Shown here piece by piece: positions 1 through 64,000 of a DNA stretch of 64,000 nucleotides. Under the pieces are notes generated by a model. The model made no database searches. It saw only the letters and a program-made list of their open reading frames with translations, and was not told the DNA's origin. Where the stretch lies: NCBI RefSeq assembly GCF_013408655.1, contig NZ_JACCBP010000001.1, forward strand, positions 3,534,001 to 3,598,000, written 5' to 3'. Numbering within the stretch: the first letter of the stretch is position 1; the number at the start of each line of letters is the position of its first letter. This stretch comes from Pigmentiphaga litoralis. GTDB taxonomy: Bacteria > Pseudomonadota > Gammaproteobacteria > Burkholderiales > Burkholderiaceae_B. The position numbers and the translations under genes are program-made.

Positions 1-1
1 C

Positions 2-619
2 TGGGCGCGAGGGGTGGACACCGTGCACTTCGAGCCGGGCGAGCGCGACGCCCTGCCCTACAAGCGGCCCATCTTTCTGAGCATTGGCCGCGCCGCCAAG
101 GAAAAGAACCTGGACGCCTTTTTGTCGCTGGACCTGCCCGGCACCAAGGTGGTGGTGGGCGGCGGACCCGACGAAGCGCGGCTGCGCAAGACCTATCCCG
201 ACGCCGTCTTTCTTGGCAGCCAGCCGCATTCGGCCCTGGCGCCCTACTACCGGTCGGCTGACGTGTTCGTGTTTCCCAGCCGCACCGATACCTTCGGGCT
301 GGTCATGCTGGAGTCGATCGCCTGCGGCACGCCCGTGGCGGCGTTTCCGGACGCCGCGCCGCGCGCCGTGCTGCGCCCCCGCCTGACCGGCGTGCTGTCG
401 GACGACCTGCGGGTGGCCTGCCTGGATGCCCTCAAACTGGACCGCGCTGCCGTCCGCCAGCAGGCGCTGGGTCACAGTTGGGAACAGATTGCCCGCGAAC
501 TGCTGCACGCCCAGGTCGCCGCCGATCCTTCGAGGCCGTTGCCCCCGCCCTGGGACAGGGCGTCGGACATGCAAGGGGCTGCAATTGCTCCCCGGACCGG
601 CTACAATCTGGCCTCCTGA
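2..619 (+). CDS. Glycosyltransferase family 4-like protein, C-terminal part (5' end outside window)
   Basis: The frame is open from base 2 (reading [10 protein letters not shown]) to TGA at 617-619, giving about 205 residues of the C-terminal half of a GT-B fold sugar transferase. WARGVDTxxF is the usual linker entering the nucleotide-sugar binding domain. It is followed by [19 protein letters not shown] and the E-x7-E type acceptor/donor motif [15 protein letters not shown]. The GTG at 14 is only an internal codon. The family transfers a sugar from an NDP-sugar to lipid or saccharide acceptors; the substrate cannot be told here. The stop codon lies inside the first stem of the SAH riboswitch, so the next operon's promoter must sit within this coding region. 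Confidence 0.85.
579..607 (+). promoter_or_regulatory. Probable sigma-70 promoter for the riboswitch-ahcY transcript
   Basis: TACAAT at 602-607 is a five-of-six match to the -10 consensus. Seventeen bases upstream is CTGCAA (579-584), a weak -35. The start site would fall near 613-615, right at the first base of the riboswitch P1 stem. The promoter is inside the end of the upstream coding sequence. This is inference from sequence only. Confidence 0.45.
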
Positions 620-710
620 GGAGCGTTGCGACGGGTTCATCCGCCAGGCTCAGGAATCGATCAGACCCCGGCATCCTTGCCGGTGGGGTCTGCCGCAACG
701 GCGCTCACCC
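614..710 (+). promoter_or_regulatory. SAH (S-adenosylhomocysteine) riboswitch aptamer
   Basis: Matches the known SAH aptamer layout ahead of ahcY. P1 is CCTGAG (615-620) with CTCAGG (649-654). P2 is GAGC (621-624) with GCTC (703-706), continued by GTTGCG (625-630) with CGCAAC (694-699). The conserved GAGGAGCG start, CCAGGCTC and CAACGGCGCTCA segments are present. A variable hairpin (about 662-692) is inserted between P1 and the 3' half of P2. In this class SAH binding raises expression of genes that remove SAH, which fits ahcY immediately downstream. Confidence 0.92.
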
Positions 711-742
711 ATATCCTGCGACACGTGGGCGATATGGTGAGC
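703..742 (+). promoter_or_regulatory. Alternative hairpin competing with riboswitch P2 (candidate expression platform)
   Basis: Bases 703-715 (GCTCACCCATATC) can pair with 731-742 (GATATGGTGAGC), 12 pairs with one bulged C. The GCTC at 703-706 is the same segment that closes aptamer P2, so aptamer and hairpin exclude each other. No U-run follows, so a simple intrinsic terminator is not evident and the readout may be translational or Rho-linked. Confidence 0.5.
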
Positions 743-793
743 AGATGTCGATCACCCCTGCTTCAGGGGCTGAACGGATGTCAGGTCACCCCT
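738..793 (+). repeat. Imperfect direct repeat in the ahcY leader
   Basis: TGAGCAGATGTC-GATCACCCCT (738-759) recurs as TGAACGGATGTC-aGGTCACCCCT (771-793). Between them, CAGGGG (764-769) can pair either with CCCCTG (755-760) or, as AGGGG, with CCCCT (789-793), giving two exclusive hairpins. Confidence 0.5.
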
Positions 794-825
794 CTTTCCC
801 GATGCGCAGGTTCATTGGAGCTTCC

Positions 826-2244
826 ATGAACGCTGTCCAAAACATCAAGACCAACGACTACATCATTGCCGACATCGGCCTGGCCGGCTGGGGCCGTCGC
901 GAAATCAGCATCGCCGAAACCGAAATGCCTGGCCTGATGGCCATCCGTGACGAGTTCGCCGCGCAGCAGCCGCTCAAGGGCGCCCGCATCGCCGGCAGCC
1001 TGCACATGACCATCCAGACCGCCGTGCTGATCGAAACGCTCAAGGCCCTGGGCGCCGACGTGCGCTGGGCGTCGTGCAACATCTACTCGACCCAGGACCA
1101 TGCCGCCGCCGCCATCGCCGACAGCGGCACGCCGGTGTTCGCGGTCAAGGGCGAGTCCCTGGCCCAGTACTGGGAATACACCCACAAGATCTTCGAATGG
1201 CCGGGTGAAGGCCAGGCCAACATGATCCTGGACGATGGCGGCGACGCCACGTTGCTGCTGCACCTGGGCACGCGCGCCGAAAGCGATGCGTCCATCCTGG
1301 ACAAGCCGACCAGCGAAGAAGAAGAATTCCTGTACGCGTCGATCAAGGAACAGCTCAAGCGCGACCCGAAGTGGTATTCGACCCGCCTGGCGCAAGTGCG
1401 CGGCGTGACCGAAGAAACCACCACCGGCGTGCACCGCCTGTACCAGATGTCGCAGAAGGGCGAACTGGCGTTCGCGGCCATCAACGTGAACGATTCGGTC
1501 ACCAAGTCGAAGTTCGACAACCTGTATGGCTGCCGTGAATCGCTGGTCGACGGCATCAAGCGCGCGACCGACGTCATGATCGCCGGCAAGGTGGCCGTGA
1601 TCTGCGGCTACGGCGACGTGGGCAAGGGCTGCGCCCAGGCCATGCGTGCCCTGAGCGCGCAAGTGTGGGTGACCGAGATCGACCCGATCTGCGCCCTGCA
1701 GGCCGCGATGGAAGGCTTCAAGGTCGTGACCATGGAATATGCCGCCGACAAGGCCGACATTTTCGTGACCGCGACCGGCAATTACCACGTGATCACGCAT
1801 GAGCACGCCAAGGCCATGAAAGACCAGGCCATCGTCTGCAACATCGGCCACTTCGACAACGAAATCGATGTCGCGTCGCTCAAGCAGTACACCTGGGAAG
1901 AGATCAAGCCGCAGGTCGACCACATCATTTTCCCCGACGGCAAGCGCATCATCCTGCTCGCGCAGGGCCGCCTGGTGAACCTGGGCTGCGCCACGGGCCA
2001 CCCGTCGTTCGTGATGTCGTCGTCGTTCGCCAACCAGACGATCGCCCAGATCGAACTCTGGCGTCACAACGACAAGTACACGTCGGGCCAGGTCTACGTG
2101 CTGCCCAAGCACCTGGACGAAAAGGTGGCGCGTCTGCACCTGAAGAAGCTCGGCGCCATGCTCAGCGAACTGCGTGATGACCAGGCGTCGTACATCAACG
2201 TCCCGGTCACCGGCCCGTACAAGCCGGAAACCTACCGCTACTGA
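826..2244 (+). CDS. ahcY: Adenosylhomocysteinase (S-adenosylhomocysteine hydrolase)
   Basis: Cytosolic NAD-dependent enzyme that splits S-adenosylhomocysteine into adenosine and homocysteine, relieving product inhibition of methyltransferases. The 472-residue length matches proteobacterial AhcY. The N-terminus ([18 protein letters not shown]) is typical, the Rossmann dinucleotide motif [10 protein letters not shown] is near residue 262, [10 protein letters not shown] follows, and the C-terminus KPETYRY is the family signature. The ATG at 826 is chosen because GGAG lies at 817-820 and homologues start here; the open frame reaching back to 478 is only riboswitch/leader sequence. First gene of a likely ahcY-(membrane protein)-metF operon under the SAH riboswitch. 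Confidence 0.97.
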
Positions 2245-2280
2245 TCGTTCGCCCGATCGGCCGTCACGGCTCACCACCCG

Positions 2281-2302
2281 CCCCGGCGTTCACGCGCCGG
2301 GG
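2281..2302 (+). other. GC-rich stem-loop between ahcY and the next gene
   Basis: CCCCGGCG (2281-2288) and CGCCGGGG (2295-2302) form a perfect 8-bp stem with a 6-base loop, without a following T-run. It may stabilise the ahcY message or attenuate read-through to the downstream operon genes. Confidence 0.45.
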
Positions 2303-2327
2303 TTACCTACCCTGAAAGGCCCTTGCC

Positions 2328-2666
2328 ATGACCCTGCTGCTTGTCTGGTTGTTGAATGCGGTTGCTTTGCTTGTCGTCGCGTACCTGCTGCCCGGCATCA
2401 CCGTGGCGAGCTTCGGCTCGGCACTGATCGCCGCGCTGGTGCTCGGCCTCCTGAACATGCTCGTCAAGCCGTTGCTGGTGCTGCTCACGCTGCCCATCAC
2501 CATCCTGACGCTGGGCCTGTTCCTGATCGTGCTCAACGCCCTGCTGTTCTGGTTTGCCGGGTCCATCCTCAAGGGCTTCCAGGTCAACGGGTTCTGGTGG
2601 GCCGTGATCGGCGCCCTGCTGTACAGCCTGATTTCCGGCTTGTTGTCGGCCATCGTTCCTGGCTGA
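2328..2666 (+). CDS. Phage holin superfamily IV-like small membrane protein
   Basis: A 112-residue, very hydrophobic protein with about four membrane segments separated by short polar turns: residues about 2-25, 28-48, 50-75 and 85-110, with the conserved NMLVKP turn. It resembles the Mycobacterium phage holin/DUF360-like family, which is chromosomal in many betaproteobacteria and commonly placed next to ahcY and metF. There is no lysis partner and no phage context here, so holin is a family name rather than a demonstrated role. Position inside a methyl-cycle operon may hint at a membrane-linked housekeeping function, which is not established. Confidence 0.8.
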   Translation: MTLLLVWLLNAVALLVVAYLLPGITVASFGSALIAALVLGLLNMLVKPLLVLLTLPITILTLGLFLIVLNALLFWFAGSILKGFQVNGFWWAVIGALLYSLISGLLSAIVPG

Positions 2667-2705
2667 TCTTTTCCTGGCTCTACCCCTATTTCTCAGGCGC
2701 CCTTC

Positions 2706-3578
2706 GTGATCTCCGACGTCTCATCCCCGAACTCTGCCGCCCAGGCAGAGGCTCCCGCTGCCATCAGCCTGGAGTTCTTTCCGCCGCGCGACAATGCTGC
2801 CCAGGAACGGCTCGTCCGTACCGCCAAGCAGCTGGTTGCCGTCGGCCCCAGCTATGTCAGCGTGACCTTCGGCGCAGGGGGTTCCACCCGTGAAGGCACC
2901 TTGAACACGGTGCGCACCCTCCAGGGCCTTGGCTACGAAGTGGCGCCGCACCTGTCCTGCGTCGGTTCGACGCTGGACAGCCTGAGCGAGACGCTGGCCA
3001 GCTACCGCAAGGCCGGCATCCGCCGACTGGTGGCGCTGCGCGGCGACATGCCTTCGGGCATGGGCGACATGGGCGAACTGCGGTACGCCAGCGACCTGGT
3101 GCGTTTCATCCGCGAAGAAAGCGGCGACTGGTTCCACATCGAAGTGGCCGCCTATCCGGAAATGCATCCCCAGGCCGCCGGCCCCGACGCCGACCTGACG
3201 CACTTCGTGAACAAGATGAATGCCGGCGCCAATGGCGCCATCACCCAGTATTTCTTCAACGCCGACGCGTACTTCGATTTCCTGGACCGCGCGACGGCCA
3301 AGGGCGTGCTCGCCCCCATCGTGCCCGGCATCATGCCGATCACCAACCACAGCCAGCTGGCCCGCTTTTCGGACATGTGCGGCGCGGAAATCCCCCGCTG
3401 GATCCGCCTGCGCCTGGCGTCCTACGGCGACGACAAGGCGTCCATTCGCGCCTTCGGCCAGGACGTCATGGTCGAGTTGTGCCAGACCCTGCTGGACAGC
3501 GGCGCCCCCGGCCTGCATTTCTACACCATGAACTCACCCGACGCGACGCTGGGGATCTGGAAGCAGCTGGAGCTGTAG
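2706..3578 (+). CDS. metF: 5,10-methylenetetrahydrofolate reductase
   Basis: FAD-dependent TIM-barrel enzyme reducing methylene-THF to 5-methyl-THF, the methyl donor for homocysteine remethylation. The N-terminal ISLEFFPPRD carries the catalytic Glu. VSVTFGAGGSTR, PHLSCVG, LRGDMP, AAYPEMHP and the FFNADAYFDF segment match MetF in order. At 290 residues it is a normal bacterial length. The start is GTG at 2706; no better start keeps the conserved N-terminus. It lies 39 bases after the holin-like gene. Being with ahcY under an SAH riboswitch makes sense: SAH accumulation would raise both homocysteine release and methyl-THF supply. Confidence 0.95.
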   Translation: MISDVSSPNSAAQAEAPAAISLEFFPPRDNAAQERLVRTAKQLVAVGPSYVSVTFGAGGSTREGTLNTVRTLQGLGYEVAPHLSCVGSTLDSLSETLASYRKAGIRRLVALRGDMPSGMGDMGELRYASDLVRFIREESGDWFHIEVAAYPEMHPQAAGPDADLTHFVNKMNAGANGAITQYFFNADAYFDFLDRATAKGVLAPIVPGIMPITNHSQLARFSDMCGAEIPRWIRLRLASYGDDKASIRAFGQDVMVELCQTLLDSGAPGLHFYTMNSPDATLGIWKQLEL

Positions 3579-3604
3579 GACATAGGGTGTTGATGGGCCG
3601 CCCT

Positions 3605-3658
3605 GATCCAACATAAAAGTGCTTTGACTGCGGTTTTTAGCAAACTTTATGTTGGATC
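3605..3658. repeat. Perfect 13-bp inverted repeat between convergent genes
   Basis: GATCCAACATAAA (3605-3617) is repeated inverted as TTTATGTTGGATC (3646-3658), separated by 28 bases. It lies between the ends of metF (+) and the Bug gene (-), so a bidirectional transcription stop or mRNA 3' stabiliser is likely. The arms are unusually A/T-rich for this region. Confidence 0.6.
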
Positions 3659-3741
3659 TGGTCTGCATTCCGGCCAGAGCCCGGCGCGGCAGCTCCGCGC
3701 GACAGCTGGCAGAACGCACAGTGTGTTCCGCCCGCCCCGCC

Positions 3742-4728
3742 TCAATCCAGCCGGATGTTGGCCCGCTGCACGATCGCCTGATTGCGTTTGAGCTGGGCAT
3801 CGACCAGCGCGGCGAAAGCCGGGCTGTCGCTGGCAATCACGCGGGCGCCCATGGCGTGCAGCCGGGCGCTGGTGTCCGGGCGCTGCACCGCCTTGCTGGC
3901 GGCGGACCGCAAGCGCTCGGCCACGGCGGGCGGCGTGCCGGCGGGCACGACCAGGCCGAACCAGCTTTTGGCGAGGTCATTCAGGTCCGGGTAGCCCAGT
4001 TCCTTGAAGGTGGGCACCGCTGGCAATTCGGACAGGCGCCTTTCGCCGGCCACGACGACCGGAATCAGCTTGCCTGACCGGATATGCGCCAGCGCGGTCG
4101 GCAGCTGGTCCGGCATGATCTGCACGACGCCCGACAGCGCATCGCCCACGGCGGACGCCTGGCCCTGGTACGGAACGGTAAGCAGCTTCACCTTCAGGGT
4201 GTGCGCCATCGCTTCGATCAGGAGGTGGCTCATGGTGCCCGCCCCGGCGACGGCGGCGCTGTACGTGTCGGGCGAACGCTTCAGCGCCGCGACGAAGCCG
4301 GCAAAATCCTTCACCTGCATGGACGGGTGCACCGAAATCACCCCCGGAACGCTGAGCAGCTGGATCAGCGGCGTCAGTTGCCGGTTGATGGCAATGGCCC
4401 GAGGGTTGAACAGGGGATTGACGGTCAGGGTGCTGACGGTGGCGATGCCGACGGTATACCCGTCCGGCTCGGCGTTGGCCACGGCCTCGCTGCCCACCAT
4501 GCCGCCTGCACCGCCCCGGTTGTCCACCAGGATGGGCTGGCCCAGTTCATCGCGCAGCGCGTCGGCGATCACGCGGGCAATACGGTCGGTCGGGCCCCCT
4601 GCCGCGTACGGAACGATCAGCTTGACGGGGCGAACAGGATAGTCGGCGTTGGCCAGGGCTGGCGTGGACACGGCCGCGCAGGCGACCAGAACGACACGGC
4701 GCAAGAAGGCCGTTACAGCAACAGACAC
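3742..4728 (-). CDS. Bug-family tripartite tricarboxylate transporter receptor (TctC-like)
   Basis: A 328-residue periplasmic solute-binding protein. A signal peptide covers about residues 1-26 (FLRRVVLVACAAVSTPALANA). The mature part begins YPVRPVKLIVPYAAGGPTD, the ligand-loop motif of the family, followed by LVDNRGGAGG and AEPDGYT. Later family blocks are AGTMSHL, VPYQGQ and GYPDL. Such receptors bind small carboxylates; the ligand is unknown. It is transcribed away from the LysR gene at 4961 across a 232-bp region with two palindromes, so that LysR protein is the obvious regulator. No TctA/TctB genes are adjacent. Confidence 0.93.
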   Translation of the reverse strand: MSVAVTAFLRRVVLVACAAVSTPALANADYPVRPVKLIVPYAAGGPTDRIARVIADALRDELGQPILVDNRGGAGGMVGSEAVANAEPDGYTVGIATVSTLTVNPLFNPRAIAINRQLTPLIQLLSVPGVISVHPSMQVKDFAGFVAALKRSPDTYSAAVAGAGTMSHLLIEAMAHTLKVKLLTVPYQGQASAVGDALSGVVQIMPDQLPTALAHIRSGKLIPVVVAGERRLSELPAVPTFKELGYPDLNDLAKSWFGLVVPAGTPPAVAERLRSAASKAVQRPDTSARLHAMGARVIASDSPAFAALVDAQLKRNQAIVQRANIRLD

Positions 4729-4788
4729 GGGATCCTCCTGAGTGAGGGAATGAACTTACGCGGGCGTACGCAGAACCGCAGAGGCGCT

Positions 4789-4806
4789 ACTGTAGGAACT
4801 TACAGT
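4789..4806. promoter_or_regulatory. Palindrome ACTGTA-N6-TACAGT in Bug/LysR divergent region
   Basis: A perfect 6+6 bp inverted repeat 60-80 bases upstream of the Bug start and about 155 bases from the LysR start. Its place and size suit a LysR-type operator; the regulator has not been tested. Confidence 0.45.
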
Positions 4807-4913
4807 GCGCCGCACCAATGGATTTTCGTGGGCAGCTATCGGCCCGGCCAATAGCTCATCAGCAACCATTGCTAGCAGATGAGTGCTTTGTTGATGCGTG
4901 AACATGCGCGTAC

Positions 4914-4932
4914 TGTGAAGTCAGTGTTCACA
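4914..4932. promoter_or_regulatory. Palindrome TGTGAA-N7-TTCACA upstream of LysR gene
   Basis: A perfect 6+6 bp inverted repeat ending 28 bases before the LysR start at 4961. The position would suit autoregulation by the LysR protein, or another dimeric regulator. Confidence 0.4.
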
Positions 4933-4960
4933 CTCATGCGCCATCCACTCCAGGAATCGA

Positions 4961-6031
4961 ATGTCCGACTTAACGACGTCGGCCCATGCAAAAGTCCTTT
5001 TTGCACGGCTGATGACACATGGTCGACTGCGGCAATTGCGACTCCTTGTGGCCATGGAAGACCTTGGCAGCATTGCCCGGGCCGCTGCCAGCATCCATCT
5101 CAGTCAGTCCGCCGCCACCCAGGCCGTGGGTGACCTGGAACGCCTGCTTGACGTGAAACTGTTCGATCGCCACGCCCGTGGCATTCGCGCCACCCTGGCC
5201 GGACAGGCGCTGATCGCGGCCGCGCGGGGCACGCTGGCCAGCCTGATGGGCGCGGCCGAATCCCTCTCGGCGTTGCAACGCGGTGCAAGTGGCACCCTCA
5301 GGCTGGGCGCCATCCCGGCGGCGTCCTATACGCTGCTGCCGCCGCTGCTGGAGGTGTTCTGTGTGGATCATCCGAACGTCCACCTGGAAGTGAAGGAAGA
5401 CGCCGGCAATGCGCTGCTGCCGCTGTTGCTGGCCGAGCAGCTGGACGCCGTGTTCTGTCGCGCCCCGTCCAGTCTGCCTGCCGGCTTTGCGTTCACGCCC
5501 CTGCTGGCCGACGACGTCGTGGTGATCGGCGCGGCCAGCCACCCCATGGCGGGCAAGGCCAATGTGTCGATTCAAAGCATGGCAGACAGCCGTTGGGTCA
5601 TGCCCACGATCAATATCGAAGTGCGCGCCATTTTTGATGCTGTCGTGCTGCGCAGCTTTCCGGAAGCGCAGTTCCTGATGGTGTCGACCGTGTCGGTGCC
5701 GGTGCTGGAAGGTCTGCTGCAACAGGGAAATGCCGCCACGATCTGTCCACGCAGTGTGTCGAAAGGCCTGCTGGCCAATCCCCGCATCTGTCTGCTGGAC
5801 GTCACCTTGCCGGCGCGCCTGCCGCCGCTGTCGCCGCTCGGCGTGGCCTATCGCGAAAGCAATCCCGCCGAGTCGCTGCAGAATTTGCTGGCATTGGCGA
5901 GCGCCACCCTGAAAGGGGCGGCCACCGCCACAGGGACGGCCTTGGCCGGACCGCCGGCTGCACCGGCTCCGCAGGGACCGCCGGGACCGCCTACCTTGCC
6001 GGCGGCGCTGGCACCCATCCCGCGTCCGTGA
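4961..6031 (+). CDS. LysR-family transcriptional regulator with Pro/Ala-rich C-terminal tail
   Basis: A 356-residue regulator. The winged helix-turn-helix spans about residues 20-80 (LRQLRLLVAMEDLGSIARAA, then SQSAATQAVGDLERLLDVKLFDR). The effector domain follows from about residue 105. After the normal LysR end near residue 315 there is a low-complexity tail of about 40 residues rich in Ala, Pro and Gly, whose coding bases run over the 3' end of the convergent cyclo-ligase gene (41-bp overlap). AGGAAT lies about 8 bases before the ATG at 4961; ATG 5012 is an alternative that keeps the HTH. It probably controls the divergent Bug gene. Confidence 0.9.
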   Translation: MSDLTTSAHAKVLFARLMTHGRLRQLRLLVAMEDLGSIARAAASIHLSQSAATQAVGDLERLLDVKLFDRHARGIRATLAGQALIAAARGTLASLMGAAESLSALQRGASGTLRLGAIPAASYTLLPPLLEVFCVDHPNVHLEVKEDAGNALLPLLLAEQLDAVFCRAPSSLPAGFAFTPLLADDVVVIGAASHPMAGKANVSIQSMADSRWVMPTINIEVRAIFDAVVLRSFPEAQFLMVSTVSVPVLEGLLQQGNAATICPRSVSKGLLANPRICLLDVTLPARLPPLSPLGVAYRESNPAESLQNLLALASATLKGAATATGTALAGPPAAPAPQGPPGPPTLPAALAPIPRP

Positions 6032-6773
6032 CCACGGCATCCAGCCGGACATCGTGCGGCGCGGGCATATGCTCGCCCGGCGCGAGCCGGCTGCAGGCGT
6101 AGGCGATGCCAATGGACATGACGGCCAGGCCCTGCGCGCGCCAGTCGGCCAACGTCCGGTCGTAATACCCACCGCCATACCCGATCCGGTCCGCGTCGTC
6201 GGTAAAGCCCAGCAACGGCACCAGCACCAGGTCGGGCGCGCAGACCACGTCGCCATCGGGCTCGGGGATGCCATAGGCGCCCGGCGCCAGGGTCCCACCC
6301 ACCGACCAGCGCCGGAACACCAGAGGCGAGGCCTGGCGCACGACGACGGGCAGCGCCAGCGTGACGTCGTCCGCCGCCGCCCAGTGGCTGTACAGGCCCC
6401 GCAGATCGGGTTCGCTGCCAATCGGCCAGAACGCAGCGACGGTGTGACGGGTCCAACCCTTGGCGCGCCGGGCGGCCAGCCAGGCGTCGGTCCAGGCGGC
6501 CAGGGCGGACATCAGGCGGGCGTCGGCCGCCCGCCGCGCGGCCGTGTCCATGGCGGCCCGGGCGGCACGCAAGCCGGCCCGCAGGCCAAGGGCGGTGTCG
6601 GCCGCAAGGTCGGATGCCGCATCGGGTGCAGCAACCGCCCGGGCGCCGGCGGTCGAATTCGCAGATCCGCCGTCCCTGCCGTCGCCCGCTGCCTGTTGCG
6701 CCCGCACGCCGTTTTCATCCTCTTCCGCGGGGTCACCGTCTTGCGGTTTTCCCGATGCTATCCTACCCGCCAT
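5991..6773 (-). CDS. 5-formyltetrahydrofolate cyclo-ligase
   Basis: ATP-dependent enzyme converting 5-formyl-THF to 5,10-methenyl-THF. The core starts near residue 62 with LRAGLRAARAAMD. Family blocks WPIGSEPDL, GAYGIPEP, DLVLVPLLGFT and the signature RIGYGGGYYDRTLA are all present. The core is about 195 residues, but the frame up to the first ATG adds a roughly 60-residue Ala/Asp/Gly-rich extension. A start further in (for example GTG near residue 23) is possible because the first ATG overlaps the ATG of the divergent lytic transglycosylase gene. Its function fits the folate/one-carbon genes elsewhere in the window. Confidence 0.9.
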   Translation of the reverse strand: MAGRIASGKPQDGDPAEEDENGVRAQQAAGDGRDGGSANSTAGARAVAAPDAASDLAADTALGLRAGLRAARAAMDTAARRAADARLMSALAAWTDAWLAARRAKGWTRHTVAAFWPIGSEPDLRGLYSHWAAADDVTLALPVVVRQASPLVFRRWSVGGTLAPGAYGIPEPDGDVVCAPDLVLVPLLGFTDDADRIGYGGGYYDRTLADWRAQGLAVMSIGIAYACSRLAPGEHMPAPHDVRLDAVVTDAGWVPAPPAR

Positions 6774-8751
6774 GGCTCATTTCGCTCGTTTCATCACATC
6801 CCGGATTATCGCGCTTGCCGCGGTCACCTTCACGGTCGCCGGCGTCAGTGGCTGCGCGCAGGCGCAGACGTCCGCGCCGCGCACCGACGCCGCCCTGATG
6901 TCGGCCTATTCGGCCAGCCAGAGCGGCAACTGGGACACGGTGCGGGCGCTGATTCCGCAGGTGCAGGGCAATGTGCTGGCGGCGTATCCCGAATACTGGT
7001 GGTTGCGCCAGCAGACGCTGGATCCCCGCAAGCCCACCCCGGTCTTTGAAATCGATGCCTTCCTGACCACGCACCGCGGCACCTACCTGGCCGAACGGCT
7101 GCGAGGCGACCTGGTGCTGGCGGCGGCGCGCACCGGCGACTATGGCGCGATCCGCAATTACGCCGACACCACCGTCACGACCCCGCAAGTCGACTGCGGC
7201 ATCCTGCTCGCGCAGCATGCCCGCGGCGAAAAGGTGTCGCTCAAGCGCGTGAACGAGCTGTTTTCGCCGGGCGACGTCTGCTGGTCCTTGTACGACCGCC
7301 TGCAGGCCGACGGCGTGATGCAGACCGAAGACTTCATCGTCCAGTTGCGGGGCCAGCTTGAAAACAACTCGCTGCCCAACGCGCGCCGGATGGCTCGCTA
7401 TATCTATAACCCGATCCAGCAGAAGGCGTTCAACACGCTGGTCGATGCGCCCATGCCCTGGCTGGTCAAGCAGGCCGACCCGCCGCGCGACCGGGCAAGC
7501 CGCGAAATGATCGTCGACGCACTGAGCCGTCTGGCCCGCACCGACCCCCAGGTCGGCTACGCCTATTTCGAGCGCAGCTGGGCGCGCCAGCTGCCGCCGG
7601 CTGATGTCGCCTGGCTGCGCAATCAGTTCGCGCTGTCGGCCGCCATCAAGCTGGATCCGGTGGCCATCGATTGGTACCGGGCAGGTGAAGGCGCCGAGCT
7701 GACCGAATACAACCACGCATGGCGGGTACGCACTGCGCTGCGCCAGCAGCCGGTGGACTGGCGCCTGGTGCTGCGTTACCTGGACGAAATGCCGTCGGGC
7801 ATGAAAGAAGATCCGGCCAGCTGGGTCTACTGGCGCGGCCGCGCGCTGATCGCGACGGGTGCGGTGCCCGAAGGCCAGGCGGCGTTCCGCAGCATTGCGG
7901 AACAGTTCAACTTCTATGGCCAGCTGGCCGCCGAAGAACTGGGCGTGCCGACGACCATCCCGACCACGGCGCCCCCGATCACGCCGCAGGAACTGGCGGC
8001 TGCCCAATACAACCCGGCCCTGCAGCGCGCCCTGGCGCTGTTCAAGCTGAACTGGCGCACCGAAGCCACCCGCGAGTGGAACTACGCGCTGCGCAACATG
8101 GACGACCGCGAACTGATCGCCGCCGCCAAGCTGGCGCATCTGGAAAACATCTACGATCGCGCCGTCAACACGGCGGACCGCACGGTGCGCCAGCATGACT
8201 TCAACCTGCGCTTCGTGACGCCCTTCCGCGACCAGCTGGTGCAGACCACGCGCGGTGTCGGTGTCGACGAAAGCTGGGTGTACGGGCTGATCCGCCAGGA
8301 ATCGCGCTTCATCATGAACGCGCGGTCCAGCGTCGGCGCGTCGGGCTTCATGCAATTGATGCCCGCCACCGCCAAGTGGGTCGCCGGCAAGATCGGCATG
8401 GCGGACTTTTCGCCATCACGCGTCAACGACCTGGACGTCAACCTGATGCTGGGCACAAGCTACCTGCGTATCGTGCTGGACGACCTGGGCGGCTCGCCGC
8501 TGCTGGCGTCGGCGGGCTATAACGCCGGCCCGCGCCGGCCGGTCGCGTGGCGCTCGACGCTGCCGGGCCCGGTCGAAGGCGCCATCTTCGCTGAAACGAT
8601 TCCGTTTACCGAGACGCGCGATTACGTCAAGAAAGTGCTGTCCAACGCCACCTATTACGCTGCCCTGTTCACCGGGCAGCCGCAGTCCCTGAAAGCCCGC
8701 CTCGGCACGGTGGCGCCCCAACAAGCGGTCGACACGACCCTGATTCCCTAG
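6772..8751 (+). CDS. Lytic murein transglycosylase (Slt70-like, GH23)
   Basis: A 659-residue periplasmic enzyme cutting peptidoglycan between MurNAc and GlcNAc with 1,6-anhydro product formation. The N-terminal hydrophobic segment ends in VSGC, an acceptable lipobox, so it may be an outer-membrane lipoprotein. A long helical superhelical region (about 45-480) precedes the SLT domain, with catalytic Glu in RQESRF (about Glu510), then GFMQLMPATAKWVA and AGYNAGPRRPVAW. ATG 6772 is preferred because it gives the signal sequence; the in-frame upstream stretch to 6460 is antisense to the cyclo-ligase gene. Confidence 0.93.
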   Translation: MAHFARFITSRIIALAAVTFTVAGVSGCAQAQTSAPRTDAALMSAYSASQSGNWDTVRALIPQVQGNVLAAYPEYWWLRQQTLDPRKPTPVFEIDAFLTTHRGTYLAERLRGDLVLAAARTGDYGAIRNYADTTVTTPQVDCGILLAQHARGEKVSLKRVNELFSPGDVCWSLYDRLQADGVMQTEDFIVQLRGQLENNSLPNARRMARYIYNPIQQKAFNTLVDAPMPWLVKQADPPRDRASREMIVDALSRLARTDPQVGYAYFERSWARQLPPADVAWLRNQFALSAAIKLDPVAIDWYRAGEGAELTEYNHAWRVRTALRQQPVDWRLVLRYLDEMPSGMKEDPASWVYWRGRALIATGAVPEGQAAFRSIAEQFNFYGQLAAEELGVPTTIPTTAPPITPQELAAAQYNPALQRALALFKLNWRTEATREWNYALRNMDDRELIAAAKLAHLENIYDRAVNTADRTVRQHDFNLRFVTPFRDQLVQTTRGVGVDESWVYGLIRQESRFIMNARSSVGASGFMQLMPATAKWVAGKIGMADFSPSRVNDLDVNLMLGTSYLRIVLDDLGGSPLLASAGYNAGPRRPVAWRSTLPGPVEGAIFAETIPFTETRDYVKKVLSNATYYAALFTGQPQSLKARLGTVAPQQAVDTTLIP

Positions 8752-8772
8752 ATTAGAAGAAGACATCACTCC

Positions 8773-9750
8773 ATGAAACACCAACGTGTCCTCGTGATCG
8801 GCGGCTCGGGCTTCATCGGCAGCCATCTGGTTGCCCAACTGGCCGCGCAAGGCAAACGCATCGTCATCCCGACACGCCGCTACATCCGCGCGCGTCACCT
8901 GATCCTGCTGCCCACGGTCAGCGCGATCGAAGCCGATATCCACGACGATCGCGATCTCGATGCCCTGATCGCCGGACAAGACGCCGTCATCAACCTGGTC
9001 GGCGTGTTGCATGGCGACCGCGGCACGCCGTACGGCAACGCCTTTCGCAAGATGCATGTCGAGCTGCCCGACCGGATTGCCCGCGCCTGCGTGCGCCACG
9101 GCGTGACGCGCCTGCTGCACATGAGCGCGCTGGGCGCCGATTCCGCCGGCAAGAGCATGTACCAGCGGTCGCGGGGCGACGGCGAAGCGGCCGTGCACCG
9201 TGCGTTCGATGCCGTCGAAGGCAATGCGCTGACCGTGTTCCGGCCGTCCGTCGTGTTCGGCCCGCACGACCGCTTCATGAACCTGTTCGCGCGGCTGGCT
9301 CGCTTCTTCCCGGTCCTGCCGATCGCAGGCGCCGATGCCAAGCTGCAGCCCATCTTCGTGGGCGATGTGGCGCAGGCCATGACGAACGCGCTGGACGATC
9401 CCCGCACCTATGGCAAGACCTACTCGCTGGCCGGCCCGCAAACCTTCACCCTGGGTGAACTGGTCCGGCTGGCGGCGCTGTGGGGCGGACACAAGCGCCC
9501 GGTCGTGAAGATCCCGATGGGCATGGGCAAGCTGCAGGCGGCCTTCATGGAAATGTTGCCTGGCGAGCCCATCATGTCGCGCGACAACCTGGATTCGCTG
9601 GCGACCGACAACGTCATGAACGAAGCGCTGGCGCCTGAACTGGACCTGCATCCGACCTCGCTCGATGCGGTCGCGCCCGACTACCTTTCCGGCCAGCATC
9701 CGCGCACGCGCTTTGACGACGTGCGTGCGCGCCACGGCCGGAATACGTAA
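8773..9750 (+). CDS. NDUFA9-like NAD(P)-dependent epimerase/SDR (complex I NDUFA9 subunit family)
   Basis: A 325-residue atypical short-chain dehydrogenase. The Rossmann motif GGSGFIGSHL is at residues 9-18, and INLVGVLHG, LHMSALGAD and FRPSVVFGPHDRF follow in the order of the NDUFA9/YfcH-like family. The usual YxxxK pair is replaced by a Y-Q-R-S context (MYQRSRGDGE), as in the atypical SDRs. In bacteria the role is not settled; a quinone- or complex I-linked or sugar-modifying function has been suggested for relatives. It lies 21 bases after the transglycosylase gene and 6 bases before cca, so it is probably part of the same transcript. Confidence 0.88.
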   Translation: MKHQRVLVIGGSGFIGSHLVAQLAAQGKRIVIPTRRYIRARHLILLPTVSAIEADIHDDRDLDALIAGQDAVINLVGVLHGDRGTPYGNAFRKMHVELPDRIARACVRHGVTRLLHMSALGADSAGKSMYQRSRGDGEAAVHRAFDAVEGNALTVFRPSVVFGPHDRFMNLFARLARFFPVLPIAGADAKLQPIFVGDVAQAMTNALDDPRTYGKTYSLAGPQTFTLGELVRLAALWGGHKRPVVKIPMGMGKLQAAFMEMLPGEPIMSRDNLDSLATDNVMNEALAPELDLHPTSLDAVAPDYLSGQHPRTRFDDVRARHGRNT

Positions 9751-9756
9751 ATCGGC

Positions 9757-10941
9757 ATGGCGGCAGCGGACCCCGCCCTCGACGGGCTGGACGTGTATGT
9801 GGTGGGCGGCGCCGTGCGCGACGCCTTGCTGGGCCTGCCGGCGGGCGACCAGGACTGGGTCGTGGTCGGCGCCACGCCAGAACAGCTGTCCGACCGAGGT
9901 TTTTTGCCGGTCGGCGGCGACTTTCCTGTCTTCCTGCATCCGGTAACGCGCGAGGAGTACGCGCTTGCTCGCACGGAACGCAAGTCTGGCAGGGGCTACA
10001 AAGGCTTTACCTTTCATACCGGTCCGGAAGTCACCCTGGAAGACGACCTGGGGCGCCGCGACCTGACGGTCAATGCCATTGCCCGTCATGCCGATGGCCG
10101 CCTGGTCGACCCCTACGGCGGCCAGCGCGACCTGGCCGACCGGATCTTCCGGCATGTCGGTCCGGCGTTTTCCGAAGACCCCGTTCGTGTGCTGCGCCTG
10201 GCCCGCTTCGCCGCGCGCTTTACCGACTTTTCCATCGCGCCGGAAACGCTGGCCTTGTGCCGCCACATGGTGGATGACGGCGAAGTCGATGCTCTGGTGC
10301 CCGAGCGGGTCTGGAAAGAAGTGTCGCGCGGCCTGATGCTGGACCGGCCGTCCCGCATGCTGGACGTGCTGGCCGACACGCACGCCCTGCCCCGCGTGGC
10401 GCCCGGTCTGGTCTGGACACCAAGGGTGGCCGATCTGATCGACCGGGCCGCGCAGAACGGCCTGCCCCTGGCCGGCCGGTACGCCCTGCTGTGCATCGAA
10501 TCCGCCGATACGGCCGCGTTGGCCAAGCGGCTGCGCACGCCGACCGAATGTGCGGATCAGGCGCGTTTGTTGCAGAGCATGGTGAAGACGCTGGAGTCCA
10601 TCGGCGAAACGCCGTCGGCGGAACAGGTGATCAGCCTGTTCGAACTGACCGATGCCCTGCGCAAGCCAGACCGGCTCTCGCAATTGCTGGATAGCGCGGC
10701 GTTGATCCTGCCGGTGGAACGCGATGCCTGGCGTACCCGGTGGATGGCCTGGCTGGATGTGGCGCGGACCGTGGATGCCGGCGCGATTGCCGCGCAGCAC
10801 GCCAGGACGCCTGCCCTGATCAAGGACGCCGTCAGGACCGCGCGGCGGGACGCACTGGAACGGCATCTGGCGCAGCACGGCGGGCAGCCGCAGCAGCAAC
10901 AGAACGAACATCCCCTGGACGGGCACAAGGACAACGCATGA
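9757..10941 (+). CDS. cca: CCA tRNA nucleotidyltransferase
   Basis: Adds or repairs the 3'-terminal CCA of tRNA without a template. Class II nucleotidyltransferase head: [14 protein letters not shown], then [10 protein letters not shown] with the catalytic Asp pair, [10 protein letters not shown] (motif B region) and [15 protein letters not shown] (tRNA/NTP selection helix). The 394-residue length and the tail region suggest the multifunctional type, though an HD phosphohydrolase signature was not clearly recognised. It overlaps the following DUF1232 gene by ATGA (10938-10941), implying translational coupling. Confidence 0.95.
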
Positions 10942-11339
10942 ACAAGACGTACGAAACGCATTATTCCGACGAAAACTTTCGCCAGAAGATGACGCGCTAC
11001 GCCAAGAAGGCGGGGCGCGAAGTGGTCGAGAAGGCCCTGTGGCTGCATTACGCCGCGCAGGATCCGGCCACCCCGAAGTGGGCCAAGGCCGCCATGTACA
11101 GCGCGCTGGGCTACTTCATTCTGCCGCTGGACGCGATCCCCGACTTTGCGCCGCTGGTTGGGTACACCGACGACCTGAGCGTGATGGCTGCAGCGCTGGT
11201 GGTGACGTCGATGTACATCACGGGCGCGGTCAAGGAACAGGCGCGCAGCAAGGTCGACGGCTGGTTCGGCAGCGACGCGGACGACACGATCTCCGCATCG
11301 AACCCCGACGACGCCAGGGCCGGCGGCTTCAAAGCCTGA
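10938..11339 (+). CDS. DUF1232 (YkvA-like) small membrane-associated protein
   Basis: A 133-residue protein with the DUF1232 core [21 protein letters not shown] around residues 56-76 and flanking hydrophobic stretches. Family function is unknown. The start at 10938 is fixed by the ATGA overlap with the cca stop and the sensible N-terminus [14 protein letters not shown]. The C-terminal 30 residues are polar and low-complexity. Its last bases overlap the convergent LysR gene by 11 bp. Confidence 0.88.
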
Positions 11340-12186
11340 ACGCTTCCTGCAGGGCGCCAATGCTGCGTTTGTCCTTGTCCGCCTGCCGGCAGACAAACGC
11401 AACCTGGCGCGTCGGCCCCTTCTTTCCCAGATCCACTTCGCGGAACGCGTAGGCCCGGCGCAACGGCTCGTAGGGCTGCGGGATTACCGACACACCCAGA
11501 CCCGCCGACACCATCGCCACGATGGCATGGCTGGACAGCAAGTCGATACGGGCGCGCATTCTGGGCTGCAGCCGTTCCACGAACTGCGCGGCGATCATGC
11601 CACCGGTCGACGTCTTGTCGAAACGGATCCAGTCGTGCTGCTGCAGCAGTTCCTGCACCGTCTTGCCGGTCGCATCGGGCGGCGCCACCAGCACCATCTT
11701 CTCTTCGCGCAACACCTGCCAGAACAGCCGGCTGGACCCACCCGTCAGCGGGCGCACCACGACAGCGGCATCCAATGTGCCGGCATTCAATTCCCCCAGC
11801 AGATGATCGGACCGGCCGCGCGCCAGTTCCACGTCCAGCTTCGGATATTGATCACGCAGCCACTTCAGCGCGCCGGGCAGCAAGGTCGCCTGCACCGTGT
11901 CAATGGTGCCCAGCCGGGTGCGGCCCGACACGTCCGTCTCATCGCGCGTGCGCAGGGATTCCAGCGCATCCAGCGTGCCTTGCACCGTCTCGGCCAACTC
12001 GAGCGCGAACGGCGTGGGGTGGGCCCGGCGGGACGACCGGTCGAACAGCAACTGGCCGAAGTGCTGTTCCAGATATTTGATGTGCTGGCTGACTGCCCCG
12101 GGGGTCACATGCACGTCCTCCGCCGCCGCGGCAAAGGTGCCGCGACGGATCACCGCGCACAGGGTGTGGAGGAACTCGACTTTCAT
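11329..12186 (-). CDS. LysR-family transcriptional regulator
   Basis: 285 residues. The HTH lies at residues 2-60 (FLHTLCAVIRRGTFAAAAED, then TPGAVSQHIKYLEQHFGQLLFDR); the effector-binding domain starts near residue 88 (RTRLGTIDTVQATLLPGAL). It is divergent from the Bug gene at 12284 with a 97-bp shared region holding a GATAAA/TTTATC inverted repeat, so it very likely controls that receptor and itself. The effector is unknown but is plausibly the Bug ligand or a metabolite of it. Confidence 0.93.
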   Translation of the reverse strand: MKVEFLHTLCAVIRRGTFAAAAEDVHVTPGAVSQHIKYLEQHFGQLLFDRSSRRAHPTPFALELAETVQGTLDALESLRTRDETDVSGRTRLGTIDTVQATLLPGALKWLRDQYPKLDVELARGRSDHLLGELNAGTLDAAVVVRPLTGGSSRLFWQVLREEKMVLVAPPDATGKTVQELLQQHDWIRFDKTSTGGMIAAQFVERLQPRMRARIDLLSSHAIVAMVSAGLGVSVIPQPYEPLRRAYAFREVDLGKKGPTRQVAFVCRQADKDKRSIGALQEAFRL

Positions 12187-12208
12187 TAGGGATCCTAAAG
12201 GGCCATGC

Positions 12209-12236
12209 GATAAAAAATAGCTGGCCTAAGTTTATC
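12209..12236. promoter_or_regulatory. Inverted repeat GATAAA-N16-TTTATC between LysR and Bug
   Basis: GATAAA (12209-12214) and TTTATC (12231-12236) stand in the 97-bp divergent intergenic region, which is A/T-rich compared with its flanks. It is a candidate operator and promoter zone for both genes. Confidence 0.35.
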
Positions 12237-12283
12237 CGCTCGGGAAAAATCGCCGGATCACAACAACACTTCTGGAGACCTGA

Positions 12284-13285
12284 ATGGCTCGCTCGCCCCG
12301 TCCCCTGGCCCACCGTGGCCACGCCGTCTGCCTTCTTGCGGTGGCAGCCCTGGGCACCGCCTTCAGCACCGCTGCGCTGGCACAGGCCACCTGGCCCAGC
12401 AAGCCGATCGCACTGATCGTGCCGAACCCGCCCGGCGGATCGAATGACGTGTTCGCGCGCGCCATGGGCAAGCACCTGGGCGACGCCCTGGGCCAGCCCG
12501 TGGTGGTCGACAACCGTGCCGGCGCCACAGGCACCATCGGGGCGGCCTCGGTGGCGCGCGCGCCGGCGGACGGCTACACGCTGCTGTTCGTGTCGTCGAC
12601 CTTCACGACCAACGCGGCCGTGCAGCCCAACACCCAGTTCGATCCCGACAAGGCCTTCGCGCCGGTCGCCATGGTCGCCAAGGGACCGCTGATCCTGACC
12701 GTCAACAACAGCCTGCCCGTCAAGACCGCACAAGACCTGATCGCGCTGGCCAAGGCGCAGCCGGGCAAGCTCAATTACGTCAGCTCGGGCATCGGCAGCA
12801 TCAACCACTTCGCGACCCACCAGTACGCGCAGGCCGCCGGCATCCAGATGACGCACGTGCCGTACAAGGGCATGGGCCCCGCCATCAACGACCTGATCGG
12901 CAACCAGGTGCAGGTCCTGATCGCCAGTGGCCCGTCGATCATGCCGCAGGTGCGGGCCGGCAAGGTTCGCGCCTTGGGCATCACCAGCGCCGAGCCCTCG
13001 GCCGTCGCCCCGGGCATCCCGCCGCTCGCCAAGAACGGCGCGCCTGGCTACAACATGGAACTGTGGTGGGGCGTGCTGGCCCCGGCCGGAACGCCTGCCG
13101 CGGTCGTGACCAAGCTCAATGCCGAGATCAACAAGGCCCTGGCCAAGCCCGAGATGAAGGAACTGCTGCTGCGTGAAGGCGCCGAAGCCGCGCCGCAATC
13201 GTCATCGGCCTTCGCCAATCAGTTCCACCAGGAAATCCGCCAGTGGGCCAAGGTTGCGAAAGACGCCGACATCCGCGCGGAATAA
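12284..13285 (+). CDS. Bug-family solute receptor (TctC-like)
   Basis: A 333-residue exported receptor. The signal peptide (about residues 1-34) ends in AALA before QATWPSKPIALIVPNPPGGSN. Family landmarks VVVDNRAGATGTIG, APADGYTLLF, HVPYKGMGPAIND and ELWWGVLAPAGTP are intact. GGAG lies about 10 bases ahead of the ATG. It stands alone on its strand, followed by a convergent LysR gene, so the unit is just LysR plus receptor. The partner permease must be elsewhere. Confidence 0.94.
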   Translation: MARSPRPLAHRGHAVCLLAVAALGTAFSTAALAQATWPSKPIALIVPNPPGGSNDVFARAMGKHLGDALGQPVVVDNRAGATGTIGAASVARAPADGYTLLFVSSTFTTNAAVQPNTQFDPDKAFAPVAMVAKGPLILTVNNSLPVKTAQDLIALAKAQPGKLNYVSSGIGSINHFATHQYAQAAGIQMTHVPYKGMGPAINDLIGNQVQVLIASGPSIMPQVRAGKVRALGITSAEPSAVAPGIPPLAKNGAPGYNMELWWGVLAPAGTPAAVVTKLNAEINKALAKPEMKELLLREGAEAAPQSSSAFANQFHQEIRQWAKVAKDADIRAE

Positions 13286-13338
13286 GAACGACGGGCTGAC
13301 CGCGGCCTGGCGGGTGCAGGGACCGGCGCGGCGTGCCG

Positions 13339-14268
13339 TCAGCGCAGAGCCGGGCCGAACACCGCATCCCAGTAGGGCGGCGACCCTATCCTTTCTCGCA
13401 AGTGATCGATGAACAGCGTGGTCTTGGTCGCCTGGGACCGGCCCGACAGCCGCACGGCATAGATGGCGGACTGCCGGGTCGAATAGCCTGGCAAGTCCAT
13501 GAACAACGGCACCAGCGTCCCTGACGCGATCTCGGTGCTGACCAGCCAGCTCGTCAGATGCACGATGCCCACGCCGGCCACCGCGGCCTGCAGCAAGCTG
13601 GGCGTATCGTTCGACCGGAAGCTGCCCTGCACGGGCAGCGGCCGATACCCATTGATTCCCGCAAACGTCCACCATCCCGAGGGCACCGGTCCGAAGTGCT
13701 TGTTGAGGCAATCGTGCTGCAACAGGTCTTCCGGCGTCTTGGGCGTGCCCCGCCGCGCCAGGTAGGCCGGGCTGGCGCACACGATGCGATGCTGGGGGGC
13801 AAGCTGGGCCGCGATCAGGTCGCTGTCGGGCAGCAGGCCGACACGGATCGCCACATCGATGCGGTCGGTGGCCAGATCGAACACCTCATCGCTGGTCGCA
13901 AGCTCGACATTCAACAGCGGATAGCGGGCCAGGAAACTGCCCAGCGCCGGCGCGATATGCAGGCGGGAGAACGCGGTGGGCGCCGTCACCCGCAAGGTGC
14001 CGCGCGGCTCGGCATGCAGGGCCGACACGGCATCGCGGGCGTCGTCCACCTCGGCCAGAATGTCGCGCGCCCGGGGCAGCAGTTCCTGCCCGGCCTCGGT
14101 CAGCGTCAGCACCCGGGTGCTCCGGTTGAACAGCTTGGCGCGCAGCTCGGTTTCCAGCCCTTCGATACGGCGCGTGATGGACGACACCGCCACATTCTGC
14201 TGACGGGCCGCGCCCGAAAAGCTGCCCAGGGTGGCAACGCTGACGAAATCGCGCAGGGCTTCGATCAT
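13339..14268 (-). CDS. LysR-family transcriptional regulator (CrgA/DsdC-like group)
   Basis: 309 residues starting MIEALRDFVSVATLGSFS, the normal LysR N-terminus; the open frame to 14814 is antisense to the MFS gene. HTH residues: AARQQNVAVSSITRRIEGLE. The effector domain includes RVTAPTAFSRLHIAPALGSF. It is divergent from the MFS transporter gene, with repeated TTTGCG/CGCAAA boxes in between. LysR/MFS pairs of this layout usually regulate efflux or uptake of a small aromatic or drug-like molecule; the substrate cannot be read from sequence. Confidence 0.93.
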   Translation of the reverse strand: MIEALRDFVSVATLGSFSGAARQQNVAVSSITRRIEGLETELRAKLFNRSTRVLTLTEAGQELLPRARDILAEVDDARDAVSALHAEPRGTLRVTAPTAFSRLHIAPALGSFLARYPLLNVELATSDEVFDLATDRIDVAIRVGLLPDSDLIAAQLAPQHRIVCASPAYLARRGTPKTPEDLLQHDCLNKHFGPVPSGWWTFAGINGYRPLPVQGSFRSNDTPSLLQAAVAGVGIVHLTSWLVSTEIASGTLVPLFMDLPGYSTRQSAIYAVRLSGRSQATKTTLFIDHLRERIGSPPYWDAVFGPALR

Positions 14269-14308
14269 GGTGGCGGCTTTGGTGGATGGGGGCGATAACG
14301 GCTGGCAT

Positions 14309-14356
14309 TTTGCGAATTTCGCAAAGATCCTTTGCGTTGTAAGGGATTTACGCAAA
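14309..14356. promoter_or_regulatory. Clustered TTTGCG/CGCAAA operator boxes (LysR type, T-N11-A)
   Basis: Two inverted repeats sit side by side: TTTGCGA-N3-TCGCAAA (14309-14325), which contains a textbook T-N11-A (14311-14323), and TTTGCGT-N12-ACGCAAA (14331-14337 with 14350-14356). A further GCGCAAA follows at 14360-14366. Location between the LysR start (14268) and MFS start (14410) fits a strong recognition site plus activation sites. Confidence 0.65.
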
Positions 14357-14409
14357 AGGCGCAAACATCGATGATGAACCCCTCGGTAACCCCTATACGT
14401 GAGTCCTCC

Positions 14410-15621
14410 ATGACCACCCATGTCGCCACTGCGACCTCCCGCCCCGCCGTCCCGGCCGGCATCCCCAACAGCCTGGTGCTGCTGTTCGCCTTCTGCTGCG
14501 GCGCCATCGTCGCCAACATCTACTACGCGCAGCCGCTGATCGAACTCATCGCGCCCGACGTCGGCCTGTCCAGCCACGCCGCCAGCTTCATTGTGTCGTT
14601 GACCCAGGTCGGCTACGCCATCGGCCTGCTGTTCCTGGTGCCGCTGGGTGACCTGACCGAAAACCGCCGCCTCATGATTGTCACGCTGCTGGTCTCGGCA
14701 GCCAGCCTGGTTGGCGCGGCCCTGTCCAGCCAGCCCAGCACCTTCCTGGTCTTTTCCATGTTGATCGGCTTCAGTTCGGTCTCGGTGCAGATGATGGTGC
14801 CGCTGGCCGCCCACATGGCGACCGACGAAACGCGCGGCCGGGTGGTCGGCAGCGTCATGAGCGGCCTGCTGTTCGGCATCCTGCTGTCCCGTCCCTTGTC
14901 AGGCCTGGTTGCCGACCACTTTGGCTGGCGCACCGTGTTTGCTGCGGCTGCCGTGCTGATGCTCGCCATCGTCGTGCTGCTGGGACTGACCATGCCGCAA
15001 CGCCGGCCGGCGCACACCGCCAGCTATGGCCAACTGATCCACTCGCTGCTGGTGCTGCTGCGTACCCAGCCCGTGCTGCGCCAGCGTGCCTTCTACCAGG
15101 CTTGCATGTTTGCCGCCGTGGCGCTCTTCTGGACCGCCGTGCCGGTGGAACTGTCGCGTCATCACGGTTTTTCGCAAAGCCAGATCGCGTTGTTTGCCCT
15201 GGTCGGCGCCGCCGGTGCCTTTGCCGCGCCCTTTACCGGCCGGCTGGCGGACGCAGGCCATGGCCGCATCGGCACCCTGATCGCCCTGGCTGGCGCCGCA
15301 CTCAGCTTCCTGCCCACCCTGATCCACCCCGCACTCGGTGTGTTCGGCCTCGCCGTCACCGCCGTGGTGCTGGACCTGTGCATGCAGATGTCGATGGTGA
15401 TCGGCCAACGCGAAGTCTATGCACTGGATGCCAAGGCCCGCAGCCGTCTCAACAGCATCTACATGACCGCCATCTTCATTGGCGGTGCGATCGGCGCCGC
15501 GGTGGCCAGCGCCCTGTATGACCACGGTGGCTGGGCCTGGGTCGGTATCGCCGGGGCGGTGTTTGCGGTGGTGGCGTTGATCAAGTTCCTGGTCGATCCG
15601 AAGGTGGTGGCCGCAAAGTAA
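14410..15621 (+). CDS. MFS transporter (drug:H+ antiporter-like)
   Basis: A 403-residue integral membrane protein with about 12 transmembrane segments. Segment 1 is near residues 20-40 (LVLLFAFCCGAIVANIYYAQ). The inter-helix 2-3 loop carries LVPLGDLTENRRL, the MFS motif A variant. ADHFGWRTVFAAAAVL matches the TM5-TM6 region of small-molecule exporters. ATG 14410 gives the usual short cytoplasmic N-terminus; an in-frame ATG at 14371 exists but lies close to the operator boxes. Transcribed away from its probable LysR regulator. Confidence 0.9.
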   Translation: MTTHVATATSRPAVPAGIPNSLVLLFAFCCGAIVANIYYAQPLIELIAPDVGLSSHAASFIVSLTQVGYAIGLLFLVPLGDLTENRRLMIVTLLVSAASLVGAALSSQPSTFLVFSMLIGFSSVSVQMMVPLAAHMATDETRGRVVGSVMSGLLFGILLSRPLSGLVADHFGWRTVFAAAAVLMLAIVVLLGLTMPQRRPAHTASYGQLIHSLLVLLRTQPVLRQRAFYQACMFAAVALFWTAVPVELSRHHGFSQSQIALFALVGAAGAFAAPFTGRLADAGHGRIGTLIALAGAALSFLPTLIHPALGVFGLAVTAVVLDLCMQMSMVIGQREVYALDAKARSRLNSIYMTAIFIGGAIGAAVASALYDHGGWAWVGIAGAVFAVVALIKFLVDPKVVAAK

Positions 15622-15633
15622 GCGGACGGCCTC

Positions 15634-15660
15634 TGGACCGGCGCGCTGCGTGCCGGTCCA
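15634..15660. terminator. Stem-loop between convergent MFS and pentapeptide genes
   Basis: TGGACCGGC (15634-15642) pairs perfectly with GCCGGTCCA (15652-15660) around a 9-base loop. The position at the junction of two convergent genes suggests bidirectional termination; the T-run is poor (GCGTTTAG). Confidence 0.5.
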
Positions 15661-15693
15661 CTGCGTTTAGTCAGTGTGCTGACGAGCGGGGCT

Positions 15694-16386
15694 TCACGCC
15701 ACGTGCAGCCCCAGTTCCGCCAGCAGTTCGGCCGCCTGGTGATACGAAATGGTGGCGCCCTTCAGCACTGACGTATCCGGCAGCTTCAAGCCCCCCAGAT
15801 CCACCTGCCGCAGATCCGCCCCCGCGAATCTTGCCTTGGTCAGATTGGCGTTGCGCAAGCTGCCACCGTCAAACACCGCATCCGTAAAATCGCATCCGGT
15901 CAGATCCGCGTCCGACAGATCCAGCTGTACCAGCCGCTGCTTGCGGAACGACAGGCCGCGCAAGTCGGTGCTGATCAGCAGCGACTCTTCAAACACCAAT
16001 CCCAATCCCGCTACTTCCGCCAACCGCGCGCCCGTCAGCTTCACATTGCTGAAGCGCGCCGACGCCAGACGCGCCCGCCGCCACTGCGTATTGTTCAGGT
16101 CGCACCGCTCGAACTGCGCATCGGTCAGATCGGCCAATTCAAAGTCGGCCTGCCGCCCCTTGCACTGACGCCACCGCGAATCGGCCAGCAAAGCACGGCT
16201 CAGCGCAGCCTCGACAAACGAACATTCGATAAAGCTGGCGCCGCGCAGATCCAGCCGGGTCAGGTCGGCGTCATCGAAATCACACTGCACGAACGTCAGC
16301 GCGCCATCCGTTGACGACAGCAAGGACTGGACGTCGGCGCGTGACAGGGTGCGGCCGGTGATGGGAAACGGGTGTTGGGGGATCAT
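15694..16386 (-). CDS. Pentapeptide repeat protein
   Basis: 230 residues. From about residue 35 to 205 there are recurring A(D/N)LxxxxF-type five-residue units (for example DADLTRLDLRGASF, DLSDADLTGCDF, LRNANLTKARFAGADL), which build a right-handed quadrilateral beta-helix. The repeats are less regular than in Qnr-type gyrase protectors, so quinolone protection is not indicated. The C-terminal end (SYHQAAELLAELGLHV) is a short helix. The start at 16386 gives a clean N-terminus; the frame running to 16824 is antisense to the next gene. Function unknown. Confidence 0.85.
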   Translation of the reverse strand: MIPQHPFPITGRTLSRADVQSLLSSTDGALTFVQCDFDDADLTRLDLRGASFIECSFVEAALSRALLADSRWRQCKGRQADFELADLTDAQFERCDLNNTQWRRARLASARFSNVKLTGARLAEVAGLGLVFEESLLISTDLRGLSFRKQRLVQLDLSDADLTGCDFTDAVFDGGSLRNANLTKARFAGADLRQVDLGGLKLPDTSVLKGATISYHQAAELLAELGLHVA

Positions 16387-16611
16387 GGAAGAAGGCAAGC
16401 GGGTCCGGGGCGGCGAGGGCTGCATTATCGCAGCCTCGCAAAGTGCCGCGCCGAGCTGTCCGGCGATGCGCCCTCTGGCCGTCGCCTGACCTGCCCCGCC
16501 GCGATTGGTGCATTCCGGGCAACACCGTGAGCCCGTCCACATGGCTTCCGGCATCGGCCCGCGACTCCTACGATGGACCCATCCCATCCAACCCAGCACA
16601 AGGAGTGCACC

Positions 16612-17091
16612 ATGACCCAACGCATCGACTACATCAAACAAGCCCCCGACCTCTTCAAGCGTTTCGTTGACTTCGGCATGCATCTCAAGAACGGCAGCAT
16701 CGAAACAGCCATTGTCGACCTGGTCGACATCCGCGCTTCGCAAATGAACGGCTGCGGCTTCTGCCTCGACATGCACATCAAGCAAGCCACCCTGCACGGC
16801 GAGCGCCCCCTGCGCCTGCACCACGTCGCCATCTGGCGCGAGTCCACCCTGTTTTCGCCGCGCGAACGCGCCGCGCTGGCGTGGACCGAAGCCCTAACTC
16901 AACTCGCCCCGCATGGCGTGCCCGACGCTGTCTACGAACGCGTGCGCACCGAACTGTCGGAACAGGAAATCGTGGACCTGAGCTACGTGATCATGGTCAT
17001 CAACGCCTGGAACCGCATCAACGTCGGCTTCCAGAGCGTGCCGGGCTCGCTCGACAAAGCGTACGGGCTGGACAAGGCCGAGCTGTCGTAA
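16612..17091 (+). CDS. Carboxymuconolactone decarboxylase/AhpD-like protein
   Basis: 159 residues. The CMD fold includes the redox motif NGCGFCLDMH (C-x-x-C-x3-H) near residues 45-54, as in AhpD-type alkylhydroperoxidases, and the family tail INAWNRINVGFQ. AAGGAG at 16600-16605 fixes the ATG at 16612. Likely a thiol peroxidase or disulfide reductase dealing with peroxides; the physiological partner is unknown. Followed after 151 bases by an NAD(P)H-binding protein gene on the same strand, a pairing seen in stress-related operons. Confidence 0.9.
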   Translation: MTQRIDYIKQAPDLFKRFVDFGMHLKNGSIETAIVDLVDIRASQMNGCGFCLDMHIKQATLHGERPLRLHHVAIWRESTLFSPRERAALAWTEALTQLAPHGVPDAVYERVRTELSEQEIVDLSYVIMVINAWNRINVGFQSVPGSLDKAYGLDKAELS

Positions 17092-17127
17092 GCATTGCAA
17101 CGGCAGCGGGAAGACGGCATCGGCCGG

Positions 17128-17183
17128 TTCGCATCTGCCGGTTCGCAACCACCCTTTCGCATCCACCATTGCGCATCCGCCCT
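17128..17183 (+). repeat. 14-bp tandem repeat, four units
   Basis: TTCGCA recurs exactly every 14 bases at 17128, 17142 and 17156, with TGCGCA at 17170. Units: TTCGCATCTGCCGG, TTCGCAACCACCCT, TTCGCATCCACCAT, TGCGCATCCGCCCT. It lies in the gap before the SDR gene. Confidence 0.65.
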
Positions 17184-17242
17184 TGGCGGACGCCGCACGA
17201 TCCACCGGCCTCACAACGTGGGGGCTACACAGGAGCACCATC

Positions 17243-17995
17243 ATGCATATTGTCGTCATCGGCGGTACCGGCCTTATCGGATCCAAGCTCGTCGCCCGGC
17301 TGCGCCAGGGCGGTCACGACGTCCTGGCCGCGTCGCCCAACACCGGCGTCAACACACTGACGGGCGAGGGCCTGGCCGACGCCCTGGCCGGCGCGCAGGT
17401 CGTGGTCGACGTGGCCAATTCGCCGTCGTTCGAAGACAGGGCCGTCATGGACTTCTTCGAGACCTCGGGCCGCAACCTGCTCGCCGCCGAAGCCGCGGCA
17501 GGCGTCGCCCATCACATCGCACTGTCGGTCGTCGGCACGGATCGGCTGGGTGCCAGCGGCTACTTCCGCGCCAAGATGGCACAGGAAGCACTGATCCGCG
17601 CATCCGGCCTGCCGTACACCATCGTGCACTCGACCCAGTTCTATGAATTCCTGCCTGGCATCGCGCAGTCCGGCGCTGACGGCAACATCATTCGCCTGTC
17701 ACCCGCCTACGTGCAGCCGATCACATCCGACGATGTGGCGGATGCGATGGCCGTCATCACGCTGAGCGCGCCCAGGAACGGAATGGTTGAAATTGGCGGT
17801 CCGGAACGCGTCCGCCTTTCTGAACTCGTCCAACGTTGGCTGCGTGCAAAGCAGGACACACGCACCGTCGTGCCCGATCCGCAAGCCCTGTACTTCGGCG
17901 CACTGCTGGACGACGCCACGCTGGTGCCCGGCCCCGCGGCGCAGTTGGGCAAGGTGGGATTCGATGCGTGGTTTGCGCAGGCGCATGCTGGGTAG
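17243..17995 (+). CDS. NAD(P)H-binding atypical SDR (NmrA/SDR5-like)
   Basis: 250 residues. The dinucleotide motif GGTGLIGSKL is at residues 7-16. VVDVANSPSFED and ALSVVGTDRL resemble the NmrA-like sensor/quinone oxidoreductase group. AGGAG at 17231-17235 supports the ATG at 17243. No classical YxxxK pair is evident (FRAKMAQEALI replaces it), so it may be a redox sensor or a non-canonical reductase. Gene order with the AhpD-like protein suggests an oxidative-stress or electrophile response unit. Confidence 0.85.
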   Translation: MHIVVIGGTGLIGSKLVARLRQGGHDVLAASPNTGVNTLTGEGLADALAGAQVVVDVANSPSFEDRAVMDFFETSGRNLLAAEAAAGVAHHIALSVVGTDRLGASGYFRAKMAQEALIRASGLPYTIVHSTQFYEFLPGIAQSGADGNIIRLSPAYVQPITSDDVADAMAVITLSAPRNGMVEIGGPERVRLSELVQRWLRAKQDTRTVVPDPQALYFGALLDDATLVPGPAAQLGKVGFDAWFAQAHAG

Positions 17996-18092
17996 CTCGG
18001 CCGATCGGGCTGATCAAGGCGGCTGTGCTGGTGGGAATCACGCAGCTCAGCACTCAATGCGGTTCATGCAGCGCGGTTCACCAGCACGCGCT

Positions 18093-19160
18093 TCATGCCG
18101 CCCCACGACGCGGCCGCTCCAGCCCCAGCCCGCGGATCCTGTCGGTCATGAAATCGATGAACACGCGGATACGTGCCGGCAGGTGCTGGCGGCTCTGATA
18201 GCAGAGCCAATGGCCGCGATCATCGGGGGCGAAGGCGTCCAGGCAGGACACCAGCTCGCCTGACCGCAACAGGTCGCTGACCTGATACGCCGCCATCTGC
18301 GCAAAGCCCTGGCCGTCGCGCACGGCGCGCAGCACCAGGTCGGCATCGTTGATCGTGAAGCGCGCCCGCGGCAACACCCGCTGCAGGTGACCGTCCACCT
18401 TGAACTCCCATTCGTAGATGCGGCCCGATGCAAAACGGAAGTTGACGCACAGATGGTGCTCAAGATCCGCAGGCGTTTGTGGCACGCCGTGCTCGCGCAC
18501 GTAATCGGCCGACGCGCACACCACCATCTGCATGGGGATCACCTGTTTGGCGATGACCTGACTGTCTTCCATGCGCCCATTGCGAAACGACACATCGACG
18601 CGGTCTGACGTGAAGTCCGTCGGGCCGTCATCAAGCAACAGGTCCAGCGAAATGTCGGGATACGCCGCGCAGAATTCCTTGAGCAGCGGCGCTACCACCT
18701 TGCGGCCAAAGCCCACGGTGGCGCACACCCGCAGCGGTCCACGCGGCGGCCCTTCGCGCAGGTCGCGCATGTCTTCCAGCGCTTTTTCGATGCGCACCAT
18801 GCCCGGATGGCAATTGGCGTAGAAGAGTTCGCCTTCGCGCGTCAGCGACGTGCTGCGGGTCGTCCGCAGAAACAGCCGCACCCCCAGTTGCGTTTCCAGC
18901 TTCTGCACGCTGCGGCTCACGGCCGACCGGCCGATGCCCAGCCTATCCCCAGCCTTGGCAAAACTGCCTTCGGCCGCCACGGTCAGAAAGGCGACCACAC
19001 CGGCATAACTGGTGGCAAAGCTGGCGGCCAGCAAATCGGACGCGGGGCCGTCCGCCGCGGACGCCATGGGCGCAGCGTCGGGGGACGCAACATGAAGCGC
19101 ACCGTCCGGTGCGGCATCGGCGGCAATCTCCAAAGCAGGCTTATTCGCACGAGTCGTCAT
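18093..19160 (-). CDS. LysR-family transcriptional regulator
   Basis: 355 residues as drawn, with a long N-terminal Ala/Pro/Asp-rich extension of about 50 residues. The HTH begins near residue 54 (GVVAFLTVAAEGSFAKAGDR, SAVSRSVQKLETQLGVRLF). An ATG at residue 32 is an alternative start. The effector domain runs from about residue 140 (PLRVCATVGFGRKVVAPLL). Divergent from the CitE-like lyase gene at 19261 over 100 bp, which is the likely target. Confidence 0.88.
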   Translation of the reverse strand: MTTRANKPALEIAADAAPDGALHVASPDAAPMASAADGPASDLLAASFATSYAGVVAFLTVAAEGSFAKAGDRLGIGRSAVSRSVQKLETQLGVRLFLRTTRSTSLTREGELFYANCHPGMVRIEKALEDMRDLREGPPRGPLRVCATVGFGRKVVAPLLKEFCAAYPDISLDLLLDDGPTDFTSDRVDVSFRNGRMEDSQVIAKQVIPMQMVVCASADYVREHGVPQTPADLEHHLCVNFRFASGRIYEWEFKVDGHLQRVLPRARFTINDADLVLRAVRDGQGFAQMAAYQVSDLLRSGELVSCLDAFAPDDRGHWLCYQSRQHLPARIRVFIDFMTDRIRGLGLERPRRGAA

Positions 19161-19260
19161 GGCGGCATGGGCATCGGGGGGACAGGTGTCTGCATGCTAC
19201 CCGACGCGCTGCCTCAGGTATCCTGCGCGTTCGATCCGCTTCCTACTCTGACCGACGCCC

Positions 19261-20124
19261 ATGCGCAGCAAACTCTTCGTCCCGTGCTCCCGCCCCGAAC
19301 TGTTCCCGAAAGCGCTGGCCAGCGCGGCCGACTCCTTATCGTTCGATCTCGAAGATGCCGTGCAGGAAAGCCGCAAGCAGGAAGCGCGTGAGGCCATCGG
19401 GGCTTTCCTGCGCGGGCTTGCGCCTGCCGACGTAACCAAGACACTGATCGTTCGCGTGAACGCGCTCGACTCCGGCCACTTCGACGCCGACCTGGACGCC
19501 ATCGTCTGCCCTGCCCTGCACATCGTCAATCTGCCCAAGCCCGAATCCGCCGACGACATCCTGGCCGCCGCCGACGCGCTGCAGCGCTTCGAAACCGAAC
19601 GCGGCATCACCACGCCGATCGGCCTGCTGGCCAACATCGAGACGCCCACCGCGTTGACGCACGCATCCGCCATCGCCAACGCCAGCCCACGTGTCGTCGG
19701 CTTGCAGGTGGGGCTGGGCGATCTGTTCGAAGACCTCGGCATCGACCGCACCGACACCCTGGCCGTGCACCACGTCCAGTTCGCCCTGCGCATGGCGGCG
19801 GGCACGGCGGGCATCTGGGCCTACGACGGCGCATACGCGGCCATTGCCAACCCCGACGGCTACCGCGCCGAAGCCGAAGCCGCGCGCCGCCTGGGCTTCC
19901 TGGGCAAGACGTGCATCCATCCCAGCCAGATCGCGATTGCCAATGAGGTGTTCCGCCCGTCGGACAAGGAAATCGCGCACGCGCTGCGTGTCGTGGCGGC
20001 AGCCGATCAGGCCGAGAAGGATGGCGTCGGCGCATACACGGTCGACGGCCAGATGATCGACCCGCCCTTCAGCCGCCGCGCGCGGCAAATCGTGAAGGCC
20101 GCGAAGGAATTGGGGTTGGCGTAA
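19261..20124 (+). CDS. CitE-like HpcH/HpaI aldolase family lyase (CoA-ester lyase)
   Basis: 287 residues of the CitE/HpcH TIM-barrel family. RSKLFVPCSRPE at the N-terminus binds the CoA/phosphate end, and SFDLEDAV and IETPTAL carry the acidic metal ligands. GKTCIHPSQI is the C-terminal signature. Members cleave citramalyl-, malyl- or 3-hydroxy-3-methylglutaryl-type CoA thioesters; the citrate lyase alpha and gamma subunits are absent, so it is not citrate lyase itself. The divergent LysR gene suggests substrate-induced expression. Confidence 0.9.
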   Translation: MRSKLFVPCSRPELFPKALASAADSLSFDLEDAVQESRKQEAREAIGAFLRGLAPADVTKTLIVRVNALDSGHFDADLDAIVCPALHIVNLPKPESADDILAAADALQRFETERGITTPIGLLANIETPTALTHASAIANASPRVVGLQVGLGDLFEDLGIDRTDTLAVHHVQFALRMAAGTAGIWAYDGAYAAIANPDGYRAEAEAARRLGFLGKTCIHPSQIAIANEVFRPSDKEIAHALRVVAAADQAEKDGVGAYTVDGQMIDPPFSRRARQIVKAAKELGLA

Positions 20125-20178
20125 ACGGCAACGGTTTGCGCTAGCGATGCGCGACCGCAGAAGGTGCGTGCCCCGCCC

Positions 20179-21384
20179 TTACAACCGATGCCGCCGATCC
20201 CCCTGCGCGAACCCGCGCAGGCTCACGTCCACATCGCGGCCTACCGCCAGCACCTTGAACAGCTCGCCCATCTCGGCGGGTGACAGCAGTTTCTGCACGG
20301 GCGCAACCGTCTGGGCGTAGGCCTTGGCATCCGACGGATCCAGGTTCCCAAGGATGTCGGCCAGGCCGGCGTTCATCAGAAACGTCGACTGCGACGTGTA
20401 GCCCAGCACGTCCAGGCCGCCTTCCAGCGCGGCGTCGGCCATGGCGGTGAAGTCCACATGCGCGGTAATGTCCTGCACGCCCGGCGCCACGAAAGGATCG
20501 GCGTGGGCCACGTGGCGCAGGTGGCACATCAGGGTGCCGGCGGCGCGTTGGGGGTGGTAGTACTCGGCGCGCGGAAAACCATAGTCGATCAACAGTGCCG
20601 CGCCGCGCGTGAGCCAGTCGCCCATGCCGCGCACGAAGGCTTCGGCCTGCAGATTGACCTCGGACGTGTAGCCGGGCAAGGCGGGCATGCGATCCGAGAC
20701 GGCCCGGGCCAGCGCGTCGGGCGCCGGGCGGTCCACCCAGACGAACGCGCCGCTGGCGTCGACCGATACGCCCCGTTCTTCCAGTCTGCCCCCATTGTCC
20801 GGCCAATGGAACAGGCGCACGGGCATGGCGTCCAGCAGTTCATTGGCGACCACGCAACCCGTAAAGGAGCCGGGCAGCGCGTCCAGCCACGTCACCCGGT
20901 CACCGAAGGACGCCAGGGTCGTCTGCTGCCGTTCGCGCAGGTCGGCCGACACTTCCAGGATGCGGTAGCGTGCCGTCACGCCCAAGCCGTCGAGCGCATC
21001 CAGCAAGGACAGCGCCAAGGCGCCGGTGCCCGCCCCCACTTCCATGACGTCGACCGACCCGCAGTCAGCCAGCACCTCGGCCACCTGGCGGGCCAGCGCG
21101 GCGCCAAACAGCGGCGTCAGTTCAGGCGCGGTCACAAAGTCGCCGCCCAATGCGGCGGTGCCGGGCGATCCCAGCTTTTCACTGCCGGCCGCGTAGTAGC
21201 CCAGGCCGGGCGCATACAGGGCGTCGCCCATCCAGTGGTCGAAAGGCAGCCAGCCCCCTGCCGCCGCGATCTGCGCGCGCAAGTGGTCGGCCACGGCACT
21301 GCTGTGCTGTTGCGAAAGGGGGTCTAGGGGCGGCAGGCCCTGAAGGGGGGCGGACGGAGACATGGACGTCGAGGCAGGAGGCAT
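20179..21384 (-). CDS. MidA/NDUFAF7-like SAM-dependent methyltransferase
   Basis: 401 residues. FDHWMGDALYAPGLGYY opens the family domain. GGDFVTAPELTPLFG is its signature, and the SAM motif VMEVGAGTGALALSLL is near residue 105. ANELLDAMPV and LLIDYGFPRAEYYHP follow in order. The mitochondrial relative methylates an arginine in a complex I subunit; the bacterial substrate is not established. ATG 21384 and ATG 21393 are both possible starts. The frame to 21666 covers a tandem repeat and looks non-coding. Divergent from folM. Confidence 0.88.
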   Translation of the reverse strand: MPPASTSMSPSAPLQGLPPLDPLSQQHSSAVADHLRAQIAAAGGWLPFDHWMGDALYAPGLGYYAAGSEKLGSPGTAALGGDFVTAPELTPLFGAALARQVAEVLADCGSVDVMEVGAGTGALALSLLDALDGLGVTARYRILEVSADLRERQQTTLASFGDRVTWLDALPGSFTGCVVANELLDAMPVRLFHWPDNGGRLEERGVSVDASGAFVWVDRPAPDALARAVSDRMPALPGYTSEVNLQAEAFVRGMGDWLTRGAALLIDYGFPRAEYYHPQRAAGTLMCHLRHVAHADPFVAPGVQDITAHVDFTAMADAALEGGLDVLGYTSQSTFLMNAGLADILGNLDPSDAKAYAQTVAPVQKLLSPAEMGELFKVLAVGRDVDVSLRGFAQGDRRHRL

Positions 21385-21428
21385 GACGCGCATTTTCCCA
21401 TGGAAGGCAATTGCAGCGTTGCTGCGCT

Positions 21429-21460
21429 GTTGCCAGACCGTTGCCAGACCGTTGCCAGAC
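21429..21460. repeat. 11-bp tandem repeat, three units
   Basis: GTTGCCAGACC occurs at 21429-21439 and 21440-21450, with a third copy lacking the last base match at 21451-21460. It lies in the roughly 215-bp divergent region between the methyltransferase and folM genes. Confidence 0.8.
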
Positions 21461-21607
21461 TTCTGCTGGACCCATGCTGCGCCGGTCCTGCCTCGGTGCT
21501 GCCAGGCGCCACCCATGCCGCCTTGAGCCGCCCCGTACCGCCAGCCGCCTTTGTCCGCCCGCCCTTGGTAAACTGCGGGATTCGCCCTTACGGTTACCTC
21601 TTTCCCC

Positions 21608-22417
21608 ATGAACGACGCGCGTTCCGACAGCAAAGTCGTCCTTGTCACAGGCGCCGCCCGCCGCATCGGCCGGGAGATCGCACTCGCGTTCGCCCGCCGC
21701 GGCTGGAACGTTGCGATCCATTACGCGACCTCGCAGCGCGAAGCGCAGCAGACGTTGGACGATCTGCACGCCCTGGGTGTCGAGGCCGCGGCCTTCAGTT
21801 GCGACCTCGCCATCGAAGCCGAGGTCGGCCATCTGGTGCCGGCTGTCGTCGCGCGTTTCGGGCAGATCGATGCGGTCGTCAACAATGCCTCGTGTTTCGA
21901 GTTCGATGACGTCGAAACCTTCCATGCCGCATCGCTCACCCAGCACCTGATGCCCAACCTTGTGGCGCCCATCGTGCTGGCGCGCGGGCTGGCCCATGCA
22001 GTCGCGGAACGCGGCGGCAGTGCGAGGGGCGTGGTCGTGAACCTGCTCGACCAGAAGCTTTGGAACTACAACCCCGACTTCCTTTCGTACACTTTGAGCA
22101 AGGCTGCGCTGGAAGCCGCCACCACCATGCTGGCCCAGGCGCTTGCGCCCGCGGTGCGCGTGGTGGGCGTTGCGCCGGGGCTGACCATGATCAGCCATCT
22201 GCAGACGCCCGAGCAGTTCGCGCAGACCCACGCCATGTCCCCCCTTGGCCAGGCCAGCACCCCCGATGACATCGCGAGCGCCGTGGTGTTCGCCGCCGAA
22301 AATGGATCCATGACGGGCACCACCCTCATGGTCGATGGCGGCCAGCACCTGGTCGGCTTTCCCCGCGATTTCAGCATGATGAACCCGTCCGCAGCGCCGC
22401 CTGCGGCGACTCCCTGA
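21608..22417 (+). CDS. folM: FolM-like pteridine reductase (SDR family)
   Basis: 269 residues. TGAARRIGREIA matches the TGxxxRxG motif that separates pteridine reductases from other SDRs and gives NADPH preference. The NNASCFEF block and catalytic YTLSK (Tyr-x3-Lys) are present, with VAPGLT and VDGGQHL at the C-terminus. It probably reduces dihydromonapterin or dihydrofolate. FolB starts 12 bases after the stop, strongly supporting a folate role. FolM is assigned by motif and neighbour, not by search. Confidence 0.88.
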   Translation: MNDARSDSKVVLVTGAARRIGREIALAFARRGWNVAIHYATSQREAQQTLDDLHALGVEAAAFSCDLAIEAEVGHLVPAVVARFGQIDAVVNNASCFEFDDVETFHAASLTQHLMPNLVAPIVLARGLAHAVAERGGSARGVVVNLLDQKLWNYNPDFLSYTLSKAALEAATTMLAQALAPAVRVVGVAPGLTMISHLQTPEQFAQTHAMSPLGQASTPDDIASAVVFAAENGSMTGTTLMVDGGQHLVGFPRDFSMMNPSAAPPAATP

Positions 22418-22429
22418 GCACGACACGCC

Positions 22430-22801
22430 ATGCGCACCCGCCGTATCTTCTTTACCCGCCTGGCCATCGATGCCCAGATCGGCATCCTCGACCATGAACG
22501 CGGCGCCACGCAGCCGCTGCATATCGACGCCGAGATCGACGTCGCGATGATCGACATCCCGCGCCACGACGGCATCCAGGAAGTGCTGGACTACCGCCAT
22601 CTGCGCCAGGCCATCATCGACGAATGCACGCGCACGCATGTGAACCTGCTCGAGACCCTGGTGGACCGGCTCGCGGCACGGCTGATCAGCCAGTTCGCCG
22701 ACGTGCAGCACGTGAAGCTGCGTGTGAGCAAACCCCAGGCCTTTGCTGACTGCGTGGCGGTCGGCATCGAAATCTCGGCCTCCCGTGGAGACCTGGCATG
22801 A
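22430..22801 (+). CDS. folB: Dihydroneopterin aldolase
   Basis: 123 residues, the usual size. FolB converts 7,8-dihydroneopterin to 6-hydroxymethyl-dihydropterin in folate synthesis. [20 protein letters not shown] and [12 protein letters not shown] match the FolB fold, including the Glu and Tyr near the active site, and [12 protein letters not shown] holds the conserved Glu. It overlaps ttcA by ATGA (22798-22801). Confidence 0.92.
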
Positions 22802-23862
22802 ACGCCGTCCCTTCAATGATGACCCCGGGCGATGTCGTTGCGGATGTCAACGACATGCCAGCGATCGGCTCGCCGGCCCCCGACACCCAAGCCGCCGAAT
22901 CCGCGCGCGCCCGCCTCAAGCGCGAACGCGAACGCAACAAGCTCGACAAGCGCCTGACGCGCGAAGTCGGCCGCGCCATCGGCGACTTCAACATGATCGA
23001 AGAAGGCGACAAGGTCATGGTCTGCCTGTCGGGCGGCAAGGACTCGTACGGCATGCTAGACATCCTGCTCAAGCTGCGCGAGCGGGCGCCCATCCACTTC
23101 GACATCATCGCGGTCAACCTGGACCAGAAGCAGCCCGGGTTTCCCGACGACATCCTGCCGCGCTACCTGACCGAGCTGGGCGTGCCGTTTCACATCGAGA
23201 CGCAAGACACCTACTCGATCGTCACGCGCGTGATCGAAGAAGGCAAGACGATGTGCTCGCTGTGCTCGCGCCTGCGCCGCGGCATCCTGTACCGCGTAGC
23301 CGACGAACTCGGTGCGACCAAGATCGCGCTGGGCCATCATCGTGACGACATCGTCGCCACCTTCTTCCTGAACATGTTCTACGGTGGCACGCTGAAAAGC
23401 ATGCCGCCCAAGCTGGTGTCCGACGACGGCCGCCATACCGTGATCCGCCCGCTGGCCTACGTGAAGGAAGCGGACCTGATTGCGTACGCGGACTGGAAGG
23501 GCTTCCCGATCATTCCGTGCAACCTGTGCGGTTCGCAGGAAAACCTGAAGCGCAAGGAATCGAGCCGGCTGATCGCCACCTGGGAAAAGCAGTTCCCGGG
23601 CCGTATCGACAACATCTTCAATGCCCTGTCGCGCGTCACACCGTCGCACCTCATGGATCGCGATCTGTTTGACTTCGTCAACCTCAAGCCCACGGGCGTG
23701 CCCGACGCGGATGGCGACACCGCCTTCGACGCCGTGGACCCGGTCAGCCCGACGGCGGCGTCCGCCTGTGGCAGCACGGACGAAACGGACGATGGCGTGA
23801 CGGGCACCCGCAGCCCCATCACCGAACACGCCGTCCGTTTTCTGCGTCCTCAGGGCAACTGA
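22798..23862 (+). CDS. ttcA: tRNA 2-thiocytidine(32) biosynthesis protein
   Basis: 354 residues. ATP-dependent thiolation of cytidine 32 in tRNA. The PP-loop [11 protein letters not shown] adenylates the base; the paired cysteines [10 protein letters not shown] and the later PCNLCGSQ provide the Fe-S cluster ligands typical of TtcA. An N-terminal 40-residue polar extension and an Asp/Thr-rich C-terminal tail (about 290-345) lie outside the core. It is coupled to folB by overlap, and the next gene starts one base after its stop, so the folate, tRNA and transporter genes form one run. Confidence 0.95.
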
Positions 23863-23863
23863 C

Positions 23864-24664
23864 TTGCCCGAGGCGCCGGTCGTCCTGCATGCCCAAGGCG
23901 TGTCCCGCCGCTTCACCAAGGGCGTGACGGCGCTGTCGCCGGTGGACCTGACGGTCCGCGAAGGGGAATTCGTTTCCCTGCTGGGCCCGTCAGGCTGCGG
24001 CAAGACCACGCTGCTGCGCCTCATGTCCGGACTGGATACGCCGACCACCGGCACGCTGACCCGGGCCGTGGCCGAAGACAGCCTGTCCTACGTCTTCCAG
24101 GACGCCACCCTGATGCCGTGGGCATCGGTGCGCACCAACGTACGCCTGCCGCTGGACCTGGAACGCGGTGCCGGCAAGCGGTCGGCGGCCGACGCGGCGC
24201 AGGCGGTCGATGCCGCACTGGAACGGGTAGGCCTGCGCGATTTCGGCGACGCCTTCCCGCGCGAACTCTCGGGCGGCATGCGGATGCGGGTGTCGATTGC
24301 GCGCGCCCTGGTCACCGAACCCAGGCTGTTGTTGATGGACGAGCCCTTCGGTGCGCTGGACGACATCACGCGTCAGCATCTGGATGATGAACTGCTGGCA
24401 CTGGCGCGCCGCCATCGATTGACGGTCGTGTTCGTGACCCACAATGTGTTCGAAGCCGTCTACTTGTCGACCCGCGTCGTGGTCATGTCGGCGCGGCCCG
24501 GACGGATCGTTGAAGACGTCAACAATGACGTCCCGGTGCGCAATGCCGACTTTCGCGGATCGCCTGACTTTGCCATGCGCGCCGCGCGGCTGCAGGCCGC
24601 ATTGCTGAAAGGGCAACAGGCGGGCGCCGTCGACGCCGCAAGCATCGGGAACACGCAGTCATGA
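23864..24664 (+). CDS. ABC transporter ATP-binding protein (SsuB/TauB/ThiZ type)
   Basis: 266 residues. Walker A GPSGCGKTT, Q-loop FQDATLMPW, signature LSGGMRMRVSIARAL, Walker B LLLMDEPFGALDD and the H-loop VVFVTHN are all present, so it should be active. The start is TTG at 23864, only one base after the ttcA stop; no ATG keeps the N-terminus. The last four bases overlap the permease gene (ATGA, 24661-24664). This class drives uptake of nitrate, sulfonates, taurine or thiamine precursors. Confidence 0.93.
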   Translation: MPEAPVVLHAQGVSRRFTKGVTALSPVDLTVREGEFVSLLGPSGCGKTTLLRLMSGLDTPTTGTLTRAVAEDSLSYVFQDATLMPWASVRTNVRLPLDLERGAGKRSAADAAQAVDAALERVGLRDFGDAFPRELSGGMRMRVSIARALVTEPRLLLMDEPFGALDDITRQHLDDELLALARRHRLTVVFVTHNVFEAVYLSTRVVVMSARPGRIVEDVNNDVPVRNADFRGSPDFAMRAARLQAALLKGQQAGAVDAASIGNTQS

Positions 24665-25437
24665 CCCCCGCACTGCGCTGGTCCGCGCCGGTCATCGTCG
24701 CCCTCGTCCTGCTGCTGATCTGGCAAGGCCTCGTCCGCGCGCTGGACGTGCCGATCTACCTTGTGCCCGCGCCGACCGACATTGCACACGCCCTGGCCGC
24801 CGACTGGGCCTTGCTTGCGCAGTCCTTGTGGTTCACGCTCAAGATCACCGGCCTGGCCCTGGCCGCCGCAACCTTGATCGGCGTGCTGCTGGCCTTTCTG
24901 TTCGTGCAAAGCCGCTGGATCGAAGCCAGCCTGTTTCCGTACGCCGTGTTGTTGCAGGTGACACCGATCGTGGCCATCGCACCGCTGATCATCATCTGGA
25001 TCCAGAACACCACGGCCGCGCTGACCTTCTGCGCCGCTATCGTCGCGGTGTTTCCCATCATCAGCAACACCGTGCTCGGGCTGCGCAGCGTCGATGCGGG
25101 CCTGCTCGATTTCTTCCGGCTCAAACGCGCATCCCGCTGGCAGATCCTGTGGCGCTTGCGCCTGCCGTCGGCCCTGCCCGCGTTCTTTGGCGGCCTGCGC
25201 ATTGCCTGCGGCCTGGCCCTGATCGGCGCCGTGGTGGCCGAATTCGTGGCCGGCACCGGCGGCACGCAGACCGGCCTGGCGTATCAGATCCTGCAGGCCG
25301 GCTACCAGATCAACATCCCGCGCCTGTTCGCCGCCCTCTTGCTCATTACCGTGGCCGGCGTCATCCTGTTCGCGTTGATGACGCTGCTGTCGCGCGTGGT
25401 GCTGGCGCGCTGGCATGACAGCGAAACGCATGATTGA
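24661..25437 (+). CDS. ABC transporter permease (SsuC/TauC/ThiX type)
   Basis: 258 residues with about six membrane segments. The cytoplasmic EAA loop reads LRLPSALPAFFGGLRIACG near residues 160-178, which docks the ATPase. Residues 1-30 contain the first helix (VIVALVLLLIWQGLV). Overlaps the genes on both sides by four bases or less at its ends, indicating tight co-translation. Confidence 0.93.
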   Translation: MTPALRWSAPVIVALVLLLIWQGLVRALDVPIYLVPAPTDIAHALAADWALLAQSLWFTLKITGLALAAATLIGVLLAFLFVQSRWIEASLFPYAVLLQVTPIVAIAPLIIIWIQNTTAALTFCAAIVAVFPIISNTVLGLRSVDAGLLDFFRLKRASRWQILWRLRLPSALPAFFGGLRIACGLALIGAVVAEFVAGTGGTQTGLAYQILQAGYQINIPRLFAALLLITVAGVILFALMTLLSRVVLARWHDSETHD

Positions 25438-25490
25438 TCGAAGCCACGCCTGACCGACCCGCCCGCACCACGGCCCTGCCCGGAGTCTCC

Positions 25491-26507
25491 ATGCCCTTTG
25501 CCCGCCTGCCCTCTGCTCCGCTGCTTTCCACGTTGACACTCGCCCTGAGCGTGCTCAGCGCGACCCTGGCCCCGGCTGCCCTGCACGCCCAAGCCGCCCC
25601 CACCAAACTTACCTTCGGGTCGAACTGGTACGCCCAGGCCGAACACGGCGGCTTCTATCAGGCGGTTGCGGATGGCATCTATCGCAAGCACGGCCTGGAC
25701 GTCACGATCAAGATGGGCGGCCCGCAAGTCAACGGCATGCAATTGCTGCTGGCCGGCCAGTACGACGTCGCCATGGGTGACGACCTGCAGACCTACAAGG
25801 GCGTGGAACAAGGCCTGCCGCTGGTCACCATCGCCACCACGTTCCAGCAATCGCCCACGGTCCTGGTATCGCACCCCGGCCCCAAGACCCTGGCCGACCT
25901 GAAAGGCCGCACCCTGTTCATCGGCCAGGCCAGCGAGACCACCTTCTGGCCCTGGCTCAAGACCAAGTACGGCTTTACCGACGCACAAAAAAAGCCATAC
26001 ACCTTCTCGGTCCAGCCCTTCCTGGTCGACAAACAATCGGCCACCCAAGGCTACCTGGCGTCCGAGCCCTACACGATCGAACAACAGACCAAACAGAAGC
26101 CCACGGTCTTTCTGCTGGGTGAATACGGCTATCCGCCCTATGCGCAAACGCTGGTCACGACACGCACCGCGCTGAACGCCAAGCGCGACGCGCTGCAGCG
26201 CTTCGTGCAAGCCAGCGCCGAAGGCTGGAAGAACTACCTGGCCAACCCCGCCGCCGGCAACGCGCTGATCCTGAAAGACAATCCGCAGATGACCCCGGCG
26301 CTGCTCGACTACGGCGTAAAGGCATTGAAGCAGGCCAGGCTGGTGGACGGCGGTGACGCGGCCAAGCGCGGCCTGCTGACCATGACCGATGCCCGCTGGA
26401 AGGCCACGTACGACTTCATGGTGCAGGAAAAACTGCTGGCGCCCGGCGTCGATTACCGCAAGGCTTTCACGACCGAACTGGTGGATAAGGTCAACGTGTT
26501 GCCGTAG
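25491..26507 (+). CDS. ABC transporter substrate-binding protein (NMT1/THI5-like)
   Basis: 338 residues. The signal peptide (about 1-30, ending ALHAQA) precedes KLTFGSNWYAQAEHGGFYQA, the opening of the NMT1/THI5-like solute-binding domain; QVNGMQLLLAGQYDVAMGDD follows. GGAG at 25482-25485 supports ATG 25491 over the in-frame ATG at 25434, which would place 19 residues before the signal. Relatives bind thiamine pyrimidine precursors, riboflavin precursors or sulfonates. Sitting behind folM-folB-ttcA, a pterin, pyrimidine or sulfur-compound ligand is an attractive but untested idea. Confidence 0.9.
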   Translation: MPFARLPSAPLLSTLTLALSVLSATLAPAALHAQAAPTKLTFGSNWYAQAEHGGFYQAVADGIYRKHGLDVTIKMGGPQVNGMQLLLAGQYDVAMGDDLQTYKGVEQGLPLVTIATTFQQSPTVLVSHPGPKTLADLKGRTLFIGQASETTFWPWLKTKYGFTDAQKKPYTFSVQPFLVDKQSATQGYLASEPYTIEQQTKQKPTVFLLGEYGYPPYAQTLVTTRTALNAKRDALQRFVQASAEGWKNYLANPAAGNALILKDNPQMTPALLDYGVKALKQARLVDGGDAAKRGLLTMTDARWKATYDFMVQEKLLAPGVDYRKAFTTELVDKVNVLP

Positions 26508-26859
26508 TGCCTGCGTGACTCTCTTCGAAGGATCGCAGCGACGAGTCCAGATCCGTCAGCAGCCGGCTCGCTCCCGGCGCATGTTGACGTGCCTGGGCGA
26601 TGGTTTGCAGCAGGGTCAGGACGCTGCCGCCACCCTCCGCGGAACATCCGGCCTGCGCAAACAGCACGGCGAGCGCCGGGTCGGCGCCATGCTTGGCAAA
26701 GAGATAATCCAGTACGTCCTGTTCGAAATCAGCCACGCTGATGCCTTCGAATCCCGCACTGCACATGCACGACAGGCCGGCCAGGGGAATGTGGCCCTGG
26801 ACCAGCCTTGTCCACCGGCCGGCAGCGGCGATGGCCTGCACAGAAAGAGGCGTTGTCAC
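26491..26859 (-). CDS. Unknown 122-residue protein coupled to the hydantoinase-operon Bug gene
   Basis: I do not recognise the family. It starts with GTG at 26859, sharing GTGA with the Bug stop (26856-26859), so it is the last gene of the hyuA-hyuB-Bug run. It has a hydrophobic-polar N-terminal 25 residues, then the cysteines GLSCMCSAGFEG, an acidic helix (VADFEQDVLDYLFAKHG), a third Cys in QAGCSAEGGGS and a polar C-terminus. There is no clear signal peptide or membrane segment. Its 3' end overlaps the convergent ABC receptor gene by 17 bases. The strict coupling argues for a real gene. Confidence 0.7.
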   Translation of the reverse strand: MTTPLSVQAIAAAGRWTRLVQGHIPLAGLSCMCSAGFEGISVADFEQDVLDYLFAKHGADPALAVLFAQAGCSAEGGGSVLTLLQTIAQARQHAPGASRLLTDLDSSLRSFEESHAGTTATR

Positions 26860-27839
26860 TCTTGCGCCATGCCGATGTCGTTAATAAGCTTCTGGAACTT
26901 CTGGACCTCATTCACCTTGAACTCCGTGAACTGAGCCGGCGTGGAAAACAACGGCTCCTTGGCAGTTGCTTCATAGTTCGCCATCAGCTCGGGGGACTTC
27001 AGAATCTTCTGGATGCTCGCGTTGATGCTCGTCACCACCGGCCGCGGTGTCGCCGCCGGCGCCTCGATAGCCACCCACGATGACAAAGAAAAGCCCGGAA
27101 GAAATTCCGACATGGCGGGTACGTCAGGCAGGCTCGGGCTACGCTTGCCGGTCGTCACCGCCAGGGCCTTGACCTTGCCTGCCTTGATGCTTGGCAGCAC
27201 CGAAGTATCGCCAAACAGATAATCGATCTGACCGCCCATCAACGCCGCGAACGCGGGCGCCGTTCCCGGATAGGGAATGTGCGCAGCCCTGGCATTCAAT
27301 GCCCGATTCAACATCTCGCCGCTCAGATGCGGCACGCTCCCCAACCCCGACGATCCAAAATTCAGGGCGCTACCTTTTGCCTTGATGAGATCCACCAATT
27401 GCGGAAACGTTTGAACGGCGGAGTTCGGTGGGACCACCAGGATGAATGGGCTGTCGCTCAACAAACCTACCGCTGCAAGATCAGTCAGATAGTTATAGGG
27501 CTGCTTCTTGAACTGCGAGACCGCAATCGCGTGCTGAGTCACACTGAGCAGAAGCGTGTAGCCATCCGGCTTGGCGCGTGCAACATAATCTGCTGCGATC
27601 ATTGTTCCGCCGCCCGGCTTGGACTCCACGATGACAGGCTGCTTCCACTCCTGTCCCAGTTGCTGCGCAACGGCGCGAGCCAGGATGTCCGCGCCGCCTC
27701 CCGGAGGGTAAGGAACCACCAGCATGACTGGACGGCTCGGGAATGTGTCAGCCTGCGCGGCAACGCCCAGGCACTGAACTACGACACACGTCAGCGCCAG
27801 AAGCACGCGTCGCACCACAGATGAAATCGAGTAGATCAT
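26856..27839 (-). CDS. Bug-family solute receptor in hydantoinase operon
   Basis: 327 residues. The signal peptide ends near AAQA, then DTFPSRPVMLVVPYPPGGGAD; VIVESKPGGGT, AKPDGYTLLL, GSSGLGSVPHLSGEM and HIPYPGTAPAF are the later Bug blocks. It lies 47 bases downstream of hyuB on the same strand, so its ligand is probably the hydantoin, oxoproline or other lactam/amide handled by HyuAB. Confidence 0.93.
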   Translation of the reverse strand: MIYSISSVVRRVLLALTCVVVQCLGVAAQADTFPSRPVMLVVPYPPGGGADILARAVAQQLGQEWKQPVIVESKPGGGTMIAADYVARAKPDGYTLLLSVTQHAIAVSQFKKQPYNYLTDLAAVGLLSDSPFILVVPPNSAVQTFPQLVDLIKAKGSALNFGSSGLGSVPHLSGEMLNRALNARAAHIPYPGTAPAFAALMGGQIDYLFGDTSVLPSIKAGKVKALAVTTGKRSPSLPDVPAMSEFLPGFSLSSWVAIEAPAATPRPVVTSINASIQKILKSPELMANYEATAKEPLFSTPAQFTEFKVNEVQKFQKLINDIGMAQE

Positions 27840-27886
27840 GGTTGTCTCCGTCCACTATTTTTTATGATTCATCGTTGCGTCACTGG

Positions 27887-29656
27887 CTAGGAGGCCCGCA
27901 GCGCTATCGTTGCCACCTCATCAAGCTCGCCCATGTCGTCCAGGACGACCCGATACCTGTCCCTTGCCGCAACCGCGCTGACATAGCCGTGCCTGACGTC
28001 CCGTACAACCGCCATCGGATCGCGATCCTCTGGTGGACCAAAGCCACCTCCGCCGCCCGCGCGCAGATACAGGCGATCGCCCGCACGAAGACGTTGACTC
28101 CGAATCTTCCCGGCGAGGGTTTCCTCTCCGCGTTCGCCTTTCATCGTGACCCGAACGTCATTGGGCAATCCGGCATGGCCTCCTTCAAGACCCCAGGGTG
28201 CGCACTGCATTCGGTCAGCCTGGATGTCGACGGAAATGGTGGACCTTGCCTGCACGACTACCTCCGTCCCGAGGCCGCCACGAAACCGGCCTGCCCCCCC
28301 TGAATCCGGCCGTAACGCGTGCCGCTCGATCAGGATCGGGTACTTCGCTTCCAGTTGTTCGCATGGACTGTTATGCGTGTCGCCGTCGTTGGAACATACG
28401 ACGCCGCTCATGCCGTCACCGTTGTGTTTCGCGCCCCAGCCCCCACCCGTCGGACCGATGAATCCGATGAAGAACTTGCCGTCCACGGGGGCAATGCCGT
28501 GGAATAGCGTGATCACCAGGTCGGCATGATGCGCGGCGATCGTGCGGTCCGGAATGGCTGCCACCATGGCCTTGAAGATGGTATCCACCACCGTCATGGG
28601 GAACGTCATCCACTTGCGCATCGCAGCGGGCTTGACCGCGCTGACAACCGTGCCGCTTGGCACGATGACCTTGAGCGGCCTGAAGCTGCCTTCATTGATC
28701 GGATAGTCGGTTGGCGACGTCAGGCACTTGTAGGCGACCTGTGCGCATGAATACCCGGTGCTGGGCCCGGAGTTGAAAAACCCCTGCACTTGCGGGCTGA
28801 CTTCCGACAAATCGACAGTCAGCTCGTCACCGCACTTGATGACCCGGACCTTGATGGGCACATGCTTGCCGATCTGCAATCCGTCGTCATCCATGAAGGA
28901 CTCCGCTTCGTAGACACCGTCCGGAATGGAACGCGTCCTTGCGCGCGCGGCAGCTTCCGACCGATCCATGATGTTGGCAATCGCGCCCAGTACGTTGTCA
29001 CGGCCATATCGGTCCAGCAATTCGGTGAACCGTTTCGTCCCTGTCGTTACCGCAACGATCTGCGCGCGAAGGTCGCCCATCGCACGCTCTGGCAACCGGA
29101 CGTTCGCCTTGATGATGTCGACAAGGTCCTCGTTGATACGGCCGGCATGCGAATACTTGAGTATGGGTATCTGCAGTCCTTCCGAGAAGATGTCCGAAGT
29201 CGGCCCGCCCAAGGACCCGCCAACATCGGGCCAGTGCGCCATGCAGCACGCCCATGCGGTCAACTGTCCGCCGGAAAAGATCGGTTGACTGAACGTGAAG
29301 TGATTCAGGTGACTGCCGGTGATGTACGCATCATTGGTGACCAGGATGTCACCTGGGGCAATACCGTCGACACCGTACCTGGACAGTTTCTCTTTGACGG
29401 TATTTGCCATGCCCCGGATGAAACTGGGCAAGCCGATACCTATCGAGATGGTTTCGCCCCGTGCCGTGAACAGGCCCACCGTAAAATCCAGGGCCTCATA
29501 GATGATCATGTTGTAGGCGGTGCGCATGAGGTTGGTCTTCATTTCCTCGGTCACCGCGAGCACACCATTGCGCACGATTTCGGTCAGGACCGCGTCGGGA
29601 CGGGGAATGTCCTGATCAGCGGACAGTACCCCTGCGCTTTCAACGGGCGAGGTCAT
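27887..29656 (-). CDS. hyuB: Hydantoinase B/oxoprolinase family subunit
   Basis: 589 residues of the HyuB family, which works with HyuA in ATP-dependent opening of hydantoin-like rings or in related carboxylase complexes. Family landmarks in order: LMRTAYNMIIYEALDF, GDILVTNDAYITGSHLNH, HWPDVGGSLGGPTSDIF, GPTGGGWGAKHNGDG and GGAGRFRGGLGTE near the C-terminus. The start at 29656 shares ATGA with the hyuA stop (29653), so the two are translationally coupled; the open frame to 29878 lies inside hyuA. The true substrate is not predictable from sequence. Confidence 0.93.
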   Translation of the reverse strand: MTSPVESAGVLSADQDIPRPDAVLTEIVRNGVLAVTEEMKTNLMRTAYNMIIYEALDFTVGLFTARGETISIGIGLPSFIRGMANTVKEKLSRYGVDGIAPGDILVTNDAYITGSHLNHFTFSQPIFSGGQLTAWACCMAHWPDVGGSLGGPTSDIFSEGLQIPILKYSHAGRINEDLVDIIKANVRLPERAMGDLRAQIVAVTTGTKRFTELLDRYGRDNVLGAIANIMDRSEAAARARTRSIPDGVYEAESFMDDDGLQIGKHVPIKVRVIKCGDELTVDLSEVSPQVQGFFNSGPSTGYSCAQVAYKCLTSPTDYPINEGSFRPLKVIVPSGTVVSAVKPAAMRKWMTFPMTVVDTIFKAMVAAIPDRTIAAHHADLVITLFHGIAPVDGKFFIGFIGPTGGGWGAKHNGDGMSGVVCSNDGDTHNSPCEQLEAKYPILIERHALRPDSGGAGRFRGGLGTEVVVQARSTISVDIQADRMQCAPWGLEGGHAGLPNDVRVTMKGERGEETLAGKIRSQRLRAGDRLYLRAGGGGGFGPPEDRDPMAVVRDVRHGYVSAVAARDRYRVVLDDMGELDEVATIALRAS

Positions 29657-31725
29657 TGTGCAGCTCCCAGCGTGATGTGAAGATTTCCGAAGGCGTCCAC
29701 ATCGACGACATCGCCCGGGAAGATGACCGTTGTCGACGCATGTTCTTCGATCAAGGCGGGACCGACAATGCGGTTGTTGGACAGCAGCCCGTCCCGCCTG
29801 AAAATTGGCGTCATGACATTGCTGCTGCCGTCCAGGAAAACAACCGGCCGGGAGCCGGCAGATGCCGTTGCGGGGCACACGGTCGTTCCCGCAGCGATCT
29901 TCTCCATCATGGGCTTTGCCATGACCCCAGTCGTTGCGGCACGAAGCGTCACGATCTCCACTTTTTCTGTCGGTGCGCAGGTGCCATAGCGTTGCTGGTG
30001 CACCCTGTCGAAATGCTGCTTGATGGCATCGCGGTCTTGTCGCTCCAACAACTGGGCGTCAAGCACGACCGTCACCGAGTGCTCTTGCCCGACATAGCGC
30101 ATGTCGGCCGAGTAGGTCACGCGTACAACGTTCGGGGTGATGGCGGCGCCGTCAAGGGCAGCACTGCCTTGCGCAGCCAGGGATGCGAACTCGTCATTGA
30201 TTTCCTGGAAATCCACGTCGGCGAGTTTTCTGAACGTTGTCTTGACGAAGTCGTATCGAAGGTCTGAATGCAACATGCCGAACGCGCAGAAGTGCCCGGG
30301 AGCACGCGGAATGATCACGTGCGTCATGCCGATCTCGCGAGCAATGGATGAAGCATGCAATGGGCCCGCACCGCCGTAAGCAATGAGGGTAAACGCCGCG
30401 GCATCCAGCCCGCGTTCCGTTGATACCCCTTTCACCGCATACGACATTTTGGTCACCGCGATGCGAAGAATGCCGTTCGCAGCGTCGAGCAGATCCAATC
30501 CGAGCGGCGTGGCGATCCGTTCAGCGATGGCGGATTGCGCGCTGGGGACATCCAGGCGCATTTCACCGCCAAGGAAGGTGTCTGCCCCCAAACGCCCAAG
30601 AACCAGGTTCGCGTCGGTAACGGTGGGGGCCAGGCCCCCTCTTGCGTAGCACGCGGGGCCCGGCTCGGCGCCTGCGCTGCGGGGCCCCACATGCAAGGAA
30701 CCCGACGAGTCCACTTCTGCAATGCTGCCTCCGCCGGTGCCAACTTCGAACACGTCGACGAGTGGAATCTGAATGGGCAGTCCCTGGTTGTACCCGCCCA
30801 CCAAGGCGATGTTGGTCGTCAGGACGTTCGATTCGAAAATGACTCCCGCCTTTGCCGTGGTGCCCCCCATGTCGAAAGCGATCGCGTTCGCCAAGCCCAA
30901 TTCGGCGCAAAGCGCATGGGCGCCGATGACGCCGGCAGCGGGGCCCGATTCCAGCATGCGGACACAGTGTTGCTGCGCCTGAGCCGACTCATACAGTCCT
31001 CCAGTGGACTGAACGAGAAGAAACGCACCACGAAACGACTCGTCACGCAGGCGTGTTTCGATCTCGGCGACATACCTGCTGACGACCGGCCCCACGTAGG
31101 CATTGGCGACAACGGTCGAGCACCGCTCGAACTCTCTGTATTCCTGCGACAACTCATGTGAAGCACTGACGAACGCGTGGGGCAGACGTTCCTGCACGAT
31201 TTTTTTGACGGTGATTTCGTGCGCAGGGTTCGCGTAACAATGCAGCAGCAGAATGCCCACCGCATCCACGCCCTGCTCGATCAAGGCATCGCAAATGCGG
31301 TGGACACCGAATTCGTCCAGGGGCACATGGACCCTGCCCTCGGCAGTCAACCGCTCCCGCACTTCGAAGCGCAAGTCCCTTTCGACCAACGGAACGTGCT
31401 TGGTAAAGAACAGGTTGTAGGCATCCGGGCGATTGATGCGACCGATCTCGTAGACGTCTCGGAACCCTTCTGTAATCAGCAGCGCTGTCTTCGCACCTTT
31501 GCGCTCAAGCAGGGTGTTGATCGCGACGGTCGATCCATGCAAGAAGATCTCTGCGTCCGCGAACCGTGTGCCCGCCTTGCTTACCCCGTCGGCTATGCCT
31601 TCGACCAGGTGCTGCGGGGTACTCAGTGTTTTCCCCAGAGACATGGCGCCGGTCGACGAGTCGAAATATGCAACGTCAGTGAACGTGCCGCCAATGTCGG
31701 CCGCAAGCCGGCTGCCTTTTTTCAT
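29653..31725 (-). CDS. hyuA: Hydantoinase A/N-methylhydantoinase A family subunit
   Basis: 690 residues. The N-terminal actin-like ATPase motif is [16 protein letters not shown], then [25 protein letters not shown] and [11 protein letters not shown]. The second half carries [33 protein letters not shown] and [10 protein letters not shown]. This is a full-length HyuA. Domain order fits the acetophenone carboxylase/hydantoinase/oxoprolinase superfamily. First gene of the minus-strand operon, divergent from the LysR gene at 31932. Confidence 0.94.
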
Positions 31726-31931
31726 TGTTCTGTCTCGCTAGATAGGTCTTGATCGCCAACCTTCGAAATCGGCAGGTGGCGCAGTCATGGTAGCGAGCAG
31801 GCAGGCGATCGAACACTCGCTTTTCGTCTTAGCGGCGTGACAGAATTTGCACAAATCGCCCTTGCCCTGACTGGAGCTGCGCGGTACGGTCACGCCATTG
31901 CCCTTCTCACGCACCCGGTCATCCCCACGCC
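31726..31931. other. Divergent intergenic region hyuA/LysR
   Basis: 206 bp without a gene. It must hold the promoters for hyuA (-) and the LysR gene (+). I could not pick out a convincing -10/-35 pair or a single dominant palindrome by eye. Confidence 0.6.
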
Positions 31932-32858
31932 ATGACAGAAGACACTGCCGGCTCAAGAATTTCGCTGGAACTGCTCGGGCTTTTCGTGGAGGTCGTCGAA
32001 CGGCAAAGCATCTCGGCCGCGGCCCGGGCGTGGCAGATCGCGCCGTCGCTGGCGGCACGCAAGATAGGTCGGCTCGAAGCGGAACTGGACACGCGGTTAT
32101 TTGACCGGACCACGCGCAGGATCCATCTGACAGAGGCTGGCGTGCTGACGCTCGCCTGGGCGCGCGATGTGCTGGCCCATCACGACCGGCTGACCGATGA
32201 CATCGACGCCTTGCAAGGTCAATTGGCGGGAAATTTGCGCCTTGTGATGAGTGAATACGTCTCGACGATCCTGACCCCTGCGTTTCTGGCCGCGTTCTCT
32301 CGGAGGTACCCCAGGATCCGGTTTTCGATTGCCATCATGGACGACATTGTGGGCATCGAGAAACGGGATTACGACGTGGCGATCCAGTCCGGCCGGTTGC
32401 CTGATTCAACGCTCAAGGGCGTCCGGATCAGGGACTACCGCCGAGTCCTGTGCGCGGCGCCGTCCTATCTGGCGCGCCGCGGGAAACCGACGTCGATCGA
32501 GTCCTTGATCGAACACGACTGCCTCACGCATCAGCAGGCAATCGATGGGTACTGGACCTTCAGGAAAGGCACAGATGTGATCCGGCAACGGGTCCATCAA
32601 CTGCTTTTCAGCAACAGCTATCTGCCTTTGATCGCCTTGGCCCGGCATGGCATGGGCATCATCCAGGCAAGCACGGGATCAGTGCGCGATGCGGTCAAAA
32701 ACGGCGAACTTGTCTGTCTTCTGGACGAGTACGAATGCGTCAACTCGGACGGCTCGTCGCTCGCGACCTGGCTGCTTTACCCGGGCGGCCGAGTGTCGGC
32801 ACGGACCCGGATATTCATCTCGGAGCTGACCGCGTACATCAGAGACCTGCCGAAGTAA
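31932..32858 (+). CDS. LysR-family transcriptional regulator (hyu operon)
   Basis: 308 residues. HTH near residues 13-65 (LLGLFVEVVERQSISAAARA, ARKIGRLEAELDTRLFDR). Effector domain from about residue 98 (GNLRLVMSEYVSTILTPAFL). The recognition helix has SLAARK where most relatives have S-x-S-R. Divergent from hyuA and therefore its likely regulator. Confidence 0.93.
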   Translation: MTEDTAGSRISLELLGLFVEVVERQSISAAARAWQIAPSLAARKIGRLEAELDTRLFDRTTRRIHLTEAGVLTLAWARDVLAHHDRLTDDIDALQGQLAGNLRLVMSEYVSTILTPAFLAAFSRRYPRIRFSIAIMDDIVGIEKRDYDVAIQSGRLPDSTLKGVRIRDYRRVLCAAPSYLARRGKPTSIESLIEHDCLTHQQAIDGYWTFRKGTDVIRQRVHQLLFSNSYLPLIALARHGMGIIQASTGSVRDAVKNGELVCLLDEYECVNSDGSSLATWLLYPGGRVSARTRIFISELTAYIRDLPK

Positions 32859-33001
32859 GGCGTCCCCTTTTCATCTTCCCGTCAGAATCGTGTCACTCGA
32901 CCGTCATGACGCGCCTCTACCATTCGCGCACTTTCTCACGATAGCGGTTGCCCACCGGGAGCCGCCTCGTAGCCGATTCAACGTGCGCAGTCCCCTCCTT
33001 C

Positions 33002-33151
33002 ATGACCTCCGCCTTCTTCGCCTCGCGCCTTGCCGCGATGGCGCTGCTGGCCGCCTGTCTGTCCGCCTGTGGCGGTGACGATGCGGCCGGTGGCAATGAC
33101 TCCACCCCGTCGCAGCCGCAGCCGCAAGCCGTCATGCGCTGCGCGCCCTGA
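33002..33151 (+). CDS. Small lipoprotein, 49 residues
   Basis: Starting at ATG 33002, a hydrophobic segment (FFASRLAAMALLAACLSAC) ends in the lipobox LSAC, so Cys21 would be lipidated. The mature part is only about 28 residues (CGGDDAAGGNDSTPSQPQPQ...), typical of small Gly/Asp/Pro-rich bacterial lipoproteins with unknown roles. It ends 18 bases before the phospholipase C gene and may be co-transcribed with it. No strong ribosome site is visible. Confidence 0.6.
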   Translation: MTSAFFASRLAAMALLAACLSACGGDDAAGGNDSTPSQPQPQAVMRCAP

Positions 33152-33169
33152 CCTTACTGGCCCCCTGTC

Positions 33170-35398
33170 ATGACATCACGCCGCCAATTCATCAAAGCCG
33201 CCAGCACCGCCGGGTTCGCCTCGGCCGCGCTGGCCGCCTTTCCGCCCAGCATCCGCAAGGCCCTCGCGATCGAGGCCAACAACGTCACCGGCACGATCAA
33301 GGACGTCGAGCACGTCGTGATCCTGATGCAGGAAAACCGGTCGTTCGACCACTACTTCGGCACGCTCAATGGCGTGCGCGGGTTTGGCGATCGCATCACG
33401 ATTCCGCTGCCCAATGGCCGCAGTGTGTGGCAGCAGGAACGCTCCAACGGAACGGTGCTGACGCCTTATCACCTGGATGGCAGCAAGAACAATGCGCAGC
33501 GCGCCGCGGGTGCGAACCATACGTGGGTCGACAGCCAGAAAGCGTGGGACAACGGCCGCATGACCAACTGGCCGACGCAGAAGAAAGACATTTCGATGGG
33601 CTACTTCAAGGAAAGCGAGATTCCTTTCCAGTTCGCGCTGGCCAATGCCTTCACGATCTGCGATGCCTATCATTGCTCCATGCACACGGGCACGGATGCG
33701 AACCGGTCGTTCCACATCACCGGTACGAACGGGCCGACGGCGCAGGGCACGGCGTTCGTGAACAACGAGTGGGATGCGATCGACGGGCTGCCGTCGTCGG
33801 CCAATGTGGGCTACACGTGGACCACGTATGCCGAGCGCCTGGAAGCGGCGGGGATCAGCTGGATCTCGTACCAGAACATGCCTGACGAATGGGGCGACAA
33901 CATGCTGGGCGCGTTCCAGCAGTTTCGCAAAGCCAATCTGGCGTCAGGCTATCCGGTGTCGAGCGGCGGATCGCCTGGCAAGCCGTATGACCTGACGGCG
34001 CAGACGCTGCCTTACAAAGCGTATGACGCGGCCAAGGACAATGCCGGCAACCCGCTGTACAAGGGCGTGGCCAATACCCTGCCGGGCACGAAGCCCGAGG
34101 AATACCTGGACGCGTTCAAGCGCGATATCAAGGCGGGCAAGCTGCCGCAGGTGTCGTGGGTCAATGCGCCGTCGATCTATTGCGAGCATCCGGGTCCATC
34201 AAGCCCGGTGCAGGGCGCCTGGTTCCTGCAGGAAGTGCTGGACGCGCTGACGGCCAATCCGGAGGTGTGGAGCAAGACCGTGCTGATCGTCAACTTCGAC
34301 GAGAACGACGGCTACTTCGATCATGTGCCGTCGCCGTCGGCGCCGTCTTTGAATGCCGACAACACGCTGGCGGGCAAGTCGACGCTGAGCGACTCCGCCA
34401 TGGCCGCCGAATATTTCCGCCATCCGGCGCCGCAGGGCAGCAAGGGTCAGCCGGCTCCCGACAATCGTGTCTACGGTCCGGGTCCACGCGTGCCGCTGTA
34501 CGTGATCTCGCCCTGGAGCCGGGGCGGCTGGGTCAATTCCGAGGTGTTCGATCACACGTCGGTGCTGCGTTTTCTTGAGGCGCGCTTCGGGGTGCAGGAA
34601 CCGAACATCAGCCCGTATCGCCGTGCGGTCTGTGGCGATCTGTTGAGCGCGTTCAATTTCAAGACGCCCAATACCGAAACCTTGCCGACGCTCAAGGGCC
34701 GCACGACGCGGGATGCCGCCGACCAGTTGCGCACGGCGCAGCAGGCGCTGCCCGCGGTGCCGGTGCCGACCGACATGCAGCTGCCGTTGCAGGCCAGTGG
34801 CGGGCGGCCGTCCCGCGCGCTGGCGTACGAGTTGCACACCAGTGCCCGCGCCAACGCGAACGGTTCGGTGCAGTTGCTGTTCGCCAATACCGGGCAGCGC
34901 GCCGCCGTGTTCCATGTGTATGACTCGCTGCACCTGGACCGCATTCCGCGCCGCTATGTCGTGGAAGCGGGCAAGACGCTGGATGACACCTGGACAACGC
35001 AGGCCGCCGACGCGGGCCGCTACGATCTGTGGGTGTTGGGCCCCAATGGCTTCCATCGTCACTTCAAGGGCGATACGACCCGTCTTGCCGCAAGCAAGGC
35101 ATCGCCCGAGATTCGTGTCTGCTACGACATCGCCAATGGCCATGTCTATGCCGAGATGATGAACGGCGGCGCGAGTTCGGTGCAGTTCAGCATCGTGTCG
35201 ATGGCGTATCGGAAGGACGGTCCGTGGACGGCCACGGTGGCCGGTGGCGCGACGTCTTCACAACATTGGTCCCTGGCCGACAGTGGCCGCTGGTATGACT
35301 TTGCCGTGACCTGCGACGCCGACCCGGCCTTCTACCGCCGCTTTGCAGGGCGTGTCGAAACAGGGGAACACTCGGTCAGCGACCCGGCGATGGGCTGA
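33170..35398 (+). CDS. Phosphocholine-specific phospholipase C (Tat-exported)
   Basis: 742 residues. A Tat signal SRRQFIKAAS opens the protein. The phosphoesterase domain begins HVVILMQENRSFDHYFGTL, with ENRSFDHYFG the metal-binding signature of the AcpA/PLC superfamily; HPGPSSPVQGAWFLQEV and NFDENDGYFDHV are further catalytic blocks. Residues about 545-730 form two C-terminal PLC beta-sandwich repeats (HVYDSLHLDRIPRRYVVEAG, and YDIANGHVYAEM onward). It hydrolyses phosphatidylcholine or sphingomyelin outside the cytoplasm, releasing phosphocholine; it could serve phosphate or choline supply or host-membrane damage. Confidence 0.94.
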   Translation: MTSRRQFIKAASTAGFASAALAAFPPSIRKALAIEANNVTGTIKDVEHVVILMQENRSFDHYFGTLNGVRGFGDRITIPLPNGRSVWQQERSNGTVLTPYHLDGSKNNAQRAAGANHTWVDSQKAWDNGRMTNWPTQKKDISMGYFKESEIPFQFALANAFTICDAYHCSMHTGTDANRSFHITGTNGPTAQGTAFVNNEWDAIDGLPSSANVGYTWTTYAERLEAAGISWISYQNMPDEWGDNMLGAFQQFRKANLASGYPVSSGGSPGKPYDLTAQTLPYKAYDAAKDNAGNPLYKGVANTLPGTKPEEYLDAFKRDIKAGKLPQVSWVNAPSIYCEHPGPSSPVQGAWFLQEVLDALTANPEVWSKTVLIVNFDENDGYFDHVPSPSAPSLNADNTLAGKSTLSDSAMAAEYFRHPAPQGSKGQPAPDNRVYGPGPRVPLYVISPWSRGGWVNSEVFDHTSVLRFLEARFGVQEPNISPYRRAVCGDLLSAFNFKTPNTETLPTLKGRTTRDAADQLRTAQQALPAVPVPTDMQLPLQASGGRPSRALAYELHTSARANANGSVQLLFANTGQRAAVFHVYDSLHLDRIPRRYVVEAGKTLDDTWTTQAADAGRYDLWVLGPNGFHRHFKGDTTRLAASKASPEIRVCYDIANGHVYAEMMNGGASSVQFSIVSMAYRKDGPWTATVAGGATSSQHWSLADSGRWYDFAVTCDADPAFYRRFAGRVETGEHSVSDPAMG

Positions 35399-35407
35399 CT
35401 CCGGACC

Positions 35408-36403
35408 TTACCGGGCCGCCATGTCACCGCCGGTTTTCATGAAGACGGCCCACTTGGCGCGCTCGGTCCGGTCGAATGCCGCAAAGTCCTTTTGCGCGTC
35501 GTTGGTCAGGTCCATGCCCAGTTCCATCACCTGCTTCTGCACGGCAGGTTTGGCCAGCACCGCCTGCACCGCGCGGGTGACGGCGTCCTGGATCGGGCGC
35601 GGCGTGGCCACCGGCGCATACAGGGCGTACCACTGCGAGACGTCGTACCCCGTGTAGCCCAGTTCCTGCATGGTGGGCACGTCAGGCAGGGCCGCGGTCC
35701 GCTTCGATCCCGTCACGGCAAGGGGCGTCAGCACGCCCGCCTTGACCTGCGGCAGGGCCACCGGCAAGCCGGCCGCCATGAAGTCCAGATGGCCGCCGCG
35801 AATGTCGGTCACAGCCTGCGCTTCACCCTTGTACGCGACCTGCACGATCTTGACGCCTGCACTGCGCACCAGCATCTCGCCTGAAATCTGTCCGGTCGAC
35901 CCCGGCCCCATGGATGCAAAGCTGAAGCCGGTCGGCGCCTGCCTGGCCTTGTCGACCAGGGCAGGCATGGTCTTGATGGGTGACTGGCTGTTGACCACGA
36001 ACACGTTGGACAAGGACGCCAGGTGGATCATGGGCGAAAACTCGGCCGGCGTGTAGGGCAGCTTGGCGTCCATGGCGGGCGCAATGGTCATGATGCCGGC
36101 ACTGGCCACGAACAGGGTGTAGCCGTCGGCCGGGGCACGCGCCGCGTACTCGGCGGCAATGGCGCCGGCCGCGCCCAGCTTGTTTTCGACGATGACCGGC
36201 TGCTTCCAGGCCTCGCCCAGTTCCTGCGCGATCAGCCGCGCCAGCACATCGGGGCCGCCGCCCGCGGCCTGCGCCACGATCAGCTTGACCGGGCGCGAGG
36301 GGAACGGCGCATCGGCGGCGACGGCGCTGGCCGGGATGGCCAACGGTGCAGCCAGGGACACGGCCAGGGCGGCACAGGAAAGGGTCGAGGGAAGTCGGGT
36401 CAT
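35408..36403 (-). CDS. Bug-family solute receptor downstream of Rieske oxygenase
   Basis: 331 residues. The signal peptide ends AVAA, then DAPFPSRPVKLIVAQAAGGGPD. The usual VP of the first loop is replaced by VAQ, a minor variant. VIVENKLGAAG, APADGYTLFV, GPGSTGQISGEM and VAYKGEAQAV follow. It is the last gene of a minus-strand run LysR-Rieske-Bug, 93 bases after the oxygenase, so its ligand may be the methoxy-aromatic or other acid oxidised there. Confidence 0.92.
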   Translation of the reverse strand: MTRLPSTLSCAALAVSLAAPLAIPASAVAADAPFPSRPVKLIVAQAAGGGPDVLARLIAQELGEAWKQPVIVENKLGAAGAIAAEYAARAPADGYTLFVASAGIMTIAPAMDAKLPYTPAEFSPMIHLASLSNVFVVNSQSPIKTMPALVDKARQAPTGFSFASMGPGSTGQISGEMLVRSAGVKIVQVAYKGEAQAVTDIRGGHLDFMAAGLPVALPQVKAGVLTPLAVTGSKRTAALPDVPTMQELGYTGYDVSQWYALYAPVATPRPIQDAVTRAVQAVLAKPAVQKQVMELGMDLTNDAQKDFAAFDRTERAKWAVFMKTGGDMAAR

Positions 36404-36496
36404 GATTGTCGTCTCTCTTTGTCGTTCGTATCGCCGCGGCTTTTCTGGCGTCCGCGGTCGGGCAGAGCAGGTCAGGTCGGATCCGATCGAAGCGGA

Positions 36497-37564
36497 TCAC
36501 GCATCCATCGTCAGTACACTGCCATTCGGCAGGCGGTCCACATTGCCGCGGGCTTCGTCAGCCATCAATTCCTTCAGTATGCGTCGCACCCGAATGGCCG
36601 CCAGGTCCGACGACAACAGCACGGGCCGCAACGCATCCAGGTCCGTCGTCCCCATGCGCTGCTGCACGGCTTCCAGCATGGGCTTGTCCTGCTCATGGAA
36701 ACCGACCTGCTGCCAGTTGGTGGTTTCCTGGTCGGCCTTGGGATCATCCAGCAGATAGTTGCGGGAACTGGCGTAGAAATAATGGGTGGTGGTGTCGGTT
36801 TCGGGGGTGACGATGTGGGTGCCCCGGCGCAGGATGCCCGCGCTGCGTGGCTGGCCCACCGGCGTCACGCCGACTTCCAGCCGACACGCACCCGGCGCCT
36901 GCCAGTGCATGTCCAGCCAGTACGCCACCGGCGCTTCCGGATCCGCCAGAAAGGGCGTGAACGATTGCGGCGCGCGGGTGGACGGGATGGCGCGGCGGCT
37001 GTCCAGGGTGCGCCCGGTCTGGGTGACGTCGTGCGGCGCCACCAGCAGCTCATCCGTCTTCTGGTACGGCGCATGCAGGAAGTTGACGTGCGTCAGGTCC
37101 ATCAGGTTGTCCACCACCAGCTGGTAGTTGGCCTGCTGCAGCATCACATTGCCGATGGTCTTGAAGGACGGGTCGGCCAGGTAGCGGTAGGCAGGCACCT
37201 GGGACGCGTCGGCACGGGCCGCATCGCCCATCCAGATCCACACCAGTCCGTCCTGCTCGACCAGGGGATAGGCGCGCACGCGAGCAGCCGCCGGAATGCG
37301 CTGGTCGCCATGCGGGTTCTCGACACAGGCGCCGGAACAATCGAACTTGAGCCCGTGATAGCCGCATTCGACGGCGTCACCGATGAGCCGGCCAAGATGC
37401 AGCGGTGCGAAGCGGTGCGGGCACCGGTCGGCAATCGCGGCGGGCGTACCGTCAAGCTGGCGGTAGAGCACCACCGGTTCGTTCAGAAGCGTGCGGGGCC
37501 GCAGCGTGCGGGTGACTTCGTGTCCCCAGGCTGCGACATACCAGGCGTTGCGCAAGTAAGCCAT
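36497..37564 (-). CDS. Rieske non-heme iron oxygenase, VanA-like (aromatic O-demethylase type)
   Basis: 355 residues. The Rieske ligands C-P-H (CPHRFAPLHLGRL) and C-x2-H (VECGYHGLKFD) lie near residues 48-75. The mononuclear iron site is DNLMDLTHVNFLHAP, with the conserved Asp and two His. This layout matches vanillate/phenoxy-type monooxygenase oxygenase components. AAGGAT before the ATG at 37564 supports this start over 37600. No reductase (VanB-like) gene is next to it, so electrons must come from a partner elsewhere. Confidence 0.93.
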   Translation of the reverse strand: MAYLRNAWYVAAWGHEVTRTLRPRTLLNEPVVLYRQLDGTPAAIADRCPHRFAPLHLGRLIGDAVECGYHGLKFDCSGACVENPHGDQRIPAAARVRAYPLVEQDGLVWIWMGDAARADASQVPAYRYLADPSFKTIGNVMLQQANYQLVVDNLMDLTHVNFLHAPYQKTDELLVAPHDVTQTGRTLDSRRAIPSTRAPQSFTPFLADPEAPVAYWLDMHWQAPGACRLEVGVTPVGQPRSAGILRRGTHIVTPETDTTTHYFYASSRNYLLDDPKADQETTNWQQVGFHEQDKPMLEAVQQRMGTTDLDALRPVLLSSDLAAIRVRRILKELMADEARGNVDRLPNGSVLTMDA

Positions 37565-37671
37565 GCAAGATCCTTTTCCGGCCACCCGGCGGGTGGACAA
37601 CAGGACCTCATGCTAGGCAGCGCGCACCCGCCGCACAAACGAAAGTTCCTAAGTTCAGAGTTGACGGATTT

Positions 37672-38646
37672 TCATGCCGGCGCGCCGGGATCGTTGTGAT
37701 GCGCATCGACATCGTTGTGCAGTGCATCGATATCGTTGCGAAACTCATCGATCAGCCAGGCGCGGAAGGCCATCGCCTTGCTGCTGAGCGGGCGGTCATC
37801 GGGGTAGACCAGGTAGTAGGCGCCCGGCCCCTGCACCCGCAAGTCCCAGGGCGACACCAGCCGGCCGGCGGCCAGCTCCTTGGCCACCATGCGCGGATCG
37901 ACCACGGCCAGCCCCAGTCCGGATTCAGCCGCCTCGATCACCAGGTTGCGGCTTTCCAGGGTCAATTGGCGTTGCGACGGATCCCGCGTGATGCCGGCCG
38001 CCGCGCACCACAGGGTCCAGTCTTCGGGCCGGGCCTTGGCGGCCAGCAGATCGTGGTGCAAGACATCGGCGTAGTGGTCCAGCGTGTGACGCGCCCGCAC
38101 CGAGGGATCACAGACCAGCATCAAGTATTCGTCTTGCAGGAATTCGGCGGTCAGGCCGGGCCAGCAGCCGTCGCCATAGAACACCGCGCAGTCCACGTTG
38201 TCGTGATCGAAATTGGTATCGATGCGCGAGATGCGGATCTCGGTGTTGGCGACCTGCGCCGGAAACCGCGTGAAGCGCGGCAGCAGCCAGCGGGTCGCGA
38301 AGGTATGCAGTGCACTGACGACCAGGTCGCGTTCGGGCGCGGGCCGGGCCGCTTCCTGCAGCGCCTCGTCCAGCTCGGCCAGACAGGTCTCGACCCGCGC
38401 ATGCAGGCGCCGGCCCACGTCCGTGAACGCCAGGCCGCGGCCATGGCGCAGGAACAGCTTGGCGCCCAGGCGTTCTTCCAGCGCGCTCAACTGGTGGCTG
38501 AGCGCCGACGCGGTCAGGTGCATGTCTTCGGCCGCGCGCATCAGGCTCTGGTGCCGCCCGATCACCAGGAAGCTGCGCAGATGATTGAGCGGCAGCTGGT
38601 TCAGGTTCAGCGAGTGGGACGGTGCACGCGGGGTGTGCGAGGTCAT
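37672..38646 (-). CDS. LysR-family regulator with a repeated 7-residue C-terminal tail
   Basis: 324 residues. The HTH is at residues 20-75 (LRSFLVIGRHQSLMRAAEDM, SALSHQLSALEERLGAKLF), similar to the GcvA group. The C-terminus has three 7-residue units (EFRNDID, ALHNDVD, AHHNDPG) encoded by a 21-bp tandem repeat. The start at 38646 follows homologue layout; the frame to 38736 is not needed. It lies 107 bases upstream of the Rieske gene on the same strand and probably regulates it. Confidence 0.9.
   Translation of the reverse strand: MTSHTPRAPSHSLNLNQLPLNHLRSFLVIGRHQSLMRAAEDMHLTASALSHQLSALEERLGAKLFLRHGRGLAFTDVGRRLHARVETCLAELDEALQEAARPAPERDLVVSALHTFATRWLLPRFTRFPAQVANTEIRISRIDTNFDHDNVDCAVFYGDGCWPGLTAEFLQDEYLMLVCDPSVRARHTLDHYADVLHHDLLAAKARPEDWTLWCAAAGITRDPSQRQLTLESRNLVIEAAESGLGLAVVDPRMVAKELAAGRLVSPWDLRVQGPGAYYLVYPDDRPLSSKAMAFRAWLIDEFRNDIDALHNDVDAHHNDPGAPA
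37683..37745 (-). repeat. 21-bp tandem repeat in the LysR 3' end
   Basis: On the + strand, ATCGTTG recurs at 37690, 37711 and 37732, exactly 21 bases apart; flanking bases are similar (CATCGACATCGTTGTG, CATCGATATCGTTGCG). It adds seven residues per copy to the C-terminus of the LysR protein. Confidence 0.7.
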
Positions 38647-38942
38647 GGGTGCCTCAAAGCGGTCGGCGAAAAACCCGGCTGCCAGGGGCCGGGCCACGTT
38701 GCAGTCTAGCCCGGGGCGGCGTGGGGACCCCACCACGCCTCATCCACCTCCCCGATAGCCCATCCGTCTACATCTTTCCGGACAGGAATTGGACTAGACC
38801 ATCACCGCCGTCTACGTCTCACCAAAGGCTGATGGGCGCAGGCCAAACGCCGCAGCACAATGACTTCGCGGATAGAAAAAGGCCGGGTAGCGAGCCGCGA
38901 CGCGACACCGGCCATCACATAGCGCGGTCCTAGGGAATCGAG
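38647..38942. other. Intergenic region, 296 bp
   Basis: Lies between the LysR gene (-) and the unknown gene at 38943 (+). I see no coding frame with credible composition and no clear palindrome. It must contain divergent promoters for the two genes, which I cannot place with confidence. Confidence 0.5.
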
Positions 38943-39368
38943 ATGCCAAAAGTAAGATACGGAGACTGGAAACAACTGGTGGACAAGGATGTCATTGCGA
39001 CGGTCGGTGGCGTGCGCCATGTCGGGACCGTCATTGGCGTCAACCCGTTCCGTTCGGTGGCCTGCGGCGCGCCGCCGTGGATGCTGGCAACCCCCGATGG
39101 ATCCGTCTATTTCGATCCGGGTGTCGAAAGCGTCGACATCGAAGTGATCGACCTGGCGCCCAACACGACGTCGCAGAGCTATGACCGCGAAGACGTCGAA
39201 CGCTGGGCCCGCGAAGCCGGCCTGCTGCGCGAAGGCATGCGCATCAACGAAGCGCACATTACCTTTGCGCTGATGGTCGCGGCGCGGTGCGCGGCAGCCG
39301 GCGATCGCTATGACAGCGGCGAAAGCAATGCCGGCGAAGACATCCGGGCGATGTTCGGGCTGAAGTAG
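38943..39368 (+). CDS. Unknown 141-residue cytoplasmic protein
   Basis: I do not recognise the family. There is no signal peptide or membrane span. The first 60 residues look like a small beta-barrel (GGVRHVGTVIGVNPFRSVAC, then PPWMLATPDGSVYFDPG), followed by acidic and helical segments (REDVERWAREAGLLREGM, HITFALMVAARCAAAG). The composition matches surrounding genes, so it is likely expressed. No operon partner: the GGDEF-EAL gene starts 332 bases downstream. Confidence 0.65.
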   Translation: MPKVRYGDWKQLVDKDVIATVGGVRHVGTVIGVNPFRSVACGAPPWMLATPDGSVYFDPGVESVDIEVIDLAPNTTSQSYDREDVERWAREAGLLREGMRINEAHITFALMVAARCAAAGDRYDSGESNAGEDIRAMFGLK

Positions 39369-39700
39369 TCCCTGGGGTGCGCCGACGCGCACCCGATTTC
39401 TGTACGCCGACTGCCCCGCTACGGATGAGCAGGACCTGACCATGAACCGCGCGGGGTCGCGCGCACGCCACACTCTGCCGCCCTGAAGGCGGCATTACTC
39501 GCAAGAGTGGGACCTTTCTGGGACGTTGCCCGACGATCATCGACGGGCACCCAGACGAGGGGCTCGCCCGTGTCCGGCAGACGCCGTCGGCAGCGGACAG
39601 AAAAGAGGAGTGTCGTGATCGTGTTCGTATGGCGTCATTGCACCGCGCGCGTCCGCGGTGTGCCGGTAATGCCCTGTTCGGAAGCGGCCCGGTGAATCGC
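39369..39700. other. Intergenic region, 332 bp, upstream of GGDEF-EAL gene
   Basis: No convincing gene. It contains a hairpin TGCCCG (39527-39532) with CGGGCA (39544-39549) and many small GC-rich stems. I looked for a c-di-GMP riboswitch because of the neighbour, but the conserved GEMM core is not present. In-frame codons upstream of ATG 39701 (to 39629) may extend the protein but read as leader. Confidence 0.5.
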
Positions 39701-41896
39701 ATGGTCGGTGTGTCACCGGATTTTCGCCGCCGGTTTTTGCTTCACGTGCTGCTCCCGCTGACGGGCCTGCTGCTATCCATCACCGCTGCGCTGACCTTTG
39801 TCGTCCAGTCCACGACCGGCCATAGCGACGCCGATTCCATCAACGAAGAACGCGCCATCATCCAGGTCGCCATTGCCGGCAGCCTGCGGGATCTGGGCGC
39901 GCAGCAGCGCAGTGTCGCCCTCTGGCAGCCGCTCGCGCGTGCACTGGCATCTCCACCAGTGGATGCGGCATGGCTGAACGAGAACGTCGGCGGATGGCTG
40001 CACGACATGTTCCGCCACGATCGGGTCTTCATCGTCAATGAGTCGGGCACCGCCCTGTATGCGGCTGTCAACGGCGCTCAGGTCCCGCCTCGCCGCTATG
40101 ACGACCTTCGGCCCTACCTGCGCGCGATGCTTGCCGAGGTGGCGGCGTCGGGCGAGCAATCTGTCAGCCTGCTGAAGATCGGCACCCGGCCGGCGGCGGT
40201 CGCGGTGGCCCGCATCAGCGATGCCGACCCGCCGGAACGGGAACGTTCCGCGCGGACCACGCACCTGCTGGTCAACCTGAGGATGCTCGACGACGATTAC
40301 CTGGCCGACCTGGCGCGCAACAGCATGCTGAGCGATCTCAGGTTTTCAACCGGCGACACGACTAGCGCTGCCGAGCACAGCATGCCGCTGCGGCAGGCAT
40401 CGGGTGGACCGGTCGGCCACCTGATCTGGCGCCCGGACCTGCCCGGCACGCGCATGCGGGCCAGCCTGCTTCCCCTGATGCTGGCCGTGCTTGCGCTCAT
40501 CGTCATCGCGATAGGCATGCTTGCGCGGCGCTTGTGGAAATCGGCGGTGCGCCTGTCGCAGTCGGTGATCGAACTGCGGGCCAGCGAAGCCCAGGCGCAA
40601 CACCTCGCCTTTCATGACGTGCTGACCGGCCTGCCCAATCGCGCCCTGTTCGACCAGCGGCTGGCCGAGTCGCTGGCCGCAACGCATCAGGGAGAACGGG
40701 TCGGGCTGCTGTTGCTCGACCTGGATCGTTTCAAGCAGATCAATGACACCCTGGGCCACCATGCCGGCGACGCCTACCTGAAGCAGGCGGCCGCGCGGCT
40801 CTCGGCGTTGGCGCGGCCCGGGGATACCGTGGCGCGACTGGGCGGCGACGAGTTCGTGCTGATCCGCCCCGGCTTGACGGACCGCACCGATGTGGACTCA
40901 CTGGCCCGCGACATCGGCGCCGCTATCCGCAAGCCCTTCCACCTGCTGGGCAGCGAGATCTTCGGGTCGACCAGCATCGGCATCGCGGTCGCGCCCGACG
41001 ATGGCCAGGATCGCGTCGACCTGATGCGCCGCGCCGACATCGCGATGTATGCCGCCAAACGCGAAGGCCGCGACCGCTACCGGTACTTTGAACCCGACAT
41101 GGACGAGACGGTCAAGAAGCGGCAGGCGATCGCCGATCAGCTGCGCATCGCTTTGCTGGACGCCCACGGCCTGGACGTGCATTACCAGCCCCAGGTCGAC
41201 GGGCATGGCGCCGTTGTCGGACTGGAAGCCCTGGTGCGGTGGACCCACCCGGTGCGTGGCGTGATCACGCCCGACGAGTTCATTCCGGTCGCCGAAGAAA
41301 CGGGATTGATCGTACCGCTGGGCGAGTGGATCCTGCGGCAGGCGTGCCGCACCGCGCGGGAATGGCCGCGTCTGTTCATGGCCGTCAACCTGTCGCCCGT
41401 GCAGCTGCGTTCCGCGGACTTTGCGCTGCGCGCCATCGACATTGTGGAAGCCGAGCACTGCAACCCGTCGCAGATCGAACTGGAAGTCACCGAAGGCATC
41501 CTGGTGGGCGAAGACCCGGTCTCGAACCAGGCGCTGGCCCGCCTGCGCCGCGCCGGATTCAAGGTGGCGCTCGATGACTTCGGCACCGGCTATTCCAGCC
41601 TGAGCTACCTGCGCCGCTTCGAGGTCGACAAGATCAAGATCGACCGGTCGTTCACCCAGAACCTGTGTTCGGATGCGAACTCGGCCGCCATCGTGGGGTC
41701 GGTGGTTGCCTTGGGGCGCGCCATGGGCATCACCGTCACGGCCGAAGGCGTCGAGAACACGCACCAGATGACCGCGCTGGTGGACGCGGGCTGCGACGAA
41801 CTGCAGGGTTTCCTGTTCTCGCGCGCCGTGCCCGCCAGCAGCCTGACGGCGCTGCTGACGGAGCAGGAGGGGGTGCTATCGGCTGCCGCGCCATGA
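39701..41896 (+). CDS. Membrane-bound GGDEF-EAL c-di-GMP enzyme with periplasmic sensor (CHASE4-like)
   Basis: 731 residues. TM1 at about 11-33 (HVLLPLTGLLLSITAALTF) and TM2 near 260-285 flank a periplasmic sensory region resembling CHASE4. The cytoplasmic GGDEF domain (LTGLPNRALF onward) has an intact RLGGDEF active site near residue 381. The EAL domain keeps LEALVRW, the acidic block ELEVTEGIL and DDFGTGYSSL, so both cyclase and phosphodiesterase activities are possible. The start could also be GTG 39692 or ATG 39629. Alone on its strand between intergenic regions. Confidence 0.93.
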   Translation: MVGVSPDFRRRFLLHVLLPLTGLLLSITAALTFVVQSTTGHSDADSINEERAIIQVAIAGSLRDLGAQQRSVALWQPLARALASPPVDAAWLNENVGGWLHDMFRHDRVFIVNESGTALYAAVNGAQVPPRRYDDLRPYLRAMLAEVAASGEQSVSLLKIGTRPAAVAVARISDADPPERERSARTTHLLVNLRMLDDDYLADLARNSMLSDLRFSTGDTTSAAEHSMPLRQASGGPVGHLIWRPDLPGTRMRASLLPLMLAVLALIVIAIGMLARRLWKSAVRLSQSVIELRASEAQAQHLAFHDVLTGLPNRALFDQRLAESLAATHQGERVGLLLLDLDRFKQINDTLGHHAGDAYLKQAAARLSALARPGDTVARLGGDEFVLIRPGLTDRTDVDSLARDIGAAIRKPFHLLGSEIFGSTSIGIAVAPDDGQDRVDLMRRADIAMYAAKREGRDRYRYFEPDMDETVKKRQAIADQLRIALLDAHGLDVHYQPQVDGHGAVVGLEALVRWTHPVRGVITPDEFIPVAEETGLIVPLGEWILRQACRTAREWPRLFMAVNLSPVQLRSADFALRAIDIVEAEHCNPSQIELEVTEGILVGEDPVSNQALARLRRAGFKVALDDFGTGYSSLSYLRRFEVDKIKIDRSFTQNLCSDANSAAIVGSVVALGRAMGITVTAEGVENTHQMTALVDAGCDELQGFLFSRAVPASSLTALLTEQEGVLSAAAP

Positions 41897-42011
41897 GCCC
41901 GCGGCCGGGTTCCGGTTTCCTTTTGCGAAACAACAAGTTTGCGGCTGTGTAGTTATCAAGCTTCCTGCCGACGCCTACCATGGGCGCATGTTCAAGCAAG
42001 GAGCACGCACC

Positions 42012-42947
42012 ATGGTCATCGAGCCGTCCGGCCGGATTCTCGGCGCCACTGTCGAAGGACTGGATCTGTCACGCGAGTTGCCGGCAGATGCCTTCGCCGG
42101 CATTCTTGCCGCACTGGGCCAGCACGGGGTGCTGCGCTTTCCCGGACAGGCCATCGATGCGGCGGCGCTCAAGGCCTTCTCGGCGCATTTTGGCGGGCTG
42201 CAGACCACGCTGTCGCCCGTCAATGAACCCGGCTTTCCGGAAGTCAGCATCCTGTCCAACATCGTCGAAAACGGCAAGCCGATCGGGCTGTCAGACGCGG
42301 GGCAGGACTGGCATACCGACATGTCCTACAACGCGACGGTCGGCTTCGTGAACGTGCTCTACGCCATCAAGGTGCCGCGCCGCGATGGCAAGGCGCTGGG
42401 TTCCACCAGCTTTGCCAACATGCATGCGGCGTATGACGACCTGCCCGCCGATGTGCGCGAACGGCTGCGCGACGCCACGGTGCTGCACGACTTCAACAAG
42501 TTCTGGGAAAACATGCGATCGCGGCCAGGCAGCGAACGCCCGCCGCTGACGCCCGAGCAGCGCGCCAAACGCCCGCCGTCGGTTCATCCGCTGTTCCTGA
42601 CGCATCCGATCACCGGACGCAAGGTGCTGTACTGCAATCCGGGCTATGCCATCCGGATCAATGAACTGCCGGAGGCCGAGAGCGACGCGATGCTTGCCAT
42701 GCTGACCGCGCATCAGTTGCAGGAAAAGTACCAGTACACGCATCAGTGGACGGAAGGCGATGTGTTGATGTGGGATCACCTGGGCACCCTGCACACCGCA
42801 TGGCCGGACTACCTGCCGCACGAACACCGCCTGATCAAGCGATGCCAGGTCATGGCGGACCGCATCTTTGACCCGGACTTCTTGCCGCCATCGGTGCGGG
42901 CGCTGGCCGGTGCACGGGGTGAGTCGCATGCTGGCACGCGGGCCTGA
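42012..42947 (+). CDS. TauD/TfdA-family alpha-ketoglutarate-dependent dioxygenase
   Basis: 311 residues. Iron ligands: WHTDMSY (His-x-Asp) near residue 98 and the distal His in EHRLIKRCQVMADR; the Arg for 2-oxoglutarate is in the same block. AAGGAG at 41998-42003 sits about 9 bases before ATG 42012, preferred to ATG 41988. The family hydroxylates taurine, aryloxyacetates and similar acids, often releasing sulfite or a phenol. First gene of a + strand catabolic cluster; the FMN oxidase begins 8 bases after the stop. Confidence 0.92.
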   Translation: MVIEPSGRILGATVEGLDLSRELPADAFAGILAALGQHGVLRFPGQAIDAAALKAFSAHFGGLQTTLSPVNEPGFPEVSILSNIVENGKPIGLSDAGQDWHTDMSYNATVGFVNVLYAIKVPRRDGKALGSTSFANMHAAYDDLPADVRERLRDATVLHDFNKFWENMRSRPGSERPPLTPEQRAKRPPSVHPLFLTHPITGRKVLYCNPGYAIRINELPEAESDAMLAMLTAHQLQEKYQYTHQWTEGDVLMWDHLGTLHTAWPDYLPHEHRLIKRCQVMADRIFDPDFLPPSVRALAGARGESHAGTRA

Positions 42948-42955
42948 GCCCCGCC

Positions 42956-44167
42956 ATGTTCCCCTCCATCGACACGCGGCTGGCCCGCGCCAGTTCCATC
43001 GACGACCTGCGGCAGATGGCCCGGCGCCGGCTGCCCCGACTGGTATTCGACTTCTTTGACGGCGGCGCCGAAAGCGAATCGACGCTGGACGACAACCGCC
43101 TTGCGTTCGAACGCGTGCGGTTGCGCCCCAAGGTATTGGTTGACGTCAGCAACATCTCGACCGCCTGCGACATACTGGGCGCGCCAGCGGGCTTCCCGAT
43201 GGCCATCGCGCCCACTGGCGGCGTCGGCTATGGCCGCCTGGGCGGCGACGTCGCCATCGCCAAAGCGGCCGCGCGCATCGGCATTCCCTACACCTTGTCG
43301 ACCAGCGCCACGGCGTCCATCGAACGCATTGCGCGCGAAGCACCCGGCCGCCTGTGGTTCCAGGCCTACGTGCTCAAGAACCGCGAGTTCCTGCTCAAGC
43401 TGATCGAGCGCGCGCGGGTGGCCGATTACGAAGCGCTGGTGATCACGGTCGACCTGGCTGTTGGCGGCAATCGCGAGCGCGATCTGCGCAACGGTTTTCG
43501 TACGCCATTCCGTCTTGGCCCGAAAAGCATCGGCGACGTGGCGCGGCATCCTGGCTGGGCGCTGGCGGTGTTGCGGCATGGCTTTCCGGTCAATGAAAAC
43601 CTGATCGGCCTGCAGCGCGACGTGTCCAGCGTGGCGGGTGTGGCGGCAGCGGTCGGCCGCAACTACGACCCGTCTTTCGACTGGGACCGGCTGGCAGAGA
43701 TCCGCGCCCTGTGGCCGCGCAAGCTGATCGTGAAAGGCGTGCTGCGGGGCGACGACGCCGATCGGCTGGTTCGTTTGGGATGCGACGCCATCATCGTGTC
43801 CAACCATGGCGGCCGGCAACTGGATGGAGCCAGCGCCACGCTCGACGCCTTGCCCGAAGTGGCCGCCGCCGTGGCCGGACGCGTGCCCGTGCTGATCGAC
43901 GGTGGCGTGCGGCGCGGCGTGGATATCGTCAAGGCGCGCGCGCTGGGCGCGCAGGCCGTACTGGTGGGACGCGCGACCTTGTGGGGCGCCGTGGCCGCTG
44001 GCGACGCGGGCGCCGAACGCGCGTTGCAGATCCTGACCAGCGAACTGGTGCGCGCCATGAAACTGTGCGGCACGCCGCGCATCGACGCCATCGGTCCCGA
44101 CCTGCTCGCGCCGCCCGCCGGCGCGGCATCCCGATTCATGACAAGGAGCAGCGCATGCGCTGGATGA
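42956..44167 (+). CDS. FMN-dependent alpha-hydroxy-acid oxidase/dehydrogenase
   Basis: 403 residues of the lactate/mandelate/glycolate oxidase family. PRLVFDFFDGGAESESTLDDN and IAPTGGVGYGRLGG open the FMN barrel, LSTSATASIE follows, and the catalytic His-Gly-Gly is in SNHGGRQLDGASATLDALP. Oxidises a 2-hydroxy acid to the 2-oxo acid. Its end overlaps the FAH-family gene by 13 bases, so the two products probably work in sequence, for instance on a hydroxylated acid made by the TauD-like enzyme. Confidence 0.93.
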   Translation: MFPSIDTRLARASSIDDLRQMARRRLPRLVFDFFDGGAESESTLDDNRLAFERVRLRPKVLVDVSNISTACDILGAPAGFPMAIAPTGGVGYGRLGGDVAIAKAAARIGIPYTLSTSATASIERIAREAPGRLWFQAYVLKNREFLLKLIERARVADYEALVITVDLAVGGNRERDLRNGFRTPFRLGPKSIGDVARHPGWALAVLRHGFPVNENLIGLQRDVSSVAGVAAAVGRNYDPSFDWDRLAEIRALWPRKLIVKGVLRGDDADRLVRLGCDAIIVSNHGGRQLDGASATLDALPEVAAAVAGRVPVLIDGGVRRGVDIVKARALGAQAVLVGRATLWGAVAAGDAGAERALQILTSELVRAMKLCGTPRIDAIGPDLLAPPAGAASRFMTRSSACAG

Positions 44168-44943
44168 GATACCGCACGGACGGCACTGGCAACCCCGCGC
44201 ACTACGGCATCGTCGACGGCGACCGTGTGCAACGCGTGTCGGGCGATCCCTTCACGGGCTACACGATGCAGGATACGTGGCACGCGATCGCCGACGTCAC
44301 GATCGACGTCCCGGTCATCCCGCGCACCTTCTATTGCGCCGGCCTGAACTACGCTGCGCACGCAGTGGAAGCCGCCCGCAAACGCGGCGTCGAACCCAAT
44401 CTGCCGAAGCAGGCCGACATCGGCTATCGCGCCAACAACGCCCTGATCGCGCATGGCGAGGACGTGGTGATCCCGCCCGACGCGCAAAAGATGCAGTACG
44501 AAGGCGAGCTGGTCGTGGTCATCGGCAAGCAGGCGAAGCACCTGACGCCTGACACGGCGCTCGACTGCGTGTTGGGCTACACCATCGGCAACGACGTCAG
44601 CGAACGGGTGTGGCAGCGGTCCGACCGCACGCTCTGGCGGGCAAAAAACACGGACACCTTCAAACCGATGGGGCCGTGGATCGACACCGATTTCGACCCG
44701 ACGCACGCGACCACCACGGTCAGCGTGAACGGCCAGGTCAGCACGACTTTTGCGACCAACGACATGCTGTTCGGCGTGACGACCTTTCTATGTGCGATGA
44801 GCCAGTACCTGACGCTGTGGCCCGGCGACGTGATCTGGATGGGCACGGATGGATCGTCGCCCGACCTGCAAGCCGGCGACGTGGTGGACGTGACGATCAG
44901 CGGATTGGGCACCTTGACCAATCGATTCGTACAAGGGGAGTAA
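44155..44943 (+). CDS. Fumarylacetoacetate hydrolase family protein
   Basis: 262 residues. The FAH domain includes FYCAGLNYAAHA, the metal-site Glu in YEGELVVVIGK, and NDVSERVWQ. AAGGAGCAGCGC precedes ATG 44155. The family hydrolyses or decarboxylates 2-oxo acids and acylpyruvates (for example 2-oxohept-3-ene-1,7-dioate hydratases), suiting a catabolic role after the FMN oxidase. Confidence 0.93.
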   Translation: MRWMRYRTDGTGNPAHYGIVDGDRVQRVSGDPFTGYTMQDTWHAIADVTIDVPVIPRTFYCAGLNYAAHAVEAARKRGVEPNLPKQADIGYRANNALIAHGEDVVIPPDAQKMQYEGELVVVIGKQAKHLTPDTALDCVLGYTIGNDVSERVWQRSDRTLWRAKNTDTFKPMGPWIDTDFDPTHATTTVSVNGQVSTTFATNDMLFGVTTFLCAMSQYLTLWPGDVIWMGTDGSSPDLQAGDVVDVTISGLGTLTNRFVQGE

Positions 44944-44946
44944 GGC

Positions 44947-45384
44947 ATGGACACGACCGATACGTTCGCTGAACTGCAGGCCGTGATTGGCTGCCAGCAG
45001 GCCATCCACCGGTTCTATGCCGCGCTGGATGCGTCGGACATGGACACCGTCAGCGCGGCCATGGCCGACGATGGCGTGTGGGTGCGCCAGGGCGAAGCGC
45101 TGCGCGGCCCGGCTGCGGTGCGCGCCGCACTGGCACGGCGCCCCGCCGGCCGTCGCACCGCGCACCTGGTCCAGAATCTGGTGGTCGATGTCATCGATCC
45201 GGGCCGGGCGCAGGCGCAGTTCATGACGCTGGTGTATCGCCATGATGCGGACGCGCCCTTGACTGGCGCCGCGCCCCTGGGGGCCCCGCTGTCGATTTCG
45301 TTTCATCGCGAACGCCTGGTGCGCGGCGACAGCGGCGTGTGGCAATTCGTTGAAAAAGAATCGGAGCGCCGCTTCGCTGCGTGA
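44947..45384 (+). CDS. NTF2-like/SnoaL-type small protein
   Basis: 145 residues with the NTF2-like cone fold signature: AIHRFYAALDASDMDTVSAAMADDGVW, then a beta-rich half ending SGVWQFVEKESERRF. Members are small isomerases, dehydratases or ligand-binding proteins in catabolic clusters. It starts 3 bases after the FAH gene stop and should be co-transcribed; the catalytic chemistry is not clear. Confidence 0.85.
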   Translation: MDTTDTFAELQAVIGCQQAIHRFYAALDASDMDTVSAAMADDGVWVRQGEALRGPAAVRAALARRPAGRRTAHLVQNLVVDVIDPGRAQAQFMTLVYRHDADAPLTGAAPLGAPLSISFHRERLVRGDSGVWQFVEKESERRFAA

Positions 45385-45399
45385 CGCGGCTTCCTTGTC

Positions 45400-45766
45400 C
45401 GATACCGGGGCAGCGCGGCATTGTCCGCCTTCGCGGCCGCAACGGGCATCGACATCGTGCACGTGCCCTGCAAAGGCGCGGGTACCGCCATCCAGGACCT
45501 GATCGCCGGGCGGGTCGACATGATGGTCACTGGCCTGCTCGGCCTTAAGGACCACATCGCGGCTAAGCGTATGATCCTGTTGGCGACCACCGGCCAGTCG
45601 CGCACGCCCGCCACGCCCGATGTGCCGTCCGTGTCGGAAGCCGCCGGCATTCCCGATTACGCGGTCGATTCCTGGCAAGCGATCTTTGCCCCCGCAGGCC
45701 TTGCAGGAATTCATCGTCAAGGACCGGCGCCAGCTGGCCGGCATTGTCGACCGCATCAAGAAATGA
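45400..45766 (+). pseudogene. Decayed Bug-family receptor gene
   Basis: The reading SAFAAATGIDIVHVPCKG, IAGRVDMMVTGLLG, TATTGQSRTPATP-like and VDSWQAIFAPAG is the central part of a Bug receptor. The first half is missing (upstream codons become the NTF2-like gene's end), and just before 45701 the frame shifts: LQEFIVKDRRQLAGIVDRIKK-stop (TGA 45764-45766), a typical Bug C-terminus, reads in another frame with about 60 residues lost between. The canonical VPYKG is VPCKG. It therefore looks like a receptor once belonging to the catabolic cluster and now dead. Confidence 0.85.
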
Positions 45767-45799
45767 CGTCCAACCCTTTTGCCGAATAGCGAACCGCCC

Positions 45800-46633
45800 A
45801 TGAATTCCGTCCCGCAGACCACGTTGACCCAGATGCTTGCCGCCCGCTACGGTGCGGCGGCGGCGGGGGCCGATGATCTCAATGACACCCTGGCCACCCT
45901 GCTGGGGCATCGTTCCGTGCGCACCTACACCGATGCGCCGGTGCCCGATGGCACGCTGGAGTTGCTGGTGGCGGCCGCGCAATCGGCGTCATCGTCCTCG
46001 AACCTGCAAGCCTGGAGCGTGGTCGCCGTGACCGACCCGGCGCGCAAGCTGCGCCTGGCCCACCTGGTCGGCGACCAGAAACATGTCGAAGACTGTCCGC
46101 TGTTCCTGGTCTGGATCGCCGACCTGGCCCGGCTGCGCAGCCTGGGCTTGCGGCGTGGCATGCCGCATGCCAGCCTGGATCACCTTGAGATGTTCCTGGT
46201 GGCCACCATCGACGCCGCGCTGGCCGCGCAGAACGCCGCCGTCGCCGCCGAATCGCTGGACCTGGGCGTGGTCTACATCGGCGGCATTCGCGACCGGCCG
46301 GAAGAAGTTGCCGCCGAACTGAACCTGCCGCCCAACACCTTCGGTGTGTTCGGCATGTGCATCGGCTACCCCGACGCCTTGCGCCCCGCCTCGGTCAAAC
46401 CGCGCCTGCCGCAGGCCGCGGTGCTGTTTCGTGAACAGTACGACGCCACGACCCTGGAAACGGCCACCGACAGCTATAACGCCGTGATGGCGCAGTTCTA
46501 CCAGACCCAGGGCATGAAGCCCAAGGGCGAGTGGGACCAGCATTCGCTGCAACGCGTGCGCGGTCCGGAAGCCATGAAGGGCCGCGACCGATTGGTTGAG
46601 GTCCTCAACCGGATGGGGTTCGCGCTGAAGTGA
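45800..46633 (+). CDS. Nitroreductase family protein (NfsA-like)
   Basis: 277 residues. HRSVRTYTDAPVPDGTLELLVAAAQSASSSSNLQAWSVV carries the FMN-binding Arg-Ser-x-Arg and Ser-Ser-x-Asn-x-Gln residues of the NfsA type. GVYIGGIRD-like and FGMCIGYPD blocks fit flavin reductases. ATG 45800 is chosen over the TTG at 45779. It may reduce a nitro compound, quinone or flavin as the last step of the upstream cluster, though the dead Bug lies between. Followed by a strong bidirectional terminator. Confidence 0.9.
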   Translation: MNSVPQTTLTQMLAARYGAAAAGADDLNDTLATLLGHRSVRTYTDAPVPDGTLELLVAAAQSASSSSNLQAWSVVAVTDPARKLRLAHLVGDQKHVEDCPLFLVWIADLARLRSLGLRRGMPHASLDHLEMFLVATIDAALAAQNAAVAAESLDLGVVYIGGIRDRPEEVAAELNLPPNTFGVFGMCIGYPDALRPASVKPRLPQAAVLFREQYDATTLETATDSYNAVMAQFYQTQGMKPKGEWDQHSLQRVRGPEAMKGRDRLVEVLNRMGFALK

Positions 46634-46648
46634 TGACGCGATGGAACG

Positions 46649-46681
46649 AAAAACGGGCGCCTGTCGGGCGCCCGTTTTTTT
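46649..46681. terminator. Bidirectional intrinsic terminator
   Basis: AAAAACGGGCGCC (46649-46661) pairs with GGCGCCCGTTTTT (46667-46679), loop TGTCG, followed by more T's. The A-run on the left gives U's for the opposite strand too, serving both the nitroreductase gene (+) and the Bug gene (-). Confidence 0.9.
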
Positions 46682-46697
46682 GCCTCGTGCAGGCCGT

Positions 46698-47714
46698 TTA
46701 CTGCAGCGTCGTCTTGGTGTGCTTGAGCAGCACCTGATATTCGCCCGAGTCCTTTTTCAGCATGTCGCGCAGCGCATCGGGGGACGAGGTGCGAACCTCC
46801 ATGCCTTGCGCGGCCAGCGTCTCCACAATGCGCGGCGACTTCGCCGCCTTGGCGATCGCGGCATTCAACCGTTCCACCACCGGGGCAGGCGTACCGGCAG
46901 GCGCGAGCACGGCTTGCCACGTGCCGGCTTCGTATCCTGGCAGTCCGCTCTCGGCCACCGTCGGCACATTGGGGGTCGCCGGATTGCGCTTGGCGCCCGT
47001 CGTGGCCACCAGGTTCAGACGGCCTTCGTTCACGTGCTCCGTATTGCCGACCAGCGAACTGAACATGACGTCGACGCGCCCCGCCAGCAGGTCGGTCATG
47101 GCGGGGCCGGTACCTTTGTACGGCACATGCACCATCTCGATCTTCGCCGCGGTCCGGAAAGCTTCACCCGCCAGATGCTGCGCCGACCCGTTGCCCGACG
47201 ACGCAAAGTTGACCTTGCCCGGGTTGGCCTTGGCGTAGGCAATCAGGTCCTGCACGGTGCGCAGATTGAGCTTGGGCGTGACCAGAATGCCCAGCGACTG
47301 CACTGTGGTCAGCGACACCGGCTGGAAATCCTTGACCGGATCGTAGGTGGGCTTGTCATGCAACAGCGGGGTGATCACGAAGGCGTTGGTGCCGAACAGC
47401 AGTGTGTAGCCATCGGCAGGCGAGCGGCGCACCGAGTCGGTACCCACCAGCGTGCCGCCCCCCGCGCGGTTTTCCAGCACCACGGTCTGGCCCAGGTCGG
47501 CCGACATTTCCTGCGCCAGCATGCGGCCCACGATATCGGTAGCGCCGCCCGGCGCATACGCGACGACCATCCGGATCGGATGCGACGGAAACGCCTGAGC
47601 CTGAACCTGCTGCGAGAACACGGCCGCGCCCGCCAGCACAACGACAGCGCCAGCAATCTTGAGCATGTTCAAGGATGACGCACCACAACGAACGCGTGAG
47701 CGGAAAGGGACCAT
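46698..47714 (-). CDS. Bug-family solute receptor (divergent from LysR 47907)
   Basis: 338 residues from ATG 47714 (an internal ATG at 47666 would also give a signal peptide, MLKIAGAVVVLAGAAV). Mature start QAFPSHPIRMVVAYAPGGATD; VVLENRAGGGT, SPADGYTLLFG, ASSGNGSAQHLAGEAF and HVPYKGTGPAMTD are intact. The longer frame up to 48560 is antisense to the LysR gene. The decayed copy at 45400 resembles this one in its central region, so they may be paralogues. Confidence 0.92.
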   Translation of the reverse strand: MVPFRSRVRCGASSLNMLKIAGAVVVLAGAAVFSQQVQAQAFPSHPIRMVVAYAPGGATDIVGRMLAQEMSADLGQTVVLENRAGGGTLVGTDSVRRSPADGYTLLFGTNAFVITPLLHDKPTYDPVKDFQPVSLTTVQSLGILVTPKLNLRTVQDLIAYAKANPGKVNFASSGNGSAQHLAGEAFRTAAKIEMVHVPYKGTGPAMTDLLAGRVDVMFSSLVGNTEHVNEGRLNLVATTGAKRNPATPNVPTVAESGLPGYEAGTWQAVLAPAGTPAPVVERLNAAIAKAAKSPRIVETLAAQGMEVRTSSPDALRDMLKKDSGEYQVLLKHTKTTLQ

Positions 47715-47855
47715 GGGTGTCTCCAGAGGTCGAAACGCCGGCTTGAAAGCCTGGCTGTTATAAGGACGGCTCGCGGACGGAATGCACCCTTCGCCGAAAC
47801 AATGCCGAGCGGCCATTATTCGGCGTGGGGCCTGACCCATCAAGACGGCAGTGCT

Positions 47856-47868
47856 AAATTGATAATTT
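47856..47868. promoter_or_regulatory. A/T palindrome AAATT-GAT-AATTT between Bug and LysR
   Basis: Perfect 5+5 inverted repeat in the 192-bp divergent gap, about 40 bases before the LysR start. A candidate operator or promoter core. Confidence 0.35.
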
Positions 47869-47906
47869 CCAGATAAGAAACCGATACGGTTCAACAAGGA
47901 GACACT

Positions 47907-48824
47907 GTGGACGAATTGAGCTGCCTGCGCATGTTCCTGGAAGTGGCGCGACGCAACAGCTTTTCGGGCGCCGCGCAGCACTTTGGCGTGTCGCGGGCGA
48001 CCAGTACCAAGCAGGTCGCCTGGCTTGAAAAATCCTTCGGCGCCAAACTGCTGAACCGCACCACCAAACAATTGGGCCTGACCCGCGCCGGCCTGGAAGT
48101 CGTGGAAAACGGCAGCGCCCTGCTCCAGCAATATGACGAACTGCGCGAATCCGTCAACAATCTGTCGGGCGACGTGTCCGGCATCGTGCGCGTGGGCGTG
48201 CCGCCGTCTTTCGGCACACGGCGGCTGCTGCCGGTGATCCGCGACTTCTACGCCCGCTACCCCGACATCCAGATTGCCTTGAGCCTGCTGACGGTGCGCA
48301 AGCAGGAAACCTTTGTCGAACAGGGACTCGATGTCGGCATCATCATCGTGCCGGTGCTCAAAGACGCCAGCTATGTGGCGATCCCGCTGGCCGGCGCGCC
48401 ACAGGCGCTGGTGGCATCCCCCGCCTACCTGAAACGCCATGGCCGCATCCGCACGCCGCAAGACCTGATCGATCACAACTGCCTGGTGAACTGGAACAAG
48501 TCGCCAACCGGCATCTGGAACTTCACGGGTCCTGACGGCCCGGTATCGGTGCGCGCCCACGGATCACTGCGTTCCGACTTTGGCGATGCGTTGAAAGAAG
48601 CGGCGCTGGCTGGCCTGGGGGTGTCCATGCACCCTTACTACATGATCGCGGAAGAGATCGAACAAGGCCTGCTCAAGGTGGTGCTGCCCGGCTACGAGCC
48701 TTCGGCCCTGGACGTGTATGCGATCCACTCGTCACGCAAGAACATGCCGATGCGGGTGCAGCTGTTTGTCGAATTCCTGAAGGAATGGGCCAAGACGCCA
48801 AAGGCGTGGAGCAAGCCGGGCTAG
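47907..48824 (+). CDS. LysR-family transcriptional regulator
   Basis: 305 residues starting with GTG 47907, preceded by AAGGAG at 47896-47901. HTH at residues 5-60 (LRMFLEVARRNSFSGAAQHF, RATSTKQVAWLEKSFGAKLL). Effector domain from about residue 92 (GIVRVGVPPSFGTRRLLPVI). Divergent from the Bug gene and the likely regulator of it; convergent with the PrpR-like gene with an 8-bp gap. Confidence 0.93.
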   Translation: MDELSCLRMFLEVARRNSFSGAAQHFGVSRATSTKQVAWLEKSFGAKLLNRTTKQLGLTRAGLEVVENGSALLQQYDELRESVNNLSGDVSGIVRVGVPPSFGTRRLLPVIRDFYARYPDIQIALSLLTVRKQETFVEQGLDVGIIIVPVLKDASYVAIPLAGAPQALVASPAYLKRHGRIRTPQDLIDHNCLVNWNKSPTGIWNFTGPDGPVSVRAHGSLRSDFGDALKEAALAGLGVSMHPYYMIAEEIEQGLLKVVLPGYEPSALDVYAIHSSRKNMPMRVQLFVEFLKEWAKTPKAWSKPG

Positions 48825-48832
48825 GCCCCGCC

Positions 48833-50761
48833 TTACGTGCGACGCAGCTTGCGCCAGAGCGTCGTGCGGCTGATGCCCAGGCGCCTGGCCGCTTCGTCAT
48901 GATTGCCCGCGCAGGCCCGCAACATCGCCTGCGCCATCTCGGTATCGAGCTTCCGGCGGGCGCCCGGCAGGGTCTGCCCTGGCGGCGAACCGGCACCCGC
49001 CATCTGCCCCATGCCGATCAGCATGGCCTTGATCTCGCCGCGTGTCGGCGCGCGGTCCCCTGACAGGCAGGCCATGGCCAGGCGCTCGGCCACGTTCTCC
49101 AGCTCGCGCACATTGCCGGGCCACGGGTAGTTCTTCATGGCCGGCAAGGCCAGCCGCAGCACGTCCTGGGTCAGGTCCGAACGATCGGCGCGGCCCAGTG
49201 CGTTGGCGATCAGCCGGGTGCCCAGCGTGTGGATGTCGGCCGGACGTTCGCGCAGCGGGGGCACCGGCACGTGCAGGATGTTGAGCCGGTAGAACAGGTC
49301 TTCCCGAAAGCTTTCGTTGGCCACCATCGTGATCAGGTCCCGGTGCGTCGCGGCAACGATACGGACATCCACCGCGACCGCATCCACGCCCCCGACCCGC
49401 GTGATTTCCTTTTCCTGCAGTGCGCGCAGCAGGCGCGTCTGCAGCGCCAGCGGCATCTCACCGATCTCATCGAGAAACAGGGTGCCCTGGTTGGCGGCTT
49501 CGAACAGCCCGATCTTGCCGTGACGGCTCGCGCCCGTGAACGCGCCTTCTTCGTAGCCGAACAGTTCGCTTTCCAGCAGGCTTTCGGAAAACGCGCCGCA
49601 GTTCATGGCAATGAAGGGATGGCTGCGGCGCCGGCTGGCGTTGTGAATGCCCTGCGCCAGCAACTCTTTGCCGGTGCCGCTTTCGCCGCTGATCAACACC
49701 GCCGCGTCGCTGTGCGCGGCAAAGACCGCGCATTGCTTGACGACGTCGTGCATGGCGGGCGACTCGGCCACGACGTCATCCAGCCGGTAGCGTGCGGCGC
49801 GTGACTTGCGATGGCTGTGCGCGCGCAGCTTGCTAGCGGCGCGTTCCAGCGTGCTCGATCCGTGCAGGGTAAAGATCGCGCCGGTCTGCACGCCTTCGTC
49901 GAACAGCGGCACCCGGTCCACGACCAGCGACCGTCCGGCCATGTCTTCGACCGAGCCGATCTCGCTGGTGCCACGCGTCAGCACCTGGCCCAGCTTCAGT
50001 TCCGGCAACACGGTGTGCACGGCCTGTCCTTGCGTGCCCGAGACCCGCGCACCCGTCAGTTTTTCGACCGCAGGATTCACGGTCAGGATGCGGCCCGACA
50101 TATCGACGGCAACCACGCCGTCGTTCAGATGCTGCAGCACCGAATCGAGCCGCGCCCGCCGCGAACGTTCGGCCACCCTGGCGCTGGCCAGTGCAATGGC
50201 GTCGTCGAACGCGGCGCGGACCGAGTCCGGCGAATACACCAGCACCCCTTCCAGCCCGGCGGCGTAGGCCAGGTTGACGATCAGCCCCGGGCCTACCACC
50301 GCCTTGATGCCCAGACGGGTCAGCTCGGCCAGGCACAGCCGCGCGTCGTCGGCGGTCTCGTACGACCGCAGCACCAGGGGCAGATCGAACAGGCCGGCAA
50401 AACGTGTCAGCTCAGCCGAGATGCGCAGGTGCATGACCACCGCAATACGATCGGAGATCGATCGCGCCTTGCTCAAGGCCGCCATCAGGTCGAAGCCGCC
50501 CACCTTGACCAGCGCCACCGGCTGGGCCAGGTGCCGGCGCAGATACGCGCCATGCGCACCCGCCGCGACGACGACATCGCAGGGCCCGTGCGCGGTGCCG
50601 CGAGCAATCGCCGACACCGCGTCGTCATACCCCTTGTCCACGACGTCGATGCGCGCGCGGTCCGCGAATTCCGATGACACCGTGTGGAAGATATCGGTCA
50701 GCCGGTGCGCGCTGGCCGCCATGATGACCGGGCGCTGCGCGTCGGAAAAGGGCTGGGCCAT
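48833..50761 (-). CDS. PrpR-like sigma-54 dependent activator
   Basis: 642 residues. The N-terminal PrpR sensor domain (about 10-190) is followed by a PAS-like region ([20 protein letters not shown], about 210-310). The AAA+ domain has Walker [12 protein letters not shown], the sigma-54 contact loop GAFTGA, Walker B LFLDEIGE and [12 protein letters not shown] Fis-type HTH ends the protein ([20 protein letters not shown]). AGGA precedes ATG 50761. The sensor domain in this family binds a small acid such as 2-methylcitrate. It faces an operon with a consensus sigma-54 promoter, so it is almost certainly the activator of Bug-prpF. Confidence 0.93.
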
Positions 50762-50773
50762 GTCGGTTCCTGA

Positions 50774-50802
50774 TGTTTCATGTACGTTCCAATATTGAAA
50801 CA
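50774..50802. promoter_or_regulatory. Upstream activator site candidate TGTTTCA-N15-TGAAACA
   Basis: Perfect 7+7 inverted repeat 13 bases upstream of the PrpR-like start and about 115 bases before the expected sigma-54 transcript start. This is the usual distance for an enhancer site, and it would also permit self-control. Confidence 0.6.
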
Positions 50803-50875
50803 CAGGGCATGGCGTCCGGTGGCCGCGCTGGCAGCCGCACCCGGCAACGGCGCCACGGCAGGGCTCCACGCCTCA

Positions 50876-50891
50876 TGGCACGGCCATTGCA
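50876..50891 (+). promoter_or_regulatory. Sigma-54 promoter (-24/-12) for the Bug-prpF operon
   Basis: TGGCACGGCCATTGCA matches TGGCACG-N4-TTGCW at every conserved base and exact spacing. Transcription should begin near 50902, about 75 bases before the Bug ATG at 50976. Confidence 0.88.
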
Positions 50892-50975
50892 TGCCGCGTG
50901 CGATGGCCACCGGCTCTCATAGAGCTGACCTCTTGCAGACCTGACACAGGCGCCGATTGACTGGAGATCGCAACA

Positions 50976-51974
50976 ATGACTTTTCACACTGGCCGCAGGC
51001 ACGTCCTGGGTTTGGGCATGGCGCTCGGTTTGTTCCTGGGACTGACGGCGCTGGCCTGGCACCACCCCGCGACCGCGCAAGCCTATCCCGCCAAGCCCAT
51101 CAAGCTGATCGTGCCGTTCGCGCCCGGCGGCGGCAATGATGCGATTGCCCGGCTGCTTGGACGGCAGCTGTCGGAATCGCTTGGCCAACCGGTTGTGATC
51201 GACAACCGTGCGGGGGCCGGTGGACGGCTGGGGGTCGAACAAGGTATCCGCGCGGAACCCGACGGCTATACGCTGACGCTGATCTCTAACAGTTATGCCG
51301 CCAACCCCAGCCTTTACCCGATCAAGTTCGATCCGCTCAAGGACATTACCCCGGTTGGCATGATTGCCCGTGCGCCCCTGCTGATTGCAGTGAATCCCAA
51401 GCTGCCGGCCCGCACCGTGCCTGAACTGATTGCGCTGGCCAAAACCAAATCCGGAGGGCTGACCTTTGCGTCGTCCGGACAGGGCGGCATCTCGCACCTG
51501 GCGACCGAACTCTTCCTGAAGAGCGCCGGCATCGACATGACCCACGTGCCCTACAAGGGAACGTCGCCCGCATTGACCGACACGGTGGCCGGCCTGACCG
51601 ATGTGTTCTTCAGCACGCCCGGCGCGGCGTCGCCTTACATGAAGAACCAGCGATTGAACGTGCTGGCCGTGACGACACCCAAACGCAGCGCGGCCGAACC
51701 GCAGATTCCAACGGTCATGGAGTCCGGCCTGCCCGACTACGACGTGACGGTGTGGTACGGCATCATCGCGCCCAAAGGCCTGGACCCGGCGATTCAAAAG
51801 CAGTTGAACCAGTCCATCAATACGGCGCTGGGCAGCAAGGAAGTCCAGGACCACTTGAAGACGACCGGCGAAGAGACCTCGCCCGGCACGCCTGCTGCCT
51901 TCATGGACCAGATCAATAAAGAAGTCGCCCTGTGGCGGCGTGTCGTGGCCGACGCGCGCATCCAGGTGGACTGA
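50976..51974 (+). CDS. Bug-family solute receptor under sigma-54 control
   Basis: 332 residues. The signal peptide (residues 1-36, ending ATAQA) precedes YPAKPIKLIVPFAPGGGND; VVIDNRAGAGGRLG, AEPDGYTLTL, FASSGQGGISHLATE and HVPYKGTSPALTD follow. TGGAGA at 50962-50967 is a clear ribosome site. Followed after 102 bases by the prpF-like gene. Ligand likely a tricarboxylate or oxo-dicarboxylate recognised also by the PrpR-like sensor. Confidence 0.94.
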   Translation: MTFHTGRRHVLGLGMALGLFLGLTALAWHHPATAQAYPAKPIKLIVPFAPGGGNDAIARLLGRQLSESLGQPVVIDNRAGAGGRLGVEQGIRAEPDGYTLTLISNSYAANPSLYPIKFDPLKDITPVGMIARAPLLIAVNPKLPARTVPELIALAKTKSGGLTFASSGQGGISHLATELFLKSAGIDMTHVPYKGTSPALTDTVAGLTDVFFSTPGAASPYMKNQRLNVLAVTTPKRSAAEPQIPTVMESGLPDYDVTVWYGIIAPKGLDPAIQKQLNQSINTALGSKEVQDHLKTTGEETSPGTPAAFMDQINKEVALWRRVVADARIQVD

Positions 51975-52076
51975 CCGCGCCCTGGCGCAGCGCCACCCGG
52001 CCCGTGCGCCTTCCTTGTCCCCCGGACGACTGATTTCCACGAAACACCCGGCGGCTTTCCCGCCGAAGGACACACG

Positions 52077-53168
52077 ATGCAAACCAAGATTCCCTGCGTG
52101 ATGATGCGCGGCGGCACTTCCAGCGGTCCCTTCTTCCTTGCCAGGGACCTGCCCGACGACATTGCCTTGCGCGACGAGATCCTGATTGCCGCAATGGGTT
52201 CGCCGCACGAATACCAGGTCGACGGTATCGGCGGCGCCACGCCGTTCACCAGCAAGGTCGCGATCATCAGCCGGTCCACCCGGCCTGGCATCGATGTCGA
52301 CTATCTGTTTGCGCAGGTGCTGGTCAACGAACGCTATGTCGACACCAAACCCAACTGCGGCAACATGCTCGGCGCGGTGGGCCCGTTTGCCATCGAGCAG
52401 GGCCTCGTGCCTGCACAAGCGGGCGAGACCACGGTCCGCATCTTCAATGTGAACACCCGGGCCGAGGTCGATGCCATCGTCGAAACGCCGAACGGCGTCG
52501 TCACCTACGCCGGCACGACCGCGATCGATGGCGTGCCGGGAACAGCCGCACCGGTTCGCCTGAACTTTCGCAGCGCCATCGGTTCCGTCACCGGCAAGCT
52601 GCTGCCGACGGGCCGCCCGATCGATGTGATCGACGGCGTGGAAGTCAGCTGCGTGGACGTCGCCATGCCCATGGTGCTGATCCCGGCCGAACAGGTGGGC
52701 AAAACTGGTCACGAAGGCGCCAACGAACTGGATGCCGACGTGGCGCTGCTGGCCCGCATGGAAGCGATCCGTCGCCAGGCGGGTGAACTGATGGGGTTGG
52801 GCGACGTGTCGAAGTCGGTGGTGCCCAAGATCGGGCTGATGGCGCGGCCTGCCAAGGGGGGCACCATTTCGTCCCGCTACTTCGTGCCCTACGCCTGCCA
52901 CAAGGCGCATGCGGTCACGGGTGCCGTCTGCGTGGCGGCCGCGTGCGCCACGCCCGGAACGATTGCGCAGCGCCTGTCCGGATTGCCGGATACGTCGCCG
53001 CAAGGCGTGGTCGAGATCGAACATCCGTCGGGCAGCATTGCCATCGACCTGAATGTCGAGTTGGGCGGCGATCACCCCGTCATCCATCGGGCGGCGCTGA
53101 TCCGCACCGCGCGCCGGCTGTTCGAAGGCAATGTCCTGATTCCCGAACATGTGATGGCTGAGGCCTGA
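52077..53168 (+). CDS. PrpF-family isomerase (4-oxalomesaconate tautomerase/aconitate isomerase-like)
   Basis: 363 residues, start MQTKIPCVMMRGGTSSGPFF, the canonical PrpF opening. The active-site Cys near TKPNCGNMLGAVGPFA and the block DVAMPMVLIPA with HGANELD-like sequence match the diaminopimelate-epimerase fold family. PrpF isomerises methylaconitate or aconitate; GalD acts on oxalomesaconate in gallate breakdown. Which applies here is open. Partners acnD, prpB or prpC are not adjacent, so the operon is not a normal methylcitrate operon. Confidence 0.92.
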   Translation: MQTKIPCVMMRGGTSSGPFFLARDLPDDIALRDEILIAAMGSPHEYQVDGIGGATPFTSKVAIISRSTRPGIDVDYLFAQVLVNERYVDTKPNCGNMLGAVGPFAIEQGLVPAQAGETTVRIFNVNTRAEVDAIVETPNGVVTYAGTTAIDGVPGTAAPVRLNFRSAIGSVTGKLLPTGRPIDVIDGVEVSCVDVAMPMVLIPAEQVGKTGHEGANELDADVALLARMEAIRRQAGELMGLGDVSKSVVPKIGLMARPAKGGTISSRYFVPYACHKAHAVTGAVCVAAACATPGTIAQRLSGLPDTSPQGVVEIEHPSGSIAIDLNVELGGDHPVIHRAALIRTARRLFEGNVLIPEHVMAEA

Positions 53169-53185
53169 CACAAGGCATGGCCGCG

Positions 53186-53210
53186 GCGGCGGCGTGTTGA
53201 ACGCCGCCGC
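53186..53210 (+). terminator. GC-rich hairpin after prpF
   Basis: A 10-bp stem GCGGCGGCGT (53186-53195) with ACGCCGCCGC (53201-53210), loop GTTGA, followed by GGAAAAGCTT. Without a T-run it may be a weak or Rho-assisted stop between the two operons. Confidence 0.45.
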
Positions 53211-53240
53211 GGAAAAGCTTGAATTCCGCCTCGACTATTT

Positions 53241-53268
53241 TTGGTATGTTGGTATACCATCATACCAA
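53241..53268. promoter_or_regulatory. 28-bp near-perfect palindrome, probable GntR (FCD) operator
   Basis: TTGGTATG-TT-GGTATACC-AT-CATACCAA has one mismatched pair in 28 bases and holds the GGTATACC core typical of FadR/FCD-type GntR sites, with two extra half-sites outside. A -35-like TTGAAT (53219-53224) puts the -10 inside the palindrome, so binding would block transcription of the Bug-DUF1185-hydrolase-GntR operon. Confidence 0.75.
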
Positions 53269-53369
53269 CCGATCACCTTGACTCCGATGACGCACGCGCA
53301 GAGACCGCGTTCGCCCTAGGTCCGCCGGCCCCGCTGGCGCTTCATGACACTCCCCTACAGAAGGACACC

Positions 53370-54368
53370 ATGACCCATTCCGCCCTTCCCGCGCGCCCCG
53401 CCCGCCGCCTCGCTTTGATCGCCACGGCCGCCCTGTTCGCCACCGCCCCGTTGATGGCCCACGCCGCCTATCCCGACAAGCCCATCACGCTGGTCGTGCC
53501 GTTCGCGCCGGGCGGCAGCTCGGACATCATTGCGCGCAACATCGCGCCGGCATTAAGCGCGAAGCTGGGCCAGACCATTGTGGTGGAAAACGTTGCCGGT
53601 GCGGGCGGCATGCTGGGCACGCAGCGCGCGGTGCGGGCGTCGGCCGATGGCTACACGATCCTGCTGGGGTCGGGGTCCGAGATCCTGATCAACAAGCTGA
53701 TCAACCCGTCGGTGGGCTATGACGGCATGAAGGATCTGGCGCCGGCCGTGTTCATCGGCACGGGTCCGATGGTGCTGTTGGGCAAGCCAAGCCTGGCGGC
53801 CAAGACGGTGCCGGAACTGCTGCAACTGGCCCGCGCCGAGCCGGGCAAGCTGAGCTATGCATCCGCCGGCAACGGCACGCCCATGCATGTGGCGGGCGAA
53901 CTGCTCAAGATGCGCGCCAAGATCGACATGACGCATGTGCCCTATCGCGGCGCGGCTCCCGCCTTGGTGGACCTGCTGGGCGGCCAGATCGACCTGGGCG
54001 TGTCCACGCTGAGCGCAGCGCAGGTCTACATCAAGTCGGGCAAGTTGAAGGCACTGGCCGTGACCAGCGCCAAGCCATCGGACCTTGCGCCGGGCATCCC
54101 GGCGATGGGTCAGCAGCCGGGGCTGGAAGGCTTCGACCTGGGCGTGTGGTTCGGCCTGTTCGTGCCGGTCAAGACGCCTGGCGACATCGTGCAGAAGGTG
54201 CAGGCGGCGTCGCAGGACGTGCTGCGTGATCCGGCCATTCGCAAGAACCTGGCGGATCAGGGCATCACGGCATCGGGCGCGTCGGCCGACGAACTGCGCA
54301 CCTTCATGGCGGCCGAGGTCGAGAAATACCGCGCGGTCGTGAAGGCCGCCAACATCACTGCGGAATGA
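53370..54368 (+). CDS. Bug-family solute receptor in GntR-controlled operon
   Basis: 332 residues from ATG 53370 with AAGGA at 53361-53365; the frame starting at 53241 includes the operator and is not used. The signal peptide ends AHA, then AYPDKPITLVVPFAPGGSSD. VVENVAGAGGMLG, ASADGYTILLG, ASAGNGTPMHVAGEL and HVPYRGAAPALVD are conserved. First gene of the operon after the palindrome. Confidence 0.94.
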   Translation: MTHSALPARPARRLALIATAALFATAPLMAHAAYPDKPITLVVPFAPGGSSDIIARNIAPALSAKLGQTIVVENVAGAGGMLGTQRAVRASADGYTILLGSGSEILINKLINPSVGYDGMKDLAPAVFIGTGPMVLLGKPSLAAKTVPELLQLARAEPGKLSYASAGNGTPMHVAGELLKMRAKIDMTHVPYRGAAPALVDLLGGQIDLGVSTLSAAQVYIKSGKLKALAVTSAKPSDLAPGIPAMGQQPGLEGFDLGVWFGLFVPVKTPGDIVQKVQAASQDVLRDPAIRKNLADQGITASGASADELRTFMAAEVEKYRAVVKAANITAE

Positions 54369-54428
54369 CGCCGCGCGCCACCGCCTCTTTCCCGCACCGC
54401 CCCATTTCTTTTGCCTGACTGGAACGCC

Positions 54429-55016
54429 ATGAGCCACGGAATTCGCAAGATCGTTACCTATACCGAAGACACCTTTATCGAAGGCGGCAAGGACGCCGCG
54501 ACCCCGCTGCGCCTGTTTGCCGTCGCCGCCGTGCTGAAAAACCCTTGGGCCGGCCAGGGCTTCGTCGATGACCTGAAGCCGCAGATCCACGCGGTTGCCC
54601 CGGTGCTGGGGGAGCAGATCACCAACACGCTGCTGGGCCTGACCGGCGGCGGCGATGCCATTGAAGCGTATGGCAAGGCCGCGGTCGTGGGCAGCAATGG
54701 CGAGATCGAGCATGCATCGGCGCTGATCCACACGCTGCGCTTCGGCAACTTCTATCGCAAGGCCGTGGGCGCCAAAAGCTATCTGAGCTTTACCAATGTG
54801 CGCGGCGGTCCGAACTGCGCCATCTCGATCCCGATGATGCACAAGCACGATGAAGGCATGCGGTCACACTACCTGACGCTGCAGTTCGCGATCAACGATG
54901 CGCCGGGTCCGGACGAGATCGTGGTGGCGCTGGGTGCATCGATCGGTGGCCGGCCCCATCACCGCATTGGCGACCGCTACCAGGACCTGGCCGATCTGGG
55001 CAGCAACCATGCCTGA
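54429..55016 (+). CDS. DUF1185 (amino acid synthesis family) protein
   Basis: 195 residues, beginning SHGIRKIVTYTEDTFIEGGK. It carries the conserved blocks AVLKNPWAGQGFVDDL, TGGGDAIEAYGKAA, FGNFYRKAVGAKSYLSF and GGRPHHRIGDRYQD of DUF1185. The name is a database label; no reaction is established. The stop overlaps the next gene by eight bases (ATGCCTGA), arguing for coupling. In several betaproteobacteria the family travels with Bug receptors. Confidence 0.88.
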   Translation: MSHGIRKIVTYTEDTFIEGGKDAATPLRLFAVAAVLKNPWAGQGFVDDLKPQIHAVAPVLGEQITNTLLGLTGGGDAIEAYGKAAVVGSNGEIEHASALIHTLRFGNFYRKAVGAKSYLSFTNVRGGPNCAISIPMMHKHDEGMRSHYLTLQFAINDAPGPDEIVVALGASIGGRPHHRIGDRYQDLADLGSNHA

Positions 55017-55872
55017 GCGCCTTCCTGTCACGGGCGCCCTGCCGCAGACTGCCTGGCGCCGCACCGGTCACGGCGAACCCGTGATCCTGATCCACGGCGT
55101 GGGCATGGCGCAGTCGGTGTGGCAGCCGCAGGTCGATGCCCTGTCTCGCGATCACGACGTCATCGTCTACGACATGCTGGGCCACGGCGACAGCACCTTG
55201 CCAGCCGAAGGGGCGACGCTGGCTGACTATGCCGCGCAACTGGCGGACCTGATGGACCATCTGGGCATCAAGGCCGCGAACATCGTGGGGCATTCGATGG
55301 GCGCATTGATCGCGCTGGAATTTGCGTTGACGCAGCCCAAGCGCACCTTGCGGGTGGCGGCATTGAACGCGGTGTTCGAGCGCACGCCCGAGCAACGCGC
55401 GGCGGTGCAAGCGCGTGCCGAGGCCCTGAAACAAAGCGGCTTTGCGGCCACCATCGGCCCGACCATCGACCGGTGGTTCGGCACGCCGGTGCCTGCGCGC
55501 TTGCGTGATGCCGCCGACCTGGTAGCGGGCCTGCTGACCCGCGTCAGCCCCACGGGCTACGCGCGCACCTACCGCCTGTTCGCCAGCAGCGACGCCGTGC
55601 ACGCCAGCCGCTTGCCCACGCTGGCCATGCCGGCGCTGTTCCTGACCGGCGAATTCGATGCCAATTCCAGCCCGGCCATGTCACGCGCGATGGGCGACCT
55701 CGCGCCCAATGCGGTGGTCAAGATCCTGCCGGATGCGCGCCACATGATGAACCTGACCCATCCGGACGAAGTGAACGCGTCGCTCCGGACCTTCCTGGCC
55801 ATGCCGCGAGACGTGGAATACTTCGATATCGAATCGAAGAATCAGGAAGTCCACCACGATGTCAGTCCCTAA
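55009..55872 (+). CDS. Alpha/beta hydrolase
   Basis: 287 residues. The oxyanion loop LIHGVGM is near residue 28, the nucleophile elbow GHSMGALIALEFA has Ser about 96, FLTGEFDANSSP supplies the acid, and DARHMMNLTHPDEV supplies His. ATG 55009 overlaps the DUF1185 stop; the frame start at 54898 is inside that gene. The C-terminal 15 residues are polar and overlap the GntR gene by 14 bases. Likely an ester, lactone or C-C hydrolase (3-oxoadipate enol-lactonase type). Confidence 0.9.
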   Translation: MPERLPVTGALPQTAWRRTGHGEPVILIHGVGMAQSVWQPQVDALSRDHDVIVYDMLGHGDSTLPAEGATLADYAAQLADLMDHLGIKAANIVGHSMGALIALEFALTQPKRTLRVAALNAVFERTPEQRAAVQARAEALKQSGFAATIGPTIDRWFGTPVPARLRDAADLVAGLLTRVSPTGYARTYRLFASSDAVHASRLPTLAMPALFLTGEFDANSSPAMSRAMGDLAPNAVVKILPDARHMMNLTHPDEVNASLRTFLAMPRDVEYFDIESKNQEVHHDVSP

Positions 55873-56542
55873 CGCCGCTTCGCTCAAGGTCGACCGCAGC
55901 GCCAAGACCTTGCGTGAGCTGTCGCTGGAGAAAATGCGCGACGCCATTCTCAACGATCACTTCAAGCCCGGCGAACGTCTGGTCGAGCGCACGCTGTGCG
56001 CGCAACTGGACGTGAGCCGGTCGATCGTCCGGGAAGTGCTGCGGCACCTGGAGACCGAAGGCCTGGTCGAGTCGATTCCCTATCAGGGTCCGGTGGTTGC
56101 GCGGCTCGACAGCGGGCAGGCCGCGCAGATCTATGAGATCCGCGCCCTGCTTGAAGGCCATGCGGCGCGGCTGTGTGCCGAGAAGGCCAGCGACGACATG
56201 ATTGCAAGATTGAGCGAGCTCAATGACCGCATCCATGCCGCGTTCGGCCGCAACGACTTTGCCGAAGTCATGGCGCGCACCGCCGACTTCTACGAAGCCA
56301 TGTTCGCCGGCAGCGGCATGACGGTGGCCTGGGGCGTGGTGCAGTCGCTGAACGCCCGCATCAACCGCCTGCGTGCCGTGACCATCTCGTCCACCGGCCG
56401 GCGGGCCGACGCCGCGGCCGAAATGGCCAGGCTGGTCAAGGCCCTGAAAGACCGCGATCCGGACGCCGCGCAAGACGCTTCGCAGGCCCACGTGCGCCAT
56501 GTGGCGGCCATTGCCGCCAAACGGCTGGCCGAGTTGGGTTAA
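55859..56542 (+). CDS. GntR-family regulator, FCD (FadR) subgroup
   Basis: 227 residues. The N-terminal winged HTH (LRELSLEKMRDAILNDHFKPGERLVE, then LDVSRSIVREVLRHLETEGLVE) is followed by an all-helical FCD effector domain (IRALLEGHAARLCAEKASD). The conserved Asp/His metal ligand positions are only partly obvious (DFYEAMFAGSG, HVRHVAAI). It lies within the operon it probably represses through the palindrome at 53241-53268. Confidence 0.93.
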   Translation: MSVPNAASLKVDRSAKTLRELSLEKMRDAILNDHFKPGERLVERTLCAQLDVSRSIVREVLRHLETEGLVESIPYQGPVVARLDSGQAAQIYEIRALLEGHAARLCAEKASDDMIARLSELNDRIHAAFGRNDFAEVMARTADFYEAMFAGSGMTVAWGVVQSLNARINRLRAVTISSTGRRADAAAEMARLVKALKDRDPDAAQDASQAHVRHVAAIAAKRLAELG

Positions 56543-56574
56543 CGTTGCAGACACTTTCAAGGAATGCGATTCAC

Positions 56575-57834
56575 ATGGACAAGACAGACAAGCAGGGCAT
56601 CACCACCACCATCGTCCACCGCGACCGCCGCGTCGGCGTGGAATTCGGCGCGCTGCGCTCCCCCGTCCATATGTCCGCCCAGTATGGTTTCGAGAAGGTC
56701 GAAGACCTGATCGGGATGTTCCAGGGCACCAAGAAAGGCGCGTTCAACTACGCCCGCCAGGCCACGCCCACGTCGGCCATGCTCGAAGCCAAGATCAATG
56801 AACTGGAAGAAGGCGTCGGCACTGTCTGCTTCGCGACCGGCATGGCCGCGATCACTGCCGTCTTCCTGACCCTCCTCAAGGCCGGTGACCACATCATTGC
56901 CAGCCAGCATGTGTTCGGCAACACCAACAGCCTGTTCGGCACGCTGCGCCAGTTCGGCATCCTGGTCACCATGGACGACCTGACCGATGCCCAGCGCGTG
57001 GCCGATGCGATCACGCCGGCCACCCGCATGGTCTTTGTCGAGACCATTGCCAACCCCGGTACCCAGATCGTCGATCTGCAAGGCATTGGCGACATCTGCC
57101 GCGACAAGGGCCTGGTCTACGTGGTCGACAACACGATTACATCGCCTGCCCTGTTCAAGCCCAAGCGCGTCGGCGCCACGCTGGTCATCAACTCGCTGAC
57201 CAAGACCCTGTCCGGCCACGGCGCCGCACTTGGCGGCGCCGTGACCGACACCGGCCTGTTCGATTGGGCCAGCTATCCCAACATTGCCGACGCCTACCGC
57301 GACGTCGCGCCCGCCCAGCAAGGCCTGCAGCAGATCCGCAAGAAGGGGCTGCGCGACATGGGCGGCTCGCTGTCTTCCGAGCATGCGAACCAGGTGTCGA
57401 TCGGCATGGAAACGCTGACCCTGCGTGTGCGCCAGAGCAGCCAGACCGCGCAAGCCCTGGCCGAATTCCTGGTGTCGCACCCCGCCGTGGGCCGCGTGTC
57501 CTACCCCGGCCTGCCCGACCATCCGCAACACGCCCGCGCAAAGGAACTGTTCCGCGCCAACGCGTGGCTGCTGTCGTTCGAGCTGCGCGACGCCAGCCAG
57601 ACCGTGGCCTTCATGAACGATCTGAGCATCCCGATCAAGGCGACGGGCCTGGGCGATACCCGCACCCTGGTTATTCCGGTCGCCGCCACGATCTTCTGGG
57701 AAGCCGGTCCTGAGAAGCGCAAGGAAATGGACATTCCTGACGGCTTCATCCGCGTGTCGGTGGGCCTGGAAGAAGCCGACGACCTGCTGGCGGACTTTGC
57801 GCGCTGCCTGGACAAGGTGGCCGGCAAGGCCTGA
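56575..57834 (+). CDS. Cystathionine gamma-synthase family PLP enzyme
   Basis: 419 residues, fold type I. FATGMAAITAVFLTLLKAGDH, FVETIANPG, VVDNTITSPALFKP and the PLP-lysine block VINSLTKTLSGHG are intact. Family members do trans-sulfuration or gamma-elimination on O-acyl homoserine, homocysteine or methionine. ATG 56575 is preferred over TTG 56545. It follows gntR by 32 bases; whether it belongs to the Bug/DUF1185 operon or is separately expressed is not clear. Could relate to the methyl cycle at the start of the window. Confidence 0.92.
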   Translation: MDKTDKQGITTTIVHRDRRVGVEFGALRSPVHMSAQYGFEKVEDLIGMFQGTKKGAFNYARQATPTSAMLEAKINELEEGVGTVCFATGMAAITAVFLTLLKAGDHIIASQHVFGNTNSLFGTLRQFGILVTMDDLTDAQRVADAITPATRMVFVETIANPGTQIVDLQGIGDICRDKGLVYVVDNTITSPALFKPKRVGATLVINSLTKTLSGHGAALGGAVTDTGLFDWASYPNIADAYRDVAPAQQGLQQIRKKGLRDMGGSLSSEHANQVSIGMETLTLRVRQSSQTAQALAEFLVSHPAVGRVSYPGLPDHPQHARAKELFRANAWLLSFELRDASQTVAFMNDLSIPIKATGLGDTRTLVIPVAATIFWEAGPEKRKEMDIPDGFIRVSVGLEEADDLLADFARCLDKVAGKA

Positions 57835-57840
57835 TCGTCG

Positions 57841-59487
57841 TCAGCCCTTCCCGAGCGGCGGTCCGGTGAAGGGCTTGGCGAACGGGCCGATCGCCTGCAT
57901 GTCGAATTCGATCAGCGTGACCGGCGGCCGGCGCCGAGCCGCCACCGCCAGTACCTCCTGGACCTCCGTCATCGTGCCCACCCGCAGGTAGCTGGCGCCG
58001 ACCGATTCGGCCAGCAGCCGCAGATCGAAGCCGTGCAGGTCCGCGTAATAGCGCCGGCCACCGTAATCGGCGTCCTGCAGATTGCGCAGGATGCCATACC
58101 CCCCATCATTCATCACGAGCAGGACCATGCCGGTATCTTCCTGCACGGCCGTGGCCAGTTCGCCCAGGTTCAGCATGAAGCCGCCATCACCGGCAAGCGC
58201 CCACGTGCGGCGACCGGGCGTGCCGACCGCGGCGCCGATGGCCATCGCCAGGCCCTGGCCGATCCCTCCGCCCACGGCATGCACGCCCTGGGCGACATCC
58301 AGCAGAGGGAACAGCCGGTTGCCCCACGTGCTGTTCGAGATCGTGACGTCGCGGACCCAGTTGAAGTCGCGGCCACACACCATTTGCAAGGCGTCCGCCA
58401 CCTGGTCATACGGCGCCACCGCCGCACGCAGCATGCTGGCCGCCTGGTGCCGCGCGGTGGCCGCGTCCTCCTGCAATGCCGGATCGATGGCCAGGCCTTC
58501 TTCCAGCAAGGCGATCAGCCGCGACAGCGCGCGCTGCGCATCGGCACAGACGAAAAGATCGGTCGGGTAACCGCGTTGCGACGCCAGCGGATCGGCATCG
58601 ATCTGATAACACGGTGTCGGCAGCTTCAAGGTGTGGGTCAGGGTCTCGGGAACCCGCAGCCGCGACCCGACCACCAGCAGCGCATCGCAGGTGCCATAGA
58701 ACGCTTCGATCGCGGGCTGCGAATTGAAGGCAGCCAGTGTGCGCGGATCGTCTTCGGGCACGATGCCCCGGCCCTGCAGGGTCGTGACGACGGCAAAGCC
58801 CATGTCGAGCAGACGCCGCACTTCGGTCTTGGCATGGCGCGCGCCGCCGCCCACCCATAGCAGCGGGCGGCGCGCCTGCTTGAGCCGAATGGCCAGTTCG
58901 CGCAACGCGGCATCGTCGGGCTCGGCGCGCTCGACGCGCGGCGCTGCCGGCACCATCGCCATGAAGGGCTCGCCTTGCAGGTCGATCGGGATCTCGACAC
59001 TGACCGGGCCGGTGGGCGCGGTCATGGCCACGCGCGCCGCTTCTTCCAGCGTGGCCAAGGCCGTTCGCGCGGACCACACGCGGAACGCGGCTTTGGATAC
59101 CGCGGTGAGCATGCTCAATTGGTCCTTGGTTTCGTGGACGTACGATCGCCCGCGATCCAGGTAAGGCACAGCCACCTGCCCCGTGATGTGCAGCAGGGGC
59201 GTGCCGGCGGTCAACGCTTCGATCAACGCGCCCGCGGCGTTGCCCGCGCCGGTACCGGTACTGGTGAACGCAACTCCTATCCGTCCTGTGACACGGGCGC
59301 AGGCGTCCGCCATGCCGACCGCGCCGGCTTCGCCCCGTGCACCGACATACCGGATGCGGCCATCGCGCCCCAGCGCATCCAGCAGCGGCATGTTGTGGAT
59401 GGAAAGAACGCCAAAAGCGTGTTCGACGCTAAGGCGGTGCAGGTAGTCGACGATCGCATCGCCCACGGTGGGCGTGGCTGCATTCAT
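57841..59487 (-). CDS. Thiamine pyrophosphate-dependent enzyme (acetolactate synthase/2-oxo-acid decarboxylase-like)
   Basis: 548 residues. N-terminal PYR domain with the catalytic Glu in GARGEAGAVGMADACARVTG, central domain, then the ThDP/Mg motif LAGDGGFMLNLGEL ... VMNDGGYG near residues 420-455. Members condense or decarboxylate 2-oxo acids. It overlaps the sulfatase gene by ATGA (59484-59487), an unusual partner, so the two may act on one sulfated or sulfonated carbon source. Confidence 0.92.
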   Translation of the reverse strand: MNAATPTVGDAIVDYLHRLSVEHAFGVLSIHNMPLLDALGRDGRIRYVGARGEAGAVGMADACARVTGRIGVAFTSTGTGAGNAAGALIEALTAGTPLLHITGQVAVPYLDRGRSYVHETKDQLSMLTAVSKAAFRVWSARTALATLEEAARVAMTAPTGPVSVEIPIDLQGEPFMAMVPAAPRVERAEPDDAALRELAIRLKQARRPLLWVGGGARHAKTEVRRLLDMGFAVVTTLQGRGIVPEDDPRTLAAFNSQPAIEAFYGTCDALLVVGSRLRVPETLTHTLKLPTPCYQIDADPLASQRGYPTDLFVCADAQRALSRLIALLEEGLAIDPALQEDAATARHQAASMLRAAVAPYDQVADALQMVCGRDFNWVRDVTISNSTWGNRLFPLLDVAQGVHAVGGGIGQGLAMAIGAAVGTPGRRTWALAGDGGFMLNLGELATAVQEDTGMVLLVMNDGGYGILRNLQDADYGGRRYYADLHGFDLRLLAESVGASYLRVGTMTEVQEVLAVAARRRPPVTLIEFDMQAIGPFAKPFTGPPLGKG

Positions 59488-60968
59488 GATGTGGGCTCAC
59501 TCAGGATGGACGGAAGGGAATTGGAAGAAGATGCGCCGCCCGGCACGCCGGTCGCGCCGCGATGGCCGCTGCGCAGCGCTTGTTCGGGCCCCCCATGCGC
59601 TGCCACCAGCTGCCGCTGGTCGCGTTTGGCCGCGGCATCGGCCCTGCCGGGATCGACGATGTCGTTGAGCGCCGCAACCATCTGCGCCAGGGCCGCCGCA
59701 TGCGCCGGGTCGTCGCTCAGGTCATGCTGCTCGCGCGGATCGTTGACGGCGTCAAACAGTTCGGGCGGATAGCCCACGTAGTGGTGGTAGACATAGCGGC
59801 CATTGGCGACCAGGTAGGCGCCGGTGGGCGACCCGACGCCGTGGTATTCCGAAAAGGCGATGCGTTCAGGATCGTCGGCTTCGCACGCGATGTCCAGAAG
59901 CGACCGGCCCGGCAACCCCGGGTCGACGCAGCGCAAGCCCTGGGCCGCCAGCAAGGTGGGATGCAGGTCCACCAGGCTCACGTTGGTCGTGCAGAGCCTG
60001 CCGGCGGGAATGTCGGGACCGGCCAGGATGAGCGGTACGCCGGCCGATTCGCGATACATCGTGCCTTTGTTCCACAACCGCCGGGCGCCCAGGTTGTCGC
60101 CGTGGTCCGACGTGTAGATGACGCGGGTGGTATCCGCCATGCCGCTCTTTTCCAGCGCGGCCAGGATATCGCCGACCAGTCCGTCCATGAACTCGACCAG
60201 CGCCAGATAGGCGGCGACGGCCAGCCGCCGGCGTTCTGCCGTCCCCAGGGCGGCATCATGGTCCATGTAGGACAGCATGCGGGTCACCCACGGATGGTGG
60301 CGCGGCGGCGGATCGACCGGCAGGCAGGCTTCCAGGCCCGGATCGTTCAGAACGCGTTCTAGAAACGACGGCGGCACGACCAGCGGAAAGTGGGGCGCGA
60401 CCAGCCCGACGAACAGGGTCCAGGGCGCGTCGCCTCCGGCATGGCTTTCCAGCCAATGGCAGGCGGCATCGCGCACGAAACGGTCGTACCGGTTGTAGGC
60501 CGACTCGCCTGCGCCCAGCTTGTCGAACATGCCGGACCGGCTCGATGTCGACGGCAAGGGATCGCGCACCGATCCCCAGACCTGGCCGATACCGTCCTGG
60601 ATGTGCACGGTCTCGATCTGCTGGCGAAAGCCCACCGGATCGCCTGCGCTGCGAAAGTGCAGCTTGCCGATGGCATCGACCACATAACCCGCCCTGGACA
60701 GCGCGTGCATCCACGAACGCGGATTGCCCGGATAGGCGATGGCGTTGTCCCAGCACTGATGCTGATGCACATAGCGGCCAGTGGCGATCGATGCGCGCGA
60801 CGGCACGCAGAGCGGACTTGCAGCCCAGGCGCGGGTAAACGTCGTGCCTCGCGCGGCTAGCCGGTCCAGGTTGGGCGTGCGCACGCAGGGGTGGCCAAGA
60901 AACCCCATTACCCAGGGGTTATGTTCGTCGGACATCAGGAACAGGGTGTTCATGCGATCTGCAGCCAT
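59484..60968 (-). CDS. Sulfatase-family hydrolase (choline-sulfatase/phosphonate monoester hydrolase group)
   Basis: 494 residues. LFLMSDEHNPW provides the N-terminal metal ligands, and the formylglycine motif PLCVPSRAS has Cys54 (C-x-P-S-R), the residue matured to formylglycine. YTSDHGDNLGARRLWNKGTMY is the second metal site. No signal peptide, so it is cytoplasmic. Hydrolyses a sulfate ester, or possibly a phosphonate monoester. It starts four bases after the Bug gene stop. Confidence 0.93.
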   Translation of the reverse strand: MAADRMNTLFLMSDEHNPWVMGFLGHPCVRTPNLDRLAARGTTFTRAWAASPLCVPSRASIATGRYVHQHQCWDNAIAYPGNPRSWMHALSRAGYVVDAIGKLHFRSAGDPVGFRQQIETVHIQDGIGQVWGSVRDPLPSTSSRSGMFDKLGAGESAYNRYDRFVRDAACHWLESHAGGDAPWTLFVGLVAPHFPLVVPPSFLERVLNDPGLEACLPVDPPPRHHPWVTRMLSYMDHDAALGTAERRRLAVAAYLALVEFMDGLVGDILAALEKSGMADTTRVIYTSDHGDNLGARRLWNKGTMYRESAGVPLILAGPDIPAGRLCTTNVSLVDLHPTLLAAQGLRCVDPGLPGRSLLDIACEADDPERIAFSEYHGVGSPTGAYLVANGRYVYHHYVGYPPELFDAVNDPREQHDLSDDPAHAAALAQMVAALNDIVDPGRADAAAKRDQRQLVAAHGGPEQALRSGHRGATGVPGGASSSNSLPSILSEPTS

Positions 60969-60972
60969 GTCT

Positions 60973-61941
60973 TCACGTCTCCGGGTTGAAGCCGGAACGT
61001 TTCACCACGGCCGCCCACTTGTCGCTCATGGCTGACATCGTGGCGGCCAGATCCGGGCGCGACAAGGTCATGGGTTCGAGCGACATCCGGCGCAGGCCAT
61101 CGCGGAACGCCGTGGCCTGCGCCGCGCGGGCAAAGGCCAGCGACAGCCCGGCCAGCGTGTCGCCTGGCACCTTGGCCGACGCAAAGACGCCATAGAACAG
61201 GTCGCCGGTAATCTGCGGATAGCCTGCTTCGCCAATGGTCGGCACGGCAGGCAGGAAGTCGCTGCGGTGGCTGCCGGTGGTCGCCAGCACACGGATCTTG
61301 CCCGCCTGATGTTGCGCCACCAGATTGGGCACCGCCGAAATCACCGCGGGCAGATGCCCACCCGCCAGGTCGTTGATGGCCTGCGCGCCGCCGCGGTAGG
61401 GCACATGCGCCAGCTTGACGCCCGACAGGCGCTCCAGCTCGGTGCCGATGAAGTGCGGCTCGGTCCCCGCGCCCGGTGTGCCGTAGGACGCCTGCTCGGG
61501 CCGCGTGCGCGCCCAGTCCAGAAAGCCGGGCACGGTATCGGCCTTGACCGCCGGCCCCACGGCCAGCGCGAACTGGTAACCGCACAGGGTGCCGACGCCC
61601 GAAAAGTCGGCGGTGCGATAGGGCAGCCGGGGGTAGATGTGCGGAAAGATTGTGAACACGCCCGGCGGCGTGACCAGCACCGTGCCGCCATCGGCGGGCG
61701 CGCGGGCCAGCATCTCGACAGCGATCTGCCCGGCCGCGCCCGCATGGTTTTCGACAATGGCGAGATAGCCCGATTCCTTGAGCTGGTCGGCCGCAAGGCG
61801 CGCCGCCACGTCCACCGCGCCCCCGGCCGGCCCGGCGACAAGCAAGCGCAGGCGCGACGGCGGCGCCGCGGCGCGGACAGGCGGCAGGCCGCTCAACAGT
61901 ACGGCGCTGGCGCCTAGGAAACTGCGTCGGGTGCATCTCAT
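60973..61941 (-). CDS. Bug-family solute receptor with Tat-like signal
   Basis: 322 residues from ATG 61941. The N-terminus CTRRSFLGASAVLLSG has a twin-arginine motif (R-R-S-F-L), unlike the Sec signals of the other Bug genes in the window. The first ligand loop is LRLLVAGPAGGAVDVAARL, also divergent from IVPFxPGG. VPYRGGAQAIND and TIGEAGYPQ confirm the family. First gene of a minus-strand operon with the sulfatase and ThDP genes, divergent from LysR 62049. Confidence 0.9.
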   Translation of the reverse strand: MRCTRRSFLGASAVLLSGLPPVRAAAPPSRLRLLVAGPAGGAVDVAARLAADQLKESGYLAIVENHAGAAGQIAVEMLARAPADGGTVLVTPPGVFTIFPHIYPRLPYRTADFSGVGTLCGYQFALAVGPAVKADTVPGFLDWARTRPEQASYGTPGAGTEPHFIGTELERLSGVKLAHVPYRGGAQAINDLAGGHLPAVISAVPNLVAQHQAGKIRVLATTGSHRSDFLPAVPTIGEAGYPQITGDLFYGVFASAKVPGDTLAGLSLAFARAAQATAFRDGLRRMSLEPMTLSRPDLAATMSAMSDKWAAVVKRSGFNPET

Positions 61942-61991
61942 GGCATCGTCCTGACAAGTACTACGGTGAAGCCATTCTAGGTAAGATGCCC

Positions 61992-62024
61992 TGGCGCGGA
62001 TAATGAATCCGCATCCGAGCGCCA
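61992..62024. promoter_or_regulatory. Nested inverted repeats between Bug and LysR
   Basis: An outer TGGCGC (61992-61997) / GCGCCA (62019-62024) encloses an inner GCGGAT-N5-ATCCGC (61996-62012). Located 25-57 bases before the LysR start and 51-83 bases from the Bug start; a probable LysR operator. Confidence 0.5.
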
Positions 62025-62048
62025 TAACCGTTCCTTTATGCCCATGCC

Positions 62049-62996
62049 ATGAATGAGCTCATCCGTCGCCTGACCATGCGGCACCTGCGCCTGCTTGTGA
62101 CCCTGTACGACATGGGCGGCGTCTCGCGCACGGCCCGTCTGCTGCATGTGACGCAGCCGGCGGTGTCCAAGACCGTGCGGGACCTGCGCGACATTGTGGG
62201 CGACGCGCTGTTCGAATCGACAGGCGAAGGGTTGCAGTGGACACCGGCTGGCCAGGTGGTGGTCCAGCGCGCGCGGGCGATCTTGCGCAACGTCGATGAT
62301 CTGGAACGTGAAACCCAGCGCGCCAAGCTCGGCACCCGCGAACGGTTCGCGATCGGCACGACGCGCGTGGCCGAAGCCGCGGTGTCGGGCACCTTGCCGG
62401 CAGCGTTGCTGAAAGACGGGATGCTGGTCAGCCTGCATCGCGGCACCCGCGAACACATGCTGGCCGAGTTGGAACGCAAGGCGCTGGACGTCGTGTTCGG
62501 AAGATGCGACGCGGGCTTTCGGCGCGCCGAATTCGAATACCACCCGATCTATCGCGACCGGTTCGTGGTGGTGTGCGGCCGCGGGCATCCGTGGTGGCGC
62601 AAGCGGTCGGCCAGCCTGGCGGCCCTGGCCACTCAGGAATGGATCCTGCCGCCGCCGGGCACCTTTGCGCACCATGTGTTCGAACAGGCTTTCCTGTCGG
62701 ACAACCTGGCGCCGCCGCAGGCATCGGTGCTGTCGATGCTGGGGCTCAATGATCTGCCGATGATGACCTCGCATCCCCTGCTGGCGCTGTTTCCCGAAAG
62801 CGAAGCGACACGCCTGCAGGACGAAGGGCTGGTGCGCTGTCTGGATGGGCTGCAGACGCCCTACCAGGAAGTGGGCGCCATCCTGCTGCGGGACGCGACG
62901 CCGCACCCCGCCCATCGCCGTGTCATCCAGCTGATGACGGCGTTCGCCACCGGCCGGTTGCCGACCCTGCCGATGACGCGCCCTACATCTGCGTAA
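62049..62996 (+). CDS. LysR-family transcriptional regulator
   Basis: 315 residues. HTH at residues 10-70 ([40 protein letters not shown]). It resembles the PcaQ/GbpR group, whose members respond to aromatic acids. Effector domain from about residue 92 ([20 protein letters not shown]). Divergent from the Bug-sulfatase-ThDP operon and probably its regulator. Its last 14 bases overlap the convergent aldehyde dehydrogenase gene. Confidence 0.93.
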
Positions 62997-64000
62997 TGAA
63001 CTTGGTCACCAGGTAGCCATCCATGCTTTCGGTGCCGCCTTCACTGCCCATGCCGCTGTCCTTGATGCCGCCAAAAGGCGTTTCGACGTTGCCCATGCCA
63101 AAGTGGTTGATGTTCACCATCCCGGCTTCCAGGCCGTTGGACACGGCATGCGCGGTCTTCAGGCTCTCGGTGAACACATAGGACGCCAGGCCGAACGGCA
63201 AGGCATTGGCGCGGGTCAGCACCTCGTCGATCGCATCGAAGCGGGTGACGGGCACGACGGGACCGAAGGGCTCTTCGGTCATGATGCGCGCGTCGTCGAC
63301 GATGCCCGCCAGCACCGTCGGCGCATAAAAAAAGCCGGTGTCGCCGATACGCCTGCCGCCGGTCACGACTTCCGCGCGGCGCGACACGGCATCGTCGACG
63401 AACGCTTCCATGGCCTGCACGCGCCGCGCGTTGGCCAGCGGCCCCATCTGCGTGCCCTCGGCCAGCCCGTCGCCGACCCGGGTCGTGGACATCGCATCGG
63501 CAAACGCCGCCACGAACCGGTCGTAGGCCTTGCGCTGCACATAGAAACGGGTGGGCGACACGCACACCTGCCCCGCGTTGCGCAGCTTGAACTGCGCCAG
63601 CATGGCGGCCGCGCGATCGATGTCGGCATCATCGAACACCAGCACCGGCGAATGCCCGCCCAGCTCCAGCGTCGTCCGCTTCATGTGGGCGCCGGCCAGT
63701 GCGGCCAGCTGCTTGCCGACCGGCACGGATCCGGTAAACGAGATCTTGCGCACGATGGGCGACGTGATCAGCTGCGTGGAAATCGCGGCCGGGTCGCCCC
63801 ACAGCGTGTTCAACACGCCAGGGGGCAGTCCCGCCTCGTGCAGCAAATCGGTCATCGCCACCACGGCGCTGGGCGACTCTTCCGGCCCTTTCAGGATCAG
63901 CGTGCATCCGGCCGCCAACGCCGCCGCCACCTTGCGCACGGCCTGCGACATGGGAAAGTTCCACGGCGTGAACGCCGCGCACACGCCGACCGGTTCCCGC
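62983..64000 (-). CDS. Aldehyde dehydrogenase (NAD(P)-dependent, succinate-semialdehyde type), 5' part outside window
   Basis: Open from the window edge (frame reads [16 protein letters not shown] at 64000 downward) to the stop at 62983, about 338 residues. PWNFP and ILKGPEESP bind the cofactor, [17 protein letters not shown] has the catalytic Glu, and [13 protein letters not shown] has the nucleophile Cys. [11 protein letters not shown] and [15 protein letters not shown] are the C-terminal signatures of the SSADH/GabD-like group. Oxidises a semialdehyde or aldehyde to the acid. Neighbouring genes lie outside the window, so the pathway is not known. Confidence 0.93.

Follow-up and report, generated by a model that had tools for sequence, protein, structure and literature searches.

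A gene for a PrpR paralogue lies divergent from genes for a Bug receptor (Bug1) and a PrpF-family isomerase (PrpF1) in the window, the whole 64,000-nucleotide stretch of Pigmentiphaga litoralis DNA analyzed here. Judging from sequence, the locus is probably a switch, acting through a sigma-54 promoter, for the uptake and isomerization of trans-aconitate, an acid of plants, or of a closely related compound. How would it work? The PrpR paralogue would sense a tricarboxylate, likely trans-aconitate, bind an 18-bp operator (positions 50785-50802), and activate the sigma-54 promoter (50876-50891) that drives the genes for the receptor and the isomerase. If the partners carried by relatives are a guide, Bug1 would then hand trans-aconitate over to a membrane component whose gene lies elsewhere, and PrpF1 would isomerize it to cis-aconitate, the form used by aconitase. 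A preliminary description of this DNA gave aconitate as its first example of a substrate, and it is the one best supported by context. That description could not match the arrangement to a described system, and none for prpR-Bug-prpF was found in the literature searched.

The regulator (48833-50761, minus strand, 642 amino acids) is a complete PrpR-type activator, as had been claimed. Pfam places PrpR_N, PAS, and AAA+ domains and a Fis-type helix-turn-helix (HTH) in it, with the GAFTGA motif of the AAA+ domain starting at residue 406, and it scores 583 bits with the PrpR model TIGR02329 (cut-off, 499). It thus has the domains expected of a PrpR (PrpR_N, a sigma-54 activator domain, and a Fis HTH) and resembles the PrpR of the 2-methylcitrate cycle of Salmonella and E. 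coli, which is likewise divergent from a sigma-54 promoter. Unlike that PrpR, it belongs to a clade of its own (clade B), its neighbors are Bug and PrpF genes rather than divergent prpB or prpC, and a second PrpR is found beside prpBCD in the same genome. ATG 50761 is a more likely start than GTG 50869, because in five of seven aligned clade B relatives the open frame begins within a few residues of it and because the operator lies between the two codons. GTG 50869 was rejected, as it would place the operator inside the gene.

The promoter element, TGGCACGGCCATTGCA (50876-50891, plus strand), is located 84 nt before the Bug1 start and had been put forward as a full-consensus -24/-12 match; TGGCACG-N4-TTGCA is indeed exact there. 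Since TGGCACGNNNNTTGCW has 11 exact matches in the 6.17-Mb genome versus 3 for the reversed control, the element by itself is only modestly improbable. An element of the TGGCA-N6-TTGC type is nonetheless conserved upstream of the target, being present in divergent position with no or one mismatch in all 17 loci of clade B and its sister, clade C. The genome encodes two copies of rpoN that score over the cut-off. The palindrome that had been noted at an enhancer distance, TGTTTCA-N15-TGAAACA, is also exact (50774-50802), but the conserved core lies inside it, at 50785-50802. This near-palindrome of 18 bp, CGTTCCAATATTGAAACA, lies shortly before the start of the regulator gene and is the likely core of the operator. 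Genus relatives retain this inner 18-mer instead of the outer 29-bp palindrome, which was rejected as the whole operator and whose right half is better conserved in relatives than its left. How specific is the site? With up to 3 mismatches, TGTTTCAATATTGAAACA occurs at one place in the 6.17-Mb genome (control, 0), and a second regulator target was rejected, there being no other operator at that tolerance. With 2 mismatches or fewer, the core is found at a single place per genome, at the orthologous locus, in 7 of 11 genus genomes and nowhere in the other 4. Across clade B loci, the operator keeps its position and, in most members, its sequence, with conserved or similar spacing to the promoter. 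We infer that the regulator binds 50785-50802 and needs RpoN. It may also regulate its own gene, since the operator just precedes the start codon.

Could the regulator simply be another PrpR, responsive to 2-methylcitrate, that brings Bug1 and PrpF1 into the propionate regulon? This is very unlikely. Its passing of the TIGR02329 cut-off is what one would expect of such a protein, and PrpF participates in the methylcitrate cycle of other bacteria, according to the available part of one report (PMC5690661). In the regulator tree, clades B and C together are nearest to some prp-linked regulators and may even lie among them, at a fork that is not firmly supported (94, drawn open, with a long-branch warning); the prp-linked regulators themselves do not form one branch (3 changes). 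Clades B and C nevertheless make up a separate, fully supported branch (SH-aLRT 100), within which clade B is one branch (96). The methylcitrate genes had been described as absent, which holds at the locus but not genome-wide, as prpBCD with another PrpR is present at about 1.14 to 1.15 Mb of C1. Because this operon has a PrpR of its own, the regulator of the locus would be a paralogue with another job. The preliminary description would have counted coregulation of prpF with nothing but a distant prpBC-acnD operon as a refutation, and this case does not apply. The operon found is instead prpBCD, no match to the operator occurs at it, and it has no need of a PrpF because it has PrpD.

Members of clades B and C carry the public name "propionate catabolism operon regulatory protein PrpR." The name misleads, since at 34 of 77 PrpR-type loci the unit under control lacks prpBC (11 in clade B, 6 in clade C, and 17 in clade D). 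A divergent sigma-54 element is present in 75 of the 77, 32 drive Bug-containing units without prpBC, and gene content at the loci tracks the regulator tree. A synteny search for prpR-Bug-prpF, which had been recommended, recovered clade B in 11 of 200 family genomes, with at most six candidates scored per genome, so that paralogues may be missed. Each of the 11 loci carries a divergent sigma-54 element and an orthologue of Bug1, in line with the wiring originally claimed, and 8 have PrpF1. The remaining three have a ModA-fold protein without a signal peptide, and one of these (L047) also has a canonical PrpF. Within the genus, the clade B regulator and PrpF1 are both present at 80% identity or more in 8 of 11 genomes, and neither is found in the other 3. 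Gene content was read by tblastn for L043, L046, L047, L048, and L050. A contig scan with generic AAA+ words yielded at least 80 loci, of which 13 (L072 to L084) entered the locus listing and the tree. By tblastn, eight more that match most of the regulator (L117, L118, L120, L123, L127, L136, L139, and L141) include six prp-linked loci, two with no partner gene in the DNA examined, and none of the window's type.

What do the partner genes say about the substrate? Bug1 (50976-51974, plus strand; PF03401, 208 bits) has the TctC/Bug domain of a tripartite tricarboxylate (TTT) receptor and is a predicted binder of trans-aconitate. The other 10 loci of clade B carry orthologues at 58 to 73% identity, while the next best Bug among the sequences compared reaches 47% and adjoins aconitase and PrpF genes in the window's own genome. 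No TctA or TctB membrane partner occurs among the ten proteins annotated at 47.9 to 59.5 kb of the window. PrpF1 (52077-53168, plus strand; PF04303, 396 bits) has K60 and C94 at the positions of the family's catalytic Lys and Cys and, at 206 bits, stays under the cut-off (441) of the model for methylaconitate isomerase. Aconitate isomerase activity is on record for Shewanella PrpF in the available part of PMC5690661, and the aconitate isomerases TarA and TbrA belong to the PrpF superfamily, according to the portion of PMC11495376 at hand.

Oxalomesaconate had been suggested as a substrate as well; it is weaker than aconitate, yet has some support. PrpF1 passes the equivalog cut-off of the 4-oxalomesaconate tautomerase model NF033377 (514 versus 440 bits) and so shares an NCBIfam model, along with the retained Lys and Cys, with the tautomerases/isomerases GalD and LigU. 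The 4-oxalomesaconate isomerases 6p3h, 6p3j, and 6p3k are also among its best solved relatives. That PrpF1 is such a tautomerase, serving gallate or protocatechuate breakdown, is still quite unlikely. It is paired with an uptake receptor, and it is difficult to see why the intermediate of a pathway should have a receptor outside the cell; no ring-cleavage gene is among the ten annotated proteins; and the genome has a second NF033377 member (L056). Moreover, the model also takes E. coli YbhH, the best solved relative of PrpF1 (6otv), whose function is unsettled in the available text of PMC9068703.

A methyl-branched acid of the 2-methylaconitate, methylitaconate, or dimethylmaleate type, handled by the same switch and feeding propionate/pyruvate metabolism, is an unlikely substrate, although some relatives hint at it. 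Seven genus relatives have added a second PrpF (PrpF2), closest to the 3-methylitaconate isomerase 3g7k (291 bits in the one tested), and L047 combines a ModA-like protein with a canonical PrpF, so that another acid, or a methylated one, is possible. In clade C, regulators of the same line are linked to genes for Bug and for LeuC-like, LeuD-like, and (methyl)isocitrate-lyase-like proteins, a set reminiscent of nicotinate fermentation with its dimethylmaleate hydratase and dimethylmalate lyase. PrpF2 is absent from the window, whose unit has neither hydratase nor lyase, and homologues of the ModA-like partner of the three other loci adjoin TcuC-type tricarboxylate symporters in half of the records read.

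This ModA-like protein (SBP_bac_11), which has no signal peptide by eye, follows Bug1 in Achromobacter-type relatives, where it would be the isomerase; the aconitate isomerase of Pseudomonas is ModA-like. Of 200 family genomes, 3 encode its close type (at least 87%), and they do so precisely at the three other clade B loci; the SBP_bac_11 query returned no solved structure. More distant homologues, all below 60% identity, occur in 78 plasmid records, of which 8 were read. In four (Cronobacter, Klebsiella, Paraburkholderia, and Sphingomonas), the gene adjoins a symporter scoring 656 to 763 bits with the TcuC tricarballylate subfamily model (cut-off, 445), and in two (Comamonas and Cupriavidus) it adjoins Bug. 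The remaining two have no adjoining TcuC or Bug gene: in Caballeronia the gene is near glycolate-oxidase-like and aconitase-family genes, and in Neorhizobium it is about 3 kb from the oxalomesaconate hydratase and aldolase genes galB and ligK, which lends something to the oxalomesaconate reading. The four symporter sets combine an importer with a putative isomerase of the type seen at the three clade B loci, but they have a major facilitator superfamily (MFS) importer and a nearby LysR gene; no published account of such sets came up in literature searches directed at other subjects.

Two described systems are similar in outline, as far as the available parts of the reports go. The tarR-tarA-tarB genes of Bacillus velezensis (PMC11495376) also comprise a divergent activator, a PrpF-superfamily isomerase, and a dedicated importer component. 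TarR is of the LysR type and TarB is an MFS importer, whereas the window has a sigma-54 activator, a Bug receptor, and a predicted isomerase; of the tar-type features, it has the PrpF-superfamily isomerase with Lys and Cys and lacks the LysR activator and MFS importer. The E. coli ybhD-ybhH-ybhI-ybhJ genes (PMC9068703) include YbhH, a regulator in divergent orientation, and a putative transporter of tricarboxylates, but the regulator is LysR type, the transporter is of another family, and the link is to L-malate.

More broadly, PrpR in Burkholderiales may be, rather than a single propionate regulator, a family of sigma-54 regulators that sense branched tri- and dicarboxylates, with several clades hard-wired to Bug and their own first enzymes, and clade B may be the first sigma-54-controlled trans-aconitate system, with isomerases of two unrelated folds, PrpF and ModA-like, behind one receptor and switch. 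This view has slightly less than an even chance of being correct. If true, it would suggest ligands for Bug receptors; the genome has at least 150 of these, and the functions of the family in Bordetella are mainly unassigned, according to the accessible part of PMC11452294. A regulator clade with substrate-hinting neighbors and an operator-like site occurring once per genome is a direct route to such ligands, and a sigma-54 trans-aconitate switch, if real, would be a useful biosensor part.

Finally, the positions first given for the regulator, Bug, and prpF genes all agree with the Pfam annotation. Where does the unit end? A GC-rich hairpin after prpF (53181-53212, plus strand; RNA fold, -31.5 kcal/mol) possibly marks the spot; it has no T run, its z score is -2.1, and 5 of 200 shuffles were equally good. 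A second Bug gene (Bug2, at 53370) was ruled out as a member by the 200-bp gap, the hairpin, and a separate palindrome, TGGTATACCA, preceding it. A GntR gene lies downstream of Bug2.

The arrangement in the preliminary description, a PrpR-type activator next to a Bug-prpF pair, agrees with the domains and gene positions found. The window spans C1:3534001-3598000 of its genome. The regulator (48833-50761, minus strand) carries PrpR_N, PAS, sigma-54 activator, and Fis HTH domains and scores over the cut-off of the NCBI PrpR model. Divergent from it, domain searches place Bug1, a receptor of the Bug/TctC family, at 50976-51974 and PrpF1, an isomerase of the PrpF family, at 52077-53168. An exact sigma-54 element, TGGCACGGCCATTGCA, stands at 50876-50891, 84 nt upstream of the Bug start, where a full-consensus -24/-12 element had been described. 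Alone, such an element is only modestly improbable, because exact TGGCACGNNNNTTGCW occurs 11 times in a scan of the whole 6.17-Mb genome, versus 3 for the reversed pattern. Its weight comes from position and conservation rather than from the element itself.

How well conserved is this wiring? Among 200 family genomes, with up to six candidates scored per genome, 10 besides the window's own have close regulators (60 to 67% identity), and six loci at 53 to 56% identity form a sister group. Regulators at 58 to 60% identity are also found under the name Polaromonas. TGGCA and TTGC are present in all 17 aligned divergent regions of the window's group (clade B) and the sister group (clade C), and the best sigma-54 site of each differs from TGGCAYRNNNNTTGCW at no more than one position. 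In 10 of the 11 clade B loci, the best operator core of 16 to 19 bp is centered 92 to 96 bp from the -12 element; L046 has no such core, having instead a 26-bp site at 101 bp. Three loci (L044, L045, and L047) have a diverged core of 16 or 19 bp, with three half-site mismatches in L047. When up to 3 mismatches are allowed, the 18-mer TGTTTCAATATTGAAACA has one place in the window's own genome and the control none. With a limit of 2 mismatches, 7 of the 11 genus genomes each have a single site, always beside a clade B regulator, and the other four have none; among those four, the clade B regulator is missing from G096, G116, and G135, and G166 keeps it but its site has diverged. The synteny search for prpR-Bug-prpF proposed earlier recovers (by tblastn) a Bug1 orthologue at 58 to 73% identity in all 11 clade B loci and PrpF1 in 8. 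The predicted wiring of the Bug-PrpF pair to this regulator and a sigma-54 promoter is well supported. The best other Bug in the available sequence searched is 47% identical to Bug1. The genome has at least 150 Bug/TctC genes (150 scored of 320 first-look candidates), and at C4:32234-39588 the Bug nearest to Bug1 after its orthologues (47%) lies close to an AcnA/AcnD-like aconitase and a PrpF above the methylaconitate cut-off (L058).

Could the locus be part of the propionate operon? The evidence speaks against it. The genome encodes one other PrpR_N protein, divergent from prpB, prpC, and prpD; prpBCD has its own sigma-54 element, TTGGCACACCCTTTGCA, and the TGTTTCA/TGAAACA pair (up to 3 mismatches) was not found at its regulator region. 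The methylcitrate genes, described as absent, are therefore missing at the locus but not from the genome, and control of prpF only with a distant prpBC-acnD operon is not what these features indicate. Five PrpF-family genes are present, two over the methylaconitate isomerase cut-off, two over that for oxalomesaconate (the window's and L056), and one over neither.

PrpF1 is found by tblastn in all eight genus members with the locus, the window counted, at 80 to 81% identity in the relatives. Eight of the 200 family genomes (own counted) encode orthologues with at least 80% identity, all with a clade B regulator. In the remaining three clade B loci (L044, L045, and L047), Bug1 is followed by a 250-amino-acid SBP_bac_11 (ModA-like) protein; L047 also has a canonical PrpF (742 bits; cut-off, 441). 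This close type (at least 87%) is found in 3 of the 200 genomes, again all with a clade B regulator. Judged by eye, it has no signal peptide, which argues that it is likely an enzyme rather than a periplasmic receptor. In Pseudomonas sp. WU-0701, the aconitate isomerase is reportedly a 262-amino-acid ModA-like protein.

Homologues of the SBP_bac_11 protein, all below 60% identity, occur in 78 plasmid records, and 8 of 15 listed (H1, H2, H3, H4, H8, H9, H12, and H15) were read. In four, from Cronobacter, Klebsiella, Paraburkholderia, and Sphingomonas, a symporter gene adjoins on the same strand; its product scores 739, 744, 763, and 656 bits, respectively, over the cut-off of 445 for the TcuC tricarballylate subfamily, and a LysR gene lies near the pair. 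A Bug adjoins in Comamonas and Cupriavidus. Neither TcuC nor Bug adjoins in the remaining two: Neorhizobium (L221) has an aromatic-acid-like MFS gene, and galB and ligK (oxalomesaconate hydratase and aldolase) lie at a distance of about 3 kb; Caballeronia has a glycolate-oxidase-like gene and, some 3 kb off, a gene of the aconitase family. Proteins of this kind are annotated as molybdate or substrate binding proteins where their direct neighbors are a Bug or a tricarboxylate importer of the TcuC type (L044, L045, L047, L216, L217, L223, and L224), and for some of them the name is likely wrong.

What, then, is the substrate? Two unrelated candidate aconitate isomerases, PrpF1 and the SBP_bac_11 protein, stand behind one orthologous receptor and regulator, and therefore aconitate, the first example offered in the preliminary description, is the most economical reading; as a reasoned prediction, it is somewhat better than an even bet. 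PrpF of Shewanella is active as an aconitate isomerase (PMC5690661), and two other members of the PrpF superfamily, TarA and TbrA, isomerize aconitate in the use or production of trans-aconitate (PMC11495376). K60 and C94 of PrpF1 are conserved, in motifs bearing K73 and C107 of the Shewanella protein. Counting against aconitate, PrpF1 falls in the oxalomesaconate tautomerase/YbhH branch, and E. coli YbhD-YbhH has been linked to L-malate (PMC9068703). That branch and the Neorhizobium neighborhood would fit PrpF1 as an oxalomesaconate tautomerase, which we consider quite improbable; the later plasmid records cut both ways, with two more TcuC pairs versus this one oxalomesaconate neighborhood. 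A methyl-branched acid is also an unlikely substrate, if a little less so. It would suit PrpF2, a second PrpF directly 3' of the promoter in seven other genus members and absent from the window; the one tested is closest to 3-methylitaconate isomerase 3g7k and below both equivalog cut-offs.

With aconitate as the predicted substrate, the locus shares its logic with the tar-type aconitate system and is built from different parts, the activator being a sigma-54 protein of the PrpR type and the receptor a Bug. The arrangement had been said to match no described system, and searches of PMC open papers likewise listed nothing on a Bug-PrpF or trans-aconitate module controlled by sigma-54 or by a PrpR-type regulator. 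Related predictions could be contained in the work of Suvorova et al. 2012 on the regulation of propionate metabolism, which PMC4676750 cites. A Clostridiales survey (PMC6615313) includes PrpR_N in its activator domains but does not give it this function, and PMC12290011 notes a functionally unassigned Bug next to an itaconate cluster, with no PrpR.

A census of PrpR-type regulators covered 77 loci, namely, 75 of the 80 listed at 400 bits or more in the 200 family genomes plus two weaker ones; those of G114, G094, G135, G156, and G177, near contig starts, were left out. The sigma-54 element (up to 1 mismatch) is on the divergent strand in 75 of 77, with zero mismatches in 56. By comparison, the opposite strand of those stretches has one in 1 of 77 loci, and so do 54 of 1,540 random 650-bp stretches from the same loci, some of them overlapping the true site. 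After tblastn, the divergent genes include prpB and prpC in 32 loci and prpB only in 5; clade B accounts for 11, clade C (Bug-LeuC-LeuD-lyase) for 6, clade D (CaiB-type coenzyme A transferase) for 17, with Bug in 15, and clade E (PrpB-like, AcnD-like, and Bug together) for 2. The other four are L068, L070, L210, and L211, L068 being prp-linked in another listing with a weak regulator match. Units without prpBC number 34, 32 of them with Bug, and 2 more loci are mixed.

A quick tree of 87 regulators (74 from the census and 13 from a separate contig scan), with SH-aLRT support only, gives one branch each for B (96), C (100), D (99), and E (100), and joins B and C (100); the tool warned of long branches meeting, one such pair including the window's group. 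The prp-linked regulators (A) require three changes, and the five labels need four in total, the minimum (shuffled mean, 33). Clades B and C may have arisen among prp-linked regulators, judging from a fork (94) drawn open. In clade C (L048 to L053), the genes driven by the regulators encode a Bug, LeuC-like and LeuD-like proteins, and a (methyl)isocitrate-lyase-like protein, possibly a compact pathway recalling dimethylmaleate hydratase and dimethylmalate lyase. At each of the 17 clade D loci (L065, L066, L067, L071, L193, L194, L197, L198, L199, L201, L202, and L204 to L209), the sigma-54 element has no more than 1 mismatch, and the one neighbor tested (in L071) is HMGL-like; these units possibly serve hydroxymethylglutarate or citramalate use.

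Beyond PrpF1, the palindrome TGGTATACCA with flanking TTGGTAT/ATACCAA repeats lies at 53241-53269, before a second Bug gene (53370), and may serve as operator for the GntR/FCD regulator encoded at 55859-56542. The genome also has two rpoN genes, both above the family cut-off (L214, C1:3078676-3080112; L215, C3:524105-525529). An exact sigma-54 element at C3:525619-525634, about 90 bp upstream of the second, suggests that this rpoN may itself be under sigma-54 control.
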